A DNA stretch of 64,000 nucleotides from Carboxylicivirga linearis. Its GTDB lineage: Bacteria; Bacteroidota; Bacteroidia; Bacteroidales; Marinilabiliaceae. The stretch's first letter is position 1. Every line of letters begins with the position of its first letter. The stretch is from the NCBI RefSeq assembly GCF_018271995.1, contig NZ_JAGUCO010000027.1, positions 1-64,000 of the forward strand. Reading direction: 5' to 3'. The position numbers and the translations under genes are program-made. This document shows positions 1 through 64,000 of this stretch, piece by piece. The notes under the pieces were generated by a model that saw nothing but the letters and a program-made list of their open reading frames with translations, was not told where the DNA came from and did no database searches.

Positions 1-33
1 GCCGTTCTCCGTTGTACCAATGAGTTTAACCAT
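1..33 (-). CDS. Start of a leftward gene cut by the window edge
   Basis: An ATG at 31-33 read leftwards gives MVKLIGTTENG and stays open to the window edge. Eleven residues are too few to name a family. Support is only the start codon, the protein-like composition and the AT-rich upstream region; it could be a chance frame. Confidence 0.3.
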   Translation of the reverse strand, partial: MVKLIGTTENG

Positions 34-377
34 AAACAAAAATTTTGTGGTAAATAATTTTCATCGGCTGCAAAACTAATTTATTAGCAGAAAAACCGGA
101 TTGAATGCAATTGAAATAAAAATGAAAGGCAAAAACGGCTTGTTTGAAAAAAAATCAAAAAAATTTAATTTCTTTTTTCTCCGTTATTTTGCGTCAAAAA
201 GTATAGTAAAATGTATGATAGGCAATTTTTAAACCTCGCCTAAAAAGCTCTGTATATTACTGTTTATTAGCCTGATATAAATTATTTATTTTTCGTTCGG
301 ATATACTTTTTATACATTGTGTTTTATTTGCATGTTGAAAGCTGAGTGAATCGTTATTATGTGATCTTAAAAATGTC
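34..377. other. AT-rich spacer without a visible gene
   Basis: No open frame of useful length, tRNA or clear hairpin was seen on either strand. It lies between the end of the leftward signalling operon and the next leftward gene, so it should hold the terminator of the first and the promoter of the second, but neither is convincing by eye. Confidence 0.5.
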
Positions 378-1553
378 TTATAAATCAGATTGAAAAAAGG
401 GAATTGAGATGGTTGTTTTGGTACCTTCTATTTCTTTCCTGTTATTTAATTCTAACCTTCCTTTATGTAATAAGGTAATTAAATTGGTCAGATATAATTC
501 TATTGAATTAGTTCTTTTAAATTGATAATTCTGATTTTCAATAGAATTGAAGAAATGTTGTATTTTAATATCATCATATGGACTTCCCGTATCTATTATT
601 GAAATGAGTATGTTCTCTTCTTGCGTGGTTACCTCAATTTTTATTTCACCCTTACCTGTAAAAGCTAATGAACATTCAAGCAGAGAAACAATGGCTGTGT
701 GCAGTAGTTTGTAATCTGCATTAATCTCAATGTCTGCAGAATTACTTTCAATTGATAATTGAATACCTTTGTCAGAAGCCTTCCCTTCATATTGTTGTAA
801 AATGGATTTGATGATAGGTTTTATACTTAATGGTTTAAGTACTAATTGACTAACTCCTTTTAGATGAAGTTGTGAGATTTGAAGTGCTGAGAAGGAATAT
901 TTTTCCATTTTCTTTATGGATGAATCAAGCAGATTAATGATTTCCAATATATTATCATTGTGCTCATAAGCTTTTAATAGGCTAATAGCTCCAATAATTC
1001 CGTTTAATGGTGTTCTAATTTCATGACTTACAGAATTCAAAAAGTAGTTCTTAGCTTCATCGAGCTGACTAAGTTGTACATTTAATTCTTTCAGTTGTTT
1101 ATTAGCAGTCCGTAACTCAATTGTTTTTTTGTCAACTTCAGTATTCAGCCAACTGTTTACATCAATTAATTTCTCTTTTGATTTTTTTAATTCAATATGT
1201 GTTTTTAGTCGTATCAAAAGTTCGCTTTGATTAAACGGTTTGGTAATATAGTCAATGCCGCCTGCAATAAAACCTTCTTCAATACTCTCAACGTCATGTC
1301 TTGCCGTCAGAAAGATGATTGGAATGTGATCTGTTTTTTTGTTTGATTTAATAACCTTACAAGTTTCAAAACCATTCATCTCAGGCATCATAATGTCAAG
1401 CAAAATAGCATCAAATGCTCTTTTTTCTGTCCATGTGATTGCATCCTTACCTGAAGAGGCTATCTCCACTTCGTAATTATTATCAAAAAGGAGAGCGGCC
1501 AGTACTTGTAAGTTTTTAGGGTTGTCGTCAACGATTAATACAGAACTTTTCAT
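378..1553 (-). CDS. REC-HisKA protein with degenerate ATPase domain
   Basis: 391 aa from the start chosen here. Residues 1-125 are a response-regulator receiver with acceptor Asp53 in LLDIMMPEMNG and the conserved Lys in ITKPF. A coiled linker leads to a HisKA H-box, SVSHEIRTPLNG, with His177. The C-terminal third lies where HATPase_c should be, but the N-box reads LLECSLAFT, so the usual Asn pair is replaced, and no GxGxG lid is visible. It probably cannot bind ATP well and may receive or relay phosphate for the kinase encoded just upstream. The ATG at 1553 is preferred to one at 1586, which would overlap the upstream stop at 1567. Last gene of the leftward operon. Soluble, no membrane segment. 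Confidence 0.85.
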   Translation of the reverse strand: MKSSVLIVDDNPKNLQVLAALLFDNNYEVEIASSGKDAITWTEKRAFDAILLDIMMPEMNGFETCKVIKSNKKTDHIPIIFLTARHDVESIEEGFIAGGIDYITKPFNQSELLIRLKTHIELKKSKEKLIDVNSWLNTEVDKKTIELRTANKQLKELNVQLSQLDEAKNYFLNSVSHEIRTPLNGIIGAISLLKAYEHNDNILEIINLLDSSIKKMEKYSFSALQISQLHLKGVSQLVLKPLSIKPIIKSILQQYEGKASDKGIQLSIESNSADIEINADYKLLHTAIVSLLECSLAFTGKGEIKIEVTTQEENILISIIDTGSPYDDIKIQHFFNSIENQNYQFKRTNSIELYLTNLITLLHKGRLELNNRKEIEGTKTTISIPFFQSDL

Positions 1554-1566
1554 GTATTTAATTTGG

Positions 1567-4185
1567 TTATTTAGTTTGTTCATCATTCAATGTACTTATT
1601 GAATCAATGAAAGGTTCAAAACTGGATATTACTTTTGGGAGTTGTTCAAAATCGAAAGCGTTGATTGCATTGTTAAGTTTAGCTGAATAATTTTTTAAAG
1701 GTTCCCATTTAATAAAAGTAAGCAGGTTGTTTAACTGCTTGGAAAAATTCTGTAATTCATTAATAGAAATTAATTCATTTAAGCCTTTCCAAATTGGAAT
1801 TAGTGTATGTATCATCATTTTATTAATTGACTCCTTATCTTCATTTGTTAGATTTGTAGAGATTAAATAATCTTTAAATACGGCTAATTCCATATTGGGT
1901 TGAGAAGAAATATTATTAATGATAATATTACTATTGTGTAGCTCACCCGTAAAGCTGATGTTAGGTATTCTGATAATAAAATTGCTCCCTATAGATGGCT
2001 TGCTGTCAACTGTAATATTGCCACCCATTTCATTAACAAGTCGCTGAACAATAGATAGACCCAAGCCTGTTCCTTTATATTCTTTATTATTGTTTGACTC
2101 TTCTTGTATAAAAGGTTCAAATATTCTTGTTTGTCTGTCTTTATCAATCCCTATTCCTGTGTCTTTAACCTGTATAACCAAACTTCCATTTTGGCAGTTT
2201 TTATTGTTATAAAATGCATATTGAACATAAACACTTCCTTCTTCTGTAAATTTTAATGCATTATTAATTAGGTTGATAAGAATTTGTTTAATTCTAAGCG
2301 CATCAATAAGAATGGTATTAGGAATGTCTGTTTGCTTATCAATAATCAGTTGAAGGCCTTTTTCCTTCGCAAAAAGTTGAAATGTTTGTTTAATTTCCTG
2401 AATCAAAGTAGAAATATCCGTATTTTCAATTTTGAATGATAATTTACCGGAATTGATCTTTTCTAAATCAAGCAAATCATTAATTAGTTCAAGCAATAAC
2501 TTACCACTTGATTGGATGGAATGTATATAATTGCTGAAAGGTGCTTCAGTAATATGCTTACTTAATAAGTTAGTGAATCCTATAATGGCATTCATAGGAG
2601 TCCTAATCTCATGAGACATGTTAGCCAAAAACTTTGACTTAAGTTCATTGGCAATATTACTTTTATTTCTTTCAATTACGAGTTGATTGAGGAGTTCTTT
2701 AGAATCTGTAATATTTATTAAGATGCCAATTTGGTTATCGTATTCTTTGGGACTAAACTGGCCAAGGAATTTTACCCATATATATATGTTTTTAATTGTT
2801 AGTAGTCTGAATTCTACACTTATATCGCTGAGATTATCTTGTTGTAATTTACTAACCTGCTCAGTAATTAATTCAATGTCTTCGGGGTGAATTCTTGATA
2901 AAATCCAGTTCTTATCTACCTTCTTTCCATTAAAATCATAACCTGTCATATTGGTAAAGACAGAGTTACAATTAAACATTTCAGATACAAAGTTATATTC
3001 GAAGTAAGATATATTTCCGGCATTCATGGAGAATTCCAGTTTATCCATTAGTTCTTTTAACTGTTTCTCCTTTCTAACTCTTTCGCTTATGTCGATCCGA
3101 ATCTCGGCAATTTGTTTTTGACCATTCTCTGCAATAAAAGGATACGTTGTAACTTGAAAGGATGAATTAGGCAGGTTACGGGTAAAGGTTTTTACATTTA
3201 AGTTATCGTTCAATAAAGGACAATCATTGCATTGTTCTTTAAGATTACAAAAGTACTGATGGCATTTTTGATTGAGTTTAGTTATGTCTTCATTACTGTG
3301 GTAAATAATGTTTTTATTCTCATCAACAATGTTTAATGTGGTATTAGTTGATTTAAGAATTTGTTGCAATTGTTTGTAAACAGTCGAAAGCTCCTTTTCG
3401 GTTTTTTTAAGATCGGAAATGTCAATCATAAAACCAATCAATTCGATAGGAGTATTATTTTCATCTACTACAACTTTTACAACATCTCTCATCCAAATAA
3501 TAGATCCATCTTTTTTGATTACCCGATATTCAAAAATATGGTCATTTCCTGCCAAAGATTCATTATTGCAATAGTTTAGTGCATAGTCTGAGTCATCAGG
3601 ATGGATGGCTTTGGCCCACTCTTGCATATTGGGCCATTCTTCCGGTTTGTAACTGGTAATGTTTTCGACTTGGTTACCAATAAATGTAAATTCAGTAGTT
3701 TTAAAATCTAATCGCCAAGGTACACCATGCAGTGAATTTATAAGCAGATTAATGGAGTCGACGTTAAAATTTGACTTTTTTGCTTGCTTTTGAGTATATA
3801 GTTTAACTTGATCATTAATGGTCTGTTGGATTGTTTCAAGTAACCCTTTTTCCCTTGAATCTATGGTAATTTCATTTTCGTAGAATAGGGTGATACAACC
3901 TAGTTTGATTGAATTTAAAGTAATAGGACATGCTAATAAATTTGTAAAAGCAAATGCGTATTGACTGTTACTAAACTCTTTTTTATTTAGTTGAGTACAT
4001 TTATTTTTCGTTTTTAGGATTTCATAGAGTTCATCATCGCTTTTAGGAATTGGGATATTACTATTTGATTGGATAAAGATATGATCGCATTCAAACTGGA
4101 TTTTTAACTCTACCAACGAACTCTTAGTTGTCTGCTCCAGCATTTCTAATAGCTTTCTCCAGTTATTTATCAACCCCTCTAGCAT
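1567..4185 (-). CDS. Multi-PAS sensor histidine kinase
   Basis: 872 aa, no transmembrane segment seen, so probably a cytoplasmic sensor. In order: a GAF-like N-terminal region (about 1-140), PAS 1 with PAC (about 145-260), a Cys-rich PAS 2 (HQYFCNLKEQCNDCP, about 270-370), PAS 3 (about 380-500), HisKA with His525 in FLANMSHEIRTPM, and HATPase_c with an intact N-box (INNALKFT), DTGIGI and GTGLGLS. The last ~110 residues are a helical tail of the kind that in hybrid kinases follows a receiver, but no receiver lies between ATPase and tail. The missing receiver may be supplied by the next gene. The Cys cluster in PAS 2 could bind metal or sense redox; that is inference. Third gene of the operon, 21 bases after the regulator gene. 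Confidence 0.93.
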   Translation of the reverse strand: MLEGLINNWRKLLEMLEQTTKSSLVELKIQFECDHIFIQSNSNIPIPKSDDELYEILKTKNKCTQLNKKEFSNSQYAFAFTNLLACPITLNSIKLGCITLFYENEITIDSREKGLLETIQQTINDQVKLYTQKQAKKSNFNVDSINLLINSLHGVPWRLDFKTTEFTFIGNQVENITSYKPEEWPNMQEWAKAIHPDDSDYALNYCNNESLAGNDHIFEYRVIKKDGSIIWMRDVVKVVVDENNTPIELIGFMIDISDLKKTEKELSTVYKQLQQILKSTNTTLNIVDENKNIIYHSNEDITKLNQKCHQYFCNLKEQCNDCPLLNDNLNVKTFTRNLPNSSFQVTTYPFIAENGQKQIAEIRIDISERVRKEKQLKELMDKLEFSMNAGNISYFEYNFVSEMFNCNSVFTNMTGYDFNGKKVDKNWILSRIHPEDIELITEQVSKLQQDNLSDISVEFRLLTIKNIYIWVKFLGQFSPKEYDNQIGILINITDSKELLNQLVIERNKSNIANELKSKFLANMSHEIRTPMNAIIGFTNLLSKHITEAPFSNYIHSIQSSGKLLLELINDLLDLEKINSGKLSFKIENTDISTLIQEIKQTFQLFAKEKGLQLIIDKQTDIPNTILIDALRIKQILINLINNALKFTEEGSVYVQYAFYNNKNCQNGSLVIQVKDTGIGIDKDRQTRIFEPFIQEESNNNKEYKGTGLGLSIVQRLVNEMGGNITVDSKPSIGSNFIIRIPNISFTGELHNSNIIINNISSQPNMELAVFKDYLISTNLTNEDKESINKMMIHTLIPIWKGLNELISINELQNFSKQLNNLLTFIKWEPLKNYSAKLNNAINAFDFEQLPKVISSFEPFIDSISTLNDEQTK

Positions 4186-4206
4186 AATATCAATTTCTGT
4201 GTTTAC

Positions 4207-4854
4207 TTACAGTTGAACGTATTTGTTTTTAATGGCATACATAACCAAACTTGCACTATTTTTGCAATTGGTTTTTGATAGCAAATTACTTCTGTGTCCT
4301 TTCACTGTTAAAGCGCTGATAAAAAGTTTTTCAGCAATTTCTTCATTAGTTAATCCATTGCAAATCTCTCTCAAGACTTCAATTTCCCTTTTGGATAAAG
4401 TTATTTTTGATGAAGTTGAATTGTTAATAGGATTTCCAATATTATAAATAATCTTTCTTAATAATTCATTTGAAAAGTAGCTTTCTCCATTAATAACATT
4501 ATGGATAGCTCGTTCAATCTCTTTTATACCGCTCTTTTTTAATAAAAAACCTTTTACGCCTGCTTCAATCATTTTGTAATAGTATTCTTCTTCACCATTC
4601 ATTGATAATGCAAGAACTTTTAATTCCGGGTTTTTATGAATTGCCAATTTGGTTGCCTCGTATCCATCCATTACAGGCATGGATATATCCATAATAACCA
4701 AATCTGGTTCTTTCCCTTCATAATTTTCAAGGAAATGTTTGCCATCACTTGATTCTCCAACAATAGTTCCAATTCCTTCAAATTCAATTAGGTTCCTTAA
4801 GCCTTCCCTAAATATTAGATGATCATCGACAAGATATAGTTTTGCAGTACTCAT
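4207..4854 (-). CDS. NarL/FixJ-type response regulator
   Basis: 215 aa, normal length for the family. Receiver at residues 1-120 with acidic pair D10/D11, phospho-acceptor Asp56 in VIMDISMP and Lys in GFLLKKSG; C-terminal LuxR-type helix-turn-helix (about 148-212) with LSKREIEVLREICNGLTNEEIAEKL. It should bind DNA when phosphorylated. The cognate kinase is probably the HisKA_3 protein encoded 15 bases upstream, since NarL-type regulators usually pair with that kinase class. Second gene of a leftward operon. Confidence 0.95.
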   Translation of the reverse strand: MSTAKLYLVDDHLIFREGLRNLIEFEGIGTIVGESSDGKHFLENYEGKEPDLVIMDISMPVMDGYEATKLAIHKNPELKVLALSMNGEEEYYYKMIEAGVKGFLLKKSGIKEIERAIHNVINGESYFSNELLRKIIYNIGNPINNSTSSKITLSKREIEVLREICNGLTNEEIAEKLFISALTVKGHRSNLLSKTNCKNSASLVMYAIKNKYVQL

Positions 4855-4869
4855 TACGTTATATGTTGA

Positions 4870-6318
4870 TTATTCGTTTAATAAATTTATTTTCACATGG
4901 GTTCCTTTACCCGGTTCGGAAGTCATTTCAAACAGTCCCCCTAAGGATAACACTCTGGCTTTTATATTACTTATTCCAAAACCATTTCCTTTTTTATTGA
5001 TCTCAGTAAGTTTAAATCCAATCCCATTGTCGTAGTATATTAGTTTTACTCCATGATTAGATTCAATTTTCATTGATATTAATTTAGCATTCGCATACTT
5101 GAGAGAATTATTGATTAGTTCACAGAAAATCCTATAAATAGTTATTTCTAGTTGAGTGTTTAGTCTGGATTTAAAGCTATTACTGTATTTAAACTCAATT
5201 TCAGATACATTTTTCAATCTTTGAATAAACTTTTGAATAGCAGTATCTAAACCAAAACTATTTAAGGTGTTAGGGCTAATATTATTAGATATTTCCTGTA
5301 TGCTATCAAATGTTTCTTCAATTGTTTCTTTCATCTTATTAATGATGATAGATTTATTAATATTAGCGTTGGGTTTATCAAACCACTCCAGGTATAACTT
5401 TGTAGTAGATAGTAAAGGGCCGATTCCATCGTGTAACTCTTGAGCAAACCTTCTTCGCTCTTTCTCTTCTGTTAAGATAATGGTCTGCATTTCTTTCTTA
5501 CGAGCCTCTTTTCTTGCCGAAATATCTCTTAAAGAAATCATGGCAGCATTTTTACTCTTATTATTAATAGGGTATGATCTTAACTCAAAGCTACGATCCA
5601 TTTCTAGCTTTTTATTGAATATGCCTATTTCCATAGTGAAGCCTATTCCATTATCAACCATCAATAAGTTCTTAGAAAAATTAAATCTGTCCTTTTGTTT
5701 AAAAAGCTTGAGAATATTATTGTCCTTAGGATTTTGAATAAAACTATCTTTCAACTTTTTAGCTGCAGGATTTAGCTCAAGTATTTCCCCCATAAAGTCT
5801 GTTATAAAACTGGGGTCAGAGCTGGAATTAAAAATACTTCTGAATTTAACCTCTTCAGATTTCAAGTTTATAAATAACTTCTTCAGTTCTGTGTTTTTCA
5901 ATTTAAGACTTTCAATCAAAGTTTGGTTTTCCATTTGCAAGTCAAATTGAGCAATGGCCTTCTGGATAACAATTAGTAGGTTTTCAGGATCGATTGGTTT
6001 ATATATATATGAAAATATGCCTCCTCTATTAATTGCTTTACTAATGTATGTATGATCAATATGATCGGTTAAAATGATTTTCTGAATATTCGGATTTTTG
6101 CCTTTTAAATCTTCGAAAAACTCAATTAAGTCACCTCCAATATTTATGTAGTCTGAAACAATGAGTTTTATCTTATATTGATATAGATACTTCTGAGCTT
6201 CTTTTATATTTTGAGCATAAAATACAGAATAGTCTTTACCTTTAAATATTAGTTCAAAGAGTTGCAGGTTATTGCTGTAATTTTCTATAATTATTATTTT
6301 ATTTTCTTTGATCGACAT
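4870..6318 (-). CDS. REC-PAS-HisKA_3 sensor kinase
   Basis: 482 aa from the ATG at 6318 (an in-frame TTG at 6324 is less likely). Residues about 7-125 form a receiver with acceptor Asp in LIVSDYINIGG and the Lys in IYKPIDPEN. A coiled stretch and a PAS domain (about 160-280) follow, then a HisKA_3 dimerisation box, RRRFAQELHDGIGPLL, whose His is the phosphorylation site, and a NarX/DegS-type HATPase_c (INNSLKYA, DNGIGF, GNGFGISNIKARV). No membrane segment, so cytoplasmic. An N-terminal receiver means its activity may be set by another kinase. First gene of the operon; the partner regulator is next. Confidence 0.93.
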   Translation of the reverse strand: MSIKENKIIIIENYSNNLQLFELIFKGKDYSVFYAQNIKEAQKYLYQYKIKLIVSDYINIGGDLIEFFEDLKGKNPNIQKIILTDHIDHTYISKAINRGGIFSYIYKPIDPENLLIVIQKAIAQFDLQMENQTLIESLKLKNTELKKLFINLKSEEVKFRSIFNSSSDPSFITDFMGEILELNPAAKKLKDSFIQNPKDNNILKLFKQKDRFNFSKNLLMVDNGIGFTMEIGIFNKKLEMDRSFELRSYPINNKSKNAAMISLRDISARKEARKKEMQTIILTEEKERRRFAQELHDGIGPLLSTTKLYLEWFDKPNANINKSIIINKMKETIEETFDSIQEISNNISPNTLNSFGLDTAIQKFIQRLKNVSEIEFKYSNSFKSRLNTQLEITIYRIFCELINNSLKYANAKLISMKIESNHGVKLIYYDNGIGFKLTEINKKGNGFGISNIKARVLSLGGLFEMTSEPGKGTHVKINLLNE

Positions 6319-6649
6319 CCCCAAATGTATGATGATAGATTGATTAGCTTAGTAAAGATTCCAAAATAACCAAAATTCCTTTATTCCTATACCGTTAGTA
6401 GGTTTAAGTTAATTACAAAGAACTACACTATTAAACAAATGTAATATTGTAAGTGTCATGTTATAAGAATAATAAGAGTGTAATGGTGATTGGTGTTACT
6501 TACATAAAATAGACCTTTTTGTGTGGTAAATAGTACAAAAGGACTATAGTGATTACTTCTTTTAGTTAGTTTAATTATGGTATTAAAAGATCTATTCTAA
6601 GAGTGCCTAGTATTCTACTTTTATCCTCGAAAAACTAAAGTGCAAGATT
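6319..6649. other. Divergent control region between signalling and chemotaxis genes
   Basis: 331 bases between the leftward kinase operon and rightward cheW. Very AT-rich, with no credible ORF. Promoters for both directions must lie here or close by, but no TTTG/TAnnTTTG pair with good spacing stood out. Confidence 0.5.
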
Positions 6650-7141
6650 ATGAATAATACAATTTCAAATTCATATTTATTATTTCGTTTGCAAGAAGAA
6701 CTTTTTGCAGTTAGTGTTCATAAAGTTCTTGAAATTATTGAGACCGGAGATGAACATCATATTACTCACCTTCCTAAAGCAGCAAGTTCTATTGCTGGAG
6801 TAGTCAATTTCAGGGGAGATGTAATACCTGTAGTAAACTCTCGACTAAAGTTTGATATGGATAATTACAGTGAAGGTGAAAAGTTTGTGGTAATTATCCT
6901 TAATCTTCAAATTAACGAACAAGAGCATGTTGTTGGTCTTAAAGCTGATAAGGTGGTGGATGTAATTGAGATTAAAAATGAAGATGTAAAACCCATACCG
7001 GAAGTTGGTCAGGGATACAATTCAGATTACATAGAAGGAGTGGTAAATAGAGCTAACAAGTTTATTATGCTTCTTAACCTGGAAAATGCCATCAGTTCAA
7101 ATGAAATTGTCAAGTTAAAAGAGGACACTGTAGAAGATTAA
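6650..7141 (+). CDS. cheW: CheW-type chemotaxis coupling protein
   Basis: 163 aa, the usual size. The whole protein is a CheW domain: an N-terminal FRLQEELFAVSVHKVLEI, the GVVNFRGDVIPVVN core seen in CheW proteins, and YIEGVVN near the end. It bridges the chemoreceptor to CheA in the membrane-associated array. It begins a rightward group with the receptor (42 bases downstream) and CheA. Confidence 0.95.
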   Translation: MNNTISNSYLLFRLQEELFAVSVHKVLEIIETGDEHHITHLPKAASSIAGVVNFRGDVIPVVNSRLKFDMDNYSEGEKFVVIILNLQINEQEHVVGLKADKVVDVIEIKNEDVKPIPEVGQGYNSDYIEGVVNRANKFIMLLNLENAISSNEIVKLKEDTVED

Positions 7142-7183
7142 TCTATTCAAAGCAAATATCAACAATACTATAATTTATAAATT

Positions 7184-9223
7184 ATGAAATGGAACAATAT
7201 TAAACTTGGAGGTAAATTTGCGATTGCTTTCGGTATTATCATTGTTATAATGATTGGAACAGCCTATTGGTCAATAAGCGGTATTGGTGGAATTGTTACC
7301 GATGCAGAAGAAGTGATTGATGGAAATAAACTGAGAACTAATTTTGAAGATAAATATGTTGATCATTTATTATGGGCCAGTAAGGTTAATGAATTGTTGA
7401 CCGATGAAAATGTTACCAGTCTGGAAGTAGAAACAGACTACCACAAGTGTGCATTCGGAGAATGGTATTACGGAAGCGGCAAACAAGAAGCAATTAATTT
7501 AGCACCTGAACTGGAACCATTATTAAATAAATTTGAACAGCCTCATAAAGATTTGCACGAATCAGCCATCAAGATCTCAGATGTGTTTGAACAACTGGAC
7601 TGGCAAGTGGCTGTTTTGTTGCGACAAGCTGAGATTGATCACCTAAATTGGTTAGCCAAAGTTAAAGACGATATCTTTCTAAATAACACAAAAGAAATTG
7701 ATGTTATTCAGGATCCCACAAAGTGTAATTTTGGTAAATGGTTACTTTCTGATGAATTAAAAGAGTTGAAAGCTCATCATACTGAAACTAATTCAATTAT
7801 ATCAGAATTGGAAAAAGCTCATGCCGAGGTTCACCTTAGTATTGATGAAGCAGAGAAGTTACTTGCCAGTGGCAAAAAAGAGCAAGCTAAAGCCTATTTT
7901 AATAATACCATTGAAAGGAATACAAAAAATACTCTGTCTAAACTGAATGAACTAAGTAATTGGTTTGAAAATGATTTGCAGGGAATGCAAGAAGCCAATC
8001 ATATTTATCAGTCTGAAACAATGATTCATTTAAAGGAGATGGGGGACCTTTTTGAGGAAGTAGTTCATTCATCAACTAATTATTTGATGACGGATGAAGA
8101 GATGCTTAGAGAAGCAACAAGCACGAGGGTTGGTGTTATTATTTTCATTGTTATTGCTGTTGTTCTTGCTATTTTATTGGCTTTATTAATTAGCCGAAAT
8201 ATTCTGATTCCAATCAATAAATCACTCTTATTTGCTAATGATGTTGCTGATGGTGACTTAACTGTTACTATTGATGTTAATCAAGAAGATGAAATAGGAG
8301 AGTTAGCAGAGCGATTAAAGAGAATGATCGGTCGATTGAAAGATATTGTAACAGATATAAAAAATGGTTCAGACAATATTGCTGGAGCCAGTCAACAACT
8401 GAGTTCCGGGGCTCAACAAATCTCATCAGGAGTGAGTGAACAAGCCGCAGCGGCAGAAGAAGTATCTTCATCCATGGAAGAAATGGCTTCCAATATTCAG
8501 CAAAATACAGAAAACGCATTTAAAACGATGGACCTTTCGGGAAAAGTGTCAAACTCAGCCGAAAAAGTATCTGTCGCTTCAGAAGATAGTATGTTTGCTG
8601 TTCGAGATATCTTTTCAAAGATTAATGTAGTTGTTGAAATTGCTGAGAAAACAGATCTTTTAGCTATTAATGCTGCTGTCGAAGCAGCCAGAGCCGGAGA
8701 TCAGGGGCGCGGATTTGCTGTGGTGGCTGCTGAAGTGAGAAAACTAGCGGAAAGAAGTCAATTAGCAGCAAGTGAGATTGTTGAACTAGCAGAAAAAGGA
8801 TTAAGGATGACAGAGGAGTCCAATGGATTATTAAAGTCTATAGTGCCTGATATACAAGAGACTTCAAGGTTGGTTGAAGAAATAGCTACTGCAAGTAAAG
8901 AGCAGCAATCGGGTGTCGATCAGGTTAATATGGCTGTTCAGCAATTAAGTATGGTTACACAGCAAAATGCTTCATCTTCTGAAGAAATGGCAGGTAGTGC
9001 AGAAGAAATGGCTGCTCAGGCTGCTGATTTGGAGCGAATCACTCAATTTTTCACCATAAGTAACGATGATTTTGGTCGTTTTAAAAAAGCTTCCGATTCA
9101 ATAAGTAAAAAAGCAAAAGCAGTTAGTAAATCAGGAAATGGTTTTGATAAAAAGCAAAAAGGTCAACCAATAATTGATTTAGGTGGATTAGATACTGACT
9201 ATACCGGATATGAGCCCATGTAG
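7184..9223 (+). CDS. Chemoreceptor with two tandem CZB zinc-binding domains
   Basis: 679 aa. TM1 about residues 11-30 and TM2 about 315-337 flank a region with two CZB domains. The first has H61, C89 ([12 protein letters not shown]) and H121/H125; the second H153, C181 ([11 protein letters not shown]) and H213/H217: a 3-His/1-Cys zinc site each. HAMP (about 338-392) and an MCP signalling domain follow, with hairpin tip [20 protein letters not shown]. No CheR-docking pentapeptide is seen at the C-terminus. CZB domains are known to sense zinc, pH or oxidants such as hypochlorous acid and are often cytoplasmic; here both lie between the membrane segments, so by topology they are periplasmic. Confidence 0.93.
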
Positions 9224-9251
9224 TTAATGTTTGTAATCTATAAGAAAATTG

Positions 9252-9285
9252 AAAATAAAGACTTCAATTTCGGAGTCTTTATTTT
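9252..9285 (+). terminator. Terminator-like hairpin after the chemoreceptor gene
   Basis: A perfect 12-base inverted repeat, AAAATAAAGACT (9252-9263) and AGTCTTTATTTT (9274-9285), with a 10-base loop, 28 bases after the receptor stop. The 3' arm ends in TTTATTTT. It may limit read-through into cheA. Confidence 0.65.
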
Positions 9286-9442
9286 TAAACTTGAATATGG
9301 AAAGATATGATGAGCGATACTTTCCCGTATTACAATAAACCACTTTCACGAACCTATTCATTGAAGTTCAGATAGACGAATTATTACATAACATGTAATG
9401 GTATTCTGTTTTTTCTTCAATTTATATATACAGTTATTTTCT

Positions 9443-11440
9443 ATGGACGTTAATGATTTATCTAAATTTAAACACCTTTTTATTGAGGAAGCAACTAACC
9501 TTTTAAACTCAATGGAAAGGATTATTCTTAACCTAGAAAAGAACCCATCCGATGTAGAATTAATTCAAGAGGTTTTTAGGGTAATGCATACCATTAAAGG
9601 AGTTAGTGGTATGTATGGATATACCGCAATATCTGATTTGACACATCATATTGAAAATATCTTTGATTTAATAAGAAGCGGTTCGCTTAAAGTGGATAAA
9701 GAAATATTGGATACTACATTAATGGTAGTTGATCATTTATTTGCCTTACTCAAAGATGAAAAAGTGGAGGATCCTTCTCTTGCGCTAAAACAGAAAGAAT
9801 TGATTCATTGGTGTGTTCAGTTTATAAAGGATGCCAAGGGGAAGATATTTATTAAAGAATTTGTTGAATCGGACTCTGAGTTAGTAACGTATAATGTTAT
9901 TTTACACACCCACCAGAGTGTTGTTGATCGAAGAATCAATCTTTTTTATGCCATAAAAGATTTAGCAGCTATTGGTGAAATTAAGAATATTAGTCCACTT
10001 CCTGTACAGGATGATAATGAAGAAAGGTGGAGTATTTTTATTGTAGGCGATTTTTCATTCGATGATATTGAAGAGGCTCTAATGTTTGTTTATGAATACT
10101 GTATTATTAGAAAAGTAGCTGATTATAATATATTTGATGAAGAACAGAGTGATATCGTTCATGAAGAACTGGAAAAGGAAGAATTAGATTACATTGCCAC
10201 AAGCAATAGACCAAAATCAACAGTTATAAATAAATCAGTTGGCTCAAATACAAATAAAGTAATTGAATCTATAAAACAAAACATTACTAGAATTTCTGTT
10301 GATTCAAGTAAGTTAGATTATTTGATGTATTTAGTGAGTGAACTGATTACCACCTCTTCGCAATTAAATATTTCAAGTCGATCAAATAGTGTAGCAACCA
10401 TGTTGCCTCACATTCAAAAATTAGACAGATTATCCAAGTTGTTTAGGAATAATGCATTGGAAATTAGATTGATTCCTATAGGTGATGTGGTTCCAAAATT
10501 TAATAGGTTAGTCAGAGATGTATCCAACTCATTAGGTAAAGAAATAGAATTTGTGACAGAAGGAATGGAGACAGAGTTAGATAAAAGTTCTATCGATATG
10601 GTTACAGAACCGTTGGTTCACATGATAAGAAATTCCTTAGATCATGGAATTGAATTACCAGAAGAACGCTTGGCGAAGGGTAAAAGTGAGAAAGGAACTA
10701 TTAAACTAAAGGCGAGTAGTTCGGGTAATGATATATTTATTGAAGTTTCGGATGACGGTAAAGGACTAGATAAAGATCGTATAATTGAGAAGGCTTTAGA
10801 GCAAGGTGTTTTAGATAGGAGTGAAGATCTATCAGATGAGCAAGTATTTAATATTATTTGTAAATCAGGATTTTCAACTAACGAAGTAGTCTCATCCTTA
10901 TCTGGGAGAGGAGTAGGAATGGATGTGGTGAAGCAAAAAATATCTGAGATGAGGGGAGAACTGGATATTTGCAGTAGACCGGGAGAAGGAACTAAATTTA
11001 CTATTAAACTGCAGCAATCAATTGCCATTTTGGATACTTTATTAGTTCGCTCTGGTAAAATGAAATTCTTATTGCCACTTTCTGATATAGAGGTCTGTTC
11101 TCAAATGCTATACTCTAATATTGATAAAAGGATTAAGTACTCAACTGTTGATTTTGAAAATGAACTAACTCCTTTCGTTTCTTTAAGAAACCTGTTTGAT
11201 ATAAGTGAAGAGAAACCTAAAATGGCAAAAATGGTTGTCATTCGAAAGAATAATAAGCGATTGGCATTCTTCACTGATGAAATAGTGGGCCAGCACCAGG
11301 CCGTTATTAAACCCATGGGAGAACTGGTTAAAAAGCATGAAGAAATTTCTGCAGCCAGTGTATTGGGTAATGGAGAAATTGCTTTTCTACTTGATACTAA
11401 CATGATTAATCAAAATGTATATAAAAAAAGTGCGCTCTAA
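9443..11440 (+). CDS. cheA: CheA chemotaxis histidine kinase
   Basis: 665 aa from ATG 9443, which starts the conserved Hpt helix (MDVNDLSKFKHLFIEEA); upstream in-frame starts add only a hydrophobic, unlikely leader. Order: Hpt/P1 with phospho-His49 in VMHTIKGVSGM; a P2-like region; P3 dimerisation helices (about 290-370); HATPase with HMIRNSLDHGIE, DDGKGL and GRGVGMDVV; a CheW-like P5 domain to the C-terminus. It phosphorylates CheY/CheB-type partners in response to receptor signals. No cheY, cheR or cheB is in the window, so output partners must be elsewhere or among the nearby regulators. Confidence 0.95.
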   Translation: MDVNDLSKFKHLFIEEATNLLNSMERIILNLEKNPSDVELIQEVFRVMHTIKGVSGMYGYTAISDLTHHIENIFDLIRSGSLKVDKEILDTTLMVVDHLFALLKDEKVEDPSLALKQKELIHWCVQFIKDAKGKIFIKEFVESDSELVTYNVILHTHQSVVDRRINLFYAIKDLAAIGEIKNISPLPVQDDNEERWSIFIVGDFSFDDIEEALMFVYEYCIIRKVADYNIFDEEQSDIVHEELEKEELDYIATSNRPKSTVINKSVGSNTNKVIESIKQNITRISVDSSKLDYLMYLVSELITTSSQLNISSRSNSVATMLPHIQKLDRLSKLFRNNALEIRLIPIGDVVPKFNRLVRDVSNSLGKEIEFVTEGMETELDKSSIDMVTEPLVHMIRNSLDHGIELPEERLAKGKSEKGTIKLKASSSGNDIFIEVSDDGKGLDKDRIIEKALEQGVLDRSEDLSDEQVFNIICKSGFSTNEVVSSLSGRGVGMDVVKQKISEMRGELDICSRPGEGTKFTIKLQQSIAILDTLLVRSGKMKFLLPLSDIEVCSQMLYSNIDKRIKYSTVDFENELTPFVSLRNLFDISEEKPKMAKMVVIRKNNKRLAFFTDEIVGQHQAVIKPMGELVKKHEEISAASVLGNGEIAFLLDTNMINQNVYKKSAL

Positions 11441-11563
11441 AAAAAATTGTAAGCAATACATAAAAGATTAGAAGCATAGCAAATAAGAGGAATTAAAGAA
11501 AGATTAGAAAACGACGAGCCTGTTTGTTAGCTCTCACTTTTAAATGATAAAGCTCTTTTAGTA

Positions 11564-12718
11564 ATGAATAGACTTTACCTTATAATATTATTTGTTGTAC
11601 TTAATAATTGGTGTTATTCCCAATTCTCAGAAGGGTTTCATTTAGAAACTTCTGTAACTGGAGATTTTATAAAAAACCTGGAAGGTGGTATAAATACTGA
11701 AAATGCTTATATAGGAATGGAAGACCTTGCCATTACCCTTAATTTCGAAGAAATGGGTATCCTAAAGGGAGGATCTTTATTTTTGCATGGACTGAATACT
11801 CATGGTATAACTCCATCTACCGATATTGTTGGTGATTTGCAGGTTACATCCAATATTGAATCAGGTAATTATACCGGTATGTACCAATATTATTATCAAC
11901 AACAAATAGGTAACTCGAAATTTCTTATTGGCCAGCACGACTTAAATTCAGAATTTGTTGGAACTGAATATGGAGGAACATTTATTAATAGTTCGTTTGG
12001 AATATCCCCGTCAATATCCTTGAATATACCGGTTTCTATTTATCCAATGGCATCATTAGCGTTTATATACACGTATGAGAAACCTTATAGGTTTATTTAT
12101 AAAATAGGAGTTTATGATGGAGATCCTGGTAATCCGGAAAACAATCGATATAACCTCCAGCCCAATATTAGTTTGACAGAAGGGCTGTTGTTTATAAGTG
12201 AAATTGAGTTTTTTAGATTAATTAATTGTTTGCCTGAAAATATCAAATTCGGCGCCTATTATCATACCAATGATTTTACTAATTACAATGATACCACTAT
12301 AACCCAGAAGGGAAACTATGGTGGATATTTTGTTTCTGATAAAGTAATTTGGAGTGGTTTTAATCATCCTCATTCTTATTTAACTGCTTTTCTGCAAGGA
12401 GGACTTGCGCCTTCTAAAATCAATCAGGTAAACTACTACATTGGTGGAGGTTTGCACTTAAATGGTATGCTACCCAATCGTTTTCAGGATGCTTTGGGAA
12501 TTGCGTGTGCTTATGCAAATATGAGTCGTGCATTCCGTAATTTAGACAAAACCATTGATAAAGGCGAATTATCAATAGAGTTTACTTATAAAATCCACGT
12601 TTTTGAACATTACTCTGTTCAGCCCAACCTACAATATGTTATAAATCCCGGAGCAAATAGCAAGTTGAATAATGCTTTGGTAGCAAGCATGAGATTCAAT
12701 ATTTTTTTAGAAAATTAA
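11564..12718 (+). CDS. OprB-like outer-membrane carbohydrate porin
   Basis: 384 aa with an N-terminal signal peptide (about 1-19, ending in CYSQ). The body has the composition of a beta-barrel: alternating aromatic strands, an N-terminal GINTENAYIGMEDLAI stretch, repeated glycine-rich turns, and a final aromatic-rich strand (MRFNIFLEN). It resembles the carbohydrate-selective OprB/AlgE-like porin family, which passively admits sugars. It may be read separately from cheA, 123 bases upstream. The substrate cannot be told. Confidence 0.75.
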   Translation: MNRLYLIILFVVLNNWCYSQFSEGFHLETSVTGDFIKNLEGGINTENAYIGMEDLAITLNFEEMGILKGGSLFLHGLNTHGITPSTDIVGDLQVTSNIESGNYTGMYQYYYQQQIGNSKFLIGQHDLNSEFVGTEYGGTFINSSFGISPSISLNIPVSIYPMASLAFIYTYEKPYRFIYKIGVYDGDPGNPENNRYNLQPNISLTEGLLFISEIEFFRLINCLPENIKFGAYYHTNDFTNYNDTTITQKGNYGGYFVSDKVIWSGFNHPHSYLTAFLQGGLAPSKINQVNYYIGGGLHLNGMLPNRFQDALGIACAYANMSRAFRNLDKTIDKGELSIEFTYKIHVFEHYSVQPNLQYVINPGANSKLNNALVASMRFNIFLEN

Positions 12719-12881
12719 AGGTATAGGGAAGGCTGCAATTTAATATCTATTGAAAAATAAATATTGTAGTTTGTTGTTGCACAAAGCAATAAGAATAATA
12801 AGGAAAATTCATTGCTTTAAATCCCTTGTTTTATTGAGTAAATTGCATTGTTTTGCATCGTAAATTATATATATACGAATC

Positions 12882-13397
12882 ATGTTAGGAAAATACATCC
12901 GATTAATAGTTGCTATTCTTATAATAATATCTTCAGTTATTCTTTTTATATATGGCTTTGTTGGCTGGGGCGTGCTTGCCGTAATCATCTCCTTGCTTTT
13001 TGTTTTGTTTCAGTTTAAGAATGAAATGAATTTGCTTGCTTTTTCTTTTATCAGGAAAAATAAGTTTGCAATGGCTGAAAAGATTCTATTGAAAGTAAAA
13101 CATCCTGAAAATATGATGAAGAGTCAAGAGGCATACTATTATTATCTTCTGGGGTTAACTCAAGCTCAAACTCATCAATTAAATCTGGCTGAAAAAAGCT
13201 TGAAGAAAGCATTGTCAACAGGTCTTCGTTTGAATAGCGATCAGGCTATGGCAAAGCTTAGTCTTGCAGGTTTTTATTTATCGAAGAGGAATAAAAAACT
13301 GGCCAAAGTTCATTTAATGGATGCCAAGAAATTAGACAAGCAAAAAATGTTGACACCTCAGATTAGAGAGGTTGAAAACATGATGAAACGAATCTAA
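12882..13397 (+). CDS. Membrane-anchored TPR-like protein
   Basis: 171 aa. Two hydrophobic helices near the N-terminus (about 6-25 and 27-45) anchor a cytoplasmic helical domain with TPR-like repeats (about 60-165; YYYYLLGLTQAQTHQLNLAE and similar pairs). No catalytic motif. Probably a scaffolding or assembly protein; function not recognised. It lies alone between the porin and a convergent gene, with a hairpin after it. Confidence 0.7.
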   Translation: MLGKYIRLIVAILIIISSVILFIYGFVGWGVLAVIISLLFVLFQFKNEMNLLAFSFIRKNKFAMAEKILLKVKHPENMMKSQEAYYYYLLGLTQAQTHQLNLAEKSLKKALSTGLRLNSDQAMAKLSLAGFYLSKRNKKLAKVHLMDAKKLDKQKMLTPQIREVENMMKRI

Positions 13398-13474
13398 ATG
13401 ATCGTAATCGAATTGGAATAATTACAGAGGCTAACATCAATGCAATTGAAGTTAAGTCTTACAATATGCGGAAA

Positions 13475-13510
13475 AAATAAACGGGGATGGTAATTCATCC
13501 CCGTTATTTG
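13475..13510. terminator. Bidirectional terminator between convergent genes
   Basis: Stem ACGGGGATG (13481-13489) and CATCCCCGT (13496-13504), 6-base loop, flanked by A-rich sequence on the left and T-rich on the right, so it can act on both strands. It separates the TPR protein gene from the leftward DUF1593 gene. Confidence 0.85.
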
Positions 13511-13546
13511 TATTTACCAATGACACTCTTAGAAAAGAATTTCTAA

Positions 13547-14968
13547 CTAATCTGTAACCGTAATGATAACTCTTTGATATCTTGTTAAGGATGGTTTTCC
13601 AGAGTCAGAAACTTCACAAATCATATGAATGGTTTCTCCTGATTTTGCATCTGATGGAATGGTGATCTTTGCCTTTGCAGAATGAAAGTCTTCCATTTTT
13701 TCACCAGAATAGTTACTTGCTTCTACATGTTGCCACCAACTGTAATTCAGCTTATCTCCATCCGGATCAATTGAATTGGAGGCATCCAATTTTATTTTAG
13801 ATCCGGCTTTAGCTTCAATGTTGAGAGGCGTCTTTTTTAATCGTACCTCTGGGTGGTGGTTAGCTGATGCATAATTTTTTACACACCAATCAGCTCTAGC
13901 TGCAAAATCATTCTGAACAGCAGGCAGCCATCGCCAAATAGGCTTAAAATAGTCAGTTCTGATTGCAATTTCATCTTCTTTGCTCCAGTTTTCCATCATC
14001 TTCGACCAGCTATTATGAATACTTATTTGTCCGTCAGGATGTGTATAATCTGATGTCGGAGCCGGATCCATCCATACATTATTTCGTACGTTAATATATC
14101 GGCCACCCCAACCTCCATATCCTGGATTTTCTATATTACGAAGCCCTGTTGGAATGCTGTGTAAAAACGAAGGAGTATCACCTTCAGCATTGAATGCACC
14201 TGAATTATTTTCATAAATGGCACATAAAGAGCCATGATTATTTAAAACGTTATCCTGCATCCATTCAGCCTCAAAATAGCTATTTATCTCTTTAGGCAAT
14301 ACTTTGGGCCAGATGTAGGCCATACAATCAAATTGATCGGCAATGATGGTTGGAATATTATATTTTTCCCAGTTAGGGCGTATGTAATCCTGATATGTCC
14401 CATCCTGTTCCCATATTAAGAAGAGTCGCATTTTGGCGGCTGCTTCTTCCATTCTTTCTGGATAATCCTCTTCTATAATTTTAAGAGCACGAGAGATGGT
14501 ATTACAACCTCCCCAGGCCTGCAGCCATACAGGTCGGTCATCACTCTTATCCAATAAAACATTTGCAATTAGTTCAGCACCTTCGGTTCTGATATCATCT
14601 TCTCCAACTCCTTCGATATTACCAACCTTCCATTTGCTAAGTAGATATTCAGGTGTAGGATAGTTAGGTGAGTGTTGTTGCAAGTTGTTATAAACCTTAG
14701 CATACAGTTCAATGTATTCTTTTACCCAGTCAACCGGGTGAAAAGCATTCCATCCTTTTCCGCCCACCCAATGAAACTGTGAGCTGCTGTTGATGATTCC
14801 TTCTACATCAAATTCGTTACATGTTAGTAGAAAGCGTACCATAGAAGCCCTGTCATCAGCCTCTCCATCGGTAGTAACAATTACTCGAGGTCTGGTATTT
14901 TGCCCTATGATTGCAGAATAATCCGATGAAAGTATAATTAAAAGGGCAATGGCTAATAATTTATTCAT
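13547..14968 (-). CDS. DUF1593 / Sde182-like secreted protein
   Basis: 473 aa with a signal peptide (about 1-22). Residues 27-330 are the nucleoside-hydrolase-like DUF1593 fold: RVIVTTDGEADDRASMVRF resembles the Asp-rich metal site of nucleoside hydrolases. Residues about 375-473 form the Ig-like C-terminal domain of the Sde182 family (IDPDGDKLNYSWWQ). Sde182-type proteins are described as cellulose-binding and occur beside glycosidases; the reaction is not established. Followed (to the right, upstream in transcription) by a GH2 gene in the same direction, so a two-gene glycan operon is likely. Confidence 0.87.
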   Translation of the reverse strand: MNKLLAIALLIILSSDYSAIIGQNTRPRVIVTTDGEADDRASMVRFLLTCNEFDVEGIINSSSQFHWVGGKGWNAFHPVDWVKEYIELYAKVYNNLQQHSPNYPTPEYLLSKWKVGNIEGVGEDDIRTEGAELIANVLLDKSDDRPVWLQAWGGCNTISRALKIIEEDYPERMEEAAAKMRLFLIWEQDGTYQDYIRPNWEKYNIPTIIADQFDCMAYIWPKVLPKEINSYFEAEWMQDNVLNNHGSLCAIYENNSGAFNAEGDTPSFLHSIPTGLRNIENPGYGGWGGRYINVRNNVWMDPAPTSDYTHPDGQISIHNSWSKMMENWSKEDEIAIRTDYFKPIWRWLPAVQNDFAARADWCVKNYASANHHPEVRLKKTPLNIEAKAGSKIKLDASNSIDPDGDKLNYSWWQHVEASNYSGEKMEDFHSAKAKITIPSDAKSGETIHMICEVSDSGKPSLTRYQRVIITVTD

Positions 14969-15059
14969 TGATTTTATTTTTTAAAACCAGAAAGAAGATA
15001 TTAAGTAAGAAAACCAAAGAGACACTGTCCCTTTGGTAATTTTATCGGATAAAGATGTA

Positions 15060-17486
15060 TTATTTTATGGTTTTTATATCGATTGAAGAATCCTTCATGC
15101 CCGGTGAAGTAACTGTTAAAGTAATATCACCGGCTTCTTTTGTACTTCTAATAATAACCAATGCTTTTCCTTTCCATGTTTTTCTGCTGCTAGCCACATA
15201 AAGATCTGTATCTTTTAAATTAGCATTATCTACTCCGGCAATTACCCCAGGGCCAGTTATGCTAAAACTTAGTTGATTCTCCGCATTAGGATTGAGAATG
15301 CCATTCGTATCCTTCATTCCGATTGAAATATACGATAAGTCCTGTCCGTCAGCTTTTAACTCTGTTCGGTCGGCAATTAAATCAATGGCTACGGCCTTGT
15401 CAGATGTTTGTAAAATAGTTGATTCAACTTCTTTACCATTTTCGAATCCAACTGCTTTTAATGTTCCTTTTTGATACGGAACACTAAAAGTGGCTTTAAA
15501 TTGCTCAGCAACTGATGTTGGCTTTTCACCTATTAGTTCATCATTTAAATACAAGGCTACCTTTGGGTATTTCGAATACACTTCAACTTCAACGTTTTTT
15601 CCTTCATAGCCAGGCCAGTTCCAGCTTTCCCAGGTTGGCCAGACACCCCATGCAGTGACTATTATTTTTCCATTTTCAGGATTTGGTTCTTTAACAGCCA
15701 TGTATAACTTTTCATTATCGTTATAAAGCATACTTCTGTAATGAGATATCGGTTTTCTCCACCCCATCAGGTCGATATCACCACAGTATGCACCATGCCA
15801 AGGGAATCGATCACTTCTGTAATGTTCGTCGGCATGTTCCCCAGGGTAATAATAGCCACCAATTCCCGACTCTCCCAGGTAATCCATGGCTGTCCACACA
15901 AAATCACCCAAAATGAAGTTATTCTTCTGAATTAAATTCCAATAGTAAAAAGCATCTCTTGGATAAGATTCGGTACTGAAAACAACTCTTGAGGGAACTC
16001 TTTCGTGATCTGATTCAGCCAGATGCAGCATGTAGTTGTAACCACAAACATCATGTTCGGCCATCAAAGGATCAAAAATTTCCCATCCTTCACCCCAGGA
16101 TGTCATAGCTGATGTAACCGGACGAGTAGGATCTAACTCACGAACATGAGTGGCCAGCATGCGAGCTGTTTCTACTGCTTCAGGGCTCTTTCTTTCAATT
16201 ATTTCATTCCCAATACTCCACATAATTATCGAAGGATGATTTCTGTCTCTATGAACCATCGCTTCAATATCTTTCTTCCACCAGTTATCGAAATGAAGCG
16301 AATAATCCATAGGTGCTTGCGGAGCTTTAGCAGTTCTCCAGCCATCGAATGCCTCATCAATAACTAACAAGCCAAGTCGGTCGCAAGCATCTAAAAAAGC
16401 TTCTGATGGTGGGTTGTGTGCGGTTCTTACTGCATTAAAGCCAGCTTCTTTAAGCAGTTCAACTTTTCTTTCTTCTGCTCGGTCAAAAGCAGCCGCTCCC
16501 AAACAGCCATTGTCGTGATGAACACATCCACCGTTTAATATGGTAGATTTACCATTCAATAAAAATCCTTCTTCAGCACTAAAATCTATTGTTCTAACAC
16601 CAAATGATTCAGTTAACTTATCAACTTCTTTTCCTTCAGATACAATAGATATTTCTGCCGTATAAAGGTTGGGTGTTTCAGTGGTCCATAGCTTAGGATT
16701 AGTGATAGTAAGTTCATTTATAACCTTGAGCACACTATTAGCTTCTAATTTTACTTTTTTCTCTTGAATGCTAACTTCTGTATTTGACTGATCTTTAATT
16801 TGAATTCTCAATAAAGCCTCTTTAGCTAAATCTGTTTCATTATAGATATTGGATTCAATCTTAACTAAGGCTTTAGTATTATTTGCAACAGGAGTAGTTA
16901 TTGCCAGTCCCCATTCATCAAGAAGAATAGGTTCAGTCACCTGCAGCCAAACATGTCGGTAAATACCAGATCCACTATACCATCTGCAGTTTCTTTGAAT
17001 TGAATTATCGACTTTTAAGGCAATTACATTTTCCTTTCCAAATTGCAGAAATTGTGATATGTCGTGTTTGAAAGATGTATATCCGTATGGGTGCACTCCC
17101 AGAGAGTTTCCATTAACAAATACTTCGGCATTCATATAAACGCCTTCAAAATAAATGGACACTTTTTTTCCATTGTAGTCTGCAGGGACGCTAAATGATT
17201 TTCTGTACCACCCAATTCCTGCAGGAAAATAGCCTCCATCATTACTGGTAGGGTTTGATTGCTTTACTTGTCCTTCGATGCTCCAATCGTGCGGTAAATC
17301 AAGTGTACGCCACGATGAATCATCAAACTCTGAGATACTGGCTTTTTCAATGTCTCCCAAGTGAAACTTCCAGTCATTACTAAAAAACTGTTTGCGATTT
17401 TCGCTTTCATTTTGTGGATTGCAGGCAATAAATGCACTTGCCATTGAAATTAATAAACCGATTAAAATAAATCCTTTTTTTTTCAT
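15060..17486 (-). CDS. GH2 family beta-galactosidase-like lipoprotein
   Basis: 808 aa. Lipoprotein signal with lipobox ending at Cys22 (ASAFIAC), so probably anchored in a membrane facing the periplasm or the surface. GH2 sugar-binding jelly roll (about 30-190), Ig-like sandwich (about 195-300), TIM barrel (about 305-600) with acid/base Glu428 in WSIGNEI and nucleophile Glu506 in FSTES, then DUF4982 (about 620-690) and a C-terminal Ig-like domain. This arrangement is common in Bacteroidota beta-galactosidases and relatives; the exact substrate is not readable. Probably co-transcribed with the DUF1593 gene 91 bases downstream. Confidence 0.93.
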   Translation of the reverse strand: MKKKGFILIGLLISMASAFIACNPQNESENRKQFFSNDWKFHLGDIEKASISEFDDSSWRTLDLPHDWSIEGQVKQSNPTSNDGGYFPAGIGWYRKSFSVPADYNGKKVSIYFEGVYMNAEVFVNGNSLGVHPYGYTSFKHDISQFLQFGKENVIALKVDNSIQRNCRWYSGSGIYRHVWLQVTEPILLDEWGLAITTPVANNTKALVKIESNIYNETDLAKEALLRIQIKDQSNTEVSIQEKKVKLEANSVLKVINELTITNPKLWTTETPNLYTAEISIVSEGKEVDKLTESFGVRTIDFSAEEGFLLNGKSTILNGGCVHHDNGCLGAAAFDRAEERKVELLKEAGFNAVRTAHNPPSEAFLDACDRLGLLVIDEAFDGWRTAKAPQAPMDYSLHFDNWWKKDIEAMVHRDRNHPSIIMWSIGNEIIERKSPEAVETARMLATHVRELDPTRPVTSAMTSWGEGWEIFDPLMAEHDVCGYNYMLHLAESDHERVPSRVVFSTESYPRDAFYYWNLIQKNNFILGDFVWTAMDYLGESGIGGYYYPGEHADEHYRSDRFPWHGAYCGDIDLMGWRKPISHYRSMLYNDNEKLYMAVKEPNPENGKIIVTAWGVWPTWESWNWPGYEGKNVEVEVYSKYPKVALYLNDELIGEKPTSVAEQFKATFSVPYQKGTLKAVGFENGKEVESTILQTSDKAVAIDLIADRTELKADGQDLSYISIGMKDTNGILNPNAENQLSFSITGPGVIAGVDNANLKDTDLYVASSRKTWKGKALVIIRSTKEAGDITLTVTSPGMKDSSIDIKTIK

Positions 17487-17902
17487 AAATCACTTTGTCT
17501 TTGCTATAAATTTAGTAAACAACTTTACCAGGGCTTTTTGTATTGTTCTATATTATCTGTTCTTCAAAAATGTAAACTTATCGAATAAAAATAAATAGTC
17601 TATAAACTCAACGAAACAATCTAAAGTTATTACTTATCAAGTTGAATGTTTTTATAACAAGAAGTCACTAGCATCGATATTCAAATTCAAAAATACTGAA
17701 ATCCGATGTTTTCAATAGACGGAATTTTACCTTATGAGGTCTATATTTAGTCATTTTGTAGTTTGTATGTTTAGTTGGATTAAGTCCTTTCTGAAGTTTT
17801 AATGGCTAATTGTTAAAAGGTCTATCTTTGTTATTCAACCGAAATAGTATTAGCAACTATACTTTAGTAAATAGGAATTTTGAATGACATATCTAAAGAT
17901 AA
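17487..17902. other. Spacer upstream of GH2 gene
   Basis: AT-rich. It must hold the promoter of the leftward GH2 gene; no intact gene or strong element was seen. The right part runs into an AraC-type gene remnant. Confidence 0.5.
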
Positions 17903-17998
17903 ATATATGTTGGCTATAATAGTATGGCTTATTTCAGGGAAGCCTTTAAAAGTAAATTTGGTGTTCTGCCCTCAGAGTATATTTCAAAATTAGAGTAA
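17903..17998 (+). pseudogene. C-terminal remnant of an AraC-family regulator
   Basis: Read in one frame, 17903-17998 gives IYVGYNSMAYFREAFKSKFG and then VLPSEYISKLE before a stop. This is the second helix-turn-helix and the conserved F-K-x-x-F-G-x-x-P-S-E-Y end of AraC/HTCS regulators. An in-frame stop lies just upstream (17900-17902), and no other part of the gene is recognisable. It is therefore the tail of a lost regulator, possibly the former regulator of the adjacent polysaccharide locus. Confidence 0.75.
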
Positions 17999-18148
17999 CT
18001 AATCTGTTAATGAATTTTTGATACAATTCTTTCTTCAAAAATTTCTAATGACTTTGATAATCTCAAAGACTTTTTTTATTACTGAGTTTAATTGTTTGGC
18101 GTTTTATGAGTGCATAATTGTATAGTAATTAGCGTTAAATAGTGATTG

Positions 18149-18176
18149 AAGCTGGTCTGTAAGGACCGGCTTTTTC
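18149..18176 (+). terminator. Terminator hairpin before the ECF sigma gene
   Basis: AAGCTGGTC (18149-18157) pairs with GACCGGCTT (18164-18172), with one G-T wobble and a 6-base loop, followed by a T run. It probably once ended the transcript of the lost AraC-type gene. Confidence 0.75.
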
Positions 18177-18302
18177 ATTGATTTATAATGCACACAAATG
18201 AATACAAACTGTTTTTATCTATTACTTGTACTAAATGATACTCTTAAAACAGTTTTTTTTGCTATTTTTAAATAACAATATAAATAATAGCCTTGGGGGT
18301 GC

Positions 18303-18914
18303 ATGTTAGTTGAAACTGAAGATTTAAATGAATTCTTATTCATAGAGTTTAAAGAAGGCAATGAATCGGCCTTTGAACATGTTTTTAAAGCCAATTATGA
18401 TGCTATAGTTGGTTTTTGTTATCAATTTATTTTCGATCATGATAAAGCTGCCAGCCTGGCGCAGGAAGCATTCATTAATCTTTGGATGAACCGTGAGAAG
18501 ATTGAATCATCCAATGGTATAAAGTCTTTTTTATACACCTTCGCAAAATCCGCATGTCTTAATTTTATTCGTCATCAAAAAGTAGTAAAAAGGTACGAAG
18601 ATCAGCATCTGCATCAGATGGAGAGTAATATTAATGCCGAAGTATTGAACTCCTTCGATTTTGATTCCATCGAATTTACCGAAATGGAAGAATTGATTTA
18701 TCGAGCAATAGATGAATTACCTGAAAAATGCAAGCAGGTTTTTATGATGAGTCGATTTGATGCAAAGAAGAATAAGGAGATTGCTGAGGAACTTCAAATA
18801 TCAGTAAAATCAGTAGAAGCGAATATCACAAGAGCCTTAAAACAATTAAGTATAAAATTGGCGGAATTCTTACCAGCTGTGTTAGTTCAATTAGTGATTC
18901 GTTACCTTTCGTAA
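18303..18914 (+). CDS. ECF sigma factor of the polysaccharide locus
   Basis: 203 aa. Sigma region 2 (about 25-95; AFEHVFKANYDAIVGFCYQF, then AASLAQEAFINLWMN) and region 4 (about 140-190; LPEKCKQVFMMSRFDAKKNK with EIAEELQISVKSVEANI). This is the Bacteroidota sigma type that pairs with a FecR-like anti-sigma and an STN-bearing SusC, as found immediately downstream. It should activate the locus when the SusC/FecR signal releases it. Confidence 0.95.
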   Translation: MLVETEDLNEFLFIEFKEGNESAFEHVFKANYDAIVGFCYQFIFDHDKAASLAQEAFINLWMNREKIESSNGIKSFLYTFAKSACLNFIRHQKVVKRYEDQHLHQMESNINAEVLNSFDFDSIEFTEMEELIYRAIDELPEKCKQVFMMSRFDAKKNKEIAEELQISVKSVEANITRALKQLSIKLAEFLPAVLVQLVIRYLS

Positions 18915-18989
18915 CATTTTTTAAAATTTTCTTCATTTTGATATAGGGTGTATCCATGTTTGCGTGTACTAATGGTATAAAGCAAAAAA

Positions 18990-19970
18990 ATGGATCATAC
19001 TCAAGTCATAAAATATTTATCAGGTAAAGCTACAGAAGAAGAAGTGAAGGAGATTTTTAAACAAATCGAAAACTCTTCCGAATTCAAATCTGAGTTTATA
19101 AAACTAAAGAAAGCCTATGCTCTTACATCCAAATCATCAGAGGATAGTCATAGCATATGGAATCAGGTAATATCACGCAGTATTCATCGTAGAAAAATTC
19201 AATCAATTAATGTTATTGCCCGTTATGCAGCTATCGTTATATTGTTTTTTGCATTGGGCATGTTCATTCAAAAACAATTGAAATGGGGAGGTATTGATGA
19301 GGCGGTTTATGTATCTAATGCCGTGATTGATGTCCCTTACGGGCAAATGTCCAATATCACTTTACCTGATGGAACGGTTGTTCAATTAAATTCGGGAAGC
19401 CACTTCTCATACACAGGTAACTTTACCCAGGGCGAGCGAACTGTTGAATTAACAGGCGAGGCTTTTTTCGATGTAGCTAAAGATGCAGAACATCCTTTTA
19501 TAGTAAAGACCAAAGCGCTCGATTTTGTAGTGCATGGTACTTCTTTTAATATTCAGGCTTATGATGATGATGAAAAAATCAACACAACATTGGTAGAAGG
19601 AAGTTTGGGGGTTGTAGCTAAAAAGGGAGATGAGATCGTTCGTCTGAAACCAGGACAAAAAATTAGCTATAACGATGTTTCAAAGAAATATAGTGTGAAA
19701 GAGGTAGATGTTGATTTATACACATCGTGGCAAGATGGCATCATCATCTTTAGAAATGAAAAGCTGGAAGATATAGCAAAGAAATTGGAGCGATGGTACA
19801 ATGTTGAGATTATTATTAAAGATCAAAAGCTGGCTAAAGAGTTGTACTTCGGATCGATCATGAAAAATAAACCTATTGATCAGATTTTGGAAGTGCTTAA
19901 AAGAACTTCCTCACTTCATTATCAAATCGAATACCGATCAGACAGACCTACTCTTATTTATTGGGAGTGA
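18990..19970 (+). CDS. FecR-like anti-sigma factor
   Basis: 326 aa. Cytoplasmic N-terminal sigma-binding part (1-72), one membrane helix (about 75-93; AAIVILFFALGMFI), periplasmic FecR domain (about 110-215; VPYGQMSNITLPDGTVVQLN) and C-terminal DUF4974 domain (about 250-325). It holds the ECF sigma at the membrane and is expected to receive the signal from the STN domain of the neighbouring SusC. 75 bases after the sigma gene. Confidence 0.95.
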   Translation: MDHTQVIKYLSGKATEEEVKEIFKQIENSSEFKSEFIKLKKAYALTSKSSEDSHSIWNQVISRSIHRRKIQSINVIARYAAIVILFFALGMFIQKQLKWGGIDEAVYVSNAVIDVPYGQMSNITLPDGTVVQLNSGSHFSYTGNFTQGERTVELTGEAFFDVAKDAEHPFIVKTKALDFVVHGTSFNIQAYDDDEKINTTLVEGSLGVVAKKGDEIVRLKPGQKISYNDVSKKYSVKEVDVDLYTSWQDGIIIFRNEKLEDIAKKLERWYNVEIIIKDQKLAKELYFGSIMKNKPIDQILEVLKRTSSLHYQIEYRSDRPTLIYWE

Positions 19971-20080
19971 GTGCGTAGTTAACTAATTATTAATCTAAAA
20001 TAGAAGTATTTCAAACAAAAGAAGCTAACAAAAAAAACAGGCCGTGAATAGTGTTAGTATCCTCGACCTGAACTGTAAAA

Positions 20081-20135
20081 CGGATGTTACCAGCATCCGG
20101 TTCTACATCAAGAAATAACGCCTGCGCTAACAGGC
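20081..20135 (+). promoter_or_regulatory. Two hairpins in the susC leader
   Basis: CGGATG/CATCCG (20081-20086 with 20094-20099) and GCCTG/CAGGC (20120-20124 with 20131-20135) sit in the 191 bases between fecR and the susC start. They are richer in G/C than their surroundings. They could be a structured 5' leader or simply mRNA stability elements. Confidence 0.4.
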
Positions 20136-20161
20136 AAGTATTAACTCGAACATTCAAAATT

Positions 20162-23100
20162 ATGAAAAAAAAACCGGATTTGAGTCTGAATCATTCAGAT
20201 CTCAAGCAAATTATGCGAATTATGAAGCTAACAGTCTTGTTCATATTCATCTTAAGTATGAATTTATACTCAAAATCTTTCGCACAAACAGGAAAGATAT
20301 CCTTAAACATTAATTCTACGTTTGAGGAGGTTATTGAGCAAATTGAAGCAAAAACAGGTTACCATTTTGTATTAAAAGCCGATGCGGAAATATTAGACAG
20401 AATGGTAGCTGTTGACTATGAAGATCAGGATCTTGATCAGGTACTTGCCGATATATTTAAAGATACAGGATATACATACGAAGTAATTGATCAGTACATT
20501 GCCGTTACTAAAGTGAAGGATGTTCAGCAGCAGGCGCAGCCTGAAAAGGTTACCGTTACCGGAAAGGTTACTGATGCATCAGGAGCTCCATTACCAGGTG
20601 TAACAGTGGTTATACAAGGAACTACGGAGGGAACCATCACCGATTTTGATGGGAACTATTCTTTGGGTAATGTGGGTATAGCCGATGTGTTGGAGTTCTC
20701 GTTTATTGGTATGCAAAAACAAGTAATTGCTTTAAATGGAGCAACAGACATAAATGTTACTTTATTGGAAGAATCGGTTGGATTGGATGAGGTGGTAGCC
20801 ATTGGTTATCAGGTTCAGCGTAAGGCCGATTTAACCGGAGCCATTGAGGTAGTTGAATTAGAATCGATAGAAAATGTTAGTTTAAGTTCAGGTAACCCCA
20901 TGCAGGCTTTACAAGGTCGTGTTCCTGGATTATATATCGAAAAAAGTGGTTCTCCTAATGCCGCCAATAATCGTATCTTAATTAGGGGTGTAAATACTTT
21001 GGGTGACAACAATCCTCTATACATTATTGATGGAGTACCAACCAAACGTCCGGAAGTATTTCAAGGCTTAAGTGCCGGATCTATTGTATCGGTTCAGGTA
21101 CTGAAAGATGCTTCAGCATCCTCTATTTACGGAGCACGGGCTTCAAACGGAGTAGTGATAGTTACAACTAAAAACGGATCAGACAAGAAAGGAGAGGTTA
21201 GTGTACAGTTTAACTCTAATCTATCAGTTCAAAGCGAGAAATCACAGCGTTTAAATATGCTTAATGCAGTAGACCGAGGACGTGCTTTGTGGCAGGCTTC
21301 AGTTAATGATGGTATTGATCCAGCCAGTGGATACGGGGAAATATACAACTTTGACTGGAATGGTGATTATAGTAATCCTGTATTAAATAGTGTTACTCCG
21401 CAGCCATATGTAGGAGGTGATACTAATGTTCCGGTGGGTGATACTGACTGGCAGGATGCAATCTATCAAACCGGTTTTGTGATTAATAATGATCTTACTA
21501 TCTCAGGTGGTACAGAAAAATCATCGGTATTAATGAATGTGGGGTATATCAAAAACACCGGAATGTTAAAGTATACCGATTACGACCGTATCACAGCCAG
21601 AATTAACGGACAAACCAGTTTGTTGGATGATAAGGTTAAGTTTGGATTAAATGCTCAATTTGTATCTTCCAATGAAACATTGGCAGCAAATGATTTGGGT
21701 AATGCACCAACTCCCGGATTAGGTGTTACCATGGCACCAACCATACCTGTTTACACAGCAGATGGTGAATATGCCGGGCCACTGGGATCAGGATATTCAG
21801 ATAGAAATAATCCGTTAATGATGCAATACATTAACCGCTGGGATAATACCAATCGTAAGTATTTGTTTGGAAGTGTATATGCTGAAATACAACCTGTAAA
21901 GAATTTGGTTTTTAGAACAACCTTAGGGCTTGATTATTCAATGGTGAAGGATAAGGATATTGAACCGGCTTTTACCAACGGTTTTATTGCCAGATCGGTT
22001 AATAACCTGAGTATTTACAATAGTGATTTTACCAGTGTAACATGGACAAATACCGCACATTATAGTCTGGATTGGGGAAAAAGTAAATTCGGATTTTTAT
22101 TGGGTATTGAAGCAGTAAGCGACGATTTCCAGGATTTTATGGGTTATAAAGAAGGTTTTTCAACGCAAACAGAGGAGTTCTTTGTATTGAGCGCCGGTAC
22201 CAACAACGGAAATAGCTTTGGTACAGCAACCGGAAGTCGTTTGTTCTCTCAATTTGGTAAGATAGATTTCAATTATGATGAGCGCTTTTTGGCTTCAGTT
22301 ACTTTACGTCGCGATGGTTCGTCTCGTTTTGGAGCAGATAATAGATATGGATTTTTTCCTGCTGCCACTTTCGGATGGCGTTTGAGTGAAGAATCTTTTA
22401 TTAAAGACATGGATATCTTTTCTAATTTAAAATTCAGAGCGGGTGTAGGACGCGTTGGTAACCAGGATGTAGGTGATTTTGCCAGTCTTGGATTATACGA
22501 ACCTCGTTATGGAGCCGTGGCCAGCCAGGTGGATGGTGTCTCACATAATAATTTCTTCGATAATTATTGGAATGTAGGTTCAGCCTATGACTTAAACGGA
22601 CAAAATACGGGTAATCTATCTTCTGGTTTTGTGTCAGTTCAAGCCGCCAATTCTGCATTAAGATGGGAAACTACAGATGAATTGAACCTTGGATTGGACT
22701 TTGGCTTTGCAAATGGTAAGTTGATTGGATCCTTTGATTGGTATACCCGAAAAACGACTGATATATTAATTCAACCACCAGTAGCTTCAGCATTAGGCGA
22801 AGGACAACTACAGTTCTTAAACGGAGCCACCAAAAAGAATACTGGTTGGGAATTTGCTTTGAGCTATCGTAAGCAGGTAAACGACGATTTTATGTATGAA
22901 GTAGCAGGAAGTGCCAGTCATTTTGCCGATAAGATTACCGATCTGCCCGAAGCGGTAAGAACAGCTTATCCGGGTAACTCAGAGCAAACAGTGGTTGGTC
23001 ATTCAGAGCTTTCGATATTTGGTTATGTTGCCGATGGTATTTTTAAGAATGATGCTGAAGTGCAGGCGCATGCCGATCAGGTGGGTGCAGCACCAGGCCG

Positions 23101-23647
23101 TATCAGATGGGCCGATTTAAACAATGATGGTGTTATCAATTCTTCTGATCAGAAGTTTTTGGGAACCCTGCTTCCTAAATTGGAATACAGCCTTCGCATT
23201 GATTTGAACTACAAGAATTATGATGTTTCGATATTCGGATCTGGAGTAGCCGGAAAAACAGGATATGATCCTTACACCTTTTATAACGACTTTATTCGTG
23301 GTCGCGACAATGTTGGTCCTGGTGTGTTTAATGCATGGACGCCTCAAAATCCAAATTCTGATGTGCCTGCATTGACTTTATCAGATAGTAATAACGAAAC
23401 ACGTACTTCCAGTTATCTGAATGTGAATGCCTCGTACTTTAAGTTACGTAATGTTCAGGTTGGATACACATTACCAGCTGGAATCATGGAACGTTTGCAC
23501 ATGGAAAAACTTCGTTTCTATGCAATGGCCGAAAATTTATTCTGGATTAAGAGTAAGGAATTTCAGGGGCCGGATCCCGAACGTACAAATCTGGATTTAG
23601 TGCCAATTCCCCGAACTTTCTCAGTAGGCGTAAATGTTTCATTCTAA
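20162..23647 (+). CDS. susC: SusC/RagA TonB-dependent transporter with STN domain
   Basis: 1161 aa from ATG 20162, which begins a lysine-rich leader followed by a signal peptide (ending near KSFAQTG); the frame extends upstream to 20084 but those residues look non-coding. STN domain (about 48-115), carboxypeptidase-regulatory-like domain (about 128-205; VTGKVTDASGAPLPGV), plug (about 215-330, RGVNTLGDNNPLYIIDGVP) and a long outer-membrane barrel ending in an aromatic strand (FSVGVNVSF). It imports oligosaccharides with SusD as lid and uses TonB energy. The STN domain signals to the FecR protein upstream. SusD is 21 bases downstream. Confidence 0.97.
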   Translation: MKKKPDLSLNHSDLKQIMRIMKLTVLFIFILSMNLYSKSFAQTGKISLNINSTFEEVIEQIEAKTGYHFVLKADAEILDRMVAVDYEDQDLDQVLADIFKDTGYTYEVIDQYIAVTKVKDVQQQAQPEKVTVTGKVTDASGAPLPGVTVVIQGTTEGTITDFDGNYSLGNVGIADVLEFSFIGMQKQVIALNGATDINVTLLEESVGLDEVVAIGYQVQRKADLTGAIEVVELESIENVSLSSGNPMQALQGRVPGLYIEKSGSPNAANNRILIRGVNTLGDNNPLYIIDGVPTKRPEVFQGLSAGSIVSVQVLKDASASSIYGARASNGVVIVTTKNGSDKKGEVSVQFNSNLSVQSEKSQRLNMLNAVDRGRALWQASVNDGIDPASGYGEIYNFDWNGDYSNPVLNSVTPQPYVGGDTNVPVGDTDWQDAIYQTGFVINNDLTISGGTEKSSVLMNVGYIKNTGMLKYTDYDRITARINGQTSLLDDKVKFGLNAQFVSSNETLAANDLGNAPTPGLGVTMAPTIPVYTADGEYAGPLGSGYSDRNNPLMMQYINRWDNTNRKYLFGSVYAEIQPVKNLVFRTTLGLDYSMVKDKDIEPAFTNGFIARSVNNLSIYNSDFTSVTWTNTAHYSLDWGKSKFGFLLGIEAVSDDFQDFMGYKEGFSTQTEEFFVLSAGTNNGNSFGTATGSRLFSQFGKIDFNYDERFLASVTLRRDGSSRFGADNRYGFFPAATFGWRLSEESFIKDMDIFSNLKFRAGVGRVGNQDVGDFASLGLYEPRYGAVASQVDGVSHNNFFDNYWNVGSAYDLNGQNTGNLSSGFVSVQAANSALRWETTDELNLGLDFGFANGKLIGSFDWYTRKTTDILIQPPVASALGEGQLQFLNGATKKNTGWEFALSYRKQVNDDFMYEVAGSASHFADKITDLPEAVRTAYPGNSEQTVVGHSELSIFGYVADGIFKNDAEVQAHADQVGAAPGRIRWADLNNDGVINSSDQKFLGTLLPKLEYSLRIDLNYKNYDVSIFGSGVAGKTGYDPYTFYNDFIRGRDNVGPGVFNAWTPQNPNSDVPALTLSDSNNETRTSSYLNVNASYFKLRNVQVGYTLPAGIMERLHMEKLRFYAMAENLFWIKSKEFQGPDPERTNLDLVPIPRTFSVGVNVSF

Positions 23648-23668
23648 TCAATCAAAACTAATTAAGTC

Positions 23669-25411
23669 ATGAAAATGAAAAATATCAATATATACATCGT
23701 AGCACTGATTAGCATCTTAGCTCTTTCTTGTAGCGATTATCTCGAAACAGAACCTCAGGGTTTTATCACAGCCGGCAGTCCTACCATCGATGCCGCTGAA
23801 GGATTGGTTACCGCCGCTTATGCCGGTATTGGAAATGATGATATGATTGGTCCTATTGCAAGTATGTGGGTGTATGGAAGTGTTAGGTCTGATGATGCCT
23901 ACAAAGGAGGAGGTGGTGTAGCCGATATGGAACCGTTCAACTTTTATGAGCAGTATAATCTGACTCAGCCATTTCAAAATTGGTTAGCCGGTTTGCCTTT
24001 TACTTGGGAGAATTACTATCGGGCTATTTCTCGTGCTAATTCAGCTTTAAAAACTCTTAATGAGTTGACTGATGAAGAATATGCCTTACGTAAGACACGA
24101 ATGGCAGAGGCTCGATTCTTAAGAGGTCATTCCCATTTTATGTTGAAAGTGCTTTTTAAATACATTCCATATATCACAGAAGATCTTAGTAAAGAAGAAA
24201 TATTAGCCACCAAAAACCGTGCTTATACAAACGATGAATTATGGAGTAAAATCGCCGAAGATTTTGAATTTGCCATGAATAATCTACCTGGAAAGCAACC
24301 TGAAGTTGGTAGGGCTAATAAATATGCTGCTGAAGCTTATTTGGCAAAACTAAGATTGTATCAGGCATATGAACAAGATGATAATAACCAGGTTATTAAT
24401 ATCAATAAAGAACGGTTGCAGGAGGTGGTTGATCTTTGTGAAGATGTAATCACTAAAGGAGGTTACAGTTTGCAACCTGATTTTGGTGAGAATTTTCTGG
24501 ATGGTTATGATAATGGACCTGAATCTGTTTTTGCCATTCAGTTTTCAATTAGTGATGGAACTACTGTTGGTCGATTGAACTTTGAAAATGGATTAAACTA
24601 TCCGCATGGAGCTCCTCAGTATGGTTGTTGTGGATTTCATCAACCTAGTCAGAATTTGGTAAATGCATTTGCAACCAGTACAACCGGACTGCCTAAATTT
24701 GACACTTTCAACGATGTGGAGTTGAGTGCTGCTGATATTACACCTGATGGCGTAACAGTTGATCCTCGTATAGATCATTCAGTAGGTTTAGACGGACATC
24801 CGTACAAATACAGAAACGAAGAGAATTATATCTTTAGTAACAGCTGGGTACGCGATCCTGGAGTTTATGGCTATTTTCAGAGTATGAAAGAGCAACAGGC
24901 TGCCGATTGTTCTTGTTATAAGAAAGAAGGTCCGTTTATGGGCGTATCTAAAAATATAGATGTAATCCGCTATGCCGATGTGCTTTTAATGCAAGCCGAA
25001 GCTTACATTGAGTTGGGGCAACCTGAGATGGCCCGTCCTCTTATTAATCAGGTACGAAAAAGAGCTGCTGAAAGTACCGGAAGAACTCGTTTTGCAGATG
25101 GTTCTGCTCCATCCAATTATTTAATCTCGGAATATGACGGAACTAATCTGGCATGGAATCAGGAAAATGCACGTATTGCTCTTCGTTGGGAACGTCGTTT
25201 GGAGTTTGCATTGGAAAGTCCTCGTTTCTTCGACTTAGTTCGTTGGGGTATAGCCGCTACTACTTTGAATGATTATTTAGAAAAGGAAAAAACAAGACAC
25301 GATTTTTTGAATAATGCAAAGTTCACTGCTGGTAGAGATGAGTATTTTCCAATTCCGCAACGCGAAATCGACTTTACGGTGGATTCTTATACTCAAAATG
25401 TAGGATACTAA
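23669..25411 (+). CDS. susD: SusD/RagB glycan-binding lipoprotein
   Basis: 580 aa. Lipobox ending in Cys (LALSCSDYLETEPQG), so surface lipoprotein. N-terminal SusD-like TPR domain (about 75-250, with FLRGHSHFMLK) and C-terminal RagB/SusD domain (about 280-580) with the typical ending R-x-E-x-x-FPIPQREID. It forms the lid of the SusC pore and binds the oligosaccharide before import. Cotranscribed with susC. Confidence 0.96.
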   Translation: MKMKNINIYIVALISILALSCSDYLETEPQGFITAGSPTIDAAEGLVTAAYAGIGNDDMIGPIASMWVYGSVRSDDAYKGGGGVADMEPFNFYEQYNLTQPFQNWLAGLPFTWENYYRAISRANSALKTLNELTDEEYALRKTRMAEARFLRGHSHFMLKVLFKYIPYITEDLSKEEILATKNRAYTNDELWSKIAEDFEFAMNNLPGKQPEVGRANKYAAEAYLAKLRLYQAYEQDDNNQVININKERLQEVVDLCEDVITKGGYSLQPDFGENFLDGYDNGPESVFAIQFSISDGTTVGRLNFENGLNYPHGAPQYGCCGFHQPSQNLVNAFATSTTGLPKFDTFNDVELSAADITPDGVTVDPRIDHSVGLDGHPYKYRNEENYIFSNSWVRDPGVYGYFQSMKEQQAADCSCYKKEGPFMGVSKNIDVIRYADVLLMQAEAYIELGQPEMARPLINQVRKRAAESTGRTRFADGSAPSNYLISEYDGTNLAWNQENARIALRWERRLEFALESPRFFDLVRWGIAATTLNDYLEKEKTRHDFLNNAKFTAGRDEYFPIPQREIDFTVDSYTQNVGY

Positions 25412-25421
25412 TAAATAATAT

Positions 25422-25456
25422 AATCATGGTGGAAGTATATTGCTTCTGCCATGATT
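25422..25456 (+). promoter_or_regulatory. Long intercistronic hairpin between susD and downstream genes
   Basis: A 14-base stem, 25422-25435 with 25443-25456, two G-T wobbles and a 7-base loop, 10 bases after the susD stop. No T run follows, so it is not a classical terminator; it may protect the susCD message or partly attenuate transcription. An ATG at 25451 lies inside its 3' arm, which argues against that codon as a start. Confidence 0.6.
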
Positions 25457-25489
25457 AACCCAAAATATCTCAAACAAATTCAAGTTGAA

Positions 25490-26968
25490 ATGAAAAATTC
25501 CATAGCAAATATAATACTGGTTTTGATTGTTTTTTTTGGGGGCTCTGGTTGTGGTAATAAAAATATCAGAACATCTATACACTTTAGTTTACAGGATTCG
25601 GCACTAACAAAACCGGTTGAAATAATTTGTGTTGATGATGTCTATCATCTGTATTATACCTATTCAATTGATGGAAAGAGCAAAAAATGGGGGCAGGTGG
25701 AAAGCAAAGATTTACAGCATTGGAATAATGTACCAATGAGGATAGAATCAGCAACTGAGAATAATATTAAGAGTATTTTGGTTGATTGGAGTTACCTGAC
25801 AAAATACAGCAATGAAAAGCCTGGTTTAATCGCATTTTGTAGTAATGATGATAAATCGGGAGAATTAAGCCTCTTATTCAGTCATGATAATGGTTTAACA
25901 TGGAACGAAGATTCAGATGTCTCCATATTACTCGATGGTTTATCAGATCCAATAATGGATTTGAAAGTGTTTTGGAACGATAATACTCAGAAATGGAATA
26001 TGTTGGTGTTATCGGGATACCAGGTTCAATTCTATTCTTCAGATGATTTGAAAGAATGGGAATATGTAAGTCGATTTGGCGATGATGTGTATTTGAAATC
26101 AGGCGAATGGACAAGTGTTGATTTCTTTCCGATGGAAGTAGAAAAAACAGGAGTAATAAAGTGGATACTAACCATTAGTGCTGATAAAGGTTCGCCCAAT
26201 GAAGGGAGTGGTGTACAGTATTTTGTTGGTGACTATGACGGTTTCTCTTATGTGTCATCTCATAATAAACCCAAGTGGATTGATCATGGAAGTGATATCT
26301 ATCAAACCGTTGTTCTTTCAGATTATTATACTGTAAATAAACAGCCTGTTTTGATCGGAAGTATTTACAATTCAATCTATCAAAAATTTAATCTGCCTGA
26401 TGATGCTCAAACAGAGTTTTCATTGGTTCGTAAACTAAGTTTAATTGAGAAGTTTAATGATTTATACCTTATTCAACAGCCAACTAATCTGGCTGAATCC
26501 AATTCAGCGAGTAATACTTTTATATCAGGTATAGAGTTGGCTGATCAGAAGCAAATTGAAGAAAAAGCTCAATTACCTATAAAGATTGATTTGAAATTTA
26601 ATGTTGATAATCGTTTGTATCTGGGGATGGCAGAGGTTTTTGGTGTTAAAATATCGAATGATAATGGGCAGGAGCTAATTGTAGGCTATCAGGCAGAACG
26701 AAGGTATTTCTTTATTTCTGATCCATCCATTCAAAAGAATTACCCCGATACATGGGATGGTTTTAACTATGCTCCATATGTTACCAATGAGCCACAAGTT
26801 GATATGACCTTGATTATCGATCAAAAATCAGTTGAATTATTTGCCATGGAAGGATTGGTGGGGGTATCAAGAAAGTTTGTTTTTGAAGGAGATGTGGTTG
26901 ATTTTCAGTTTTTTGGTAAGAATGGTTCCATCAGTTTACAGGAAGGAAAGATTACAGAGTTGAAGTGA
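25490..26968 (+). CDS. GH32-like lipoprotein lacking catalytic residues
   Basis: 492 aa from ATG 25490, which starts a good lipoprotein signal (lipobox GGSGC). The body follows a five-bladed GH32 layout alongside the next gene: YHLYYTYS, SDPIMDLKVFW, YSSDDLKEWEY and TSVDFFPME match blocks of the active enzyme. The WMNDPNG nucleophile block, the Arg of RDP and the ECP acid/base Glu are all replaced. A C-terminal beta-sandwich module is kept. It is probably a non-catalytic fructan-binding surface protein in the position where PULs carry a SusE-type glycan-binding protein. It cannot be excluded that it has another activity. Confidence 0.8.
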   Translation: MKNSIANIILVLIVFFGGSGCGNKNIRTSIHFSLQDSALTKPVEIICVDDVYHLYYTYSIDGKSKKWGQVESKDLQHWNNVPMRIESATENNIKSILVDWSYLTKYSNEKPGLIAFCSNDDKSGELSLLFSHDNGLTWNEDSDVSILLDGLSDPIMDLKVFWNDNTQKWNMLVLSGYQVQFYSSDDLKEWEYVSRFGDDVYLKSGEWTSVDFFPMEVEKTGVIKWILTISADKGSPNEGSGVQYFVGDYDGFSYVSSHNKPKWIDHGSDIYQTVVLSDYYTVNKQPVLIGSIYNSIYQKFNLPDDAQTEFSLVRKLSLIEKFNDLYLIQQPTNLAESNSASNTFISGIELADQKQIEEKAQLPIKIDLKFNVDNRLYLGMAEVFGVKISNDNGQELIVGYQAERRYFFISDPSIQKNYPDTWDGFNYAPYVTNEPQVDMTLIIDQKSVELFAMEGLVGVSRKFVFEGDVVDFQFFGKNGSISLQEGKITELK

Positions 26969-26993
26969 AATTATAACAGCTAAACTAATAAAG

Positions 26994-28559
26994 ATGAATT
27001 ATAAATCCTATATAATATTTTTAATTCCCATGTTAATATGGGCTTGTTCTTCTGGTTCAGATAAACAGACGGAAAGCAAAGAGATAAGATATACAGAGCA
27101 ATATCGACCGCAATACCATTTTTCGCCAGATTCAGCCTGGATGAACGATCCCAATGGAATGGTATACTACGATGGTGAATATCATCTGTTTTATCAATAT
27201 TATCCTGATAGTACGGTTTGGGGGCCCATGCACTGGGGGCATGCAGTTAGCACCGATTTGGTCCACTGGCAGCATTTACCCATTGCCTTATATCCTGATA
27301 GCTTAGGTTATATTTTCTCAGGAAGTGCAGTGGTTGACTGGAAAAATACCAGTGGATTAGGTACCCAGGAGAATCCTCCATTGATTGCCATATATACCTA
27401 CCACAATGCGCTAATTGCTGAAGCTGGTGGAGTGGATGTGGAGTCGCAGGCCATTGCTTATAGTATTGATAAAGGACGAAGCTGGATCAAATATGAAGGT
27501 AATCCTGTGATACCTAATGACGGGAATAGAGATTTTCGTGATCCCAATGTTTTTTGGAATGAAGACATTCAAAAATGGAATTTGGTGCTTTCGGCACACG
27601 ATCATGTACAAATATATTCCTCTGATAATTTAAAAGAATGGAAATATGAAAGTGATTTTGGTGTTGATGCGGGCGGTCATGGAGGCGTTTGGGAATGTCC
27701 TGATTTATTTCCTTTGAAGGTAGATGATACAGATGAGGCTAAATGGGTATTAATTGTAAATATTAATCCGGGTGGACCCAATGGAGGCTCCGCAACCCAG
27801 TATTTTACGGGTGAATTTGATGGGCGTAAGTTTAATGCCGATACAAAAGAAACCAAGTGGTTAGATTGGGGACATGATAATTATGCTGGGGTAACCTGGG
27901 CTGATGTTCCTAAAGAAGATGGTCGCAGAATTTTTATGGGGTGGATGAGTAATTGGGATTATGCACAAGTGGTTCCGACTAAAAAATGGAGAAGTGCAAT
28001 GACCTTGCCTCGTGTTCTTTCATTAGTGAAAAAGAAAGATGAATTTATGGTGCGATCTACACCAGTTGAAGAAATCAATAAAATCATCAATACTGAAACT
28101 GTTATTTCAAATCAAGTTAAAAGCATAAGCGATGAGGCTGTGCTAAATACAAACGGAATAAATCTGAATCAAAGTCATTTGGTGTTTGATTTTGAATTAG
28201 GTGATTCTATTCCTCACGAATTTGGAATTATTTTAGAAAACAACCTAAATGAGCAAATAAAATTTAGCTATGTTGATTCGACAAAACAGTTTCAATTTGA
28301 TCGTACACAATCGGGTAATTTAAGTTTTTCCGAAAAGTTTGCACATATCTCAACAGCACCTTATCAAACAGGATCAACCTTGAATTTGGAGATCTTCATC
28401 GATGCAGCTTCGATGGAAATATTTGTTGATAATGGAGATTTGGTCATGACCGAAATATTCTTTTGTACTCAGCCATTCAGTAAATTAAAAATATTTTCTA
28501 ATGGACAAGCTATTTCGATGACTCATTCTCAATTGGCTGAAATTAAATCAATTTGGTGA
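26994..28559 (+). CDS. GH32 beta-fructosidase (levanase/inulinase/invertase type)
   Basis: 521 aa, lipoprotein (lipobox IWAC, Cys18). GH32 five-bladed propeller with nucleophile Asp52 in WMNDPNG, transition-state Asp183 in FRDP and acid/base Glu234 in WECPDLF; C-terminal beta-sandwich (about 380-521). It releases fructose from sucrose, raffinose-type sugars or fructans outside the cytoplasm. 25 bases after the GH32-like gene and 12 before GH36, so part of the PUL operon. Confidence 0.96.
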   Translation: MNYKSYIIFLIPMLIWACSSGSDKQTESKEIRYTEQYRPQYHFSPDSAWMNDPNGMVYYDGEYHLFYQYYPDSTVWGPMHWGHAVSTDLVHWQHLPIALYPDSLGYIFSGSAVVDWKNTSGLGTQENPPLIAIYTYHNALIAEAGGVDVESQAIAYSIDKGRSWIKYEGNPVIPNDGNRDFRDPNVFWNEDIQKWNLVLSAHDHVQIYSSDNLKEWKYESDFGVDAGGHGGVWECPDLFPLKVDDTDEAKWVLIVNINPGGPNGGSATQYFTGEFDGRKFNADTKETKWLDWGHDNYAGVTWADVPKEDGRRIFMGWMSNWDYAQVVPTKKWRSAMTLPRVLSLVKKKDEFMVRSTPVEEINKIINTETVISNQVKSISDEAVLNTNGINLNQSHLVFDFELGDSIPHEFGIILENNLNEQIKFSYVDSTKQFQFDRTQSGNLSFSEKFAHISTAPYQTGSTLNLEIFIDAASMEIFVDNGDLVMTEIFFCTQPFSKLKIFSNGQAISMTHSQLAEIKSIW

Positions 28560-28571
28560 TCTAAATCCAAT

Positions 28572-30809
28572 ATGAAAATCATGAAAACAACATTAAAAAC
28601 GATACTATTCGCTATAGGAATTTTACTACTGCCATGTTCAGTGATAGTTGCACAAAATTCCAACGTCATAGAAATTCAAACTCAGTCAACCTCTCTGGTT
28701 TATGCGGTGGATAAAGATGGACGGCTGGTATTTCAACATTATGGAGCAAAGGTTGATGCAAACGATGACTTTATGCAGCAAAGGGCTTATCCTAAAATGG
28801 ATACTGATAGAGATTTCTCTTACGAAGCCTATCCTGCCTTTGGACATGGAAATATTAATGAACCGGCTTTAACAGTCATTCATTCCGATGGTAGTTTAAA
28901 TACCGAGTTGATTTATAATGGTGTAAATGTCGACAAATCGAACCCAAATGTCGAAGAAACAGTTATCCAATTAAAAGATCCGGTATATGACTTTACCGTT
29001 GAACTTCATACCAAAGCTTTTTACAAAGAAGATGTAATCAGTCAGTGGACGGTGATAAAAAATGATGAGGAAGGAGCTGTGAAGCTCACTAATTATGCTT
29101 CATCTTATTTGCCATTGAAAGCTCAAAGCTATTACTTAACACATTTTTATGGTGCCTGGGCTGGCGAAATGACTATGGTGGAAGAGAAGATTGAAAATGG
29201 CATTAAAGTTATCGATTGCAAGAAAGGAGTGAGAACAACACAAACTGAAAATGCTTCGTTTATTTTAAGTTTGAACCATCCATCTTTAGAAAATTCGGGA
29301 GAATGCTATGGGGGTGCATTAGCATGGTCGGGTAACTACCGTTTGGCTTTTCAGCTGGATGAGTGGAAAATGCTTAATATTGTAAGTGGTATCAATCCAT
29401 TCCATTCGGACTGGACCTTAAAAACAGGGGAGCAATTTACTACGCCTGAAATGATTTACACCTATAGTAACGAAGGGCGTGGTCAGGTTTCACGTAATCT
29501 GCACGACTGGGGCCGCACATATGCTATGGTTGGCGGAAATAAAATACATGATATTGTGCTAAACAGTTGGGAAGGTGCGTATTTTACTTTTGATGAAAAA
29601 ACACTAACCGGCATGATGGATGATGCTGCCGAAATGGGAATTGAGACTTTTGTGCTGGATGATGGCTGGTTTGGAAATAAATATCCTCGAAACAGCGACA
29701 CTGCCGGTTTGGGCGATTGGCAAACCAATAAAAAGAAATTACCCCACGGGATTGATTACTTGATTAAATATGCGCACAAAAAAGGACTCAAATTTGGATT
29801 GTGGATTGAGCCTGAAATGGTGAATCCTAAAAGCGAATTGGCCGAAAATCATCCGGAGTGGATTGTGCAAAGTAATGGACGAGAGAAAATTACCTGGCGA
29901 AATCAGTTGCTATTGGATTTGTCAAATCCCAAAGTGCAGGATTTTGTTTACAATGTGTTTGATAGTTTATTAACTACTCACCCCGGTATTGAATATATAA
30001 AGTGGGATGCCAACCGACATGTGGAACAGGCCGGATCAACTTATTTACCTTCCTCGGAGCAGACTCATCTATGGAATGGCTATACGCAGGGTTTGTATGC
30101 TGTTTATGAACGCATTCGTGCCAAATATCCTGACTTTGTAATTCAGGATTGCGCTTCAGGTGGTGGACGACTGGATTATGGTGCATTAAAATATCATAAC
30201 GAGTACTGGACATCAGATAATACCGATCCTTTATCGCGCATTTTTATTCAATACGGAACCACTTTAATTTATCCACCAGTGGGGGCAGCATCGCATGTGT
30301 CAACTAGTCCTAATCATCAAACCATGCGCGTTACTCCACTAAAATTTCGCTTTGATGTGGCCATGACCGGTCGCTTGGGAATGGAATTGCAGCCTAAAGA
30401 TATTCAGGGAGAGGATCGAATATTTGCCGAAGATGCCATCAAAAACTATAAACAATTTATACGTCCGATAATAACCAACGGTGATTTGTACCGATTACAA
30501 TCGCCTTATGATGAAGGAGGTTATGCATCTCAAATGTTTGTTTCAAAGGATAAAGAATCGGCTGTACTTTATGCTTTTAGTACCGATCAGCATACGCGTG
30601 GAGTTTATTCAACCATTAAACTAAACGGACTGGATACGAATAAAGAGTATCAGATTGTTGAAATCAATAAACAAGGCGATAGTCAATTTTTGGGTGATGG
30701 TCAAACGTTTTCTGCATCTTACCTGATGAATGTGGGTATAGAATTAACTCTTTCAGAACAGTTTGATAGTGCTGTATTTAAACTAAAAGCTGTTGGTGAT
30801 AATAAATAG
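28572..30809 (+). CDS. GH36 alpha-galactosidase, exported
   Basis: 745 aa with signal peptide (about 1-27, ending VIVAQ), so periplasmic. N-terminal beta-supersandwich, then the GH36 barrel with VLDDGWFG, LWIEPEMVNP, nucleophile Asp479 in YIKWDANRH and acid/base Asp549 in TSDNTDP; C-terminal beta domain. It removes alpha-1,6-galactose, for instance from raffinose or melibiose. Its pairing with GH32 and fructokinase points to raffinose-family sugars. A second start at 28581 is possible. Confidence 0.96.
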   Translation: MKIMKTTLKTILFAIGILLLPCSVIVAQNSNVIEIQTQSTSLVYAVDKDGRLVFQHYGAKVDANDDFMQQRAYPKMDTDRDFSYEAYPAFGHGNINEPALTVIHSDGSLNTELIYNGVNVDKSNPNVEETVIQLKDPVYDFTVELHTKAFYKEDVISQWTVIKNDEEGAVKLTNYASSYLPLKAQSYYLTHFYGAWAGEMTMVEEKIENGIKVIDCKKGVRTTQTENASFILSLNHPSLENSGECYGGALAWSGNYRLAFQLDEWKMLNIVSGINPFHSDWTLKTGEQFTTPEMIYTYSNEGRGQVSRNLHDWGRTYAMVGGNKIHDIVLNSWEGAYFTFDEKTLTGMMDDAAEMGIETFVLDDGWFGNKYPRNSDTAGLGDWQTNKKKLPHGIDYLIKYAHKKGLKFGLWIEPEMVNPKSELAENHPEWIVQSNGREKITWRNQLLLDLSNPKVQDFVYNVFDSLLTTHPGIEYIKWDANRHVEQAGSTYLPSSEQTHLWNGYTQGLYAVYERIRAKYPDFVIQDCASGGGRLDYGALKYHNEYWTSDNTDPLSRIFIQYGTTLIYPPVGAASHVSTSPNHQTMRVTPLKFRFDVAMTGRLGMELQPKDIQGEDRIFAEDAIKNYKQFIRPIITNGDLYRLQSPYDEGGYASQMFVSKDKESAVLYAFSTDQHTRGVYSTIKLNGLDTNKEYQIVEINKQGDSQFLGDGQTFSASYLMNVGIELTLSEQFDSAVFKLKAVGDNK

Positions 30810-30816
30810 TAAATTT

Positions 30817-32175
30817 ATGGAGACGAATAATAAAATACACGCAACTTATTTATATTGGATCACATTTGTAGCTATTAATGGGGGCTTGTTATTTGGATTA
30901 AATATGGCTGGTATATCAGGTGCTGTTGATATGCTAAAAAGTGAATTTTCTTTAACCGATGGCGGTTTGGGAACCGTTGCTGCCTTATTAACATTTGGTT
31001 GTTTAATCGGGGCCCTTTTTACTGGCAATTTCACCGAAAAATATGGACGAAAGAAAGTGATGCAGGCAACCGCATTACTGTATATAATTTCTGCCATGGG
31101 GTGTGCTTTAGCCGAATCATCTGTGATATTGATTGTGTTCAGAGTACTATCAGGTTTGGCTGTAGGAGCTACATCGGTAGTGGGGCCTATGTATATTTCT
31201 GAAATATCACCTGCACATAGTCGAGGAAGGTTAGTTTCAATGAATCAGTTTGCCATTACCATTGGAATTGTTTTAGCTTATATCTTCGATTATTTTCTTA
31301 TTGATTTAGGAGATGACAGTTGGCGTTATATGCTAGCTGTACCAGCGATATTCAGTATTTTTTATTTCATTTTTATACTAATTTCTTTTCCGGAAAGCCC
31401 GCGATGGTTAATTGCAAAAGGGAGAAAAACTGAGGCCGAAGCTGTAATGTTAAAGATTGGAGGAGAGGAGTTGGTAAATAATGAAATGGAGCAAATAGAG
31501 AGAGTTATAAAGGAGGAAAAATTAAAAGAAAAGGTTAGGGTTTCAGAACTGTTTAAGGGGAAAACAGGTAAAATTGTTGCCATTGGAACAGCCATTGCTG
31601 CGCTACAACAAATAACAGGAATTAATGCAGTTATCATGTTTGCACCCGATATTTTCAAAGCGGCTGGATCGGCACAAGGAGATTCGATGATGCAGGCTAT
31701 GATTGTTGGTTTGGTTAATTTTCTGATGACAATTGTTGCTCTTTGGCTGGTTGATAAAAGGGGTAGAAAGAGTTTATTGCTTTGGGGAGCAGTAGGTATG
31801 GTTGTTTCACTGGCATATCTAACCTTTGAATTTAGTAAACAGACTCAGTACGGAGCCGGAGTACTCATTGCCTTATTGGTTTATATCTCCTTTTTTGCAG
31901 CTTCGTTTGCTCCTGTTATGTGGGTAATTATATCAGAAATATACCCCAATAGAATTAAAGGTGTGGCCATGTCATTTTCAACAGCCGTAAGCTGGTTATG
32001 TACATTCCTGACAGTTTATTTCGCACCTGTTATACAAGGGCAATTGGGGCTAAGTTACCTGTTTGGTATCTTTGGTATATTCAGCGTTATAGCTTTTGTG
32101 TTTGTAAAATTCCGGATCCCTGAAACCAAAGGGAAATCGTTGGAACAAATTGAAAAAGAACTTGGATTGATTTAA
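30817..32175 (+). CDS. MFS sugar porter
   Basis: 452 aa from ATG 30817, 7 bases after the GH36 stop; an earlier GTG-like start would overlap it. Twelve membrane helices with sugar-porter signatures: GRKKVMQ after helix 2, PESPRWL before the central loop, DKRGRK between helices 8 and 9, and PETKGKSLEQIE at the end. It should carry the released monosaccharide (fructose, glucose or galactose) across the inner membrane by proton symport. Confidence 0.95.
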   Translation: METNNKIHATYLYWITFVAINGGLLFGLNMAGISGAVDMLKSEFSLTDGGLGTVAALLTFGCLIGALFTGNFTEKYGRKKVMQATALLYIISAMGCALAESSVILIVFRVLSGLAVGATSVVGPMYISEISPAHSRGRLVSMNQFAITIGIVLAYIFDYFLIDLGDDSWRYMLAVPAIFSIFYFIFILISFPESPRWLIAKGRKTEAEAVMLKIGGEELVNNEMEQIERVIKEEKLKEKVRVSELFKGKTGKIVAIGTAIAALQQITGINAVIMFAPDIFKAAGSAQGDSMMQAMIVGLVNFLMTIVALWLVDKRGRKSLLLWGAVGMVVSLAYLTFEFSKQTQYGAGVLIALLVYISFFAASFAPVMWVIISEIYPNRIKGVAMSFSTAVSWLCTFLTVYFAPVIQGQLGLSYLFGIFGIFSVIAFVFVKFRIPETKGKSLEQIEKELGLI

Positions 32176-32179
32176 AATT

Positions 32180-33046
32180 ATGGCAAAGAAACCATTAGTA
32201 ATAGGCATAGGTGAGTTATTATGGGATGTATTTCCCGATCATAAACAAATGGGAGGAGCTCCATGTAATTTTGCCTATCATGCTTCTAAGTTAGGATTGG
32301 ATAGCATGGCAATCAGTGCAATAGGCAATGATGAATTAGGTGTTGAAATTATTAATAAAATGGATGCTGTTGATTTAAAATACGATATGCAACGTGTTGA
32401 TAAAGATACGGGAACAGTAAAAGTTACTTTGGATGAGAAGGGAGTGCCACAATACGAAATTTGTCAACCTGTTGCCTGGGATTTTATACATATGAAACCC
32501 GAATATAATAAGTTGGCTAACTCAACAGATGCTGTTTGTTTTGGCTCTTTAGCTCAACGAGGAGACGTTTCTCGAACTACCATTAGAAGTTTTGTAAATC
32601 AGGTTTCTAATGACGCTTTAAAGGTCTTTGATATTAATCTGCGGCAGCATTTTTATTCAAAAGAGTTGTTAGAAGATTCGCTGATGATGTGTAATGTTCT
32701 TAAAATTAATGATGAGGAAATTAAGGTTGTTTCTGAGATGATGGGTTTACAAGGTGATGATGTAGAGAACTGTCAAACTCTTCTGAAAAATTATCATTTA
32801 AAAATGGTAGCGCTCACCTGTGGAACAGAAGGCAGTTACCTAATAACCCCGGCTGAAGTCAGTTTTATAGAAACACCTATGGTTGAGGTGGCAGATACGG
32901 TAGGAGCCGGTGATTCGTTTACGGCAGCCATGATTACAGGTTTTCTGTCAAAAAAATCATTAAAAGAAACGCATGAAATGGCCGTTAAGTTATCGGCTTT
33001 TGTTTGCACACAACATGGTGCCATGCCCGAGTATTCAAATATTTAA
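32180..33046 (+). CDS. PfkB-family fructokinase
   Basis: 288 aa. Ribokinase/PfkB fold: N-terminal GIGELLWDVFPD and GGAPCNFAYHASKLG, and C-terminal ATP/anion-hole motif DTVGAGDSFTAA with the catalytic Asp. The N-terminus is typical of fructokinases. It phosphorylates fructose in the cytoplasm after import, the last step of the locus. Ends the operon 4 bases after the transporter. Confidence 0.93.
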   Translation: MAKKPLVIGIGELLWDVFPDHKQMGGAPCNFAYHASKLGLDSMAISAIGNDELGVEIINKMDAVDLKYDMQRVDKDTGTVKVTLDEKGVPQYEICQPVAWDFIHMKPEYNKLANSTDAVCFGSLAQRGDVSRTTIRSFVNQVSNDALKVFDINLRQHFYSKELLEDSLMMCNVLKINDEEIKVVSEMMGLQGDDVENCQTLLKNYHLKMVALTCGTEGSYLITPAEVSFIETPMVEVADTVGAGDSFTAAMITGFLSKKSLKETHEMAVKLSAFVCTQHGAMPEYSNI

Positions 33047-33080
33047 AGTTGTGTACTTATAAATAATTAGCAGACCAATA

Positions 33081-33112
33081 AAGAGACTGACTTACACAAG
33101 TTGGTCTTTTTG
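33081..33112 (+). terminator. Terminator of the polysaccharide locus
   Basis: 33081-33093 pairs with 33098-33110 through a 13-position stem containing G-T wobbles and one mismatch, a 4-base loop, and a T run in and after the 3' arm. It lies 35 bases after the fructokinase stop. Confidence 0.65.
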
Positions 33113-33562
33113 AGTTTATTCATATTACGACTATATGCCAAATTCAGGCATTTCCAGAATTTCTGAATGACTTTACAATGATGTTATTTTGGTCTGTTAT
33201 TTCTCCTGAATGACGAAAATAGATATTTAAAAATTGGGAAATCTATTATTCCATTCCAAGTTTTTTGAAACCAACCTTGACTAAGACAATTTTCCTTCGA
33301 TATCACATGCAGGTTTTGACAGTCTCAAAAACTGGATTATTAATAGGTCTATTTTTTTAACCTTAAAAGATTGGTGTTAAAGCTGGTTATTCAACATATC
33401 TGCAAGTGATAACAATTTAGTTATTTAAATATAGGAGACTTACTTAAAGTATAATACAAGCGAAATCTTGAGAGAAAGAACATAGTTAAATCTCCCTTAA
33501 ATACTGTTTCCTTCTAGGATGCCTATGTTTAAAGGTTTTTAAATAAACTATAGTATTCTTGT
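33113..33562. other. AT-rich spacer after the polysaccharide locus
   Basis: About 450 bases with frequent stops in all frames; no gene or remnant was recognised. Confidence 0.5.
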
Positions 33563-33591
33563 TTTGTATTTCAAAACGATTTTTATCTTTG
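33563..33591 (+). promoter_or_regulatory. Possible Bacteroidota-type promoter before the second ECF sigma gene
   Basis: TATCTTTG at 33584-33591 fits the -7 consensus TAnnTTTG. TTTG at 33563-33566 would be the -33 box, but the 17-base spacing is shorter than the usual 19-21, so this is tentative. The start codon is 100 bases downstream. Confidence 0.35.
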
Positions 33592-33691
33592 TTTGTGAAA
33601 TGGGGATTTACAAATATTAACAAAAATATATATTTATAAATATTTAGTAGATGGTTTTCATTTTTAAATAACTTTATTGAATCATATACTT

Positions 33692-34276
33692 ATGAATAAA
33701 TCAAAGCATTTATCGGATATTTTTCTGGTTGATCAGCTTCATGTTGGAGATATGAATTCTTTTGATTTAATTTTTGAAAAATATGGAAATCGATTATACG
33801 CTTTTGCTATAAGTTATTTAAAGTCAAATGAAGAGGCAGAAGAATTAGTTCAAGATGTATTTCTGAAACTTTGGGAGAATAGAGCGAAACTAAATAGAGA
33901 GTCCTCATTAAAATCTTACCTGTTTACCATTGCCTACCATAAAATGTGCAATCTATTTCGTCAAAAGGAGCAGCACAACAAATACATACTTTCAGAAAAG
34001 GTTCAAGATGAAAAATCAGTTAACCTTGAAGAACAAATAGAATTTAAAGAAGCTCTCAATCAAATTGATCAAATTATAGAGGAACTTCCTCTGCGACAAA
34101 AAGAGATTTTTATTAAGAGCAGAAAAGAAGGAAAGAGTTCAAAGCAGATAGCGGAAGAATTACAAATATCTCCGGCAACTGTCGATAACCAGATTTCTGC
34201 AGCCTTAAAATATTTACGCAAACATATTCCAGAAGCCAATATTGGACTGATCTTGTATTTTTTCTTATTTCTATAG
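33692..34276 (+). CDS. ECF sigma factor without an intact neighbouring anti-sigma
   Basis: 194 aa from ATG 33692 (a TTG at 33677 is less likely). Region 2 (about 20-90; LYAFAISYLKSNEEAEELVQ and DVFLKLWENRA) and region 4 (about 125-180; LPLRQKEIFIKSRKEGKSSK and QIAEELQISPATVDNQI). Same class as the sigma of the PUL, normally followed by fecR, susC and susD. Here only a short remnant and then the prophage follow. It may act on its own or on distant genes. Confidence 0.93.
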   Translation: MNKSKHLSDIFLVDQLHVGDMNSFDLIFEKYGNRLYAFAISYLKSNEEAEELVQDVFLKLWENRAKLNRESSLKSYLFTIAYHKMCNLFRQKEQHNKYILSEKVQDEKSVNLEEQIEFKEALNQIDQIIEELPLRQKEIFIKSRKEGKSSKQIAEELQISPATVDNQISAALKYLRKHIPEANIGLILYFFLFL

Positions 34277-34442
34277 AAAAAAATATCATTTCTTAAAGAT
34301 CAGTATATCAGTAGATATAACGAGTTAGTTTAAGTTTTTTCAAAAAAAATGTGTTAATGAATGTTAGATATTGTTCTTTCATGTGTATTACTTTATGAAA
34401 GGCTAAGTGAATCCAATATTAACAACAGCCAAAAGTTTATAA

Positions 34443-34514
34443 ATGAAAAGTAAGTTCGATAAAGACATATTAGAAAAATATAAACACCACCAACTAGAAG
34501 AGACCGATGTATAG
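34443..34514 (+). pseudogene. Possible N-terminal remnant of an anti-sigma gene
   Basis: A 23-codon frame, MKSKFDKDILEKYKHHQLEE plus TDV. The DKDILEKY start resembles the first helix of FecR-type anti-sigma factors, which is what should follow an ECF sigma gene. A second basic frame without a start runs on to about 34636. The likeness is short, so this could also be a tiny unrelated ORF. Confidence 0.3.
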
Positions 34515-34754
34515 GGGATAAATAAGAAAGTACATAAAAAGAAAAATTGATAAAAACACTGAAAAGCGCATTAATAAAGGCTTTGAAGTAATTCGTAAAA
34601 CAAATTTAAGCAAAAATAAAAAGTACAGAAAGTGAATAAAATATGAATTGGTAGTGAATTACAGAGAAGCTAAATATTAACATTATTTCTTTTTATTGAA
34701 ACACAGTAATCAAATAGTATAAAACCGTTAATATACAAGGAAAGAAAGCGTATT

Positions 34755-34782
34755 AAGACCTATAAATTATAGGTCTTTTTTT
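34755..34782 (+). terminator. Strong terminator before the prophage end
   Basis: AAGACCTAT (34755-34763) and ATAGGTCTT (34769-34777), 5-base loop, then a run of T to 34782. It ends rightward transcription from the sigma gene region and marks sequence that is probably still host. Confidence 0.85.
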
Positions 34783-34837
34783 ATGCTGTTTACTTCGATG
34801 TATTAAAAATAGAAAAAATGTACTTTTTATTTTGGTT

Positions 34838-34866
34838 CTACAGTTGCATCTACAGTTGCATCTACA
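34838..34866 (+). repeat. Tandem 12-base repeat near the left prophage end
   Basis: CTACAGTTGCAT occurs at 34838-34849 and 34850-34861, followed by a partial CTACA. Near the end of a Mu-like element, such repeats are good candidates for transposase binding sites; this needs the right end for comparison. Confidence 0.6.
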
Positions 34867-34924
34867 AAATAGTAGTTGATCAGGTTCATAAAAAACATGA
34901 TAGTGTATTGTAATATGATATAAA

Positions 34925-34942
34925 ATGCAGAATATTCTGCAT
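34925..34942. promoter_or_regulatory. Repressor operator palindrome, copy near left end
   Basis: Perfect 18-base palindrome ATGCAGAATATTCTGCAT. Its core CAGAATATTCTG recurs at 35598-35609 and 35798-35809. It lies beyond the 3' end of the repressor gene, near the prophage end, and so might affect end binding by the transposase rather than a promoter. Confidence 0.7.
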
Positions 34943-35073
34943 TAAGAGCATAATAATGTATTTATAAAAACATGCATGAAAAAGGCATAACTATATGAAT
35001 AGAAACAAATTAAAAATATATGAGACCTATTTGTGTTTAAAAAAGTCCCACACATGATGGTTGTCTATGTACT

Positions 35074-35784
35074 TTAGTTCATACTATTGATACGAATACT
35101 GGCTTTTACAAATGCGAGTGCGCGAATTTTAGATAGTGGAACATCTCTCTCTGCATGATGTTGGTTGTAACTAACCAGGCGTATGTGATCAATCTTTTCA
35201 CTTTTCTGGATATACTTTACTGCAATGTATTCCTCTCCATCCATGTCAACTGATATCAGGTACATCTCACCAAAGAATATATTATCAGCAATATTGTTTA
35301 TCTTTTTATATAGCACAATATCACCTGACTTTAATAATGGATACATGCTATCTCCTGTAACATGAACTGCACCATCACACTTAGGAATACCAGGTATACT
35401 AATCTGATCAATAGGATCGTAAGAACCGTTTTTAAATAGTGGCACTAAACCTGCAGATGCTTCCAGGTCGTATAAAGGTATTGTTTGGTAATCTTCCTTG
35501 TGATCACTAGCCAGGCTAAAATCATTTTGTGGTTTAGTATAGTCTTTTCTTCCGATAGATCCCTTTCCTGTAATCAACCAATCAGGATTTATCTTTTCAG
35601 AATATTCTGAATTGAATAACTTATTAAAGAAGTCGTAACTAGGTGAGCTTTTACCATTTATGATATCATAAATACTCTGAGCCCTACTGTATCCCAGTGT
35701 TTTAGCTAAATCACTGCGCGTAACTCCTAGATATTCAATTAACTTCTCCACCCTTGCAGATATTTCTGTATTTTTTTTATTCAT
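35074..35784 (-). CDS. Prophage repressor, XRE-HTH plus S24 (LexA/CI-like) domain
   Basis: 236 aa. N-terminal helix-turn-helix (about 10-65; RSDLAKTLGYSRAQSIYDII). C-terminal S24 peptidase fold with cleavage pair Ala111-Gly112 (LEASAG), catalytic Ser146 in TGDSMYP and Lys190 in AVKYI. All parts for RecA-stimulated self-cleavage are present, so the prophage should be inducible by DNA damage. It faces away from the early operon. Palindromes lie 13 bases before its start, inside its coding region, and beyond its end. Confidence 0.93.
   Translation of the reverse strand: MNKKNTEISARVEKLIEYLGVTRSDLAKTLGYSRAQSIYDIINGKSSPSYDFFNKLFNSEYSEKINPDWLITGKGSIGRKDYTKPQNDFSLASDHKEDYQTIPLYDLEASAGLVPLFKNGSYDPIDQISIPGIPKCDGAVHVTGDSMYPLLKSGDIVLYKKINNIADNIFFGEMYLISVDMDGEEYIAVKYIQKSEKIDHIRLVSYNQHHAERDVPLSKIRALAFVKASIRINSMN
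35596..35611. promoter_or_regulatory. Repressor operator palindrome inside the repressor gene
   Basis: Perfect 16-base palindrome TTCAGAATATTCTGAA, within codons for the end of the DNA-binding domain. It is exactly 200 bases from the copy upstream of the gene, which would favour looping between two bound repressors. Confidence 0.7.
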
Positions 35785-35796
35785 TTTCTTGATTAT

Positions 35797-35810
35797 GCAG
35801 AATATTCTGT
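35797..35810. promoter_or_regulatory. Repressor operator in the repressor/early divergent region
   Basis: TGCAGAATATTCTGT, with core palindrome CAGAATATTCTG at 35798-35809, sits 13 bases before the repressor start codon and 57 before the first early gene. This is the natural place for repression of both the repressor and early promoters. Confidence 0.75.
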
Positions 35811-35866
35811 TTTAATTTGTAAAAGCAATTTAGAAATAAGATTTAAAAATAACAACTTTTAAAACG

Positions 35867-36067
35867 ATGGCAGTACGACCTCAAATTAATCTAGCAGCTA
35901 AACACAAGGAAATACTCAAAGAAGAGTACTCTGTAAGTGATCAGACAATCAGGATGGTATTGATGTATGTTAATAATAGTCCGAAAGCTAAAGAGATCAG
36001 GAAAAGAGCTAAAGAATTATTAGAGCAGGAAGCTAATAATGTAGTATTAGACGAATCAGGAAAATAA
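35867..36067 (+). CDS. Small Ner/Cro-like early protein
   Basis: 66 aa, first rightward gene. Helical, with a likely helix-turn-helix (HKEILKEEYSVSDQTIRMVL) and a basic second half (KAKEIRKRAKELLEQE). In Mu the corresponding place holds ner, a negative regulator of early transcription. The family assignment is by position and predicted shape only. Confidence 0.65.
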   Translation: MAVRPQINLAAKHKEILKEEYSVSDQTIRMVLMYVNNSPKAKEIRKRAKELLEQEANNVVLDESGK

Positions 36068-36122
36068 AGGTTCTCTTTTTTTCAATTCTTCAATTAGGGA
36101 TCAGTTTAAATCAATCATATCT

Positions 36123-38162
36123 ATGCCTCAACTGTGGTTAAATAATAAAGTAGCCGTAGAAAAAAACGAACTTGTGTCTTCTTTCTATAAAGAGAGAAAC
36201 TTAGCTCAGGAGCTTTGGAGATACAAGAACAAACCTTACGGCATCAAGCGCCTTCAGAAAGGTGGCAATGGTAGAAAGTTGCTGATTGATTTTGATACCT
36301 TACCACGCGAAATACAGGAGGCCCTTGGTGATCCACGCAAAGTAGGCCATATACTAGAACGCTATTATCGCATCGATTCTGATACTGTTGAGTATTATGG
36401 CGACTACAAAAGACCTCATTCAGGTTATCTTACCACTAAAGAACAGGAGCAATACATTGTAAATGCATCGGTGATGCATGCTGTTGTTCGCCTGGAACAG
36501 GATCGCATAATCGAGCGACGAAACAAACGCGGCAGTTTGCGTGGTTTAGGTTCAACACTTTGTACCGATGTAATCACCTTTAACGAAACGTTGAAAGTTC
36601 GTCACAAGGTTACTCATAACATACCTTCAAATGACAGGCGTTTTAAAGAGTATTTAAAAGCCTTTAAAATGGAAGGTTTGTACTCCATTATTAAAGATCC
36701 AATGGGTACCGGTCGCCAGAATGCTCGTAAGGTTGATAACAGTGTTTTAGAAATCATCAAAGGTCTGTTTATCGATGGTTATAAACCAACAGCCACCGAA
36801 ATAGCACGTAATTACGAAGCTTTTTTAAGTGGATATGCAGAGGTTTACAACGAAAAAACAGGCGAATTATACAATCCTAAAGACTTTCCGAAGCTTAGCG
36901 AATCAACTGTAAAGAACTACCTGGCTCAATGGGAACACAAAATTGGTACCCATAAGAAGCGAAGCGGCAACCGTCAGACGTATATTGCCAATTATATACC
37001 GCATGGTCAGATGGATTTACCTAAAAAAGCAGGATCCATGATATCAATCGATGACCGTCAGCCTCCTTTCTGGTACGAAAAAGGAAAACGTATGTGGTTC
37101 TATATTGGTATGGACGTTGCCAGTGGTTGTATTACCACCTTTGTTTACGGCAAAAGTAAAGAAGGTATTATCGTTGATTTTTACCGTCAAATGGTACGCT
37201 TCCACGCTGAGTATAACCTTGGTTTACCCATCGAATTAGAGTGTGAGAGTTCGTTAAACAGCAGCTTTAAAAACACCATCCTGCGCGAAGGTAATATGTT
37301 TAAACATGTACGCATCGAGGCAAACAACGCACAGGGTAAAATTATAGAGCGTCGCTTTGGTGCCATTCGTTACGAAGTTGAAAAGAAAGCACCAGGGTGG
37401 ATTGCACGTCCGTTTGCTAAAAAAGAATCGAACCAAGCCGGACCAGGTGACAACATGATTATTCCTTACGACGAATTGGTAGCAGCTCGTTTATCAGAAA
37501 TTGAAGACTGGAATAACTCACCTCACCACGAGAATAACGAACTAAGCAAGTGGGAATACTTCTTACAAAACCAACATGAAGAAACCAATCACATTAACTA
37601 TAAAGCTATCCTTCCCCACATTGGTTACAGTACACAAACGTCGTGTCATAGAGGTTACATCACCTTGCAAGGGCGAAAACGTGCGATTGCCGAAAACGGT
37701 AAGATCCTTACTGGTTCCTCCCTTATTGAAAAGATGAAGGTGATTGAAGGTAAAGATGTGGAAGTACGTTGGCTCGACAGCATGAATGGCGAAGTATTAA
37801 AAGCCTATGCATACATCGACGATCGCTTTATGTGTGAAGTAATTGAAATGCCACGCTTTAACCGTGCCAAAGCGGAACAAACCAAAGCCGATAAGGCAGC
37901 AATGGAACTACAATCTCACTATGCAATGACGGTTATTGGCTATGCTCAAACCACTGCCAAACAAATTGAGAAGGTTGGGTTCAATGATCTTTCTCCTAAA
38001 CCGGAGCGCAAATTTCAAATACCTAACCTTAAGCGATACGAAGCTAACGAAGAGTTTGCAGAGGTTGAGATATTAGATGAAGTACACCCCGACGATAACG
38101 AAATATTGTATAACCAAAATTCAGACGCCCCCTCTAGCTGGCGCGATAATTTTCTAAAATAA
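36123..38162 (+). CDS. MuA-like DDE transposase
   Basis: 679 aa, near MuA length (663). N-terminal winged-helix DNA-binding region (about 1-100), helical end-binding region, catalytic core about 300-480 and a C-terminal beta-barrel (about 500-560). Likely catalytic acids: Asp310 in SIDDRQPPF, a Glu (373 or 375) in LECESSLNSSF where Asp is usual, and Glu409 in QGKIIERRFG; 373 to 409 has the D35E spacing. It cuts and joins prophage ends during lysogenic insertion and replicative transposition. Next gene, 5 bases on, is its ATPase partner. Confidence 0.93.
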   Translation: MPQLWLNNKVAVEKNELVSSFYKERNLAQELWRYKNKPYGIKRLQKGGNGRKLLIDFDTLPREIQEALGDPRKVGHILERYYRIDSDTVEYYGDYKRPHSGYLTTKEQEQYIVNASVMHAVVRLEQDRIIERRNKRGSLRGLGSTLCTDVITFNETLKVRHKVTHNIPSNDRRFKEYLKAFKMEGLYSIIKDPMGTGRQNARKVDNSVLEIIKGLFIDGYKPTATEIARNYEAFLSGYAEVYNEKTGELYNPKDFPKLSESTVKNYLAQWEHKIGTHKKRSGNRQTYIANYIPHGQMDLPKKAGSMISIDDRQPPFWYEKGKRMWFYIGMDVASGCITTFVYGKSKEGIIVDFYRQMVRFHAEYNLGLPIELECESSLNSSFKNTILREGNMFKHVRIEANNAQGKIIERRFGAIRYEVEKKAPGWIARPFAKKESNQAGPGDNMIIPYDELVAARLSEIEDWNNSPHHENNELSKWEYFLQNQHEETNHINYKAILPHIGYSTQTSCHRGYITLQGRKRAIAENGKILTGSSLIEKMKVIEGKDVEVRWLDSMNGEVLKAYAYIDDRFMCEVIEMPRFNRAKAEQTKADKAAMELQSHYAMTVIGYAQTTAKQIEKVGFNDLSPKPERKFQIPNLKRYEANEEFAEVEILDEVHPDDNEILYNQNSDAPSSWRDNFLK

Positions 38163-38167
38163 GAATC

Positions 38168-39046
38168 ATGAATTTATCTCAGGAGTTTAAACAGAACGTA
38201 CGTGCAGCTATACTGCATCACCGACAAAACTTTGGCGGTACGGATACCGACTATGCACGAACCCTTGGTATCAAACCATCTATTTACAGCCGATTGAAAA
38301 AAGGTGAAACAGAAGGGTTATTATCGAATACCATTTGGATCACGATTGGACGTGAGTTAGATGTTCGCATGCATCAAAGTACCTGGAAGGTGGCACGAAC
38401 TAAAGTCTATAACGAAATTGAAGAGAGTCTTCACTTTTGTAAAGAGTATAGTAAATCTATGATATTGGCTGATGACTGCGGTATTGGTAAAACCTTTTGC
38501 ACACGCCATATTATCCGCTCTATGAAAAACACCTTTTATGTCGATTGCTCTCAGGGTAAAACCAAACAGCAGTTTATACGCCTGTTGGCTAAAACGGTAG
38601 GTGTAGATAATAAAGGCCGTTATGTGGATGTGAAAGCCAACCTGAAGTACTACATCAACCTGTTAGATAAACCACTTATTGTGTTGGATGAAGCAGGCGA
38701 TTTGGATTACAACGCCTTTTTAGAATTAAAGGAGTTGTGGAATGGTACCGATGGTGGATGTGCCTGGTACATGATCGGTGCAGATGGCCTACGCGCCAAA
38801 ATGCAGCGAGGTATCAGAAATAACAAAGTAGGCTATGCCGAAATATTCAGTCGTTTTTCTGATGAGTTTATTACCCTGGTACCAACCGGATCGATGGATA
38901 AAAAGCAGTTCTATGCCGATTTAATTGGTGCAGTAGCCACCGCTAACCTAACCGAAAAAAGCAAGGTGAATGTATTGGTCAACCAGTGCATTAAGAAAGA
39001 AGCCACCTTACGTCATTTAGAAACCCTTATTAAAATTGGAGCTTAA
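38168..39046 (+). CDS. MuB-like AAA+ ATPase
   Basis: 292 aa. N-terminal helix-turn-helix (about 25-65; ARTLGIKPSIYSRLKKGE), Walker A DDCGIGKT (102-109), Walker B PLIVLDEAGD (169-178). MuB binds target DNA, delivers it to the transposase and gives target immunity. Directly after the transposase gene, as in Mu. Confidence 0.92.
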   Translation: MNLSQEFKQNVRAAILHHRQNFGGTDTDYARTLGIKPSIYSRLKKGETEGLLSNTIWITIGRELDVRMHQSTWKVARTKVYNEIEESLHFCKEYSKSMILADDCGIGKTFCTRHIIRSMKNTFYVDCSQGKTKQQFIRLLAKTVGVDNKGRYVDVKANLKYYINLLDKPLIVLDEAGDLDYNAFLELKELWNGTDGGCAWYMIGADGLRAKMQRGIRNNKVGYAEIFSRFSDEFITLVPTGSMDKKQFYADLIGAVATANLTEKSKVNVLVNQCIKKEATLRHLETLIKIGA

Positions 39047-39048
39047 CA

Positions 39049-39690
39049 ATGGCCAGACCCAAAGCAGTATACGCTAAAAATTTATATGAGCTAAAAGACA
39101 AGATTAAAAGATTTGCTTTTTCAGGCGTGTTCGAGATTGTAATGGGACAGCCAACCACCACAGGAATGTGGATCATCTATGGTAATGAAAAGAATGGTAA
39201 AACATGGTTTGCACTTAAAATTGCCGATTACCTAAGTCAGTTAGCAAACGTGCTATATGTAAGTGCAGAGGAAGGAATTGACGGTGAATTTATTGAAGCT
39301 TGCGAACGCGCAAAGATACCTTTCAACAATCGATCGTTGAAGTTTTACGAGTACACCGAAATAGAAGTACTCGACGAAATGTTGAGCAAAAAGAGAGCTC
39401 CTAAAATAGTGTTTATAGATAACGTCACCATCTATGCTGATGAGTTGAAAAATGGTGTCTTACGACAGTTTACTCAAAAACATGCTGATAAACTGTTTGT
39501 GTTCCTGGCTCACGAAGAGCGAAAAGAACCACATGGAGCCACCGCTAAACTCATTAAAAAGCTATCGAAAGTGATTGTACGAGTACAAGGTTTAGCCTGT
39601 TTTGTTAGTGGCCGTTGTCCGGGTGGAGTACTTACCATCGATGAAGAAAAAGCCCAGTTATTTCATGGAGTAGAAACAACAAGTAATTAA
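39049..39690 (+). CDS. Second P-loop ATPase, RecA/RepA-like
   Basis: 213 aa. Walker A GNEKNGKT (45-52), an acidic VSAEEG strand, Walker B KIVFIDN (119-125), and LAHEER as possible sensor. The layout matches the AAA_24/RepA-like single-domain ATPases found in phage replication or recombination. It is not part of the Mu core set. It starts 2 bases after the MuB-like gene, so probably works on DNA in the same early programme. Confidence 0.75.
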   Translation: MARPKAVYAKNLYELKDKIKRFAFSGVFEIVMGQPTTTGMWIIYGNEKNGKTWFALKIADYLSQLANVLYVSAEEGIDGEFIEACERAKIPFNNRSLKFYEYTEIEVLDEMLSKKRAPKIVFIDNVTIYADELKNGVLRQFTQKHADKLFVFLAHEERKEPHGATAKLIKKLSKVIVRVQGLACFVSGRCPGGVLTIDEEKAQLFHGVETTSN

Positions 39691-39692
39691 AT

Positions 39693-39941
39693 ATGAATTT
39701 TCAGAAAGTAAAAACCCGTAAAGAATCATTGTTATTCCCAATCATTTGGATGGATGCAAAGTCGAACCCTCAACACTTCTTTGATGAAAATAAGAAGATA
39801 GTAAGCTTCGATAAGTTAGAGAAAGTTAAAGCATTCCTTAGAAAGGAGCGCCCTCTGTTATGCCGCATCGGATTAAAGAAATTTCCGAAAGTAGGTTATG
39901 TAAAAAGTGTTAGTAAAACCGATTATAACATACTAGAATGA
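39693..39941 (+). CDS. Unknown early protein
   Basis: 82 aa, basic, no signal or membrane segment. Not recognised. It starts 2 bases after the ATPase gene and its stop overlaps the next start (ATGA), so it is translated with its neighbours. Confidence 0.7.
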   Translation: MNFQKVKTRKESLLFPIIWMDAKSNPQHFFDENKKIVSFDKLEKVKAFLRKERPLLCRIGLKKFPKVGYVKSVSKTDYNILE

Positions 39942-40387
39942 CAGTAGCAAAAAACGTACACGCCCAGTTTTACAACTTATTAAATAAGATGGGCATTCCA
40001 CAAAGCGACCGTCGTGATTTTCTAATGGATTATACCAATGGTTTAACCGATAGTCTTAGCGAGTTATACAGCAAAGATCCTTTGATGTATTTCAAGATGA
40101 TTAACGACATGGCAGAAACGGTTAAGAAAAGAACCACTGATGTTGATAAATGGCGAAAGCGTGTGATGGCCAGTGTGGGAGGTTACTTAAAACTAATGGG
40201 CCGCGAAAGCAATGCCAATCTGATTAAAAAAATTGCATGCCGTGCAACCGGTTACGATAATTTTAATGCGATACCTCCATCAAGGTTAATGAATGTTTAT
40301 AACACCTTTTTGAATAAGCAACAAGACTTTAAACAGTTAACCAAGGAAATGCAATACGAACTTGCATCTAAAACTCTGTTAAACTAA
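39938..40387 (+). CDS. Unknown helical early protein, possibly GemA-like
   Basis: 149 aa, helical. The C-terminal part (KKIACRATGYDNFNAIPPSR then LMNVYNTFLNKQ) resembles the regulatory GemA/gp16 region of Mu-like phages by eye and position, but the match is weak. Start overlaps the previous stop. Confidence 0.65.
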   Translation: MTVAKNVHAQFYNLLNKMGIPQSDRRDFLMDYTNGLTDSLSELYSKDPLMYFKMINDMAETVKKRTTDVDKWRKRVMASVGGYLKLMGRESNANLIKKIACRATGYDNFNAIPPSRLMNVYNTFLNKQQDFKQLTKEMQYELASKTLLN

Positions 40388-40392
40388 ATACC

Positions 40393-40611
40393 ATGGTTAA
40401 AATAATGGATCGCCAGTGGTTAACCGAAAAGTTAACAGGCATAAAGCTAAAAATTGAAGAGTTGCATAAGGAGCAAAACACTGCAGATTTGCAACGATCA
40501 ATTGATATAACCAGGCAACTATCTAACTACGAATATACAAAACGTAGCCTTGAACAACGCCTGGCGAACTATCAGCCATCAGCTGCACCTCAATTTACAA
40601 TAATCAATTAA
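40393..40611 (+). CDS. Small coiled-coil early protein
   Basis: 72 aa; a second start at 40405 is possible. Strongly helical with heptad-like spacing (LTGIKLKIEELHKEQNTAD). Function unknown. Confidence 0.6.
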   Translation: MVKIMDRQWLTEKLTGIKLKIEELHKEQNTADLQRSIDITRQLSNYEYTKRSLEQRLANYQPSAAPQFTIIN

Positions 40612-40650
40612 TAAATATGCCTTGGGCGGCTTTGTAAAACCCATGAAATT

Positions 40651-40914
40651 ATGAGTAAAGTAGGAAAAAGAGTGCTGTACAAATTCGGCCAAAACGATGT
40701 TGAATTCATTGATGCTTTACGGGTAACTGATGGCGGTGTTAACCCTGCCAAAGTAGGCGATCAGTATCCAGGTGTTATTGTGGCTGATTGGAGCCAAGGC
40801 GAATATGAAGGATGTGTCAATATTTCTGTAACACTGGATGGATGTGTTTTGCCAATGTGGAAAACATCTGTGATGGAAGGAACAGGTGTTAATGAGTACA
40901 CCTTAATTGACTAG
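40651..40914 (+). CDS. Unknown small beta-rich early protein
   Basis: 87 aa, alternating hydrophobic strands and acidic turns, no known motif. 39 bases after the previous gene. A CCCGG/CCGGG hairpin (40924-40951) follows it. Confidence 0.6.
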   Translation: MSKVGKRVLYKFGQNDVEFIDALRVTDGGVNPAKVGDQYPGVIVADWSQGEYEGCVNISVTLDGCVLPMWKTSVMEGTGVNEYTLID

Positions 40915-41007
40915 GTCAATAATCCCGGTGTGGATTGAAACCCTATCCGGGAACAAAGTTCAATTATCATTTTAATCATTAATAATTCACCATTAACAAT
41001 TAAATCA

Positions 41008-41697
41008 ATGGAAACAATACAATTAGAAAAACTTACTCCGGAACAAAAAAAACAACTCATGGCCGATTTAATGGCTGAAGAGGAAGCAAAGCAAAAAACT
41101 ATCAAGGCTGAGCGTGATATTTATAAAGAAACGGTTGGTAAAACAGTGGCCGAAACCATTAAAGAAATGGAGATAGTAAGCTCATTGTTATCGAAAGCAA
41201 AGGCCAATGTATTCAATAACTTTTCTGCTCTGTTGGATATGAAAAAAGAGTTGTATGGTTACAAAGAAGGTCAGCAGAGCCACACATTCACCAACGCATT
41301 AGGCCAAAGTATTGAGGTCGGTTACCGTCAGATTGATGGTTGGGACGATACTGTAGAGGCAGGCATTGCGAAAGTTAACAGCTATATCGATAGCCTTGCC
41401 ACCAATGCCGAAACGGCCAAACTGGTTAAGGTTATTCAAAGCTTACTGAAGAAAGATCAGAAAGGCAACCTGAAAAGCAACCGTGTTTTAGAACTTCAGA
41501 ACCTTGCTGATGAGTTAGACAGTCCGCTGTTTACTGATGGTGTTAACATTATTCGTGAAGCTTACAAGCCTGTTCGTTCTGCCTATTTTATTGAAGCCAG
41601 TTATAAAGACGAAACTGGTAAAAAGGTAACCGTTCCTCTCAGTATTACTACTGTTGAATTTCCTGAAGGTGCTAATGTAAAAATAGATGCACTATGA
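41008..41697 (+). CDS. DUF3164 family protein
   Basis: 229 aa. Long N-terminal helix (EQKKQLMADLMAEEEAKQK) and the DUF3164 body, with the typical beta segment around GQSIEVGYRQIDGWDD and the C-terminal motif ADELDSPLFTDGVNIIREAY. Found in the early region of Mu-like phages; function not established. Its last codons overlap the start of the next small gene. Confidence 0.88.
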   Translation: METIQLEKLTPEQKKQLMADLMAEEEAKQKTIKAERDIYKETVGKTVAETIKEMEIVSSLLSKAKANVFNNFSALLDMKKELYGYKEGQQSHTFTNALGQSIEVGYRQIDGWDDTVEAGIAKVNSYIDSLATNAETAKLVKVIQSLLKKDQKGNLKSNRVLELQNLADELDSPLFTDGVNIIREAYKPVRSAYFIEASYKDETGKKVTVPLSITTVEFPEGANVKIDAL

Positions 41698-41861
41698 TTA
41701 CATGGGCTGATGTTGTAACGTTATCATCACTCGCTATTGTATTATGCATTGGCATTTGGGGTGGAATACGCGACTATAAAAAAAGAAAAGCTCAGGAGGC
41801 TAAACGATTTGGCGATCACAGCCGTCCTGAGCCATTCGATAAACGATTAGAAAATAAGTAA
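41694..41861 (+). CDS. Small single-helix membrane protein
   Basis: 55 aa, start ATG overlaps the DUF3164 stop. One membrane helix (about 7-25, VTLSSLAIVLCIGIWGG) followed by a basic tail (RDYKKRKAQEAKR). Unknown role. A 7-base-pair hairpin (TCCCGAT/ATCGGGA, 41874-41891) follows the stop. Confidence 0.6.
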   Translation: MITWADVVTLSSLAIVLCIGIWGGIRDYKKRKAQEAKRFGDHSRPEPFDKRLENK

Positions 41862-41911
41862 TAACCGTTGGTGTCCCGATAATAATCGGGATGCCTTAAC
41901 AAAACAAAAGT

Positions 41912-42391
41912 ATGGAGAATTTATTTGAATGCCGTGTGCGTTACGAGAAGATTGATGAGCAAAGCGGTAAAGAAAAGAAAGTAACAGAATGTTATTTGGT
42001 AGATGCTGTTAACCATGGCGAAGCTGAAGAGCGAATGTACAAAGAAATGGAAGCCATGATTCGTGGTGAGTTTGTGGTTACTACAGTTCGTAAAGCCAAC
42101 TACACTGAAATATTTGACAATATGGATGGTGACCGTTGGTTTAAATCAAAGATATCATTTGAATCGGTTAGTGAAAAGACAGGATTAGCAAAGAAAGTAA
42201 GTAACAACATATTGGTCATGGCTAACAATGTGAAAGATGCTTACGACAATATACAGGAAGGCATGGGCGGTATGACTGTTGATTTCGAGATTAATGCCAT
42301 TGCTGAAAGTCCAATACTCGATTTCTTTCCTTATCCGTTAGCTGAAGCTGCAGAGAAACTGGATGGTAAATCAAACGCTTATAAAGACTAA
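41912..42391 (+). CDS. DUF4494 family protein
   Basis: 159 aa with two copies of one motif: CRVRYEKIDEQSGKEKKVTE and SKISFESVSEKTGLAKKVSN, each followed by a helix. This is the DUF4494 pattern of Bacteroidota phages and mobile elements. Function unknown. Confidence 0.85.
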   Translation: MENLFECRVRYEKIDEQSGKEKKVTECYLVDAVNHGEAEERMYKEMEAMIRGEFVVTTVRKANYTEIFDNMDGDRWFKSKISFESVSEKTGLAKKVSNNILVMANNVKDAYDNIQEGMGGMTVDFEINAIAESPILDFFPYPLAEAAEKLDGKSNAYKD

Positions 42392-42393
42392 CC

Positions 42394-42576
42394 ATGTCAT
42401 TGCTAATGGTAAGCTGCGATAATTGTGGTAAAGAACGCTTTATATATCAATTAAATATAAATGAAGAAAATAAAAAGGTTCTTTGCCACAGTTGTTACAA
42501 CAGCGAAAAAACAGAAGAAAGGAAGTTAGTTGATCACATACATAACCTGGTAACAGATGAAGAAACGATATTGTAA
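42394..42576 (+). CDS. Small zinc-ribbon protein
   Basis: 60 aa with CDNCGKE and CHSCYNS, a four-cysteine zinc site at residues about 9-34. Probable nucleic-acid or protein contact module. Its end overlaps the next gene by 20 bases. Confidence 0.65.
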   Translation: MSLLMVSCDNCGKERFIYQLNINEENKKVLCHSCYNSEKTEERKLVDHIHNLVTDEETIL

Positions 42577-42769
42577 ACCAGTTACATGCCCCGACTGCGA
42601 TGGATACGGACAATTAAACGTAAACTTTTATAAAAGTCCTAAAGATCCAACCATTGAAGATTGTTCTACCTGTCATGGTACAGGCCGCTTATTACGGGTT
42701 GTTGAAATAACCCACTTACCACTTATCAAAAATCAAAACTTACTTAAAACTGTAACCCATGAAAGTTAG
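42557..42769 (+). CDS. DnaJ-type zinc-finger protein
   Basis: 70 aa with CPDCDGYG and CSTCHGTG, the CxxCxGxG pair of DnaJ cysteine-rich domains. Likely binds one zinc. Overlaps both neighbours, so translation is coupled. Confidence 0.7.
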   Translation: MKKRYCKPVTCPDCDGYGQLNVNFYKSPKDPTIEDCSTCHGTGRLLRVVEITHLPLIKNQNLLKTVTHES

Positions 42770-42866
42770 AAAAACAGATATCACAACACTCATCTATTTT
42801 AGTTTGGTAGCATGTGCCATACTTGCCGTTGTTGCCTTTGTGTTTACTGCAATAATAACTATTTGA
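42759..42866 (+). CDS. 35-residue membrane protein
   Basis: MKVRKTD then a single hydrophobic helix to the end (LIYFSLVACAILAVVAFVFT). Its ATG overlaps the end of the zinc-finger gene. Short, but start, overlap and composition are consistent with a real phage membrane peptide. Confidence 0.5.
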   Translation: MKVRKTDITTLIYFSLVACAILAVVAFVFTAIITI

Positions 42867-42867
42867 T

Positions 42868-43020
42868 ATGCATGACGAAGATTATTTTAATACACGCGAG
42901 TGTTGGGATGCTGATCCAATGGTGAGTGGATCCGGTAGTGAAGCACCTGGTTGTTTCATCGCCTTACCATTTATTATAATATCCATTGCGCTGATAGTAA
43001 TTTATTTAATCGATAATTAA
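42868..43020 (+). CDS. 50-residue protein with C-terminal membrane helix
   Basis: Acidic N-terminus (MHDEDYFNTRECWDADP), Gly/Ser linker, then a membrane helix (FIALPFIIISIALIVIYLI). Starts one base after the previous stop. Unknown role. Confidence 0.5.
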   Translation: MHDEDYFNTRECWDADPMVSGSGSEAPGCFIALPFIIISIALIVIYLIDN

Positions 43021-43021
43021 A

Positions 43022-43291
43022 ATGATACATATTTTTAATGAAATAGTAGAGGAAAGAAAAAGACAGGATGAAAAGTGGGGAGAACAAAACCATAAGCCTG
43101 TAGAATGGTGTGCCATATTAGGCGAGGAAGTTGGTGAAGTAAACAAAGCGGCCTTAGAAGCTCATTTTAAAATGTACTATAAGGATAACGAAAAGCTTGC
43201 AAACTATAGAGAAGAGTTAATACAAGTGGCTGCAGTGGCAGTTGCCATGATTGAAAGTTTGGAACGTAATAAACCATTGTATCAGAAATGA
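43022..43291 (+). CDS. MazG-like nucleotide pyrophosphohydrolase
   Basis: 89 aa. Helices with RKRQDEKWGEQ, the metal-binding LGEEVGEVNKAA motif (ExxE pair) and a second acidic helix (YREELIQVAAVAVAMIES). Typical short phage MazG-like protein that may hydrolyse alarmone or damaged nucleotides. Stop overlaps the next start. Confidence 0.82.
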   Translation: MIHIFNEIVEERKRQDEKWGEQNHKPVEWCAILGEEVGEVNKAALEAHFKMYYKDNEKLANYREELIQVAAVAVAMIESLERNKPLYQK

Positions 43292-43815
43292 CAGACTATT
43301 TATTTTATGATGAAGCTACCAAAACTGAAATTATTGCTACCTATACAAAGGGTGGAAAATTAAAGAAGGTAACAACTAAAAAAGGTGTATTGCAGCTAGA
43401 TGGATTAGAATATTTCATTCCGTGTAGCGAAGATAAAATTGATACCCAATTTTTAAAGATTATAGTAGTTTCTCCCGACGAATTCTTCAAACATGCACAA
43501 AAGGTATGGTTTGAGTTTTATACTTACGACACCGGCTTAGATTATTTGTTTGGTGCCAAAGATGGAAATGCATTAAAGGCAATTGGCAAACAGCTAACCA
43601 AGCTAACCGGAAGTACAGAAACCGCCTTAGATGCTTTTAAATACATAACAAAGCACTGGAACCAGTTGGATCCATTCTACCGTAACAATAAGGATCTGAC
43701 TTTTATAAACTCTCAGTTAAACAAAATTCTAAACCTACTGAAGAATGGAAAACAAACCGGCACAGCAGCCCAAAGCCATACTGCCGATGATCTCCGCAGG
43801 GGCTTCCAGTCGTGA
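43288..43815 (+). CDS. Unknown early protein with replication-protein-like C-terminus
   Basis: 175 aa. N-terminal beta part, then a helical domain (AKDGNALKAIGKQLTKLTGS to WNQLDPFYRNNKDLTFINSQ) like that near the end of phage replication-initiation or DnaT-like proteins. Evidence is pattern resemblance only. Overlaps the next gene by 71 bases. Confidence 0.6.
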   Translation: MTDYLFYDEATKTEIIATYTKGGKLKKVTTKKGVLQLDGLEYFIPCSEDKIDTQFLKIIVVSPDEFFKHAQKVWFEFYTYDTGLDYLFGAKDGNALKAIGKQLTKLTGSTETALDAFKYITKHWNQLDPFYRNNKDLTFINSQLNKILNLLKNGKQTGTAAQSHTADDLRRGFQS

Positions 43816-44251
43816 CCTGATAAAAGCCTTTGCTAACCTTACCCCTGAGCGAGTGCTTGGGGGTAATTATAAAAGCATGGCTTTAATACGTAAAGAGGAA
43901 GGTGAAGAAAAAGCTGAACAGGCATTAGCCATATTATTAGCCGATACAGCACTGGCCTTTGGAGAAAGTTTAACTAAAGAAATGGCTCTCTATTTTGCTA
44001 CCGAAATACTCAACGCCTACTACTGGCTAAGCCTCGAAGATTGCTTTATAGTACTCAACCGTATAAAGAGAGGTAAGTTATACGGCAAGCTTAACCTTAA
44101 TACCTTTTTAAATGCTTTTGAAACCTATAATAAAGAGCGTTTAAATATGGCTGATGATCTAAGCTTTAGTAAGCACTTAGAGATAAAAGAAGAGCGCCCA
44201 TTGTATGAAAGAGCGAATATAATTGCACAGACTTATAAAGTGAAAAAATAA
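43745..44251 (+). CDS. Unknown helical early protein
   Basis: 168 aa, helical, with a segment (YYWLSLEDCFIVLNRIKRGK) seen in small proteins of Bacteroidota phages. It begins 71 bases inside the previous gene in another frame. No enzyme motif found. Confidence 0.6.
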   Translation: MENKPAQQPKAILPMISAGASSRDLIKAFANLTPERVLGGNYKSMALIRKEEGEEKAEQALAILLADTALAFGESLTKEMALYFATEILNAYYWLSLEDCFIVLNRIKRGKLYGKLNLNTFLNAFETYNKERLNMADDLSFSKHLEIKEERPLYERANIIAQTYKVKK

Positions 44252-44284
44252 GTGTTGATGCTTATAAATTTTAAATAATATCAA

Positions 44285-45130
44285 ATGTGGATAATTCCAG
44301 ACAAACTATTATATCAATTGCTACCGGAACAGGAGGCTTGGAACGAGGACTTGAATTGGCAGGATGCAACATTAGAGTTGCCGCTTATGTGGAGGTCGAA
44401 GCATTCATTATTGCCAACCTGGTATCAGCGATGGAAACGAATAAAATGGATGCAGCTCCTGTTTGGGTGGATGTTAAAACCTTCCCTTCAGAAAACTTTC
44501 GTGGAAAGATACACGGCATCACTGCCGGATATCCATGTCAACCTTTCTCACATGCAGGTAAACGAAAAGGAACAACAGACAAAAGACACATTTTTCCGCA
44601 TATACTCAGAGTTATCAAAACAGTTGAACCTATTTGGTGTTTCTTCGAAAATGTATCAGGACATTTATCAATGGGATATGCAGAGGTTTACAGAAGCCTT
44701 CGACATTTGGGTTACAATGTTGAATCAGGAATATTCTCAGCGGAAGAGGTTGGTGCACCACACTCAAGAAAGAGATTGTATATACTCGCAATTAAAATGG
44801 AGTACGCCAATGCTTCCACGATCAAGAGAGTCATATTCACAAATGAAACGAAACAGTCCAACTTTAGAAACACAAGTAAAATGGCCAACGCCTGTAGCAA
44901 GCGAAAGCGAGAAAGCATGCAAGGGTCAAAGTCAGGAGTGTTTAACACAACTTGCTATAAATGGCCAGTTGGAAGAGGGAAGTCACAATATGCGTGGGAA
45001 GCATCCAGGACGATTGAATCCGGCTTGGGTTGCACAGCTAATGGGTATGACTTTAGAATCGATCTTTTACGTGCCCTTGGCAACGGAGTTGTACCTCAAA
45101 CAGCAGCCAAAGCTTTCAAAAGCTTGTTAG
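44285..45130 (+). CDS. Long ORF overlapping the methyltransferase in another frame
   Basis: 281 codons open from an ATG that shares bases with the GTG of the methyltransferase and spanning nearly all of it. It is basic and Trp/Gln-rich and carries W-[ST]-T-P at 172 and W-P-T-P at 200, then LNPAWVAQLMGM from 244. From memory, WPTP repeats and LNPxWVxxLMG occur in phage proteins annotated as or beside cytosine methyltransferases. Such length without a stop in an AT-rich genome, with motif-like content, suggests real dual coding. It may instead be a by-product of the constrained first frame. Function unknown. Confidence 0.45.
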   Translation: MWIIPDKLLYQLLPEQEAWNEDLNWQDATLELPLMWRSKHSLLPTWYQRWKRIKWMQLLFGWMLKPSLQKTFVERYTASLPDIHVNLSHMQVNEKEQQTKDTFFRIYSELSKQLNLFGVSSKMYQDIYQWDMQRFTEAFDIWVTMLNQEYSQRKRLVHHTQERDCIYSQLKWSTPMLPRSRESYSQMKRNSPTLETQVKWPTPVASESEKACKGQSQECLTQLAINGQLEEGSHNMRGKHPGRLNPAWVAQLMGMTLESIFYVPLATELYLKQQPKLSKAC

Positions 45131-45141
45131 GTAAATTTTGA
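44287..45141 (+). CDS. C5-cytosine DNA methyltransferase
   Basis: 284 aa from GTG 44287; no in-frame ATG lies before motif I, and an upstream stop at 44272 rules out a longer form. Motif I ATGTGGLERG (about 12-21), motif IV PCQPFS with catalytic Cys84, motif VI FFENVSG, motif VIII HSRKRLYILA, a target-recognition region (about 170-240), and motif X LRALGNGVVPQTAAKAF (about 262-278). It should methylate phage DNA against host restriction. All motifs are in one frame, so the gene is not frameshifted. Last gene of the main early operon. Confidence 0.9.
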   Translation: MDNSRQTIISIATGTGGLERGLELAGCNIRVAAYVEVEAFIIANLVSAMETNKMDAAPVWVDVKTFPSENFRGKIHGITAGYPCQPFSHAGKRKGTTDKRHIFPHILRVIKTVEPIWCFFENVSGHLSMGYAEVYRSLRHLGYNVESGIFSAEEVGAPHSRKRLYILAIKMEYANASTIKRVIFTNETKQSNFRNTSKMANACSKRKRESMQGSKSGVFNTTCYKWPVGRGKSQYAWEASRTIESGLGCTANGYDFRIDLLRALGNGVVPQTAAKAFKSLLGKF

Positions 45142-45167
45142 TTATTCTATAAGTAGAATTATTTTTG
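45137..45167 (+). promoter_or_regulatory. Bacteroidota-type promoter with a dyad in its spacer
   Basis: TTTG at 45137-45140 and TATTTTTG at 45160-45167, separated by 19 bases, fit the -33/-7 consensus TTTG-N19-TAnnTTTG. Between them lies a perfect dyad ATTCTA-TAAG-TAGAAT (45144-45159), a candidate regulator site. The -33 box overlaps the end of the methyltransferase gene. It would drive the small cassette to 46301. Confidence 0.65.
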
Positions 45168-45250
45168 TAAAGCAGTCAAAAAAAAAGCCCTGCGCAAAAA
45201 TGCTACAAGGCCTCCCGGTACAGAGGTAAAAATAGTAAAATTTGTGTAGA

Positions 45251-45475
45251 GTGGCTTATAACAGGAGAAATATTTTACAACGGATGGTAGATATTCAGAA
45301 CATTACATTGGAACATACCAATAAAGGTGTTACCCAGGAGCATGTTTTTAAAACCATCATTCACCCTCAATACCGTATTTGTCGCAAAACTTTTTATAGT
45401 TACCTGGGCTCACCTGCTAAAATGGAACTAAAGCGGCTTAATAACGTAGAACAACAACAAATGCAATTGTTTTAA
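45251..45475 (+). CDS. Small basic protein, possible helix-turn-helix
   Basis: 74 aa from GTG 45251 (ATG at 45284 would cut the first helix). Helix RNILQRMVDIQNITLEH followed by GVTQEHVFKTII and CRKTFYSYLG, which fits a small DNA-binding fold. 84 bases after the predicted -7 box; the leader has a CCTC/GAGG hairpin. Confidence 0.6.
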   Translation: MAYNRRNILQRMVDIQNITLEHTNKGVTQEHVFKTIIHPQYRICRKTFYSYLGSPAKMELKRLNNVEQQQMQLF

Positions 45476-45476
45476 T

Positions 45477-45827
45477 ATGATTATAATGGATGATAAATAT
45501 GTAGCTTTAAGTTCTTACGTAACCACTCCTATTGATTTAATCGATATTGACAAGTGTACTCCAATAAAAGATCTATTAGCAAATAGGCAAAAAACCTATT
45601 TAGAAGATTTAATCTTTAAATTACTTTCAGAATTACTGAATAGAGAACCTTCAATTGATGACTTTAAATGCGTCAATATAATATACCACAATAATGCTTT
45701 TCCTTGTGATAGTACGGTATCATATAAAGGAATAGAATTAGGGATAATAAGTTATCACCAAAAATTTGAAGGATGTTCGGTTAAATTAATATACAGATTT
45801 ACACCTAACAAATACCTAAAGTACTAA
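45477..45827 (+). CDS. Unknown cytoplasmic protein of the accessory cassette
   Basis: 116 aa (or from 45486). No signal, membrane segment or known motif. It looks more AT-rich than the surrounding phage genes, as accessory genes often are. One base after the previous stop. Confidence 0.55.
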   Translation: MIIMDDKYVALSSYVTTPIDLIDIDKCTPIKDLLANRQKTYLEDLIFKLLSELLNREPSIDDFKCVNIIYHNNAFPCDSTVSYKGIELGIISYHQKFEGCSVKLIYRFTPNKYLKY

Positions 45828-45830
45828 ATC

Positions 45831-46301
45831 ATGAAAAAGTATTTACTATTAATTGCCATTTGTATTGCTTCTGTATCTTCTTTCGCTCAGATCGGATCAG
45901 GCTTGCAATATAAAGCAGGGCTTAAAAAGATGGAATTTAAAAAAGTTTCCTATGTAGTATATGGAGATACTATTAATTCAGTTAGGCTTTCCGATAAATC
46001 AGCGCATAATTTAAAAGCAACAAAGGTTGATCAGTTAAATAAGTTAGGGACTAAGATTAGTACCGTTGAAAAAGAACTCAATAAAGTAAGAACAAAATTA
46101 ATAGAGTTTGATTATCCACTTCGTACAATGGCTGATGATTACATAACAACATTAGCTAGTTTGGAAAACTTAGATGAAATTGATAGTTATAAAAATGAAA
46201 TAGCTGCCTACAAAAGTTTATATAATTCAAAGGTAAAAGAAATGAAGTCAAACGGACAGTTAGACTCATTAATGTATGCAAAAGAAAGACATGGAAGATA
46301 A
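45831..46301 (+). CDS. Exported coiled-coil protein of the accessory cassette
   Basis: 156 aa with a clear signal peptide (MKKYLLLIAICIASVSSFAQ, cleavage after A19). The mature part has a long coiled coil (about 65-100, KVDQLNKLGTKISTVEKELN) and an acidic helical end. No lipobox, so periplasmic or secreted. An exported protein in an otherwise early-gene position, with its own promoter, suggests a lysogenic-conversion gene altering the host envelope; that is inference. Confidence 0.7.
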   Translation: MKKYLLLIAICIASVSSFAQIGSGLQYKAGLKKMEFKKVSYVVYGDTINSVRLSDKSAHNLKATKVDQLNKLGTKISTVEKELNKVRTKLIEFDYPLRTMADDYITTLASLENLDEIDSYKNEIAAYKSLYNSKVKEMKSNGQLDSLMYAKERHGR

Positions 46302-46325
46302 ATCCCTGTGAATAATCAAAGGGAT
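46302..46325. terminator. Weak hairpin between convergent early and late operons
   Basis: ATCCCT (46302-46307) and AGGGAT (46320-46325), 12-base loop, followed by CTTGTTTT. It covers the 14-base gap between the rightward and leftward operon ends and overlaps the stop of the leftward gene. Possible bidirectional terminator. Confidence 0.4.
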
Positions 46326-46879
46326 CTTGTTTTAAACGTATCAATAATAGGAGGCTCAGGAGTCTCCTTTTTTTGTTTTAACCTTGCCTGTTCTAAATGG
46401 TAATCGGTTAACTCCACATCTTCATATGTAGGTCGGTTAATGCTATCCTGGTCTTCATCAATATAACACTTGTAACTTACTATATGGTACTTGAAAAAGG
46501 GTGTAATACGTGGCCGTTCACCCATGTATTTTAATGGTGTGGTATTGTCTGCACTCAATTTGTTGACCAGGTACTTTACCGTTTTAAGCATTTGCAAATA
46601 CTCCATACCTTCGGTTAATCGGTCGCTATAGTGTTCGGTTCCGGCTCCTGGTTCCTGTAGTACATGAAAATCCAACTGCATATAATTGGTACCTGTATTC
46701 TCATCTTCATTAATTGTCCAGTCAACAAAAACAGATGGACAGAATACCTCGAAGCTCTCCGCATCATCAGGCTGCCCCATGTAAATATCAACCTGCCTAA
46801 CCGGTGGTAGGTTACGATCGATAAACACCTGTTCGTTATCTTTAAACTTCTGTGCTATTTGTAAATAAATACTTTCCAT
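46316..46879 (-). CDS. Unknown late protein, last of the leftward operon
   Basis: 187 aa, acidic, no signal or membrane segment. Not recognised. Its place after the gpG-like gene and its size suggest a minor head or tail protein. Ends in a Lys/Pro-rich tail (QKKETPEPPI). Confidence 0.65.
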   Translation of the reverse strand: MESIYLQIAQKFKDNEQVFIDRNLPPVRQVDIYMGQPDDAESFEVFCPSVFVDWTINEDENTGTNYMQLDFHVLQEPGAGTEHYSDRLTEGMEYLQMLKTVKYLVNKLSADNTTPLKYMGERPRITPFFKYHIVSYKCYIDEDQDSINRPTYEDVELTDYHLEQARLKQKKETPEPPIIDTFKTRSL

Positions 46880-46910
46880 ATTCTTGATATTTTTGTCTTG
46901 ATACTTGATA

Positions 46911-47417
46911 CTAACCTTTAATTGCCTTTATTAAAGTGGCAGTCATTACTCGTGTTAAGCGTCTATCCAAAGTTGCAGACGTACCAATAAAGCGCCTTCG
47001 TGGTATATTTTGGTTAATGGTTCGACTATGGGCTCTTACATTTACTTCACCTCTCATGGTTCGTCGGGTGTGAGATCGTACACTTTGGATAACACGCCCA
47101 CGGAAACCATTATTGTGAGCTTCAGCATATGGAACATCAGTACCAATAACAGCCTTTTCTGCAGTAACGCTTACCTTACGGATAGATCGTCGTAACCGTC
47201 CGCTTTTTACCAAAACAGCCCTGCCTGCAGTTCGCTTACTTTCACCACGTACCGGCTTACGTTTCTTCCATGGTTCGGTATTGATATCCACCCAGTTTTG
47301 TGCCCTGAAACGTTCCTTGCTAAAGTTAACAGCTTCGGTTGCTGCCACCTGTGGCAACTTGGTAACTGCAGTAGAGACACGGTCTAAAAGCTGTATGTAC
47401 TCAAGCGTCTCATTCAT
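46911..47417 (-). CDS. Virion morphogenesis protein, Mu gpG-like
   Basis: 168 aa, very basic. Pattern of the phage virion-morphogenesis/tail-completion family: an early WVDINTEPWKKRK, then LVKSGRLRRSIRKVSV and YAEAHNNGFRG, and a C-terminal IPRRRFIGTS. It probably caps the head-tail joint. The start shares one base with the tape-measure stop (TAATG). Confidence 0.85.
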   Translation of the reverse strand: MNETLEYIQLLDRVSTAVTKLPQVAATEAVNFSKERFRAQNWVDINTEPWKKRKPVRGESKRTAGRAVLVKSGRLRRSIRKVSVTAEKAVIGTDVPYAEAHNNGFRGRVIQSVRSHTRRTMRGEVNVRAHSRTINQNIPRRRFIGTSATLDRRLTRVMTATLIKAIKG

Positions 47418-49459
47418 TAGTAACTTGTTTCAACATTTCGTATCACACGTAAAAACATATTAGTCATCCATTGCTCTAACTCATTTGGATTCATTTTCTG
47501 CAGGTTGGTGTTTTCGGTATTAATACCACCCTTTACAAAAGAATCGATGTTAACGGTTATGTTTTTAACCTGTTTGGCACTTCCTGTTATTTTATTAATA
47601 GAGTCTGAACCTGCTCCATTTAATGATGTGGATCCTGATTTGGAACCACTCGAACCATCTGCAGCAAAAGGACTGCTTTCCTGTTGTTCAGCCTCTGCCT
47701 CCTTTTTGCTTTTCCATCTTAGATTACTAACCAGTTTTATGCCTTCCATTACAGCTTTAGCATTGTCAACAGTGGCATTCTTATAGGCATCAATATCTTT
47801 TTGCCTTTCAGCTTTTAATTGCTCTATCTCTTCAGATGCAGCTGTTTTTATTGGAGAAGTTAAAGCTGTTTTAGCTCCTGAAAAATCACCGCTTAAAGCT
47901 AGTTTTATGGCATCACCTATATTGCTGAATAAACCTTTAATCCATTGGCCAAAAGACTTGAATTGCAACCAAAGATATTTAAGTCCATATGTAGCAGAAC
48001 TCCATAGGTTTTCAAAGTCGGCACCTATTTGCTTGATAATTGCACCAACTATTAATTTTATGCCTTTCCAAACATCTCCCCAACCTTCAGTGCGTTTAAT
48101 CAATATGGTAATACCTGCAACCAGGGCACCAATTGCCAGAACAATCATACCTATTGGATTGGCAGCTGTTATAGCATTAAATACAATCATCGCTACCTTT
48201 GCCACTCCTAAAGCAATGCCTACGTTTTTAATAACAGACCATATAGTATCAAAGTGTTTCCATACAAAGCTTAAGGTGTTATTAACCTTTTCCAATACAT
48301 TAACCCATATAGGAAGAAACTTTTCACCAATCTCTGCAGAGATTACTCCTAATCGATTACGCGCCATATTTGATATAACGGTCATGTCACCTTTAGCATT
48401 AGCCAGGGCTTTAGCAAAATCAAACTGAGTTTCATCAAACTTCTTAAAGGTGGTAAAGAAGTCATCAGCACCGGTCTTAAGTTTTACAAATAGATTTCGT
48501 AATCCTTCAGGGCCTCCAATCTTGGCAATCACTTCATCAATCTGTTGACTTGTCATGCCTTTAAACTTGCCGCTCACATCACCCAGTATGGCACTTAAGT
48601 CGCGCATTTCGCCTTTGGCATTGTACATGCTTACGCCAATCTCTTTTAAACCTTTTACCGTACCGGCCTGTGTAAATCCTTCAAAGGCCGATTTGGTCAT
48701 AGTGGCAGCCGTATTGCTATCCTTGGCAATGGAAGTGAACACAGCGAAGAGTTTATTAGCAGTATCCACACTTTGCCCGGCTCCTGAAGCTGCACCTGCA
48801 AACTCTGTTTGTACCCTTGCCAGTTCGTCGAAGGTGGTAATACCCATTTGAACGGTTTTGGCATTACTGGCCAGTAGCATGTCAATATCTTTGGCTTCGA
48901 GTTTAAAGGCTTTCATGGCCTTTACTGTTTGGTTAACAGAGTCCGGTAATTTGGCACCTGTCATCAATGAGAAGTTACCTACCTTTTTTGTGATATCAGC
49001 CACTTCCTGTCCGTACAAACCAGTGGCCGATTGAATATCATAAAAAGCTTTGGTGGTATCAACTAACGACTGACCGGTTTCAAAAGCAACAGATTTAATA
49101 CTATCCTTATAGCTGTTTAATTGTGCCTGGCTTTTATCGAGATTAAGCTGTTTAATGGCTAAGAACTCATGATTAAACTCAGCCGCTTTTTTGGTTGTAG
49201 TACCAATAATAGCACCTAACGAAATAGCACCTGCAATAATTAAGGCATACGGATTCTTAAGCAACGATAATGCATTGCCAAACATTGGAATCTGATCACG
49301 CATTGCGCTAAACATCTTTACATGATGGTTCTTTAGTTCCGATAGTTTATTCTTCATATCACCAACCGAACTATTCACCTTCTTTTTAGCCTCACTCAGG
49401 CCTGTTTTCATGCGGTTTTTTAGTTCCAGTAGTAGTTGAACCTTGGCCTGTCCATCCAT
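47417..49459 (-). CDS. Tail tape measure protein
   Basis: 680 aa. N-terminal coiled coil; hydrophobic stretch near 70-90 (LIIAGAISLGAIIGTTTKKA); TP901-type core about 100-340 (TGQSLVDTTKAFYDIQSATG, AGAASGAGQSVDTA); a second hydrophobic block about 400-455; C-terminal Ser/Gly linker. It sets tail length and usually follows the tail chaperone, but here it is in the leftward head operon, 10 kb from the chaperone and on the other strand. Length implies a tail of roughly 100 nm by the usual rule. Confidence 0.93.
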   Translation of the reverse strand: MDGQAKVQLLLELKNRMKTGLSEAKKKVNSSVGDMKNKLSELKNHHVKMFSAMRDQIPMFGNALSLLKNPYALIIAGAISLGAIIGTTTKKAAEFNHEFLAIKQLNLDKSQAQLNSYKDSIKSVAFETGQSLVDTTKAFYDIQSATGLYGQEVADITKKVGNFSLMTGAKLPDSVNQTVKAMKAFKLEAKDIDMLLASNAKTVQMGITTFDELARVQTEFAGAASGAGQSVDTANKLFAVFTSIAKDSNTAATMTKSAFEGFTQAGTVKGLKEIGVSMYNAKGEMRDLSAILGDVSGKFKGMTSQQIDEVIAKIGGPEGLRNLFVKLKTGADDFFTTFKKFDETQFDFAKALANAKGDMTVISNMARNRLGVISAEIGEKFLPIWVNVLEKVNNTLSFVWKHFDTIWSVIKNVGIALGVAKVAMIVFNAITAANPIGMIVLAIGALVAGITILIKRTEGWGDVWKGIKLIVGAIIKQIGADFENLWSSATYGLKYLWLQFKSFGQWIKGLFSNIGDAIKLALSGDFSGAKTALTSPIKTAASEEIEQLKAERQKDIDAYKNATVDNAKAVMEGIKLVSNLRWKSKKEAEAEQQESSPFAADGSSGSKSGSTSLNGAGSDSINKITGSAKQVKNITVNIDSFVKGGINTENTNLQKMNPNELEQWMTNMFLRVIRNVETSY

Positions 49460-49535
49460 ATTGTAATTAGTTTAAAAGTATTGTATATTTGTAATGTCTA
49501 CCGGGACGTGCGCCCGGTGGAGCCCAAAACAGTAA

Positions 49536-50873
49536 TTACTTCGTGTAGTTGCTGTTTTGCTTTTTAATCAGGTTACCACCGTTATCAATCCACACCTCTT
49601 TTATTGTTTTACTCTGATTGAACAGTCCGTCGACGGCTCTGTCTATATCATTGGTTGATATTTCTTCAGGTAGTTTAAGAAGTATGTTTTCGGCTTGTTT
49701 TGATGCCTGGTATATTTTGCGTTGCATGGTTTTGCGAGTTACATTACCATTAATGGTCTTAAACTCAAATAGCTTTTTGTTCACTAATGCATCGGGGTTC
49801 TTACCTTTTCTGAATGTGGATGATTTGTAAACGAATTCCCGGATATCATCATCAGCCTTTTCCAAAACAGGTAACAGCTTTACGTTATAACCCGAATCAA
49901 TTAATCCGGATGCTATATCAATGTTTTCTGCAGCTTCCTGCACTCCATGATAAATATGTATATCAACACGCTTGCCACCTTCCACATCTTTTATAACCGT
50001 ATTGTAAGCAACGTTATCAGGTAAGGATCCTACCGCACGTTTCATCACATCAGCCGGAACACCTTTGTAATAAGCATGACCTTTAGGAAATACCATACCT
50101 GTTACAGCTAGGTTGGTATCAAACATCGAGTCGATAGGTACACGCGGTAGTACTTGCGTTTCAACAGCGCTTTGTGTGGATAGTTGTTCAACATCGCAAC
50201 GGCACTTCCATCCATTAGGTGGATAATATTTCCGCCAAAAAGCATCCGTAATCTTGCGGATGATACCATTTAATAACTGGTGCTCGTGTCTTACATTCTG
50301 ATCGCCAACCGTACGATAGATTAAAAATGGTTGATCTTCAGCATTGGTTTGGAACTCAGCCCAGCGGCTTGCCATTGTACTGGATCCGATTGAATGATCG
50401 TACTCGGTACGCAACCAGGTTCGGTTGTATTTATCATTAATCTTTTTGGCCGCCTCTTCAAATTCGTTAAAGTTCCGGAGTTTGTTATTCTCATCAACCA
50501 ATGCCAATGTCATATCGCGCATTTGCTGATAATTCTTAGCTGAAGCAAACTGCCAAACATCACGAGTCAATCGCATTAACATACGTCCATCAGGCGTTGA
50601 AAAATCAGCACCTGTATAACTTTGTGCGGTGCCGTTTAATACACCTTCGTGCAATACACCACCCACAATACCTAATAGCTTTGGATAGATATCACCTGCT
50701 TTTATATTACCCTTATAAATATCATTTAAAAGAGGTTTTAAAAGCCTGTTAATTTGGTTTTCAAAAGCTACCGGTATGGCCGTTTCTGCAGTAGGATGTT
50801 TACCTCCACAGTGTGGGCATGGCTCATATAGTTCTTTGGGTTCAGCCGTGGCCTCTGGACTAAACCCTAGCGA
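49536..50873 (-). CDS. MuF-type minor head protein, read by -1 shift from portal
   Basis: The frame gives at least 445 aa from the shift site. It includes a zinc-like CPHCGGKH near its start, helix FENQINRLLKPLLNDIYKGN, and the MuF/gp7 core (about 120-230; WLRTEYDHSIGS, HEHQLLNG, YYPPNGWKCRCDVEQ). A later region (about 290-430) has a nuclease- or toxin-like look but no clear motif. No ATG, GTG or TTG lies in frame before the GTG at 50666, which would drop about 69 clearly coding residues. The frame instead joins the portal at A AAT TTT. It should be made as a portal fusion, or start at a rare codon. Confidence 0.75.
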   Translation of the reverse strand, partial: SLGFSPEATAEPKELYEPCPHCGGKHPTAETAIPVAFENQINRLLKPLLNDIYKGNIKAGDIYPKLLGIVGGVLHEGVLNGTAQSYTGADFSTPDGRMLMRLTRDVWQFASAKNYQQMRDMTLALVDENNKLRNFNEFEEAAKKINDKYNRTWLRTEYDHSIGSSTMASRWAEFQTNAEDQPFLIYRTVGDQNVRHEHQLLNGIIRKITDAFWRKYYPPNGWKCRCDVEQLSTQSAVETQVLPRVPIDSMFDTNLAVTGMVFPKGHAYYKGVPADVMKRAVGSLPDNVAYNTVIKDVEGGKRVDIHIYHGVQEAAENIDIASGLIDSGYNVKLLPVLEKADDDIREFVYKSSTFRKGKNPDALVNKKLFEFKTINGNVTRKTMQRKIYQASKQAENILLKLPEEISTNDIDRAVDGLFNQSKTIKEVWIDNGGNLIKKQNSNYTK

Positions 50874-50879
50874 AAATTT
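50838..50879 (-). promoter_or_regulatory. Predicted -1 ribosomal frameshift signal, portal to MuF
   Basis: On the minus strand the heptamer A AAT TTT (50879-50873) is in phase with the portal codons ACA AAT TTT. A 5-base spacer holding the stop TAG follows, then stem GGGTTTAG (50867-50860) with CTGAACCC (50845-50838), one wobble, loop of 14. Slipping back by one enters exactly the MuF frame. Confidence 0.7.
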
Positions 50880-52114
50880 GTACTTAAGGCTGCCGATGCA
50901 TTTAAACCAGTATTATTGATGGTTTGCTTTTTGCCAATGATAGGCACATTAAATCGACGGCTTATCCATTCCTCTTCTACATCGTAATGAGTCAATACAC
51001 CGTTAACAATCTCCCAAAGTTCCTTTAAGGTTAATTCTTCCGATCGATCAAAAACAAATTCATCACCATCCTGAAAAGGAAAGCCCCACGTACGTAACAA
51101 CGGAATGAGTTGACCTGTTACGGTAAACTCAATCATACGTTTGTCGCTTTCGGATATCTTATCGTCCAGAGTACGTTCATGCACTTCACTCTGACTTAAA
51201 CTGGATCCGTCGTCACTCAGCATGGTTCCACCTACCACACGTTTACTAATTTCGTTGTTGGTAATGGTTATTTGTTCCAGGAATACTTTGTGAGGATCGC
51301 CTTTGGTAGCTGCATCATGAATAGTGATTTTTGCACCTTCGGGCAAAACAGCCTGTGCGGCTCTGCCTAACTGGCGCATCATACTTTCAATACGCTTTAA
51401 CTCGCGTTCATCAGTTATGGATGTTTCAGCACTTACCAAAGGAATACCAAAACGCTCCGAAAAGTCAGCCCATGTTTGTTGAGCATTACGTTTCCATATC
51501 AATTGAGGTATGATATCGTTTAATATACCATGACGATCTTTATGATATCGGTGTATGATTGTACGTGCGAAAATAGGTTCCGTAAAATCGATGCCTTTGT
51601 CACCTCCTGCCTCAAACAGCACCATGTTAGTGGATGGAATAACATTACGACGTGGTATCAAATCCCATTTCATAGTAGCAGGATCCGTCAACTCTAAAAC
51701 TGAATAACCACGGTAAACACTATCCAACAAATGTTCCATTAAATCGTAGAACCACTCCGTTTCTAATAGCTTGGTACGCTCTTCTATTTCTTCACCGTTT
51801 TTATCCCGGATATAAAAGCGACTGCATAAGGTTGCAGCGTTACGAATATCAATCTGTGACATCAGGTGGCCGTCAGTCATAAGGTTACGGATCAAGTCCT
51901 GCAGAGGTGCAGACTTTGGATTATCAACATCCTCGAAAGCAGACAGTGCCTGGCGCCACTTTTTAATATCGGAACGCGCCCGATCCTGAAACTCATTAAC
52001 CAACTGAGTAATGATACCTTTACTCTTTTTATCGAGTGCTACAGGTGTATTAATCTGTCTAAAGGCTCCCCACAAATATTCTTTAGTTGTTGATATGCTG
52101 TTTTTCAAATTCAT
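50867..52114 (-). CDS. Portal protein, DUF935 / Mu gp29-like
   Basis: 415 aa in the zero frame. DUF935 pattern: DGHLMSQIDIRNAATLCS near 80-100, the DLMEHLLDSVYRGYSVLEL helix, the wing around ERFGIPLVSAE, and AQAVLPEGAKITIHDA. Forms the ring through which DNA enters the head. The stop is two codons after a slippery site, so a minor fraction may continue into the MuF frame as a fusion of about 859 aa. Ten bases before it is the gp36-like gene. Confidence 0.92.
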   Translation of the reverse strand: MNLKNSISTTKEYLWGAFRQINTPVALDKKSKGIITQLVNEFQDRARSDIKKWRQALSAFEDVDNPKSAPLQDLIRNLMTDGHLMSQIDIRNAATLCSRFYIRDKNGEEIEERTKLLETEWFYDLMEHLLDSVYRGYSVLELTDPATMKWDLIPRRNVIPSTNMVLFEAGGDKGIDFTEPIFARTIIHRYHKDRHGILNDIIPQLIWKRNAQQTWADFSERFGIPLVSAETSITDERELKRIESMMRQLGRAAQAVLPEGAKITIHDAATKGDPHKVFLEQITITNNEISKRVVGGTMLSDDGSSLSQSEVHERTLDDKISESDKRMIEFTVTGQLIPLLRTWGFPFQDGDEFVFDRSEELTLKELWEIVNGVLTHYDVEEEWISRRFNVPIIGKKQTINNTGLNASAALSTNFR

Positions 52115-52123
52115 AATCGAGTA

Positions 52124-52561
52124 TTAATAAGTTTGATCTTCAGGTTCGCGTTGGCTCCACACTTTCATTAAACCAATCTCTTCACCATCCTCATCGGTTT
52201 TAATAGGCAAGTCAGCTGCAGCGCCTGCCTGTACATCCTGCAACCATTTTAAAGCATCGTTATAGCGGAGCTCGCGTGTTTTAGGTATGTTGTTGGGGCC
52301 TTCCTTGGTCCATATGTGGTATAATGTGATATCAATAGCCAACATAACTATAAACGGATCGCGCAAATCCTCTTCGCCATCACCTGGAGCATCCACAAAA
52401 ATGGCATCTACATCAAAACGACCTGCCAAATGGTTTCGCATTTGACTTACTGCCATTGCTTCAGCTTTCTTGTATTTGGTTCGTTCGGTGCTTGGATCAA
52501 TTATTTTTGATATCTCAGATCTAATCTGAACATCGTAGTCGGTTTCTATTAGGAATGCCAT
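52124..52561 (-). CDS. DUF1320 / Mu gp36-like head-tail protein
   Basis: 145 aa. Typical start MAFLIETDYDVQIRSEI, then helices (AEAMAVSQMRNHLAGRFDVD; VMLAIDITLYHIW) and a Lys/Leu helix (YNDALKWLQDVQAG) as in gp36/DUF1320 connector proteins. Lies 2 bases after the terminase gene. Confidence 0.88.
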   Translation of the reverse strand: MAFLIETDYDVQIRSEISKIIDPSTERTKYKKAEAMAVSQMRNHLAGRFDVDAIFVDAPGDGEEDLRDPFIVMLAIDITLYHIWTKEGPNNIPKTRELRYNDALKWLQDVQAGAAADLPIKTDEDGEEIGLMKVWSQREPEDQTY

Positions 52562-52563
52562 AA

Positions 52564-54084
52564 TTAAAAACGGTTTTTGCTGTATGATCGCATATCACTG
52601 ATAGGTGTGATCAATGGTTTAAAATTGTCTTTCTTCACATATTCCGATAGCTGATTGATTGCCTGCTCATCGGCATCGGGTGCATCGTCGTGAGTTTTAT
52701 AACCAGGTTCAATACCTTTTAACTGAGCAATACCTTGCTGCATATCGTTGTTGGCTATCTCACGTTCGTTATAATAGATGCGTCCATTCTGATAATATGG
52801 ATGCATGGTTAGGATCCTGTCGTACTTATTGGCACGTGGCCTGTCAACCACAACAATGTTTAAGTGTTTGCCTTTTTCTTGTGCCACCTTGTGCAAGGCA
52901 TCTTTCATTGGATCGTTCCAAAACTGGCTTTCAACCTTCCAATGAACGATGGCACTATCGGGTATTTCTTCCTGATAATCGTACATAAAGCGGATAGCAT
53001 CTGCCATTTTGCACTGTTTAACAAAGGCTTTTAATTGCCAAAAATTACGGCCGTGCAAGCCCCAAACCTTAACAGCATTAAAGTCGCTTTTACCTGAGAA
53101 AGCCACATCCCAAAAGCCAACAATTATCTTAAAGTGATCGATACGCGGAGGCTTAGCCCACTGTATCATTTCATCGGTAAAGATCTTACCTTCTATGTGA
53201 GCCTCATGGTTATATTCAGCTTTGGCGGCAATAACGCCCAAATCATCTTCAACCTCACGGTAATAATTATCATCGTATTTACCTTTCCAAGCAGGCTTAT
53301 AGGTTACCGGATCGTAAGCCTTCACCAAATCAACCACCCAATTGGGATGCTTTTTCTCCAACTCGTTTTGTATGGATCGCGGCCAAGGATCGTTATTAGG
53401 TTGCAGGTATCGACGTGTTTCACCGTCCATGGTTGGTATAAGGTCACGTTCTATCCAGGACACCACTTCATCCTGTCGTTTGGGATTTTTACTGGTATCC
53501 TTATCCTCTAAATCATCGCATACAATAATAGTAGGACGTTGAGAACCGACACGCAAACCACGCGGACTTTGACCCATACCCAAAGACTTAGCAATAAATT
53601 GACCGTCCCTAGTTCTAAAGTCACCATCTGTCCACGATCCGTCTAGTTTTTGACTACCAAAGTCATGAATCAATAAGGCGTTTGCTTCAAATTCGGCTTG
53701 TACATCACCTAAAAGGATATCGGCTTTATCCTTGTTGTTACCAACAATGACTAAATAGTTTTTTTCGCCATTGATCCAAAGCCATAATGGAACCAATGTG
53801 TCACATACTACTGATTTAGCTAAACCACGTCCCCAACGAACCAATACGCGACACTTTTTATCACGCTTTACTCTATTGGCTAATCGAGTATGAAAGTCAG
53901 GGGTAGGCGCATCGGCATAATGCGGAAAGTAAGTTTGAACAAAATAGGCAAAGTCTTTTTTAGCACGTTCAATACGATCGGTTTGCTCATCCTTTGTTTC
54001 GTTGGTGTTAATTGAAGTACCCGAACGAATAAGGTTAAGCTTCTCCTGGTATCGTTGTAATGCCTGTTTATCCTGAATCTTCAT
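52564..54084 (-). CDS. Large terminase subunit, Mu gp28-like
   Basis: 506 aa. ATPase: Walker A RWGRGLAKS (83-91), Walker B PTIIVCDDLE (184-193). RNase H-like nuclease: Asp in IVGFWDVAFSGKSDFN (about 325-340) and a late acidic DDAPDADEQ. Packages DNA into the prohead. In Mu-like phages packaging is by headful and brings along flanking host DNA. Confidence 0.95.
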   Translation of the reverse strand: MKIQDKQALQRYQEKLNLIRSGTSINTNETKDEQTDRIERAKKDFAYFVQTYFPHYADAPTPDFHTRLANRVKRDKKCRVLVRWGRGLAKSVVCDTLVPLWLWINGEKNYLVIVGNNKDKADILLGDVQAEFEANALLIHDFGSQKLDGSWTDGDFRTRDGQFIAKSLGMGQSPRGLRVGSQRPTIIVCDDLEDKDTSKNPKRQDEVVSWIERDLIPTMDGETRRYLQPNNDPWPRSIQNELEKKHPNWVVDLVKAYDPVTYKPAWKGKYDDNYYREVEDDLGVIAAKAEYNHEAHIEGKIFTDEMIQWAKPPRIDHFKIIVGFWDVAFSGKSDFNAVKVWGLHGRNFWQLKAFVKQCKMADAIRFMYDYQEEIPDSAIVHWKVESQFWNDPMKDALHKVAQEKGKHLNIVVVDRPRANKYDRILTMHPYYQNGRIYYNEREIANNDMQQGIAQLKGIEPGYKTHDDAPDADEQAINQLSEYVKKDNFKPLITPISDMRSYSKNRF

Positions 54085-54091
54085 TTCAATG

Positions 54092-54589
54092 CTATTTAAA
54101 CTTTAATGAAACTTCGTTTAAATGCACCTCCTGAAAATCGAGTAACTGCAGAAACAACTTTTCGTCGAAGGAGCGCAGGGCATCAAAAATCATTTCCATA
54201 ACAGCCAGATAAGTTGATAAGGAAACACGGCTTTCTTTGTTGATGGTCTCCAATGTTTTGTTCCACTTGCTTACACCATCATCCACTTTGGCAATAGAAG
54301 CTCGCAACTGAGAACAGCGATCATGATCCAACGCTTTTTCAGCATCAATCAATTCGCGTCCAAGTTTAAGGCGTTGTTCGCTCAGGTCGTTAATGAGTTG
54401 CTTAATGTTTTCGGTTCTTATCTTAGGAGCCGATAACCGGGCATTGCGCTGATCAGCCCAACCATACTTATTAACCCACCTACTTAATGTTTGCTCACTC
54501 ACATTTAGCAAACGCCCAATTTCTTTGGCCGTTTTGCCCTGCTCTACAAACATCACCTTAGCTATTTTCAGTTCTTTTTCCTTTGCCAT
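54092..54589 (-). CDS. Small terminase-like DNA-binding protein
   Basis: 165 aa. N-terminal helix-turn-helix (KTAKEIGRLLNVSEQTLSRW), then a long coiled coil (about 60-130). This is the small-terminase pattern; Mu gp27/DUF1804-type proteins hold this place. First gene of the leftward late operon, 7 bases before the large terminase. Confidence 0.82.
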   Translation of the reverse strand: MAKEKELKIAKVMFVEQGKTAKEIGRLLNVSEQTLSRWVNKYGWADQRNARLSAPKIRTENIKQLINDLSEQRLKLGRELIDAEKALDHDRCSQLRASIAKVDDGVSKWNKTLETINKESRVSLSTYLAVMEMIFDALRSFDEKLFLQLLDFQEVHLNEVSLKFK

Positions 54590-54765
54590 TTATGCCTATG
54601 ATTTATGGCAAAAGTGGGCACACACACATATATAAACGAATAATGGTGATTGCCTTACACGTATCTCTGCAAGGCTTACACTATTAGTTGTTTGCCCTTG
54701 TTTACACCACTATTCTTGCATTACGAAAGCGCACGACGCACACAACACAAAAGAAATTGTAATGC
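54590..54765. promoter_or_regulatory. Divergent late control region
   Basis: 176 bases between the leftward terminase and the rightward protease. TTACAC occurs at 54655-54660, 54676-54681 and 54702-54707, in direct orientation, the first two 21 bases (two helix turns) apart. TATTCTTG at 54711-54718 is a one-mismatch -7 box for the rightward operon; no good -33 box at standard spacing. The repeats are candidates for a late activator. Confidence 0.45.
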
Positions 54766-55890
54766 ATGTTTAAACTCGAAAAACTAAAAGATAAAGCAGT
54801 ACTAACCATTTATGGTTATGTGGGTGGTTATTACCTCGACTTCCGTGCTGTATCTAATGCCATTGATGAAATAACTCAAGTCGGTTATAACCAACTTGAT
54901 TTTCATGTTCATACCTATGGTGGTTCGGTTATAGATGGTAACATGATTTACAACTTCTTTGCCGGTTTCAAAGGTGAAGTTGATATCTACATCGACGGTG
55001 TGGCTGCCAGTATGGGTTCGGTAATAATGATGGCAGGTACCCGTATTCATATCGCTGAAAATGGCTTTGTAATGATTCATGCACCTAGTGGTGGTGGAAG
55101 TGGTAACGCTAAAGACTTTGAGCAATATGCCAAGCTACTCCGATCAATGGAGAAAAACTTCTTAAAAAAACTGGCGGCTCGAACAGGCAAAACCATTGAT
55201 GAAGTACGCGAATGGATGGACGGTACCGACTATTGGTTCGATGCTGAAGAATGCCTGGAACTGGGTTTGGTTGACTCTGTGTTTGATGCGAAGGTAAAGG
55301 ATATTGAAAGTCTTAATAAAGGGCAGGCCGCCGATCTAGGCGCCAAAGCTGTTTACGACAGGTTTGCCGCCCTGACAACTAAAAAACCGATTATAAACAA
55401 ATCAAAATCTGAAATGGACAAAGCAGAAATGATTAAAAGGTACGGCCTGACTTCAGTTACGGCTGAAAGTACCGATGAGGAAATTTTGGCTGCCATCGAT
55501 GCAAAGATGAAAGCTAAAGACGATGCTGTAGCTGCGGAGCGCACTAAAAGCATTGAGGCTGCTGTTGATTCTGCCATAGCTGCAGGTAAACTAACCAAAG
55601 AGCAAAAGGCCGATTATGTGGCTCGTGGTGAAAAACTAGGTTTAGATGACTTAAATGCGATCCTGGGCGATATGCATAAGCCACAATCAGTAACCGACCT
55701 AATTAAGGACAAAGGTGCCGGTGGTTCGGGTGGTGCAAAACCTGAAGCAAAAGGCCGCGAAGGATGGACTTGGGATGACTACCAAAAGAAAGCATCTGCT
55801 GAGTTGGAAGCCATGGCTGATTCATCTCACGAGAACCACGAAACATTCAAGGCTTTGTATAAAGGTAAGTATGGTTCTGAACCTAAGTAG
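54766..55890 (+). CDS. ClpP-type head maturation protease with scaffold tail
   Basis: 374 aa. Residues 1-195 are a ClpP fold: VHTYGGSV, Ser82 in GVAASMGS, His105 in MIHAP. The remaining 180 residues are charged, helical and Ala/Lys-rich, as in capsid scaffolds, with a Gly-rich linker near 323-333. A Met at 55414 (SEMDKAEMIKRYG) could start a separate scaffold from inside the gene, as in Mu gpI/gpZ. Head assembly and maturation. First gene of the rightward late operon. Confidence 0.9.
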   Translation: MFKLEKLKDKAVLTIYGYVGGYYLDFRAVSNAIDEITQVGYNQLDFHVHTYGGSVIDGNMIYNFFAGFKGEVDIYIDGVAASMGSVIMMAGTRIHIAENGFVMIHAPSGGGSGNAKDFEQYAKLLRSMEKNFLKKLAARTGKTIDEVREWMDGTDYWFDAEECLELGLVDSVFDAKVKDIESLNKGQAADLGAKAVYDRFAALTTKKPIINKSKSEMDKAEMIKRYGLTSVTAESTDEEILAAIDAKMKAKDDAVAAERTKSIEAAVDSAIAAGKLTKEQKADYVARGEKLGLDDLNAILGDMHKPQSVTDLIKDKGAGGSGGAKPEAKGREGWTWDDYQKKASAELEAMADSSHENHETFKALYKGKYGSEPK

Positions 55891-55913
55891 TAATCAAAAA
55901 CAATCTATAAGTG

Positions 55914-57014
55914 ATGAAGAAAACAATAACGTTTAGAAGCTTTATGATGGCCGCCTTTGTGGCAATCATTATGGCCGTTGCTTTAGGAGTGGTTATCGCT
56001 CCTGAGTTATCCGCTGTTTTACATGCCTCTCCGGGCATGGTTGTGTTAGGTACTTTTGCCTTTTTACTACTGGTATCGTTTATTCCATTACCCAACGGTG
56101 TGGCGTTAGCAGCTGTATATCAAGAGGTGTGGACAGGTGCCGTAAAAGAAGAATTAACCAATGCTGAAAATGCTACTTTCTTAGATGGAATAGAAGATTA
56201 TTCGAGATACGTAGCAGGTGTAGGTGATGAAATGCAGGTAATACACTTAGTATATATGGGTGTTCAGCCTGATGTATTAATAAACAATACCACTTACCCA
56301 ATTGATTCACAAGCATTGGATCAGGAAGATATTCCAATTAGCCTTGATAAATACCAAACTAAGGTTACACCAATTACCGACGATGAATTGTATGCATTGA
56401 GCTATGAAAAGATTTCTGTTGTAAAGCGTAAGCATGCAAGGGCAATTGCTATTGCTAAGTTTAAAAAGTCGATTCATGCCTTAGCACCTTCAGGTAATAC
56501 TACCGATATGCCTGTAATTGTTACCACTGGTGATGATGACGGAACAGGTAGAAAGAAATTAACCTGGGGTGACTTAGTGACCTTAAAGCGCAAGTTGGAT
56601 AAGTTAGAAATACCGAAAGAAGGCAGGCGCCTGGTATTGTGTCAGGATCACTTAAATGATTTGTTAGAAACAAGTCAGACCTTTAAGGATCAATATTACG
56701 ATGCAACGTCAGGAAAGGTATTTAATCGCTTAGGATTTGAGTTTTACGATTACGTTGCTAATCCATATTACAACTCAACTACATTGGCAAAATTAAGCTT
56801 TGGAGCTACACCCGTAGCAGGTGATTACGAAGCCAGTGTATTCTTTAGTGTGGCTCGTGCCGCTAAGGCAACCGGTTGGACTAAGATGTATTATTCAGAG
56901 TCTTCGACTGATCCTGACAACCAACAGAACCGTGTTAACTTCCGTCATTACTTTATTGTATTGCCAACACAGGAAGATAGTCGCGGAGCTATTGTGAGTG
57001 CACCTGCAGCTTAA
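55914..57014 (+). CDS. Major capsid protein with hydrophobic N-terminus
   Basis: 366 aa from ATG 55914. The first ~65 residues hold two hydrophobic helices (MMAAFVAIIMAVALGVVIAP and MVVLGTFAFLLLVSFI). After PNGVALAAVYQEVWTG comes a capsid-like body with VINNTTYPID, DLVTLKRKLDKLEIPKEGRR and a late RVNFRHYFIVLP. Identification rests on position between the protease and sheath, size and pattern. The hydrophobic part may be cut off by the protease next door. Confidence 0.82.
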   Translation: MKKTITFRSFMMAAFVAIIMAVALGVVIAPELSAVLHASPGMVVLGTFAFLLLVSFIPLPNGVALAAVYQEVWTGAVKEELTNAENATFLDGIEDYSRYVAGVGDEMQVIHLVYMGVQPDVLINNTTYPIDSQALDQEDIPISLDKYQTKVTPITDDELYALSYEKISVVKRKHARAIAIAKFKKSIHALAPSGNTTDMPVIVTTGDDDGTGRKKLTWGDLVTLKRKLDKLEIPKEGRRLVLCQDHLNDLLETSQTFKDQYYDATSGKVFNRLGFEFYDYVANPYYNSTTLAKLSFGATPVAGDYEASVFFSVARAAKATGWTKMYYSESSTDPDNQQNRVNFRHYFIVLPTQEDSRGAIVSAPAA

Positions 57015-57032
57015 AACTGATACTCTCCTGAT

Positions 57033-57269
57033 ATGACCAATGATCCCCCAATGGACATGAGTAAGCTCACACAGCGTGAGCTTCTCATTCTCCTTAACGA
57101 AAGAGTTGGAGCTTTAAGTAAAAAAATGGATGAAGTTGGTACCGATCATCAAAAATTACGTGAACGGGTTGGGACCATCGAAACCAGACATAAAACAGTT
57201 TCGGCTTTGTGGGGAGCTGTTGGTGTAGTGATAACCATATTTTTAAACGCATTCAAAATCTTTAAATAA
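57033..57269 (+). CDS. Small coiled-coil membrane protein
   Basis: 78 aa; starts at 57051 or 57057 are possible. Heptad coiled coil (LLILLNERVGALSKKMDEVG) then a C-terminal membrane helix (LWGAVGVVITIFLNAF). Shape like XhlA/holin-accessory proteins, but its place before the sheath gene is odd for lysis. Confidence 0.6.
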   Translation: MTNDPPMDMSKLTQRELLILLNERVGALSKKMDEVGTDHQKLRERVGTIETRHKTVSALWGAVGVVITIFLNAFKIFK

Positions 57270-57270
57270 G

Positions 57271-57504
57271 ATGGCAAAAGAAACTAAAACCAATGCACGA
57301 AAAGCGCTTACCGAAAAGGAGCAGCTTGAGCTAATGGATAAGTTTAAAGTGGACACTTTATTCAAGAATCCAAAAAACGAGTATTTCACATCTAAGAACC
57401 TGGCTAACCTAAGCATCACTGCTGAGGAAAAGAAAGCCGGTAAAAAGTTGGCAAAAATTACTCGTGAGGCTTTAGAAGGTAAAACCCCTGAAGAGACTAA
57501 ATAA
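57271..57504 (+). CDS. Unknown small late protein
   Basis: 77 aa, very charged and Lys/Glu-rich (TNARKALTEKEQLELMDKFK), no membrane part. One base after the previous gene, and its stop overlaps the sheath start. Possibly a head-tail or tail-assembly helper. Confidence 0.6.
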   Translation: MAKETKTNARKALTEKEQLELMDKFKVDTLFKNPKNEYFTSKNLANLSITAEEKKAGKKLAKITREALEGKTPEETK

Positions 57505-58769
57505 TGAGAGGTGTAGTAATTACAAAAGGTGACATTGGCGTTAATGCCGATTCAAATGCTGATAAAATCAGCGGACTGTTGGTTAATGGTCCGGCTGTAG
57601 CAGCTGCTGAAGGCATATTAGGCGTTGTTAATGGCACCTTATACACTCTTGAAAAGGTAAAGGATGCCGAATACCTTGGCATTAATGCCGCTTACGATGA
57701 GGATAACGATGTACGTGTGTACCGACACATCACAGAGTTTTTCCGTATGGCAGGCGAAGGCATTAAACTTTATCTGATAGTAGGTACTGAGACTTTAACC
57801 ATGAAGCAACTCATTACCACTTACGGACACTCGATGGTAGCAGAGTCGAAAGGTGAAATGCGTCGTTTGGCAGTTGCCTGGAACCAACCTGCAGCTTATG
57901 CGCCCACTTATGTTGATGGATTAGAGGAAGGCATAAGAGAGTCGTTAGCTGAAGCTCAGTTATTGCACGACTGGACATGGGATACTGACCGACCTTTAAA
58001 TGTATTTCTCGAAGGCCGTGGTATCAACGGAACGGTAGCAGCTATTTTGGATCTTCGCGAGATTGATGACAGTGGCACCATTGCCGAATATGGTAATGTA
58101 TCGCTTTGCATTGGTCAGGACTGGGATTACGCGGAATCGCTAACAGGTGAATCGCAAAAGTTTGCTGATGTTGGAACCATGCTAGGTACCAGTGCAGGCA
58201 TAGCCGTTAATCAGAATATTGGTGAGGTGGAAACACTGGATATCAGCGATGCTAAAAAACTGATTTGGTTAACAGCCGGTTTGAGTAATCACCAAAAGAT
58301 TACTGCAGTTGAGGACGATTTGAGCGACTACGATGATAAAGGCTACATCTTTGGTATTAGCTACACCGGGTCAACAGGTTTCCGTTGGAACTACGATCAT
58401 ACCTGTACTCCTGAAATTGTGGATGTGGATGGTTTTATGAATGAAAACACCATTGCACTAGGTTTAACACTGGGTAAGGCTGCGCGTGAATTGCGCAAAC
58501 AGCTACTGCCAAAAGTTAAAACCGTTGTACCTGTTGACTCTGAAACCGGGTTATTATCCACCGGCATGGTGAAGTACTTCGAAGGTTTGGGCAATGTTGC
58601 TTTTGATGGCATGGCCGGACGCGGTGAGATTTCAGGTGGTGAAACAATTGTGGATCCTAACTCTGATTTGTTAACCGGAGATAAGGAATTGAAGGTTTCT
58701 TTCATTGTGGTACCAACAGGAACCATTGGTGAAATAGCCGGTACCATTAACCTTAAAAATTCATTGTAA
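57504..58769 (+). CDS. Contractile tail sheath protein (DUF2586 type)
   Basis: 421 aa. Starts MRGVVITKGDIGVN; sheath-like body with LYLIVGTETLTMKQLI, VFLEGRGINGTVAAI and GYIFGISYTGSTGFRWNYD; C-terminal beta part (KELKVSFIVVPTGTIGEI) for tube contact. It shows that the phage has a contractile, myovirus-type tail. Start and stop overlap the neighbours (TAATG both times). Confidence 0.9.
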   Translation: MRGVVITKGDIGVNADSNADKISGLLVNGPAVAAAEGILGVVNGTLYTLEKVKDAEYLGINAAYDEDNDVRVYRHITEFFRMAGEGIKLYLIVGTETLTMKQLITTYGHSMVAESKGEMRRLAVAWNQPAAYAPTYVDGLEEGIRESLAEAQLLHDWTWDTDRPLNVFLEGRGINGTVAAILDLREIDDSGTIAEYGNVSLCIGQDWDYAESLTGESQKFADVGTMLGTSAGIAVNQNIGEVETLDISDAKKLIWLTAGLSNHQKITAVEDDLSDYDDKGYIFGISYTGSTGFRWNYDHTCTPEIVDVDGFMNENTIALGLTLGKAARELRKQLLPKVKTVVPVDSETGLLSTGMVKYFEGLGNVAFDGMAGRGEISGGETIVDPNSDLLTGDKELKVSFIVVPTGTIGEIAGTINLKNSL

Positions 58770-59188
58770 TGACTACAGTAAGGAAAAACGGTAAGGCCTA
58801 CGATGGTGGTGATGTTCAAATAGCCATGTTTGGTAGTTTGAGTTACGAAGTAACTGAACTTACTTATAACACTGAGCAGGAACATCAACTTAACCATTCT
58901 TTGGGAAGCAATAGAGGTACATCTTATTCAATGGGTATGATCACCAATACCGCTACTATGACAATGCGTTTGGCCTCAGTTAGTGTCATTGAAAAAGCGG
59001 CAGGTAGCGACTTGTTAAAAATCAAGCCATTTGAAATCAACGTCACTTTTGTGAACGAAGACAACGATATCATTAACGATACTTTGTTGGTGAAGTTCCA
59101 AAATCAGGGACGTGATGTGCCTAACGAAATGGATCTTAAAAAGCAGTTTACGCTTTTTGTACTTGATGTTAAATATAACAATGTATAA
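58769..59188 (+). CDS. Tail tube protein
   Basis: 139 aa, beta-rich (VQIAMFGSLSYEVTELTYNT; SMGMITNTATMTMRLASVSV), ending in LKKQFTLFVLDVKYNN. Size, composition and place directly after the sheath are those of a tube protein. A short G/C-rich hairpin CAGCCCTTCGGGGCTG follows the stop (59195-59210). Confidence 0.82.
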   Translation: MTTVRKNGKAYDGGDVQIAMFGSLSYEVTELTYNTEQEHQLNHSLGSNRGTSYSMGMITNTATMTMRLASVSVIEKAAGSDLLKIKPFEINVTFVNEDNDIINDTLLVKFQNQGRDVPNEMDLKKQFTLFVLDVKYNNV

Positions 59189-59194
59189 GGAATG

Positions 59195-59210
59195 ACAGCC
59201 CTTCGGGGCT
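59195..59210 (+). terminator. Compact hairpin after the tube gene
   Basis: CAGCCC/GGGCTG with a TTCG loop, the very stable tetraloop, followed by CTTTCTTC. It may attenuate transcription, so that the abundant tube and sheath exceed the chaperone and baseplate proteins downstream. Confidence 0.6.
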
Positions 59211-59241
59211 GCTTTCTTCTAATAAATAACACTTGGTAGAA

Positions 59242-59625
59242 ATGGAAAAGAAAGAACAAACAGTAGCACAGCTAATTGTTAATCAACCTGAAGGACAAAA
59301 GTTGCCTGATGGTGTAACTGCAGACATGATCACCGCATGGAAAAACAGATACGGTGAAGGTAAAATTAAACTGGGTGAAATTCCAATGGATGAAGAGCGC
59401 ACTCAGTTTTTAGCCGTTATTGGTCGGGTGCCTTGCCGTAAGTCGATGGGTGAGTTTGAAAAGTGGATGGATAAAGACCCTAATAAGTCGAAAGAGATCC
59501 TGATTAACTCATGTTTATTGACAGAGAAAGAAAAGGTGAAAGCAGATGATTTACTGTTTTATGGCGCCTTCGACTTTTTATCGCAGTTAATACCTATTGG
59601 TAAGGCTACCATAAAAAACTTATAA
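59242..59625 (+). CDS. Tail assembly chaperone, short form
   Basis: 127 aa from ATG 59242 (a TTG at 59233 is less likely). Helical and charged; PMDEERTQFLAVIGRVPCRK and LTEKEKVKADDLLFYGAFDF fit the tail-chaperone pattern of Mu gp41 and lambda gpG. Its last codons hold a slippery site, ATA AAA AAC, three codons before the stop. Confidence 0.8.
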   Translation: MEKKEQTVAQLIVNQPEGQKLPDGVTADMITAWKNRYGEGKIKLGEIPMDEERTQFLAVIGRVPCRKSMGEFEKWMDKDPNKSKEILINSCLLTEKEKVKADDLLFYGAFDFLSQLIPIGKATIKNL

Positions 59626-59846
59626 CCGGTTATCCGTTCATCGATTTAGTTGATGATGCGGACAGCCGGTTACACGAAACGGCAAACTTTATAAGGCAAG
59701 GTAACGCTTTAATATCTCATTTTTTACATATCCCTTTTCCTGAAGACCTGGACGATGACTTATGGTTTGAAAAGTACCGACAGGTTGAATGGTTAGCAGA
59801 AAAAGGAATGATTGGCATAAAAGCACAGGATAATGATATCACTTAG
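59242..59846 (+). CDS. Tail assembly chaperone, frameshifted long form
   Basis: About 201 aa if the ribosome slips back one base at A AAA AAC (59613-59619). The added 75 residues (LITGYPFIDLVDDADSRLHE to DNDIT) look like real protein: helical, with PEDLDDDLWFEKYRQVEWLA. This matches the G/GT arrangement of long-tailed phages, where the T part binds the tape measure. The end overlaps the next gene by 14 bases. Confidence 0.78.
59613..59672 (+). promoter_or_regulatory. Predicted -1 ribosomal frameshift signal in the tail chaperone
   Basis: Slippery A AAA AAC at 59613-59619 in phase with the chaperone frame. Stem TAACCGG/CCGGTTA (59623-59629 with 59666-59672) is extended by TCCG/CGGA (59633-59636 with 59659-59662) and TCATC/GATGA (59638-59642 with 59652-59656). 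The 3-base spacer is a little short, so the base of the stem may open. Confidence 0.78.
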
Positions 59847-60483
59847 TGGCATAGTTGAACGATACAATGAGGCTTTTGGATATACGGCTATGAAAATAGC
59901 ACCACGTATTATCCAGGCAACGGGTTTGGGCTTATCCAATTTCATGCTAAGTAATATCCCTGTGCTTTCTGAGCCTGATACTTCCTATGCCGATATGATA
60001 TTCACCAATTCGTTGGATCAAAGTAAGAGGTATTCGTTTGGGGTGCCAACCATAGAAGGTGGACACAGAGCGATTCCATTTCTAAAACCTACAGAAGCAT
60101 CACCCAATAGCTTTATTGCACCACCACCAATGGTATCGTTCCGCAGAGGCAAACACGTTGTACGGACTTCTATCGACAGAAGTAATTACGAAGTGGTTGA
60201 GAACTTTGGAATGAAGCCCTATGAGATTAGTCTGCAGGGAATATTGGTGGATGTTGAAGAGCATCACTACCCACAGGAGTTAGTACAAACTATGCACGAA
60301 TTGTTTGAGGCCTCCGGTACATATGCGGTTAGTAGTGAGATCTTCGATAACCTGGGCATTACTGAGATATTCTTTGATGATGACTTTGAGGTAACGTTTG
60401 TAGAAGGATATGTAGATACAGTGAAGTATAGAGCGCATGCCATTGCTGTTAGTAGCGCTGAATTTTTATTACAGGAACAATAA
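59833..60483 (+). CDS. Baseplate-region protein (DUF6046-like)
   Basis: 216 aa. Mixed alpha/beta with PPPMVSFRRGKHVVRTSIDR and YEISLQGILVDVEEHHYPQE, a pattern of baseplate or tail-hub adaptor proteins in Bacteroidota phages. Lies where Mu has its tape measure and gp43. Stop overlaps the hub start (TAATG). Confidence 0.65.
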   Translation: MISLSGIVERYNEAFGYTAMKIAPRIIQATGLGLSNFMLSNIPVLSEPDTSYADMIFTNSLDQSKRYSFGVPTIEGGHRAIPFLKPTEASPNSFIAPPPMVSFRRGKHVVRTSIDRSNYEVVENFGMKPYEISLQGILVDVEEHHYPQELVQTMHELFEASGTYAVSSEIFDNLGITEIFFDDDFEVTFVEGYVDTVKYRAHAIAVSSAEFLLQEQ

Positions 60484-61451
60484 TGTATTACGAACCAAAT
60501 GCACGAATAACAGTAGGTAACGTTGTTTTTAATAACGTTAACCAGGTTGAAATTACCGAGAGTGTTAAAGAGCTTGGTGATAAAGCCACTGTTGTACTGC
60601 CTCGTAACTATCGGAAGTTAGCAGGTAAAGGTGTTTTGGAATACATAAAAGCGAGTGATCCTGTTACAATTGAACTTGGGTTTGACGGTGATTATTTTCA
60701 TGAATTTTCTGGATTTTTAGGTGAAATTGAATCGTCTGCACCGCTGATATTGCATGTAGACGATTCTTTCTATCCTTTGAAGCGAAACAATTTTACCAAA
60801 GCATGGGAAAGCATCACACTTCGCCATTTACTTGAATATATTGCTCCGGATTATACCATTGTTTGCCCTGATGTTAACTTGGGAACTTTTCAGATAAGTG
60901 GAGCCAGTAGCTATAGAGTATTGCGAGAGCTTCAACAGCAATACGGTTTTTACAGCTATATAAAAGGTACTACTCTGCATTGCCAGTTTGCATATGATGT
61001 GCGAGGAACAGGTAACACTTTTACCTATACGCTGAATGATAGCAATCAGCTTCGCATGAATGTGAAAAAAAACAACCTGAAGTATCACCGTGCTGAAGAT
61101 GTTAAGGTCCGCATTAAAGCAATAAGTAACCAACGCAATGGAAAAAAGCTGAAGTATGAGGTAGGTGACGAAAGTAATGAGGCCAGTTTGAGAACGCTCA
61201 ACTTCGGGCCCTTAAGTATAGATGAGTTAAAAGAGATAGCCAATAAGTGGTACAACAAACTAAGCTTCGATGGCTATAGTGGCTCTATCATTGGTTTTGC
61301 CTATCCACGAACTCATGCAGGCGACACTTTAAAGATTGTGGATGATCAGGAACCTGAGCGTGAAGGAAAGTACCTGGTTGAAAAAACCATTATCCGCTAT
61401 GGACTGAGTTCTGGCTATGAACGTGAAAACACTTTAAGCTTTAAGGTATGA
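60483..61451 (+). CDS. Baseplate hub protein (late control D / Mu gp44-like)
   Basis: 322 aa. Gene-D pattern: an N-terminal barrel (ITVGNVVFNNVNQVEITESV, VTIELGFDGDYFHEFSGFLG), middle LRHLLEYIAPDYTIVCPDV, QQQYGFYSYIKG and the final YPRTHAGDTLKIVDDQEPER motif of hub proteins. It forms the centre of the baseplate that carries the spike. Stop overlaps the spike start (ATGA). Confidence 0.9.
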   Translation: MYYEPNARITVGNVVFNNVNQVEITESVKELGDKATVVLPRNYRKLAGKGVLEYIKASDPVTIELGFDGDYFHEFSGFLGEIESSAPLILHVDDSFYPLKRNNFTKAWESITLRHLLEYIAPDYTIVCPDVNLGTFQISGASSYRVLRELQQQYGFYSYIKGTTLHCQFAYDVRGTGNTFTYTLNDSNQLRMNVKKNNLKYHRAEDVKVRIKAISNQRNGKKLKYEVGDESNEASLRTLNFGPLSIDELKEIANKWYNKLSFDGYSGSIIGFAYPRTHAGDTLKIVDDQEPEREGKYLVEKTIIRYGLSSGYERENTLSFKV

Positions 61452-61966
61452 GTTTAGAAAGTGTTATCCAGGATACCATTGAAAAGGCTGCAAAAGCAAT
61501 TATACCTGTTTTGGTTACTGAAGGAACGGTAACCAAAGTGGATAAAACAACCAATACCTGCAGAGTTGAACGTGATGAGTTACCGGAACTGTTTAATGTT
61601 CGCTTAAATGCCATTACTACACCCGGATCTGACGTGGTAACCATCTACCCAAATGTTGGTAGTAAGGTTTTGGTTCTGTTTGTTGAAAACAATCAAACGG
61701 ATGGTTACATCCTTTCAGTCACAGATATTGAAGAGGTTATAATTAATGGCGGCCAAAACGGTGGTATTGCCATATCGCAAAAACTGATTGATGAATTAAA
61801 GGGAATTAAAGACGATTTAAACAGTCTTAAAAACCTAATTAATTCATGGGCGCCTGCCAATGGTGATGGTGGTGCAGCTTTAAAACTTATTCTTACTGAT
61901 TGGATTGCTCAAAGCTTACCGGATCCTGATCCTGAAGCCATAATCAATACTAAAGTTAAACACTGA
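61448..61966 (+). CDS. Baseplate spike protein (gpV / Mu gp45-like)
   Basis: 172 aa. N-terminal OB-fold (VTEGTVTKVDKTTNTCRVER; VTIYPNVGSKVLVLFVENNQ), short beta stretch (VIINGGQNGGIAI), then a coiled end with a proline-rich tail. It punctures the outer membrane. Much of the beta-helix of longer spikes is absent. Confidence 0.85.
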   Translation: MSLESVIQDTIEKAAKAIIPVLVTEGTVTKVDKTTNTCRVERDELPELFNVRLNAITTPGSDVVTIYPNVGSKVLVLFVENNQTDGYILSVTDIEEVIINGGQNGGIAISQKLIDELKGIKDDLNSLKNLINSWAPANGDGGAALKLILTDWIAQSLPDPDPEAIINTKVKH

Positions 61967-62265
61967 TGAGAGAGGATTTTTTACTGAACGATGATAAAGA
62001 GTTTGCCACCGAAGATGGTGACTTTATTACTGGTGAGTCGGATGATCAGCATGTAGAACTTTTACTGGTATTGCACAAAGGCGAATTAAAAGAGAACCCT
62101 ACCATAGGTGTAGGCTTAAGCAACTTTATTGGCAAGCAAACAACCAGTAAAGCCAATATGAAAAGAGAAATAAAAGTAGGCCTGCAGGCCGATAACTATA
62201 AAGTAAAAACCATAGACATTGAGGACAATGGACACTTTGACCTTGATTATGAATTGGAGGAATAG
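61966..62265 (+). CDS. Baseplate wedge protein, gp25/gpW/Mu gp46-like
   Basis: 99 aa: EFATEDGDFITGESDDQHVE then LLLVLHKGELKENPTIGVGL, the gp25-like fold and the conserved GELKENPxxGVG motif seen in phage Bacteroidota members. Start overlaps the spike stop (TGATG). Confidence 0.85.
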   Translation: MREDFLLNDDKEFATEDGDFITGESDDQHVELLLVLHKGELKENPTIGVGLSNFIGKQTTSKANMKREIKVGLQADNYKVKTIDIEDNGHFDLDYELEE

Positions 62266-62267
62266 AC

Positions 62268-62867
62268 ATGGCAAGATTTGAGAAAGCATTTGAAAAAACT
62301 TTGAAACATGAAGGTGGTTACTCAAATCACCCAAAGGATAAAGGTGGCGAAACCTATAAGGGTATTGCCCGAAATTTTTGGCCTGATTGGGGTGGTTGGA
62401 GAATTATTGACCAACTAAAAAGTAAATACCCAAATGGAAACCTTTTTGCTAACCTTGATGGATCCATTGATCTGAATGAATTTGTTGAGTCGTTTTATCG
62501 ATATCATTTTTGGGACAAATTAAACTGTGTGCATATGCCACAAGAAATAGCGGATGAGTTATTCGATACATCGGTTAATATGGGCATTGGTTATGGAGCA
62601 AAGTGTTTGCAAAATGCATTGAACAAACTGAACCGAAACCAAAAAGATTATCCGGATTTGATTGTTGACGGTGGTATCGGAAATAAGTCGATTGATGCAC
62701 TTGAGGCTTATTTTGATACAAGTCGTTTTGGATCAAGAAATAAAGAAAAATTAACCATGTGGCTGCTCAAGTGGATGAATTATTATCAGCTGAAGAAATA
62801 TGATGAAATAACTAACCGTAACCTGGAACAGGAAATATTTGTTCCCGGATGGACTGAAAGGACTTGA
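62268..62867 (+). CDS. Endolysin, GH108 family
   Basis: 199 aa. N-terminal GH108 domain with catalytic Glu15 in KHEGGYSNHPKDKGG and GIARNFWPDW; C-terminal peptidoglycan-binding domain (NMGIGYGAKCLQNALNKLN; VDGGIGNKSIDALEAY). It cleaves the murein glycan strand at lysis. No signal peptide, so it depends on the holin encoded next. Confidence 0.92.
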   Translation: MARFEKAFEKTLKHEGGYSNHPKDKGGETYKGIARNFWPDWGGWRIIDQLKSKYPNGNLFANLDGSIDLNEFVESFYRYHFWDKLNCVHMPQEIADELFDTSVNMGIGYGAKCLQNALNKLNRNQKDYPDLIVDGGIGNKSIDALEAYFDTSRFGSRNKEKLTMWLLKWMNYYQLKKYDEITNRNLEQEIFVPGWTERT

Positions 62868-62868
62868 T

Positions 62869-63249
62869 ATGGGACTATTTAATAAGTTGAATTTGGATAA
62901 GGTGTTTGATTCCGTTAGTAGCGGAGTTGATAAACTTGCATTTACTCAGGAAGAGAGAGCTGATTTTAATATGAAAATTAGTGATAAGGTAAGTGAGTTT
63001 GTTGGATCCAGTCTGAGTGAAAATACTGAACGAAGTAAAGCAAGAAGGACAATAGCTTATATAGTGGTTGCTAATTTCTTTGCTCTGATTTGGGCTGTTA
63101 TTATCCTTTATTTCTTCAATGAAAATGCTGCAACTTTTGTAAAGGGAATGGCAGTTGAATGGCAGGTTCCAACGGCTTTTATTATGGTATTAGCCTTTTT
63201 CTTCAGCGCTTACCTGTTAAGAGGCACCCCACTTAAAAAGAAAGATTAA
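62869..63249 (+). CDS. Holin-like membrane protein
   Basis: 126 aa from ATG 62869, one base after the endolysin stop; an earlier GTG-type start at 62839 would overlap it. Charged N-terminal half, then two membrane helices (AYIVVANFFALIWAVIILYF; TAFIMVLAFFFSAYLL) and a Lys-rich end (LKKKD). Shape of 3TM/GTA-type holins. Stop overlaps the next start. Confidence 0.8.
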   Translation: MGLFNKLNLDKVFDSVSSGVDKLAFTQEERADFNMKISDKVSEFVGSSLSENTERSKARRTIAYIVVANFFALIWAVIILYFFNENAATFVKGMAVEWQVPTAFIMVLAFFFSAYLLRGTPLKKKD

Positions 63250-63758
63250 TGTACACCAAAACCTCCATACTACCTGGTGAAACCTTGTTTGATGTGGCCG
63301 TACGTGTTTACGGTCACACGCAAGGTGCTAAACAGTTGGCTGCTGATAATGATATCAGTATGACGGATGTATTGACACCAGGTATGGAGTTAAAAATTGA
63401 CGATTCCATATCATTCAAATCATTAAAGGCTATAACTATTGCAATGCAAACAACCGAACTACCTAATCAGGCAGTTGCTGAACCCTATCAGAATATGTTT
63501 GATTTGGCTCTTCAGCTTTATGGAAGTTTGCAAGGTGTATTTCAATTGGCAAAGGATAATGATAAGGATATGACATCGGAAATTAACCCGGGGGAAATAC
63601 TCAAAGGTCGTAAGGATCCAATTGATAAGTTGGTGTATGAATTTTATAAAGGCCGGGGCATTAAACCTGCCACAGGATTAACATCTGAAGAAAGTGCAGA
63701 TATTAAACCTGAAGGTATAGAGTTCTGGGCAATTGAATTTGATTTTATAGTAAGCTAA
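63249..63758 (+). CDS. Protein with two LysM-like modules
   Basis: 169 aa. Two similar units: LPGETLFDVAVRVYGHTQGA to LTPGMELKI (about 8-50), and NMFDLALQLYGSLQGVFQLA to INPGEIL (about 78-125). They resemble tail LysM-like proteins (Mu gp-type or gpX), which bind the baseplate or cell wall. Placed after the holin within the tail genes, so probably a tail rather than lysis protein. Confidence 0.75.
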   Translation: MYTKTSILPGETLFDVAVRVYGHTQGAKQLAADNDISMTDVLTPGMELKIDDSISFKSLKAITIAMQTTELPNQAVAEPYQNMFDLALQLYGSLQGVFQLAKDNDKDMTSEINPGEILKGRKDPIDKLVYEFYKGRGIKPATGLTSEESADIKPEGIEFWAIEFDFIVS

Positions 63759-63761
63759 AGC

Positions 63762-64000
63762 ATGGCACGAGATATAGCAGACATACAACAGGAAATGGTG
63801 GACACTGTACAGGCAGATGAAACACTAAATATGAAACTGACAAGTACGAGTAAAACGGCTTTGTGGCGTTTAACTACTTATGTGGTTGCGACTGCTATTT
63901 GGATGCTTGAAACCTTATACGATGAGTTAGTGGCATTAGTCAATAGCATTTTGGCTACTCAAAAAACACACAACCTTTATTGGTATGCCGAAAAGGCGAA
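63762..64000 (+). CDS. Baseplate protein, cut by window edge
   Basis: First 79 residues: MARDIADIQQEMVDTVQADE, then SKTALWRLTTYVVATAIWML and AEKA at the edge. The start resembles a Bacteroidota-phage baseplate protein in the gp47/gpJ position. Its length and the rest of the domain are unknown. Confidence 0.7.
   Translation, partial: MARDIADIQQEMVDTVQADETLNMKLTSTSKTALWRLTTYVVATAIWMLETLYDELVALVNSILATQKTHNLYWYAEKA

Follow-up and report, generated by a model that had tools for sequence, protein, structure and literature searches.

Does the cytosine methyltransferase gene of a prophage-like region in Carboxylicivirga linearis encode one protein or two? The window analysed here, a stretch of 64,000 nucleotides of contig NZ_JAGUCO010000027.1, contains a methyltransferase gene in which two reading frames, A and B, run side by side over almost the entire gene. 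The initial annotation had described both frames, with a common ATGTG at their starts, and had located two WPTP-type units and the segment LNPAWVAQLMGM in frame B; the coordinates, the lengths and the residue numbers were all borne out. The features of the locus are as follows.

44285..44289, + strand: overlapping start codons ATGTG, of which ATG begins frame B (MWIIP) and GTG begins frame A (VDN)
44287..45141, + strand: frame A, GTG start, a short C5 cytosine methyltransferase (MTase) of 284 aa with motifs I-VIII and X, matching PF00145 and phrog_363
44285..45130, + strand: frame B, ATG start, a coextensive +1-frame ORF of 281 aa in the phrog_1008 family; proposed motif IX / target-recognition subunit
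44527..44550, + strand: frame A motif IV, GYPCQPFS, with the catalytic Cys; four-fold identity 0.33 over A codons 81-100
44752..44775, + strand: frame A motif VIII, GAPHSRKR
44798..44809, + strand: frame B WSTP, the first WPTP-type unit, at residue 172 of the translation
44882..44893, + strand: frame B WPTP, the second unit, at residue 200, where the translation of frame A reads MANAC
45014..45046, + strand: frame B LNPAWVAQLMG, residues 244-254, motif IX-like segment conserved in B, with a four-fold identity of 0.93
45070..45099, + strand: frame A motif X, RALGNGVVPQ, where constraint on B is absent (B 0.02 vs null 0.02; A 3.41 vs 0.18)

Frame B has no stop between its ATG and position 45130, and it overlaps frame A for about 840 bases, an unusually long and conserved overlap. 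Since positions 1, 2 and 3 of a B codon are positions 2, 3 and 1 of A codons, a synonymous third-base change in A always alters the second base of a B codon. The open run of frame A contains no other ATG, GTG or TTG upstream of the GTG at 44287. A promoter and terminator scan returned 5 and 1 sites, respectively, against 3.3 and 1.0 in shuffled sequences. By eye, positions 35074-40000 resemble a Mu-like early region with repressor-like, transposase-like (679 aa) and AAA ATPase-like proteins, and the MTase gene lies downstream of it. Judged in this way from the neighbouring ORFs, the gene apparently belongs to a Mu-like prophage.

Frame A was matched by PF00145 (E 3.1e-33, profile positions 2-191 of 324) and by phrog_363 (E 2e-46). 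Its translation contains motifs I-VIII and X. Frame A of the window shows no motif IX pattern of the kind found in a canonical single-chain C5 MTase, and the interval between motifs VIII and X is short, about 98 residues.

The missing part has a candidate in frame B. The initial annotation had linked WPTP repeats and LNPxWV segments to phage MTases, in agreement with the match of B residues 73-213 to phrog_1008, 'DNA methyltransferase' (E 7.5e-18, profile positions 35-175 of 329). The end of this profile (290-319) is matched by frame A, through its last 30 or so residues (E 2.4e-4). Further matches to phrog_1008 were obtained with the nested ORF of Paenibacillus phage Sitara ('g59 internal gene'; E 1.6e-74, 29-283 of 329), with ArV1 067b (E 2.1e-74, 59-329) and with the C-terminal part of single-chain MTases (Tweety, E 3.9e-51). 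Because nested ORFs and single-chain C-termini match one profile, they form one family, which occurs either as an overlapping second ORF or as the C-terminal part of one chain. Profile positions 35-175, which B of the window matches, represent the catalytic region of another MTase read in the +1 frame, a fact that the name of phrog_1008 does not convey. Among 71 genomes of the host's family, the profile was found only in the window's own genome.

Within B, LNPxWVExLMG is placed like motif IX of C5 MTases, which reads LTPRECARLMGYP in the host enzymes. In the window and in its relative L001, the segment is not followed by the P-x-GWT that the consensus has after LMG. Alignment of the B profile with host C5 MTases by hhalign put B residues 242-263 in register with motif IX, at a non-significant score (probability 0.1%, E 0.45); a two-sequence alignment of L029 and L041 gave a probability of 2% and an E of 0.024. 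On its own, the stretch from motif IX to X scored -2.1 bits with HMMER on M.HhaI 272-307, and a single-frame relative was superposed on M.HhaI as ranges only. The AlphaFold model of B, built with 106 sequences, was poor (pLDDT 62, pTM 0.26), and its Foldseek comparison with the PDB yielded one match only (E 9.8). Pfam searches of B returned three families, all below their cut-offs (E 0.03-0.09), and NCBIfam returned no match. The only match of the B profile among PDB sequences, cyclin E (best E 0.62), was read as chance.

From the motif content of the two frames and by analogy with M.EcoHK31I, A and B are very probably the two subunits of one split C5 MTase. Frame A would be the catalytic subunit, with motifs I-VIII, the Pro-Cys motif and motif X, and no recognisable motif IX. 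Frame B, starting from the ATG that overlaps the GTG of A, would provide the missing part of the small domain, namely the WPTP-type units followed by motif IX. That B supplies the motif IX which A lacks goes beyond the initial annotation and is the most likely interpretation. Like the two polypeptides of M.EcoHK31I, the two chains would combine to form a single DNA methyltransferase, in which B may set or complete DNA recognition, and the enzyme may protect or mark phage DNA. If so, a portion of the enzyme has gone unnoticed, and assays of activity or specificity on frame A alone may fail.

In M.EcoHK31I (YGGCCR), the small ORF reportedly lies in another frame inside the large ORF and covers only part of it, and both polypeptides are said to be required in vitro. 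Frame B of the window is likewise an alternate-frame ORF, in the +1 frame of A. M.EcoHK31I has been termed naturally split (PMC3439449), and its motifs are divided as in the window: motifs I-VIII, X and the predicted TRD are on its large polypeptide, and motif IX alone is on the small one (PMC3404938). The division in the window (I-VIII and X in A, an IX-like segment in B) is based on pattern and position. Since this source puts the predicted TRD of M.EcoHK31I on the large chain, recognition may not be the task of B. The two systems are likened by motif layout; in contrast to M.EcoHK31I, the second ORF of the window spans nearly the whole gene, shares the ATGTG, contains WPTP units and is prophage-borne.

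M.AquI (CYCGRG) is split into I-VIII and IX-X (PMC3404938), and the staggered loci L029, L041, Firecracker and ArV1 divide their motifs likewise. Motif X lies on the second chain in L029, L041 and Firecracker, whereas the window keeps it on the catalytic chain A. The ShiLan insertion in actinophage methylases also places an out-of-frame ORF within a phage methylase gene; it is described as a homing HNH endonuclease that was inserted there and whose distribution is disjoint (PMC11855218). In contrast, frame B overlaps the MTase coding sequence itself. What is new relative to the known split MTases is that the two frames overlap almost completely, that they share the ATGTG start and that the arrangement is so widespread among phages.

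Selection on the two frames was studied with a pair test, in which A was codon-aligned and its synonymous codons were permuted. The window was compared with 76 relatives; 77 of the 81 genes were used after dropping short, N-holding or identical ones, and the pairs are not independent. Similarity in the B frame exceeded the null given A with a mean z of 6.2 (minimum 2.8), and z was above 3 in 75 of the 76 pairs. Conversely, A was conserved with B held fixed (mean z 16.4, minimum 12.4, 76 pairs). The excess in B was largest at A codons 1-80 (scores of 1.0 to 2.2 vs null values of -0.4 to 0.7), 141-160 and 241-260, the last being the stretch of LNPAWVAQLMG (1.98 vs -0.16). It was absent, in the same test, at A codons 161-180 and 221-240 and at motif X.

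Synonymous change in A, which the initial annotation had proposed as a check, was strongly reduced over the overlap. Third bases at four-fold sites of A were identical at a frequency of 0.51 against 0.28 expected. Identity rose to the highest value of the gene, 0.93, over A codons 241-260, where B encodes LNPxWV; motifs IV and X, taken as internal controls, had a value of 0.33. The 15 host C5 MTases showed a mean B-frame z of 0.11, with values above 3 in 2 of 105 pairs and in none of the 92 pairs below 60% identity, and a four-fold identity of 0.327 vs 0.314. Hence, both A and B are under protein-level selection.

The distribution of motifs IX and X over the frames was determined in a census of 320 loci, comprising four sets (the best 80 per scan) picked on frame A. 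Removal of 7 duplicates left 313 loci, a collection without large phage MTase groups such as those of Klebsiella and Streptococcus phages. Motif IX was in B and motif X in A in 193 of the 313 loci, both were in B in 18, and both were in A, as one ordinary chain, in 57; the other 45 fell outside these three classes. In total, motif IX was thus in B rather than in the catalytic chain in 211 loci. Nearly all single-chain loci (55 of 57) came from the actinophage-seeded set, and the two others, L117 and L155, may be chance hits of the pattern. The motif IX pattern had been relaxed once after reading examples, and the census was rerun; with the stricter pattern, 34 of the 80 window-like loci were scored as having IX in neither frame and X in A. 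Chance hits in the third frame numbered 1 in 313 with either pattern. Hence, the two frames divide the IX-like and X motifs between them.

Frame B could also be a genuine overlapping phage protein with another role, such as an anti-restriction factor, a regulator or a chaperone of the MTase, rather than the missing part of the enzyme. Constraint is among the strongest in its N-terminal stretch, at A codons 1-80, for which no MTase counterpart was found, and neither Foldseek nor the comparison of the B profile with PDB sequences gave a fold match. We nevertheless consider this explanation unlikely, because the top four-fold conservation of the gene falls on the motif IX-like segment, and this segment, found in B in most census loci, runs on into motif X in staggered and single-frame relatives.

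Still less probable is a single fusion protein, with no separate B, made by ribosomes that leave frame A for B once past motif VIII and return to A ahead of motif X. A single +1 shift would yield a complete MTase in the staggered loci L029, L041 and Firecracker, and single-frame fusions exist in Tweety and Ramsey; the window, however, would need two opposite shifts. A shift in the middle of the gene also does not predict the conserved ATG start of B or its constraint from the first codons onward, and because of this constraint, expression through frameshifting alone was rejected as the main reading.

Taking A and B as two subunits, the nested, staggered and fused relatives provide a natural series of how overlapping genes arise and resolve. 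Staggered arrangements were found in Firecracker (gp6/gp5), ArV1 (067a/067b), L029 and L041, and the single chains Tweety gp72 and Ramsey gp69 of Mycobacterium phages (L206, L207) retain a remnant of the B frame, YSETLPTSGMTRSG, upstream of the join. A tree was calculated from 158 columns of the catalytic half for 268 phage genes (193 nested, including the window, 18 staggered and 57 single) and 6 host genes; the 45 unclassified loci were omitted, as was one nested locus that failed the length or stop filter. The architectures require 12 changes on this tree, against at least 64 with shuffled labels, and parsimony assigned the nested form to the root of the ingroup. With weak support at several deep nodes (0.58-0.86) and single-chain enzymes in the hosts, the tree is no more than a hint that the nested form is ancestral.

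Tentatively, and with somewhat less than even confidence, we propose that the short phage C5 MTases are, in their basic form, split and dual-coded. These would share the AUGUG start and combine a catalytic chain with a +1-frame specificity chain of variable WPTP count, each unit serving as a target-recognition module that can be exchanged; indels that joined the frames would then have turned this form into the single-chain enzymes of actinophages. The number of WPTP-type units per B varies widely, from two in the window to many in L002, L038 and L052, with the look of duplicated units. In L026, L052 and L064, several stops interrupt frame A in the interval from motif VIII to motif X, while B is open with many WPTP-type units; a motif X-like segment is still present in frame A of these loci.

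The ATGTG start, at which B (MW[IVLM]) begins with ATG and A with GTG, was found in 65 of 129 distinct window-like loci, including the window; many of these 129 were picked through B. No other ATG, GTG or TTG lies upstream in frame A in 36 of the 65. A short Shine-Dalgarno-like string, often of only four bases, was present in 37 of the 65, and none was found upstream of the ATGTG of the window. Bacteroidota often lack Shine-Dalgarno sequences. The shared start may couple the synthesis of A and B, and the overlapping AUGUG is a possible device to set the subunit ratio.

Several observations show that the openness of B is not fortuitous. When the synonymous codons of A were permuted, B acquired a mean of 9.3 stops (sd 1.8), against the 1 observed, its own terminator, and its longest open run averaged 89 codons instead of 280; none of 1,000 permutations left B as open. 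Homologues were taken as the best 80 of at least 595 viral loci, and they were picked by the alignment of frame A rather than B to avoid circularity. In this set B was open across at least 70% of A in 79 loci, and the other four frames in 0, 3, 0 and 1. The lone exception was L155, with B open for 314 of 526 codons. The 80 loci contained 141 stops in B against 523 expected from within-gene permutation, and the longest B run exceeded all 300 permutations in 56 loci and had P<0.05 in 74. The initial annotation had asked whether homologues exist with B full of stops; B stays open in 79 of these 80, and together with the reduced synonymous change in A this supports its view of a dual-coding gene with B as a second phage protein, perhaps a modification partner. 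The host controls, 15 C5 MTases of the same bacterial family located by motif search among 30 fetched loci, had 378 stops in the B frame against 359 expected and long runs in 0 of 15. That B is open by chance or codon bias and not translated is scarcely credible, even though GC-rich homologues have few stops in several frames (one reverse frame of L131 is stop-free) and the longest B run was not rare under permutation (P>=0.05) in 6 of the 80 loci, since the openness, permutation and conservation tests agree, the host C5 MTases are without a B signal and at least three records annotate the nested ORF.

The frame of B relative to A was +1 in all 165 loci counted; 83 of them were picked through B, which makes the count partly circular for that half, and some contigs are represented twice. 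With P0001 as the single query, one locus was found among viral contigs and none among genome contigs. This nearest viral relative, L001 from IMG/VR, has an A identity of 50% in the best segment and 54% in the alignment; its B is coextensive, with 284 aa and the same ATG and MWIIP. Frame B is not full-length in all relatives. In C72C1 (L003), Lily, Rhynn and R23.9, stops interrupt it where it runs alongside the beginning of A; in C72C1, Lily and R23.9 it is open from just before motif IV onward. The median length of B upstream of motif VIII was 173, 156, 107.5 and 67 codons in the four census sets. Searched alone by tblastn, the B of the window matched only 4 of 50,697 phage records, and one other B protein (ABMM1) matched 116 of these and 4 of 72,556 plasmid records. 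Near matches to the Salmonella-phage gene were present in 4 of 5,426 E. coli genomes.

The arrangement recurs in many phage MTase genes, and often only one frame is annotated; in the records examined, phage cytosine MTases of this kind appear mostly as single proteins. Among open-licence papers, our literature search found none on such an overlap in phages. The nested +1 ORF is already annotated in at least three phage records, those of the Paenibacillus phages Lily (L170, 1622-2113), Sitara (L212, 1042-1746) and Jacopo (L210, 1201-1905), as an 'internal gene' or a second 'DNA cytosine methyltransferase'. The Synechococcus phages Yong-M2-251 (L004) and Ssp-JY39 (L007) both carry the locus at 2001-3116 with identical match scores for A and B; one record annotates frame A as a 'cytosine-specific DNA methyltransferase', the other frame B as a 'hypothetical protein'.
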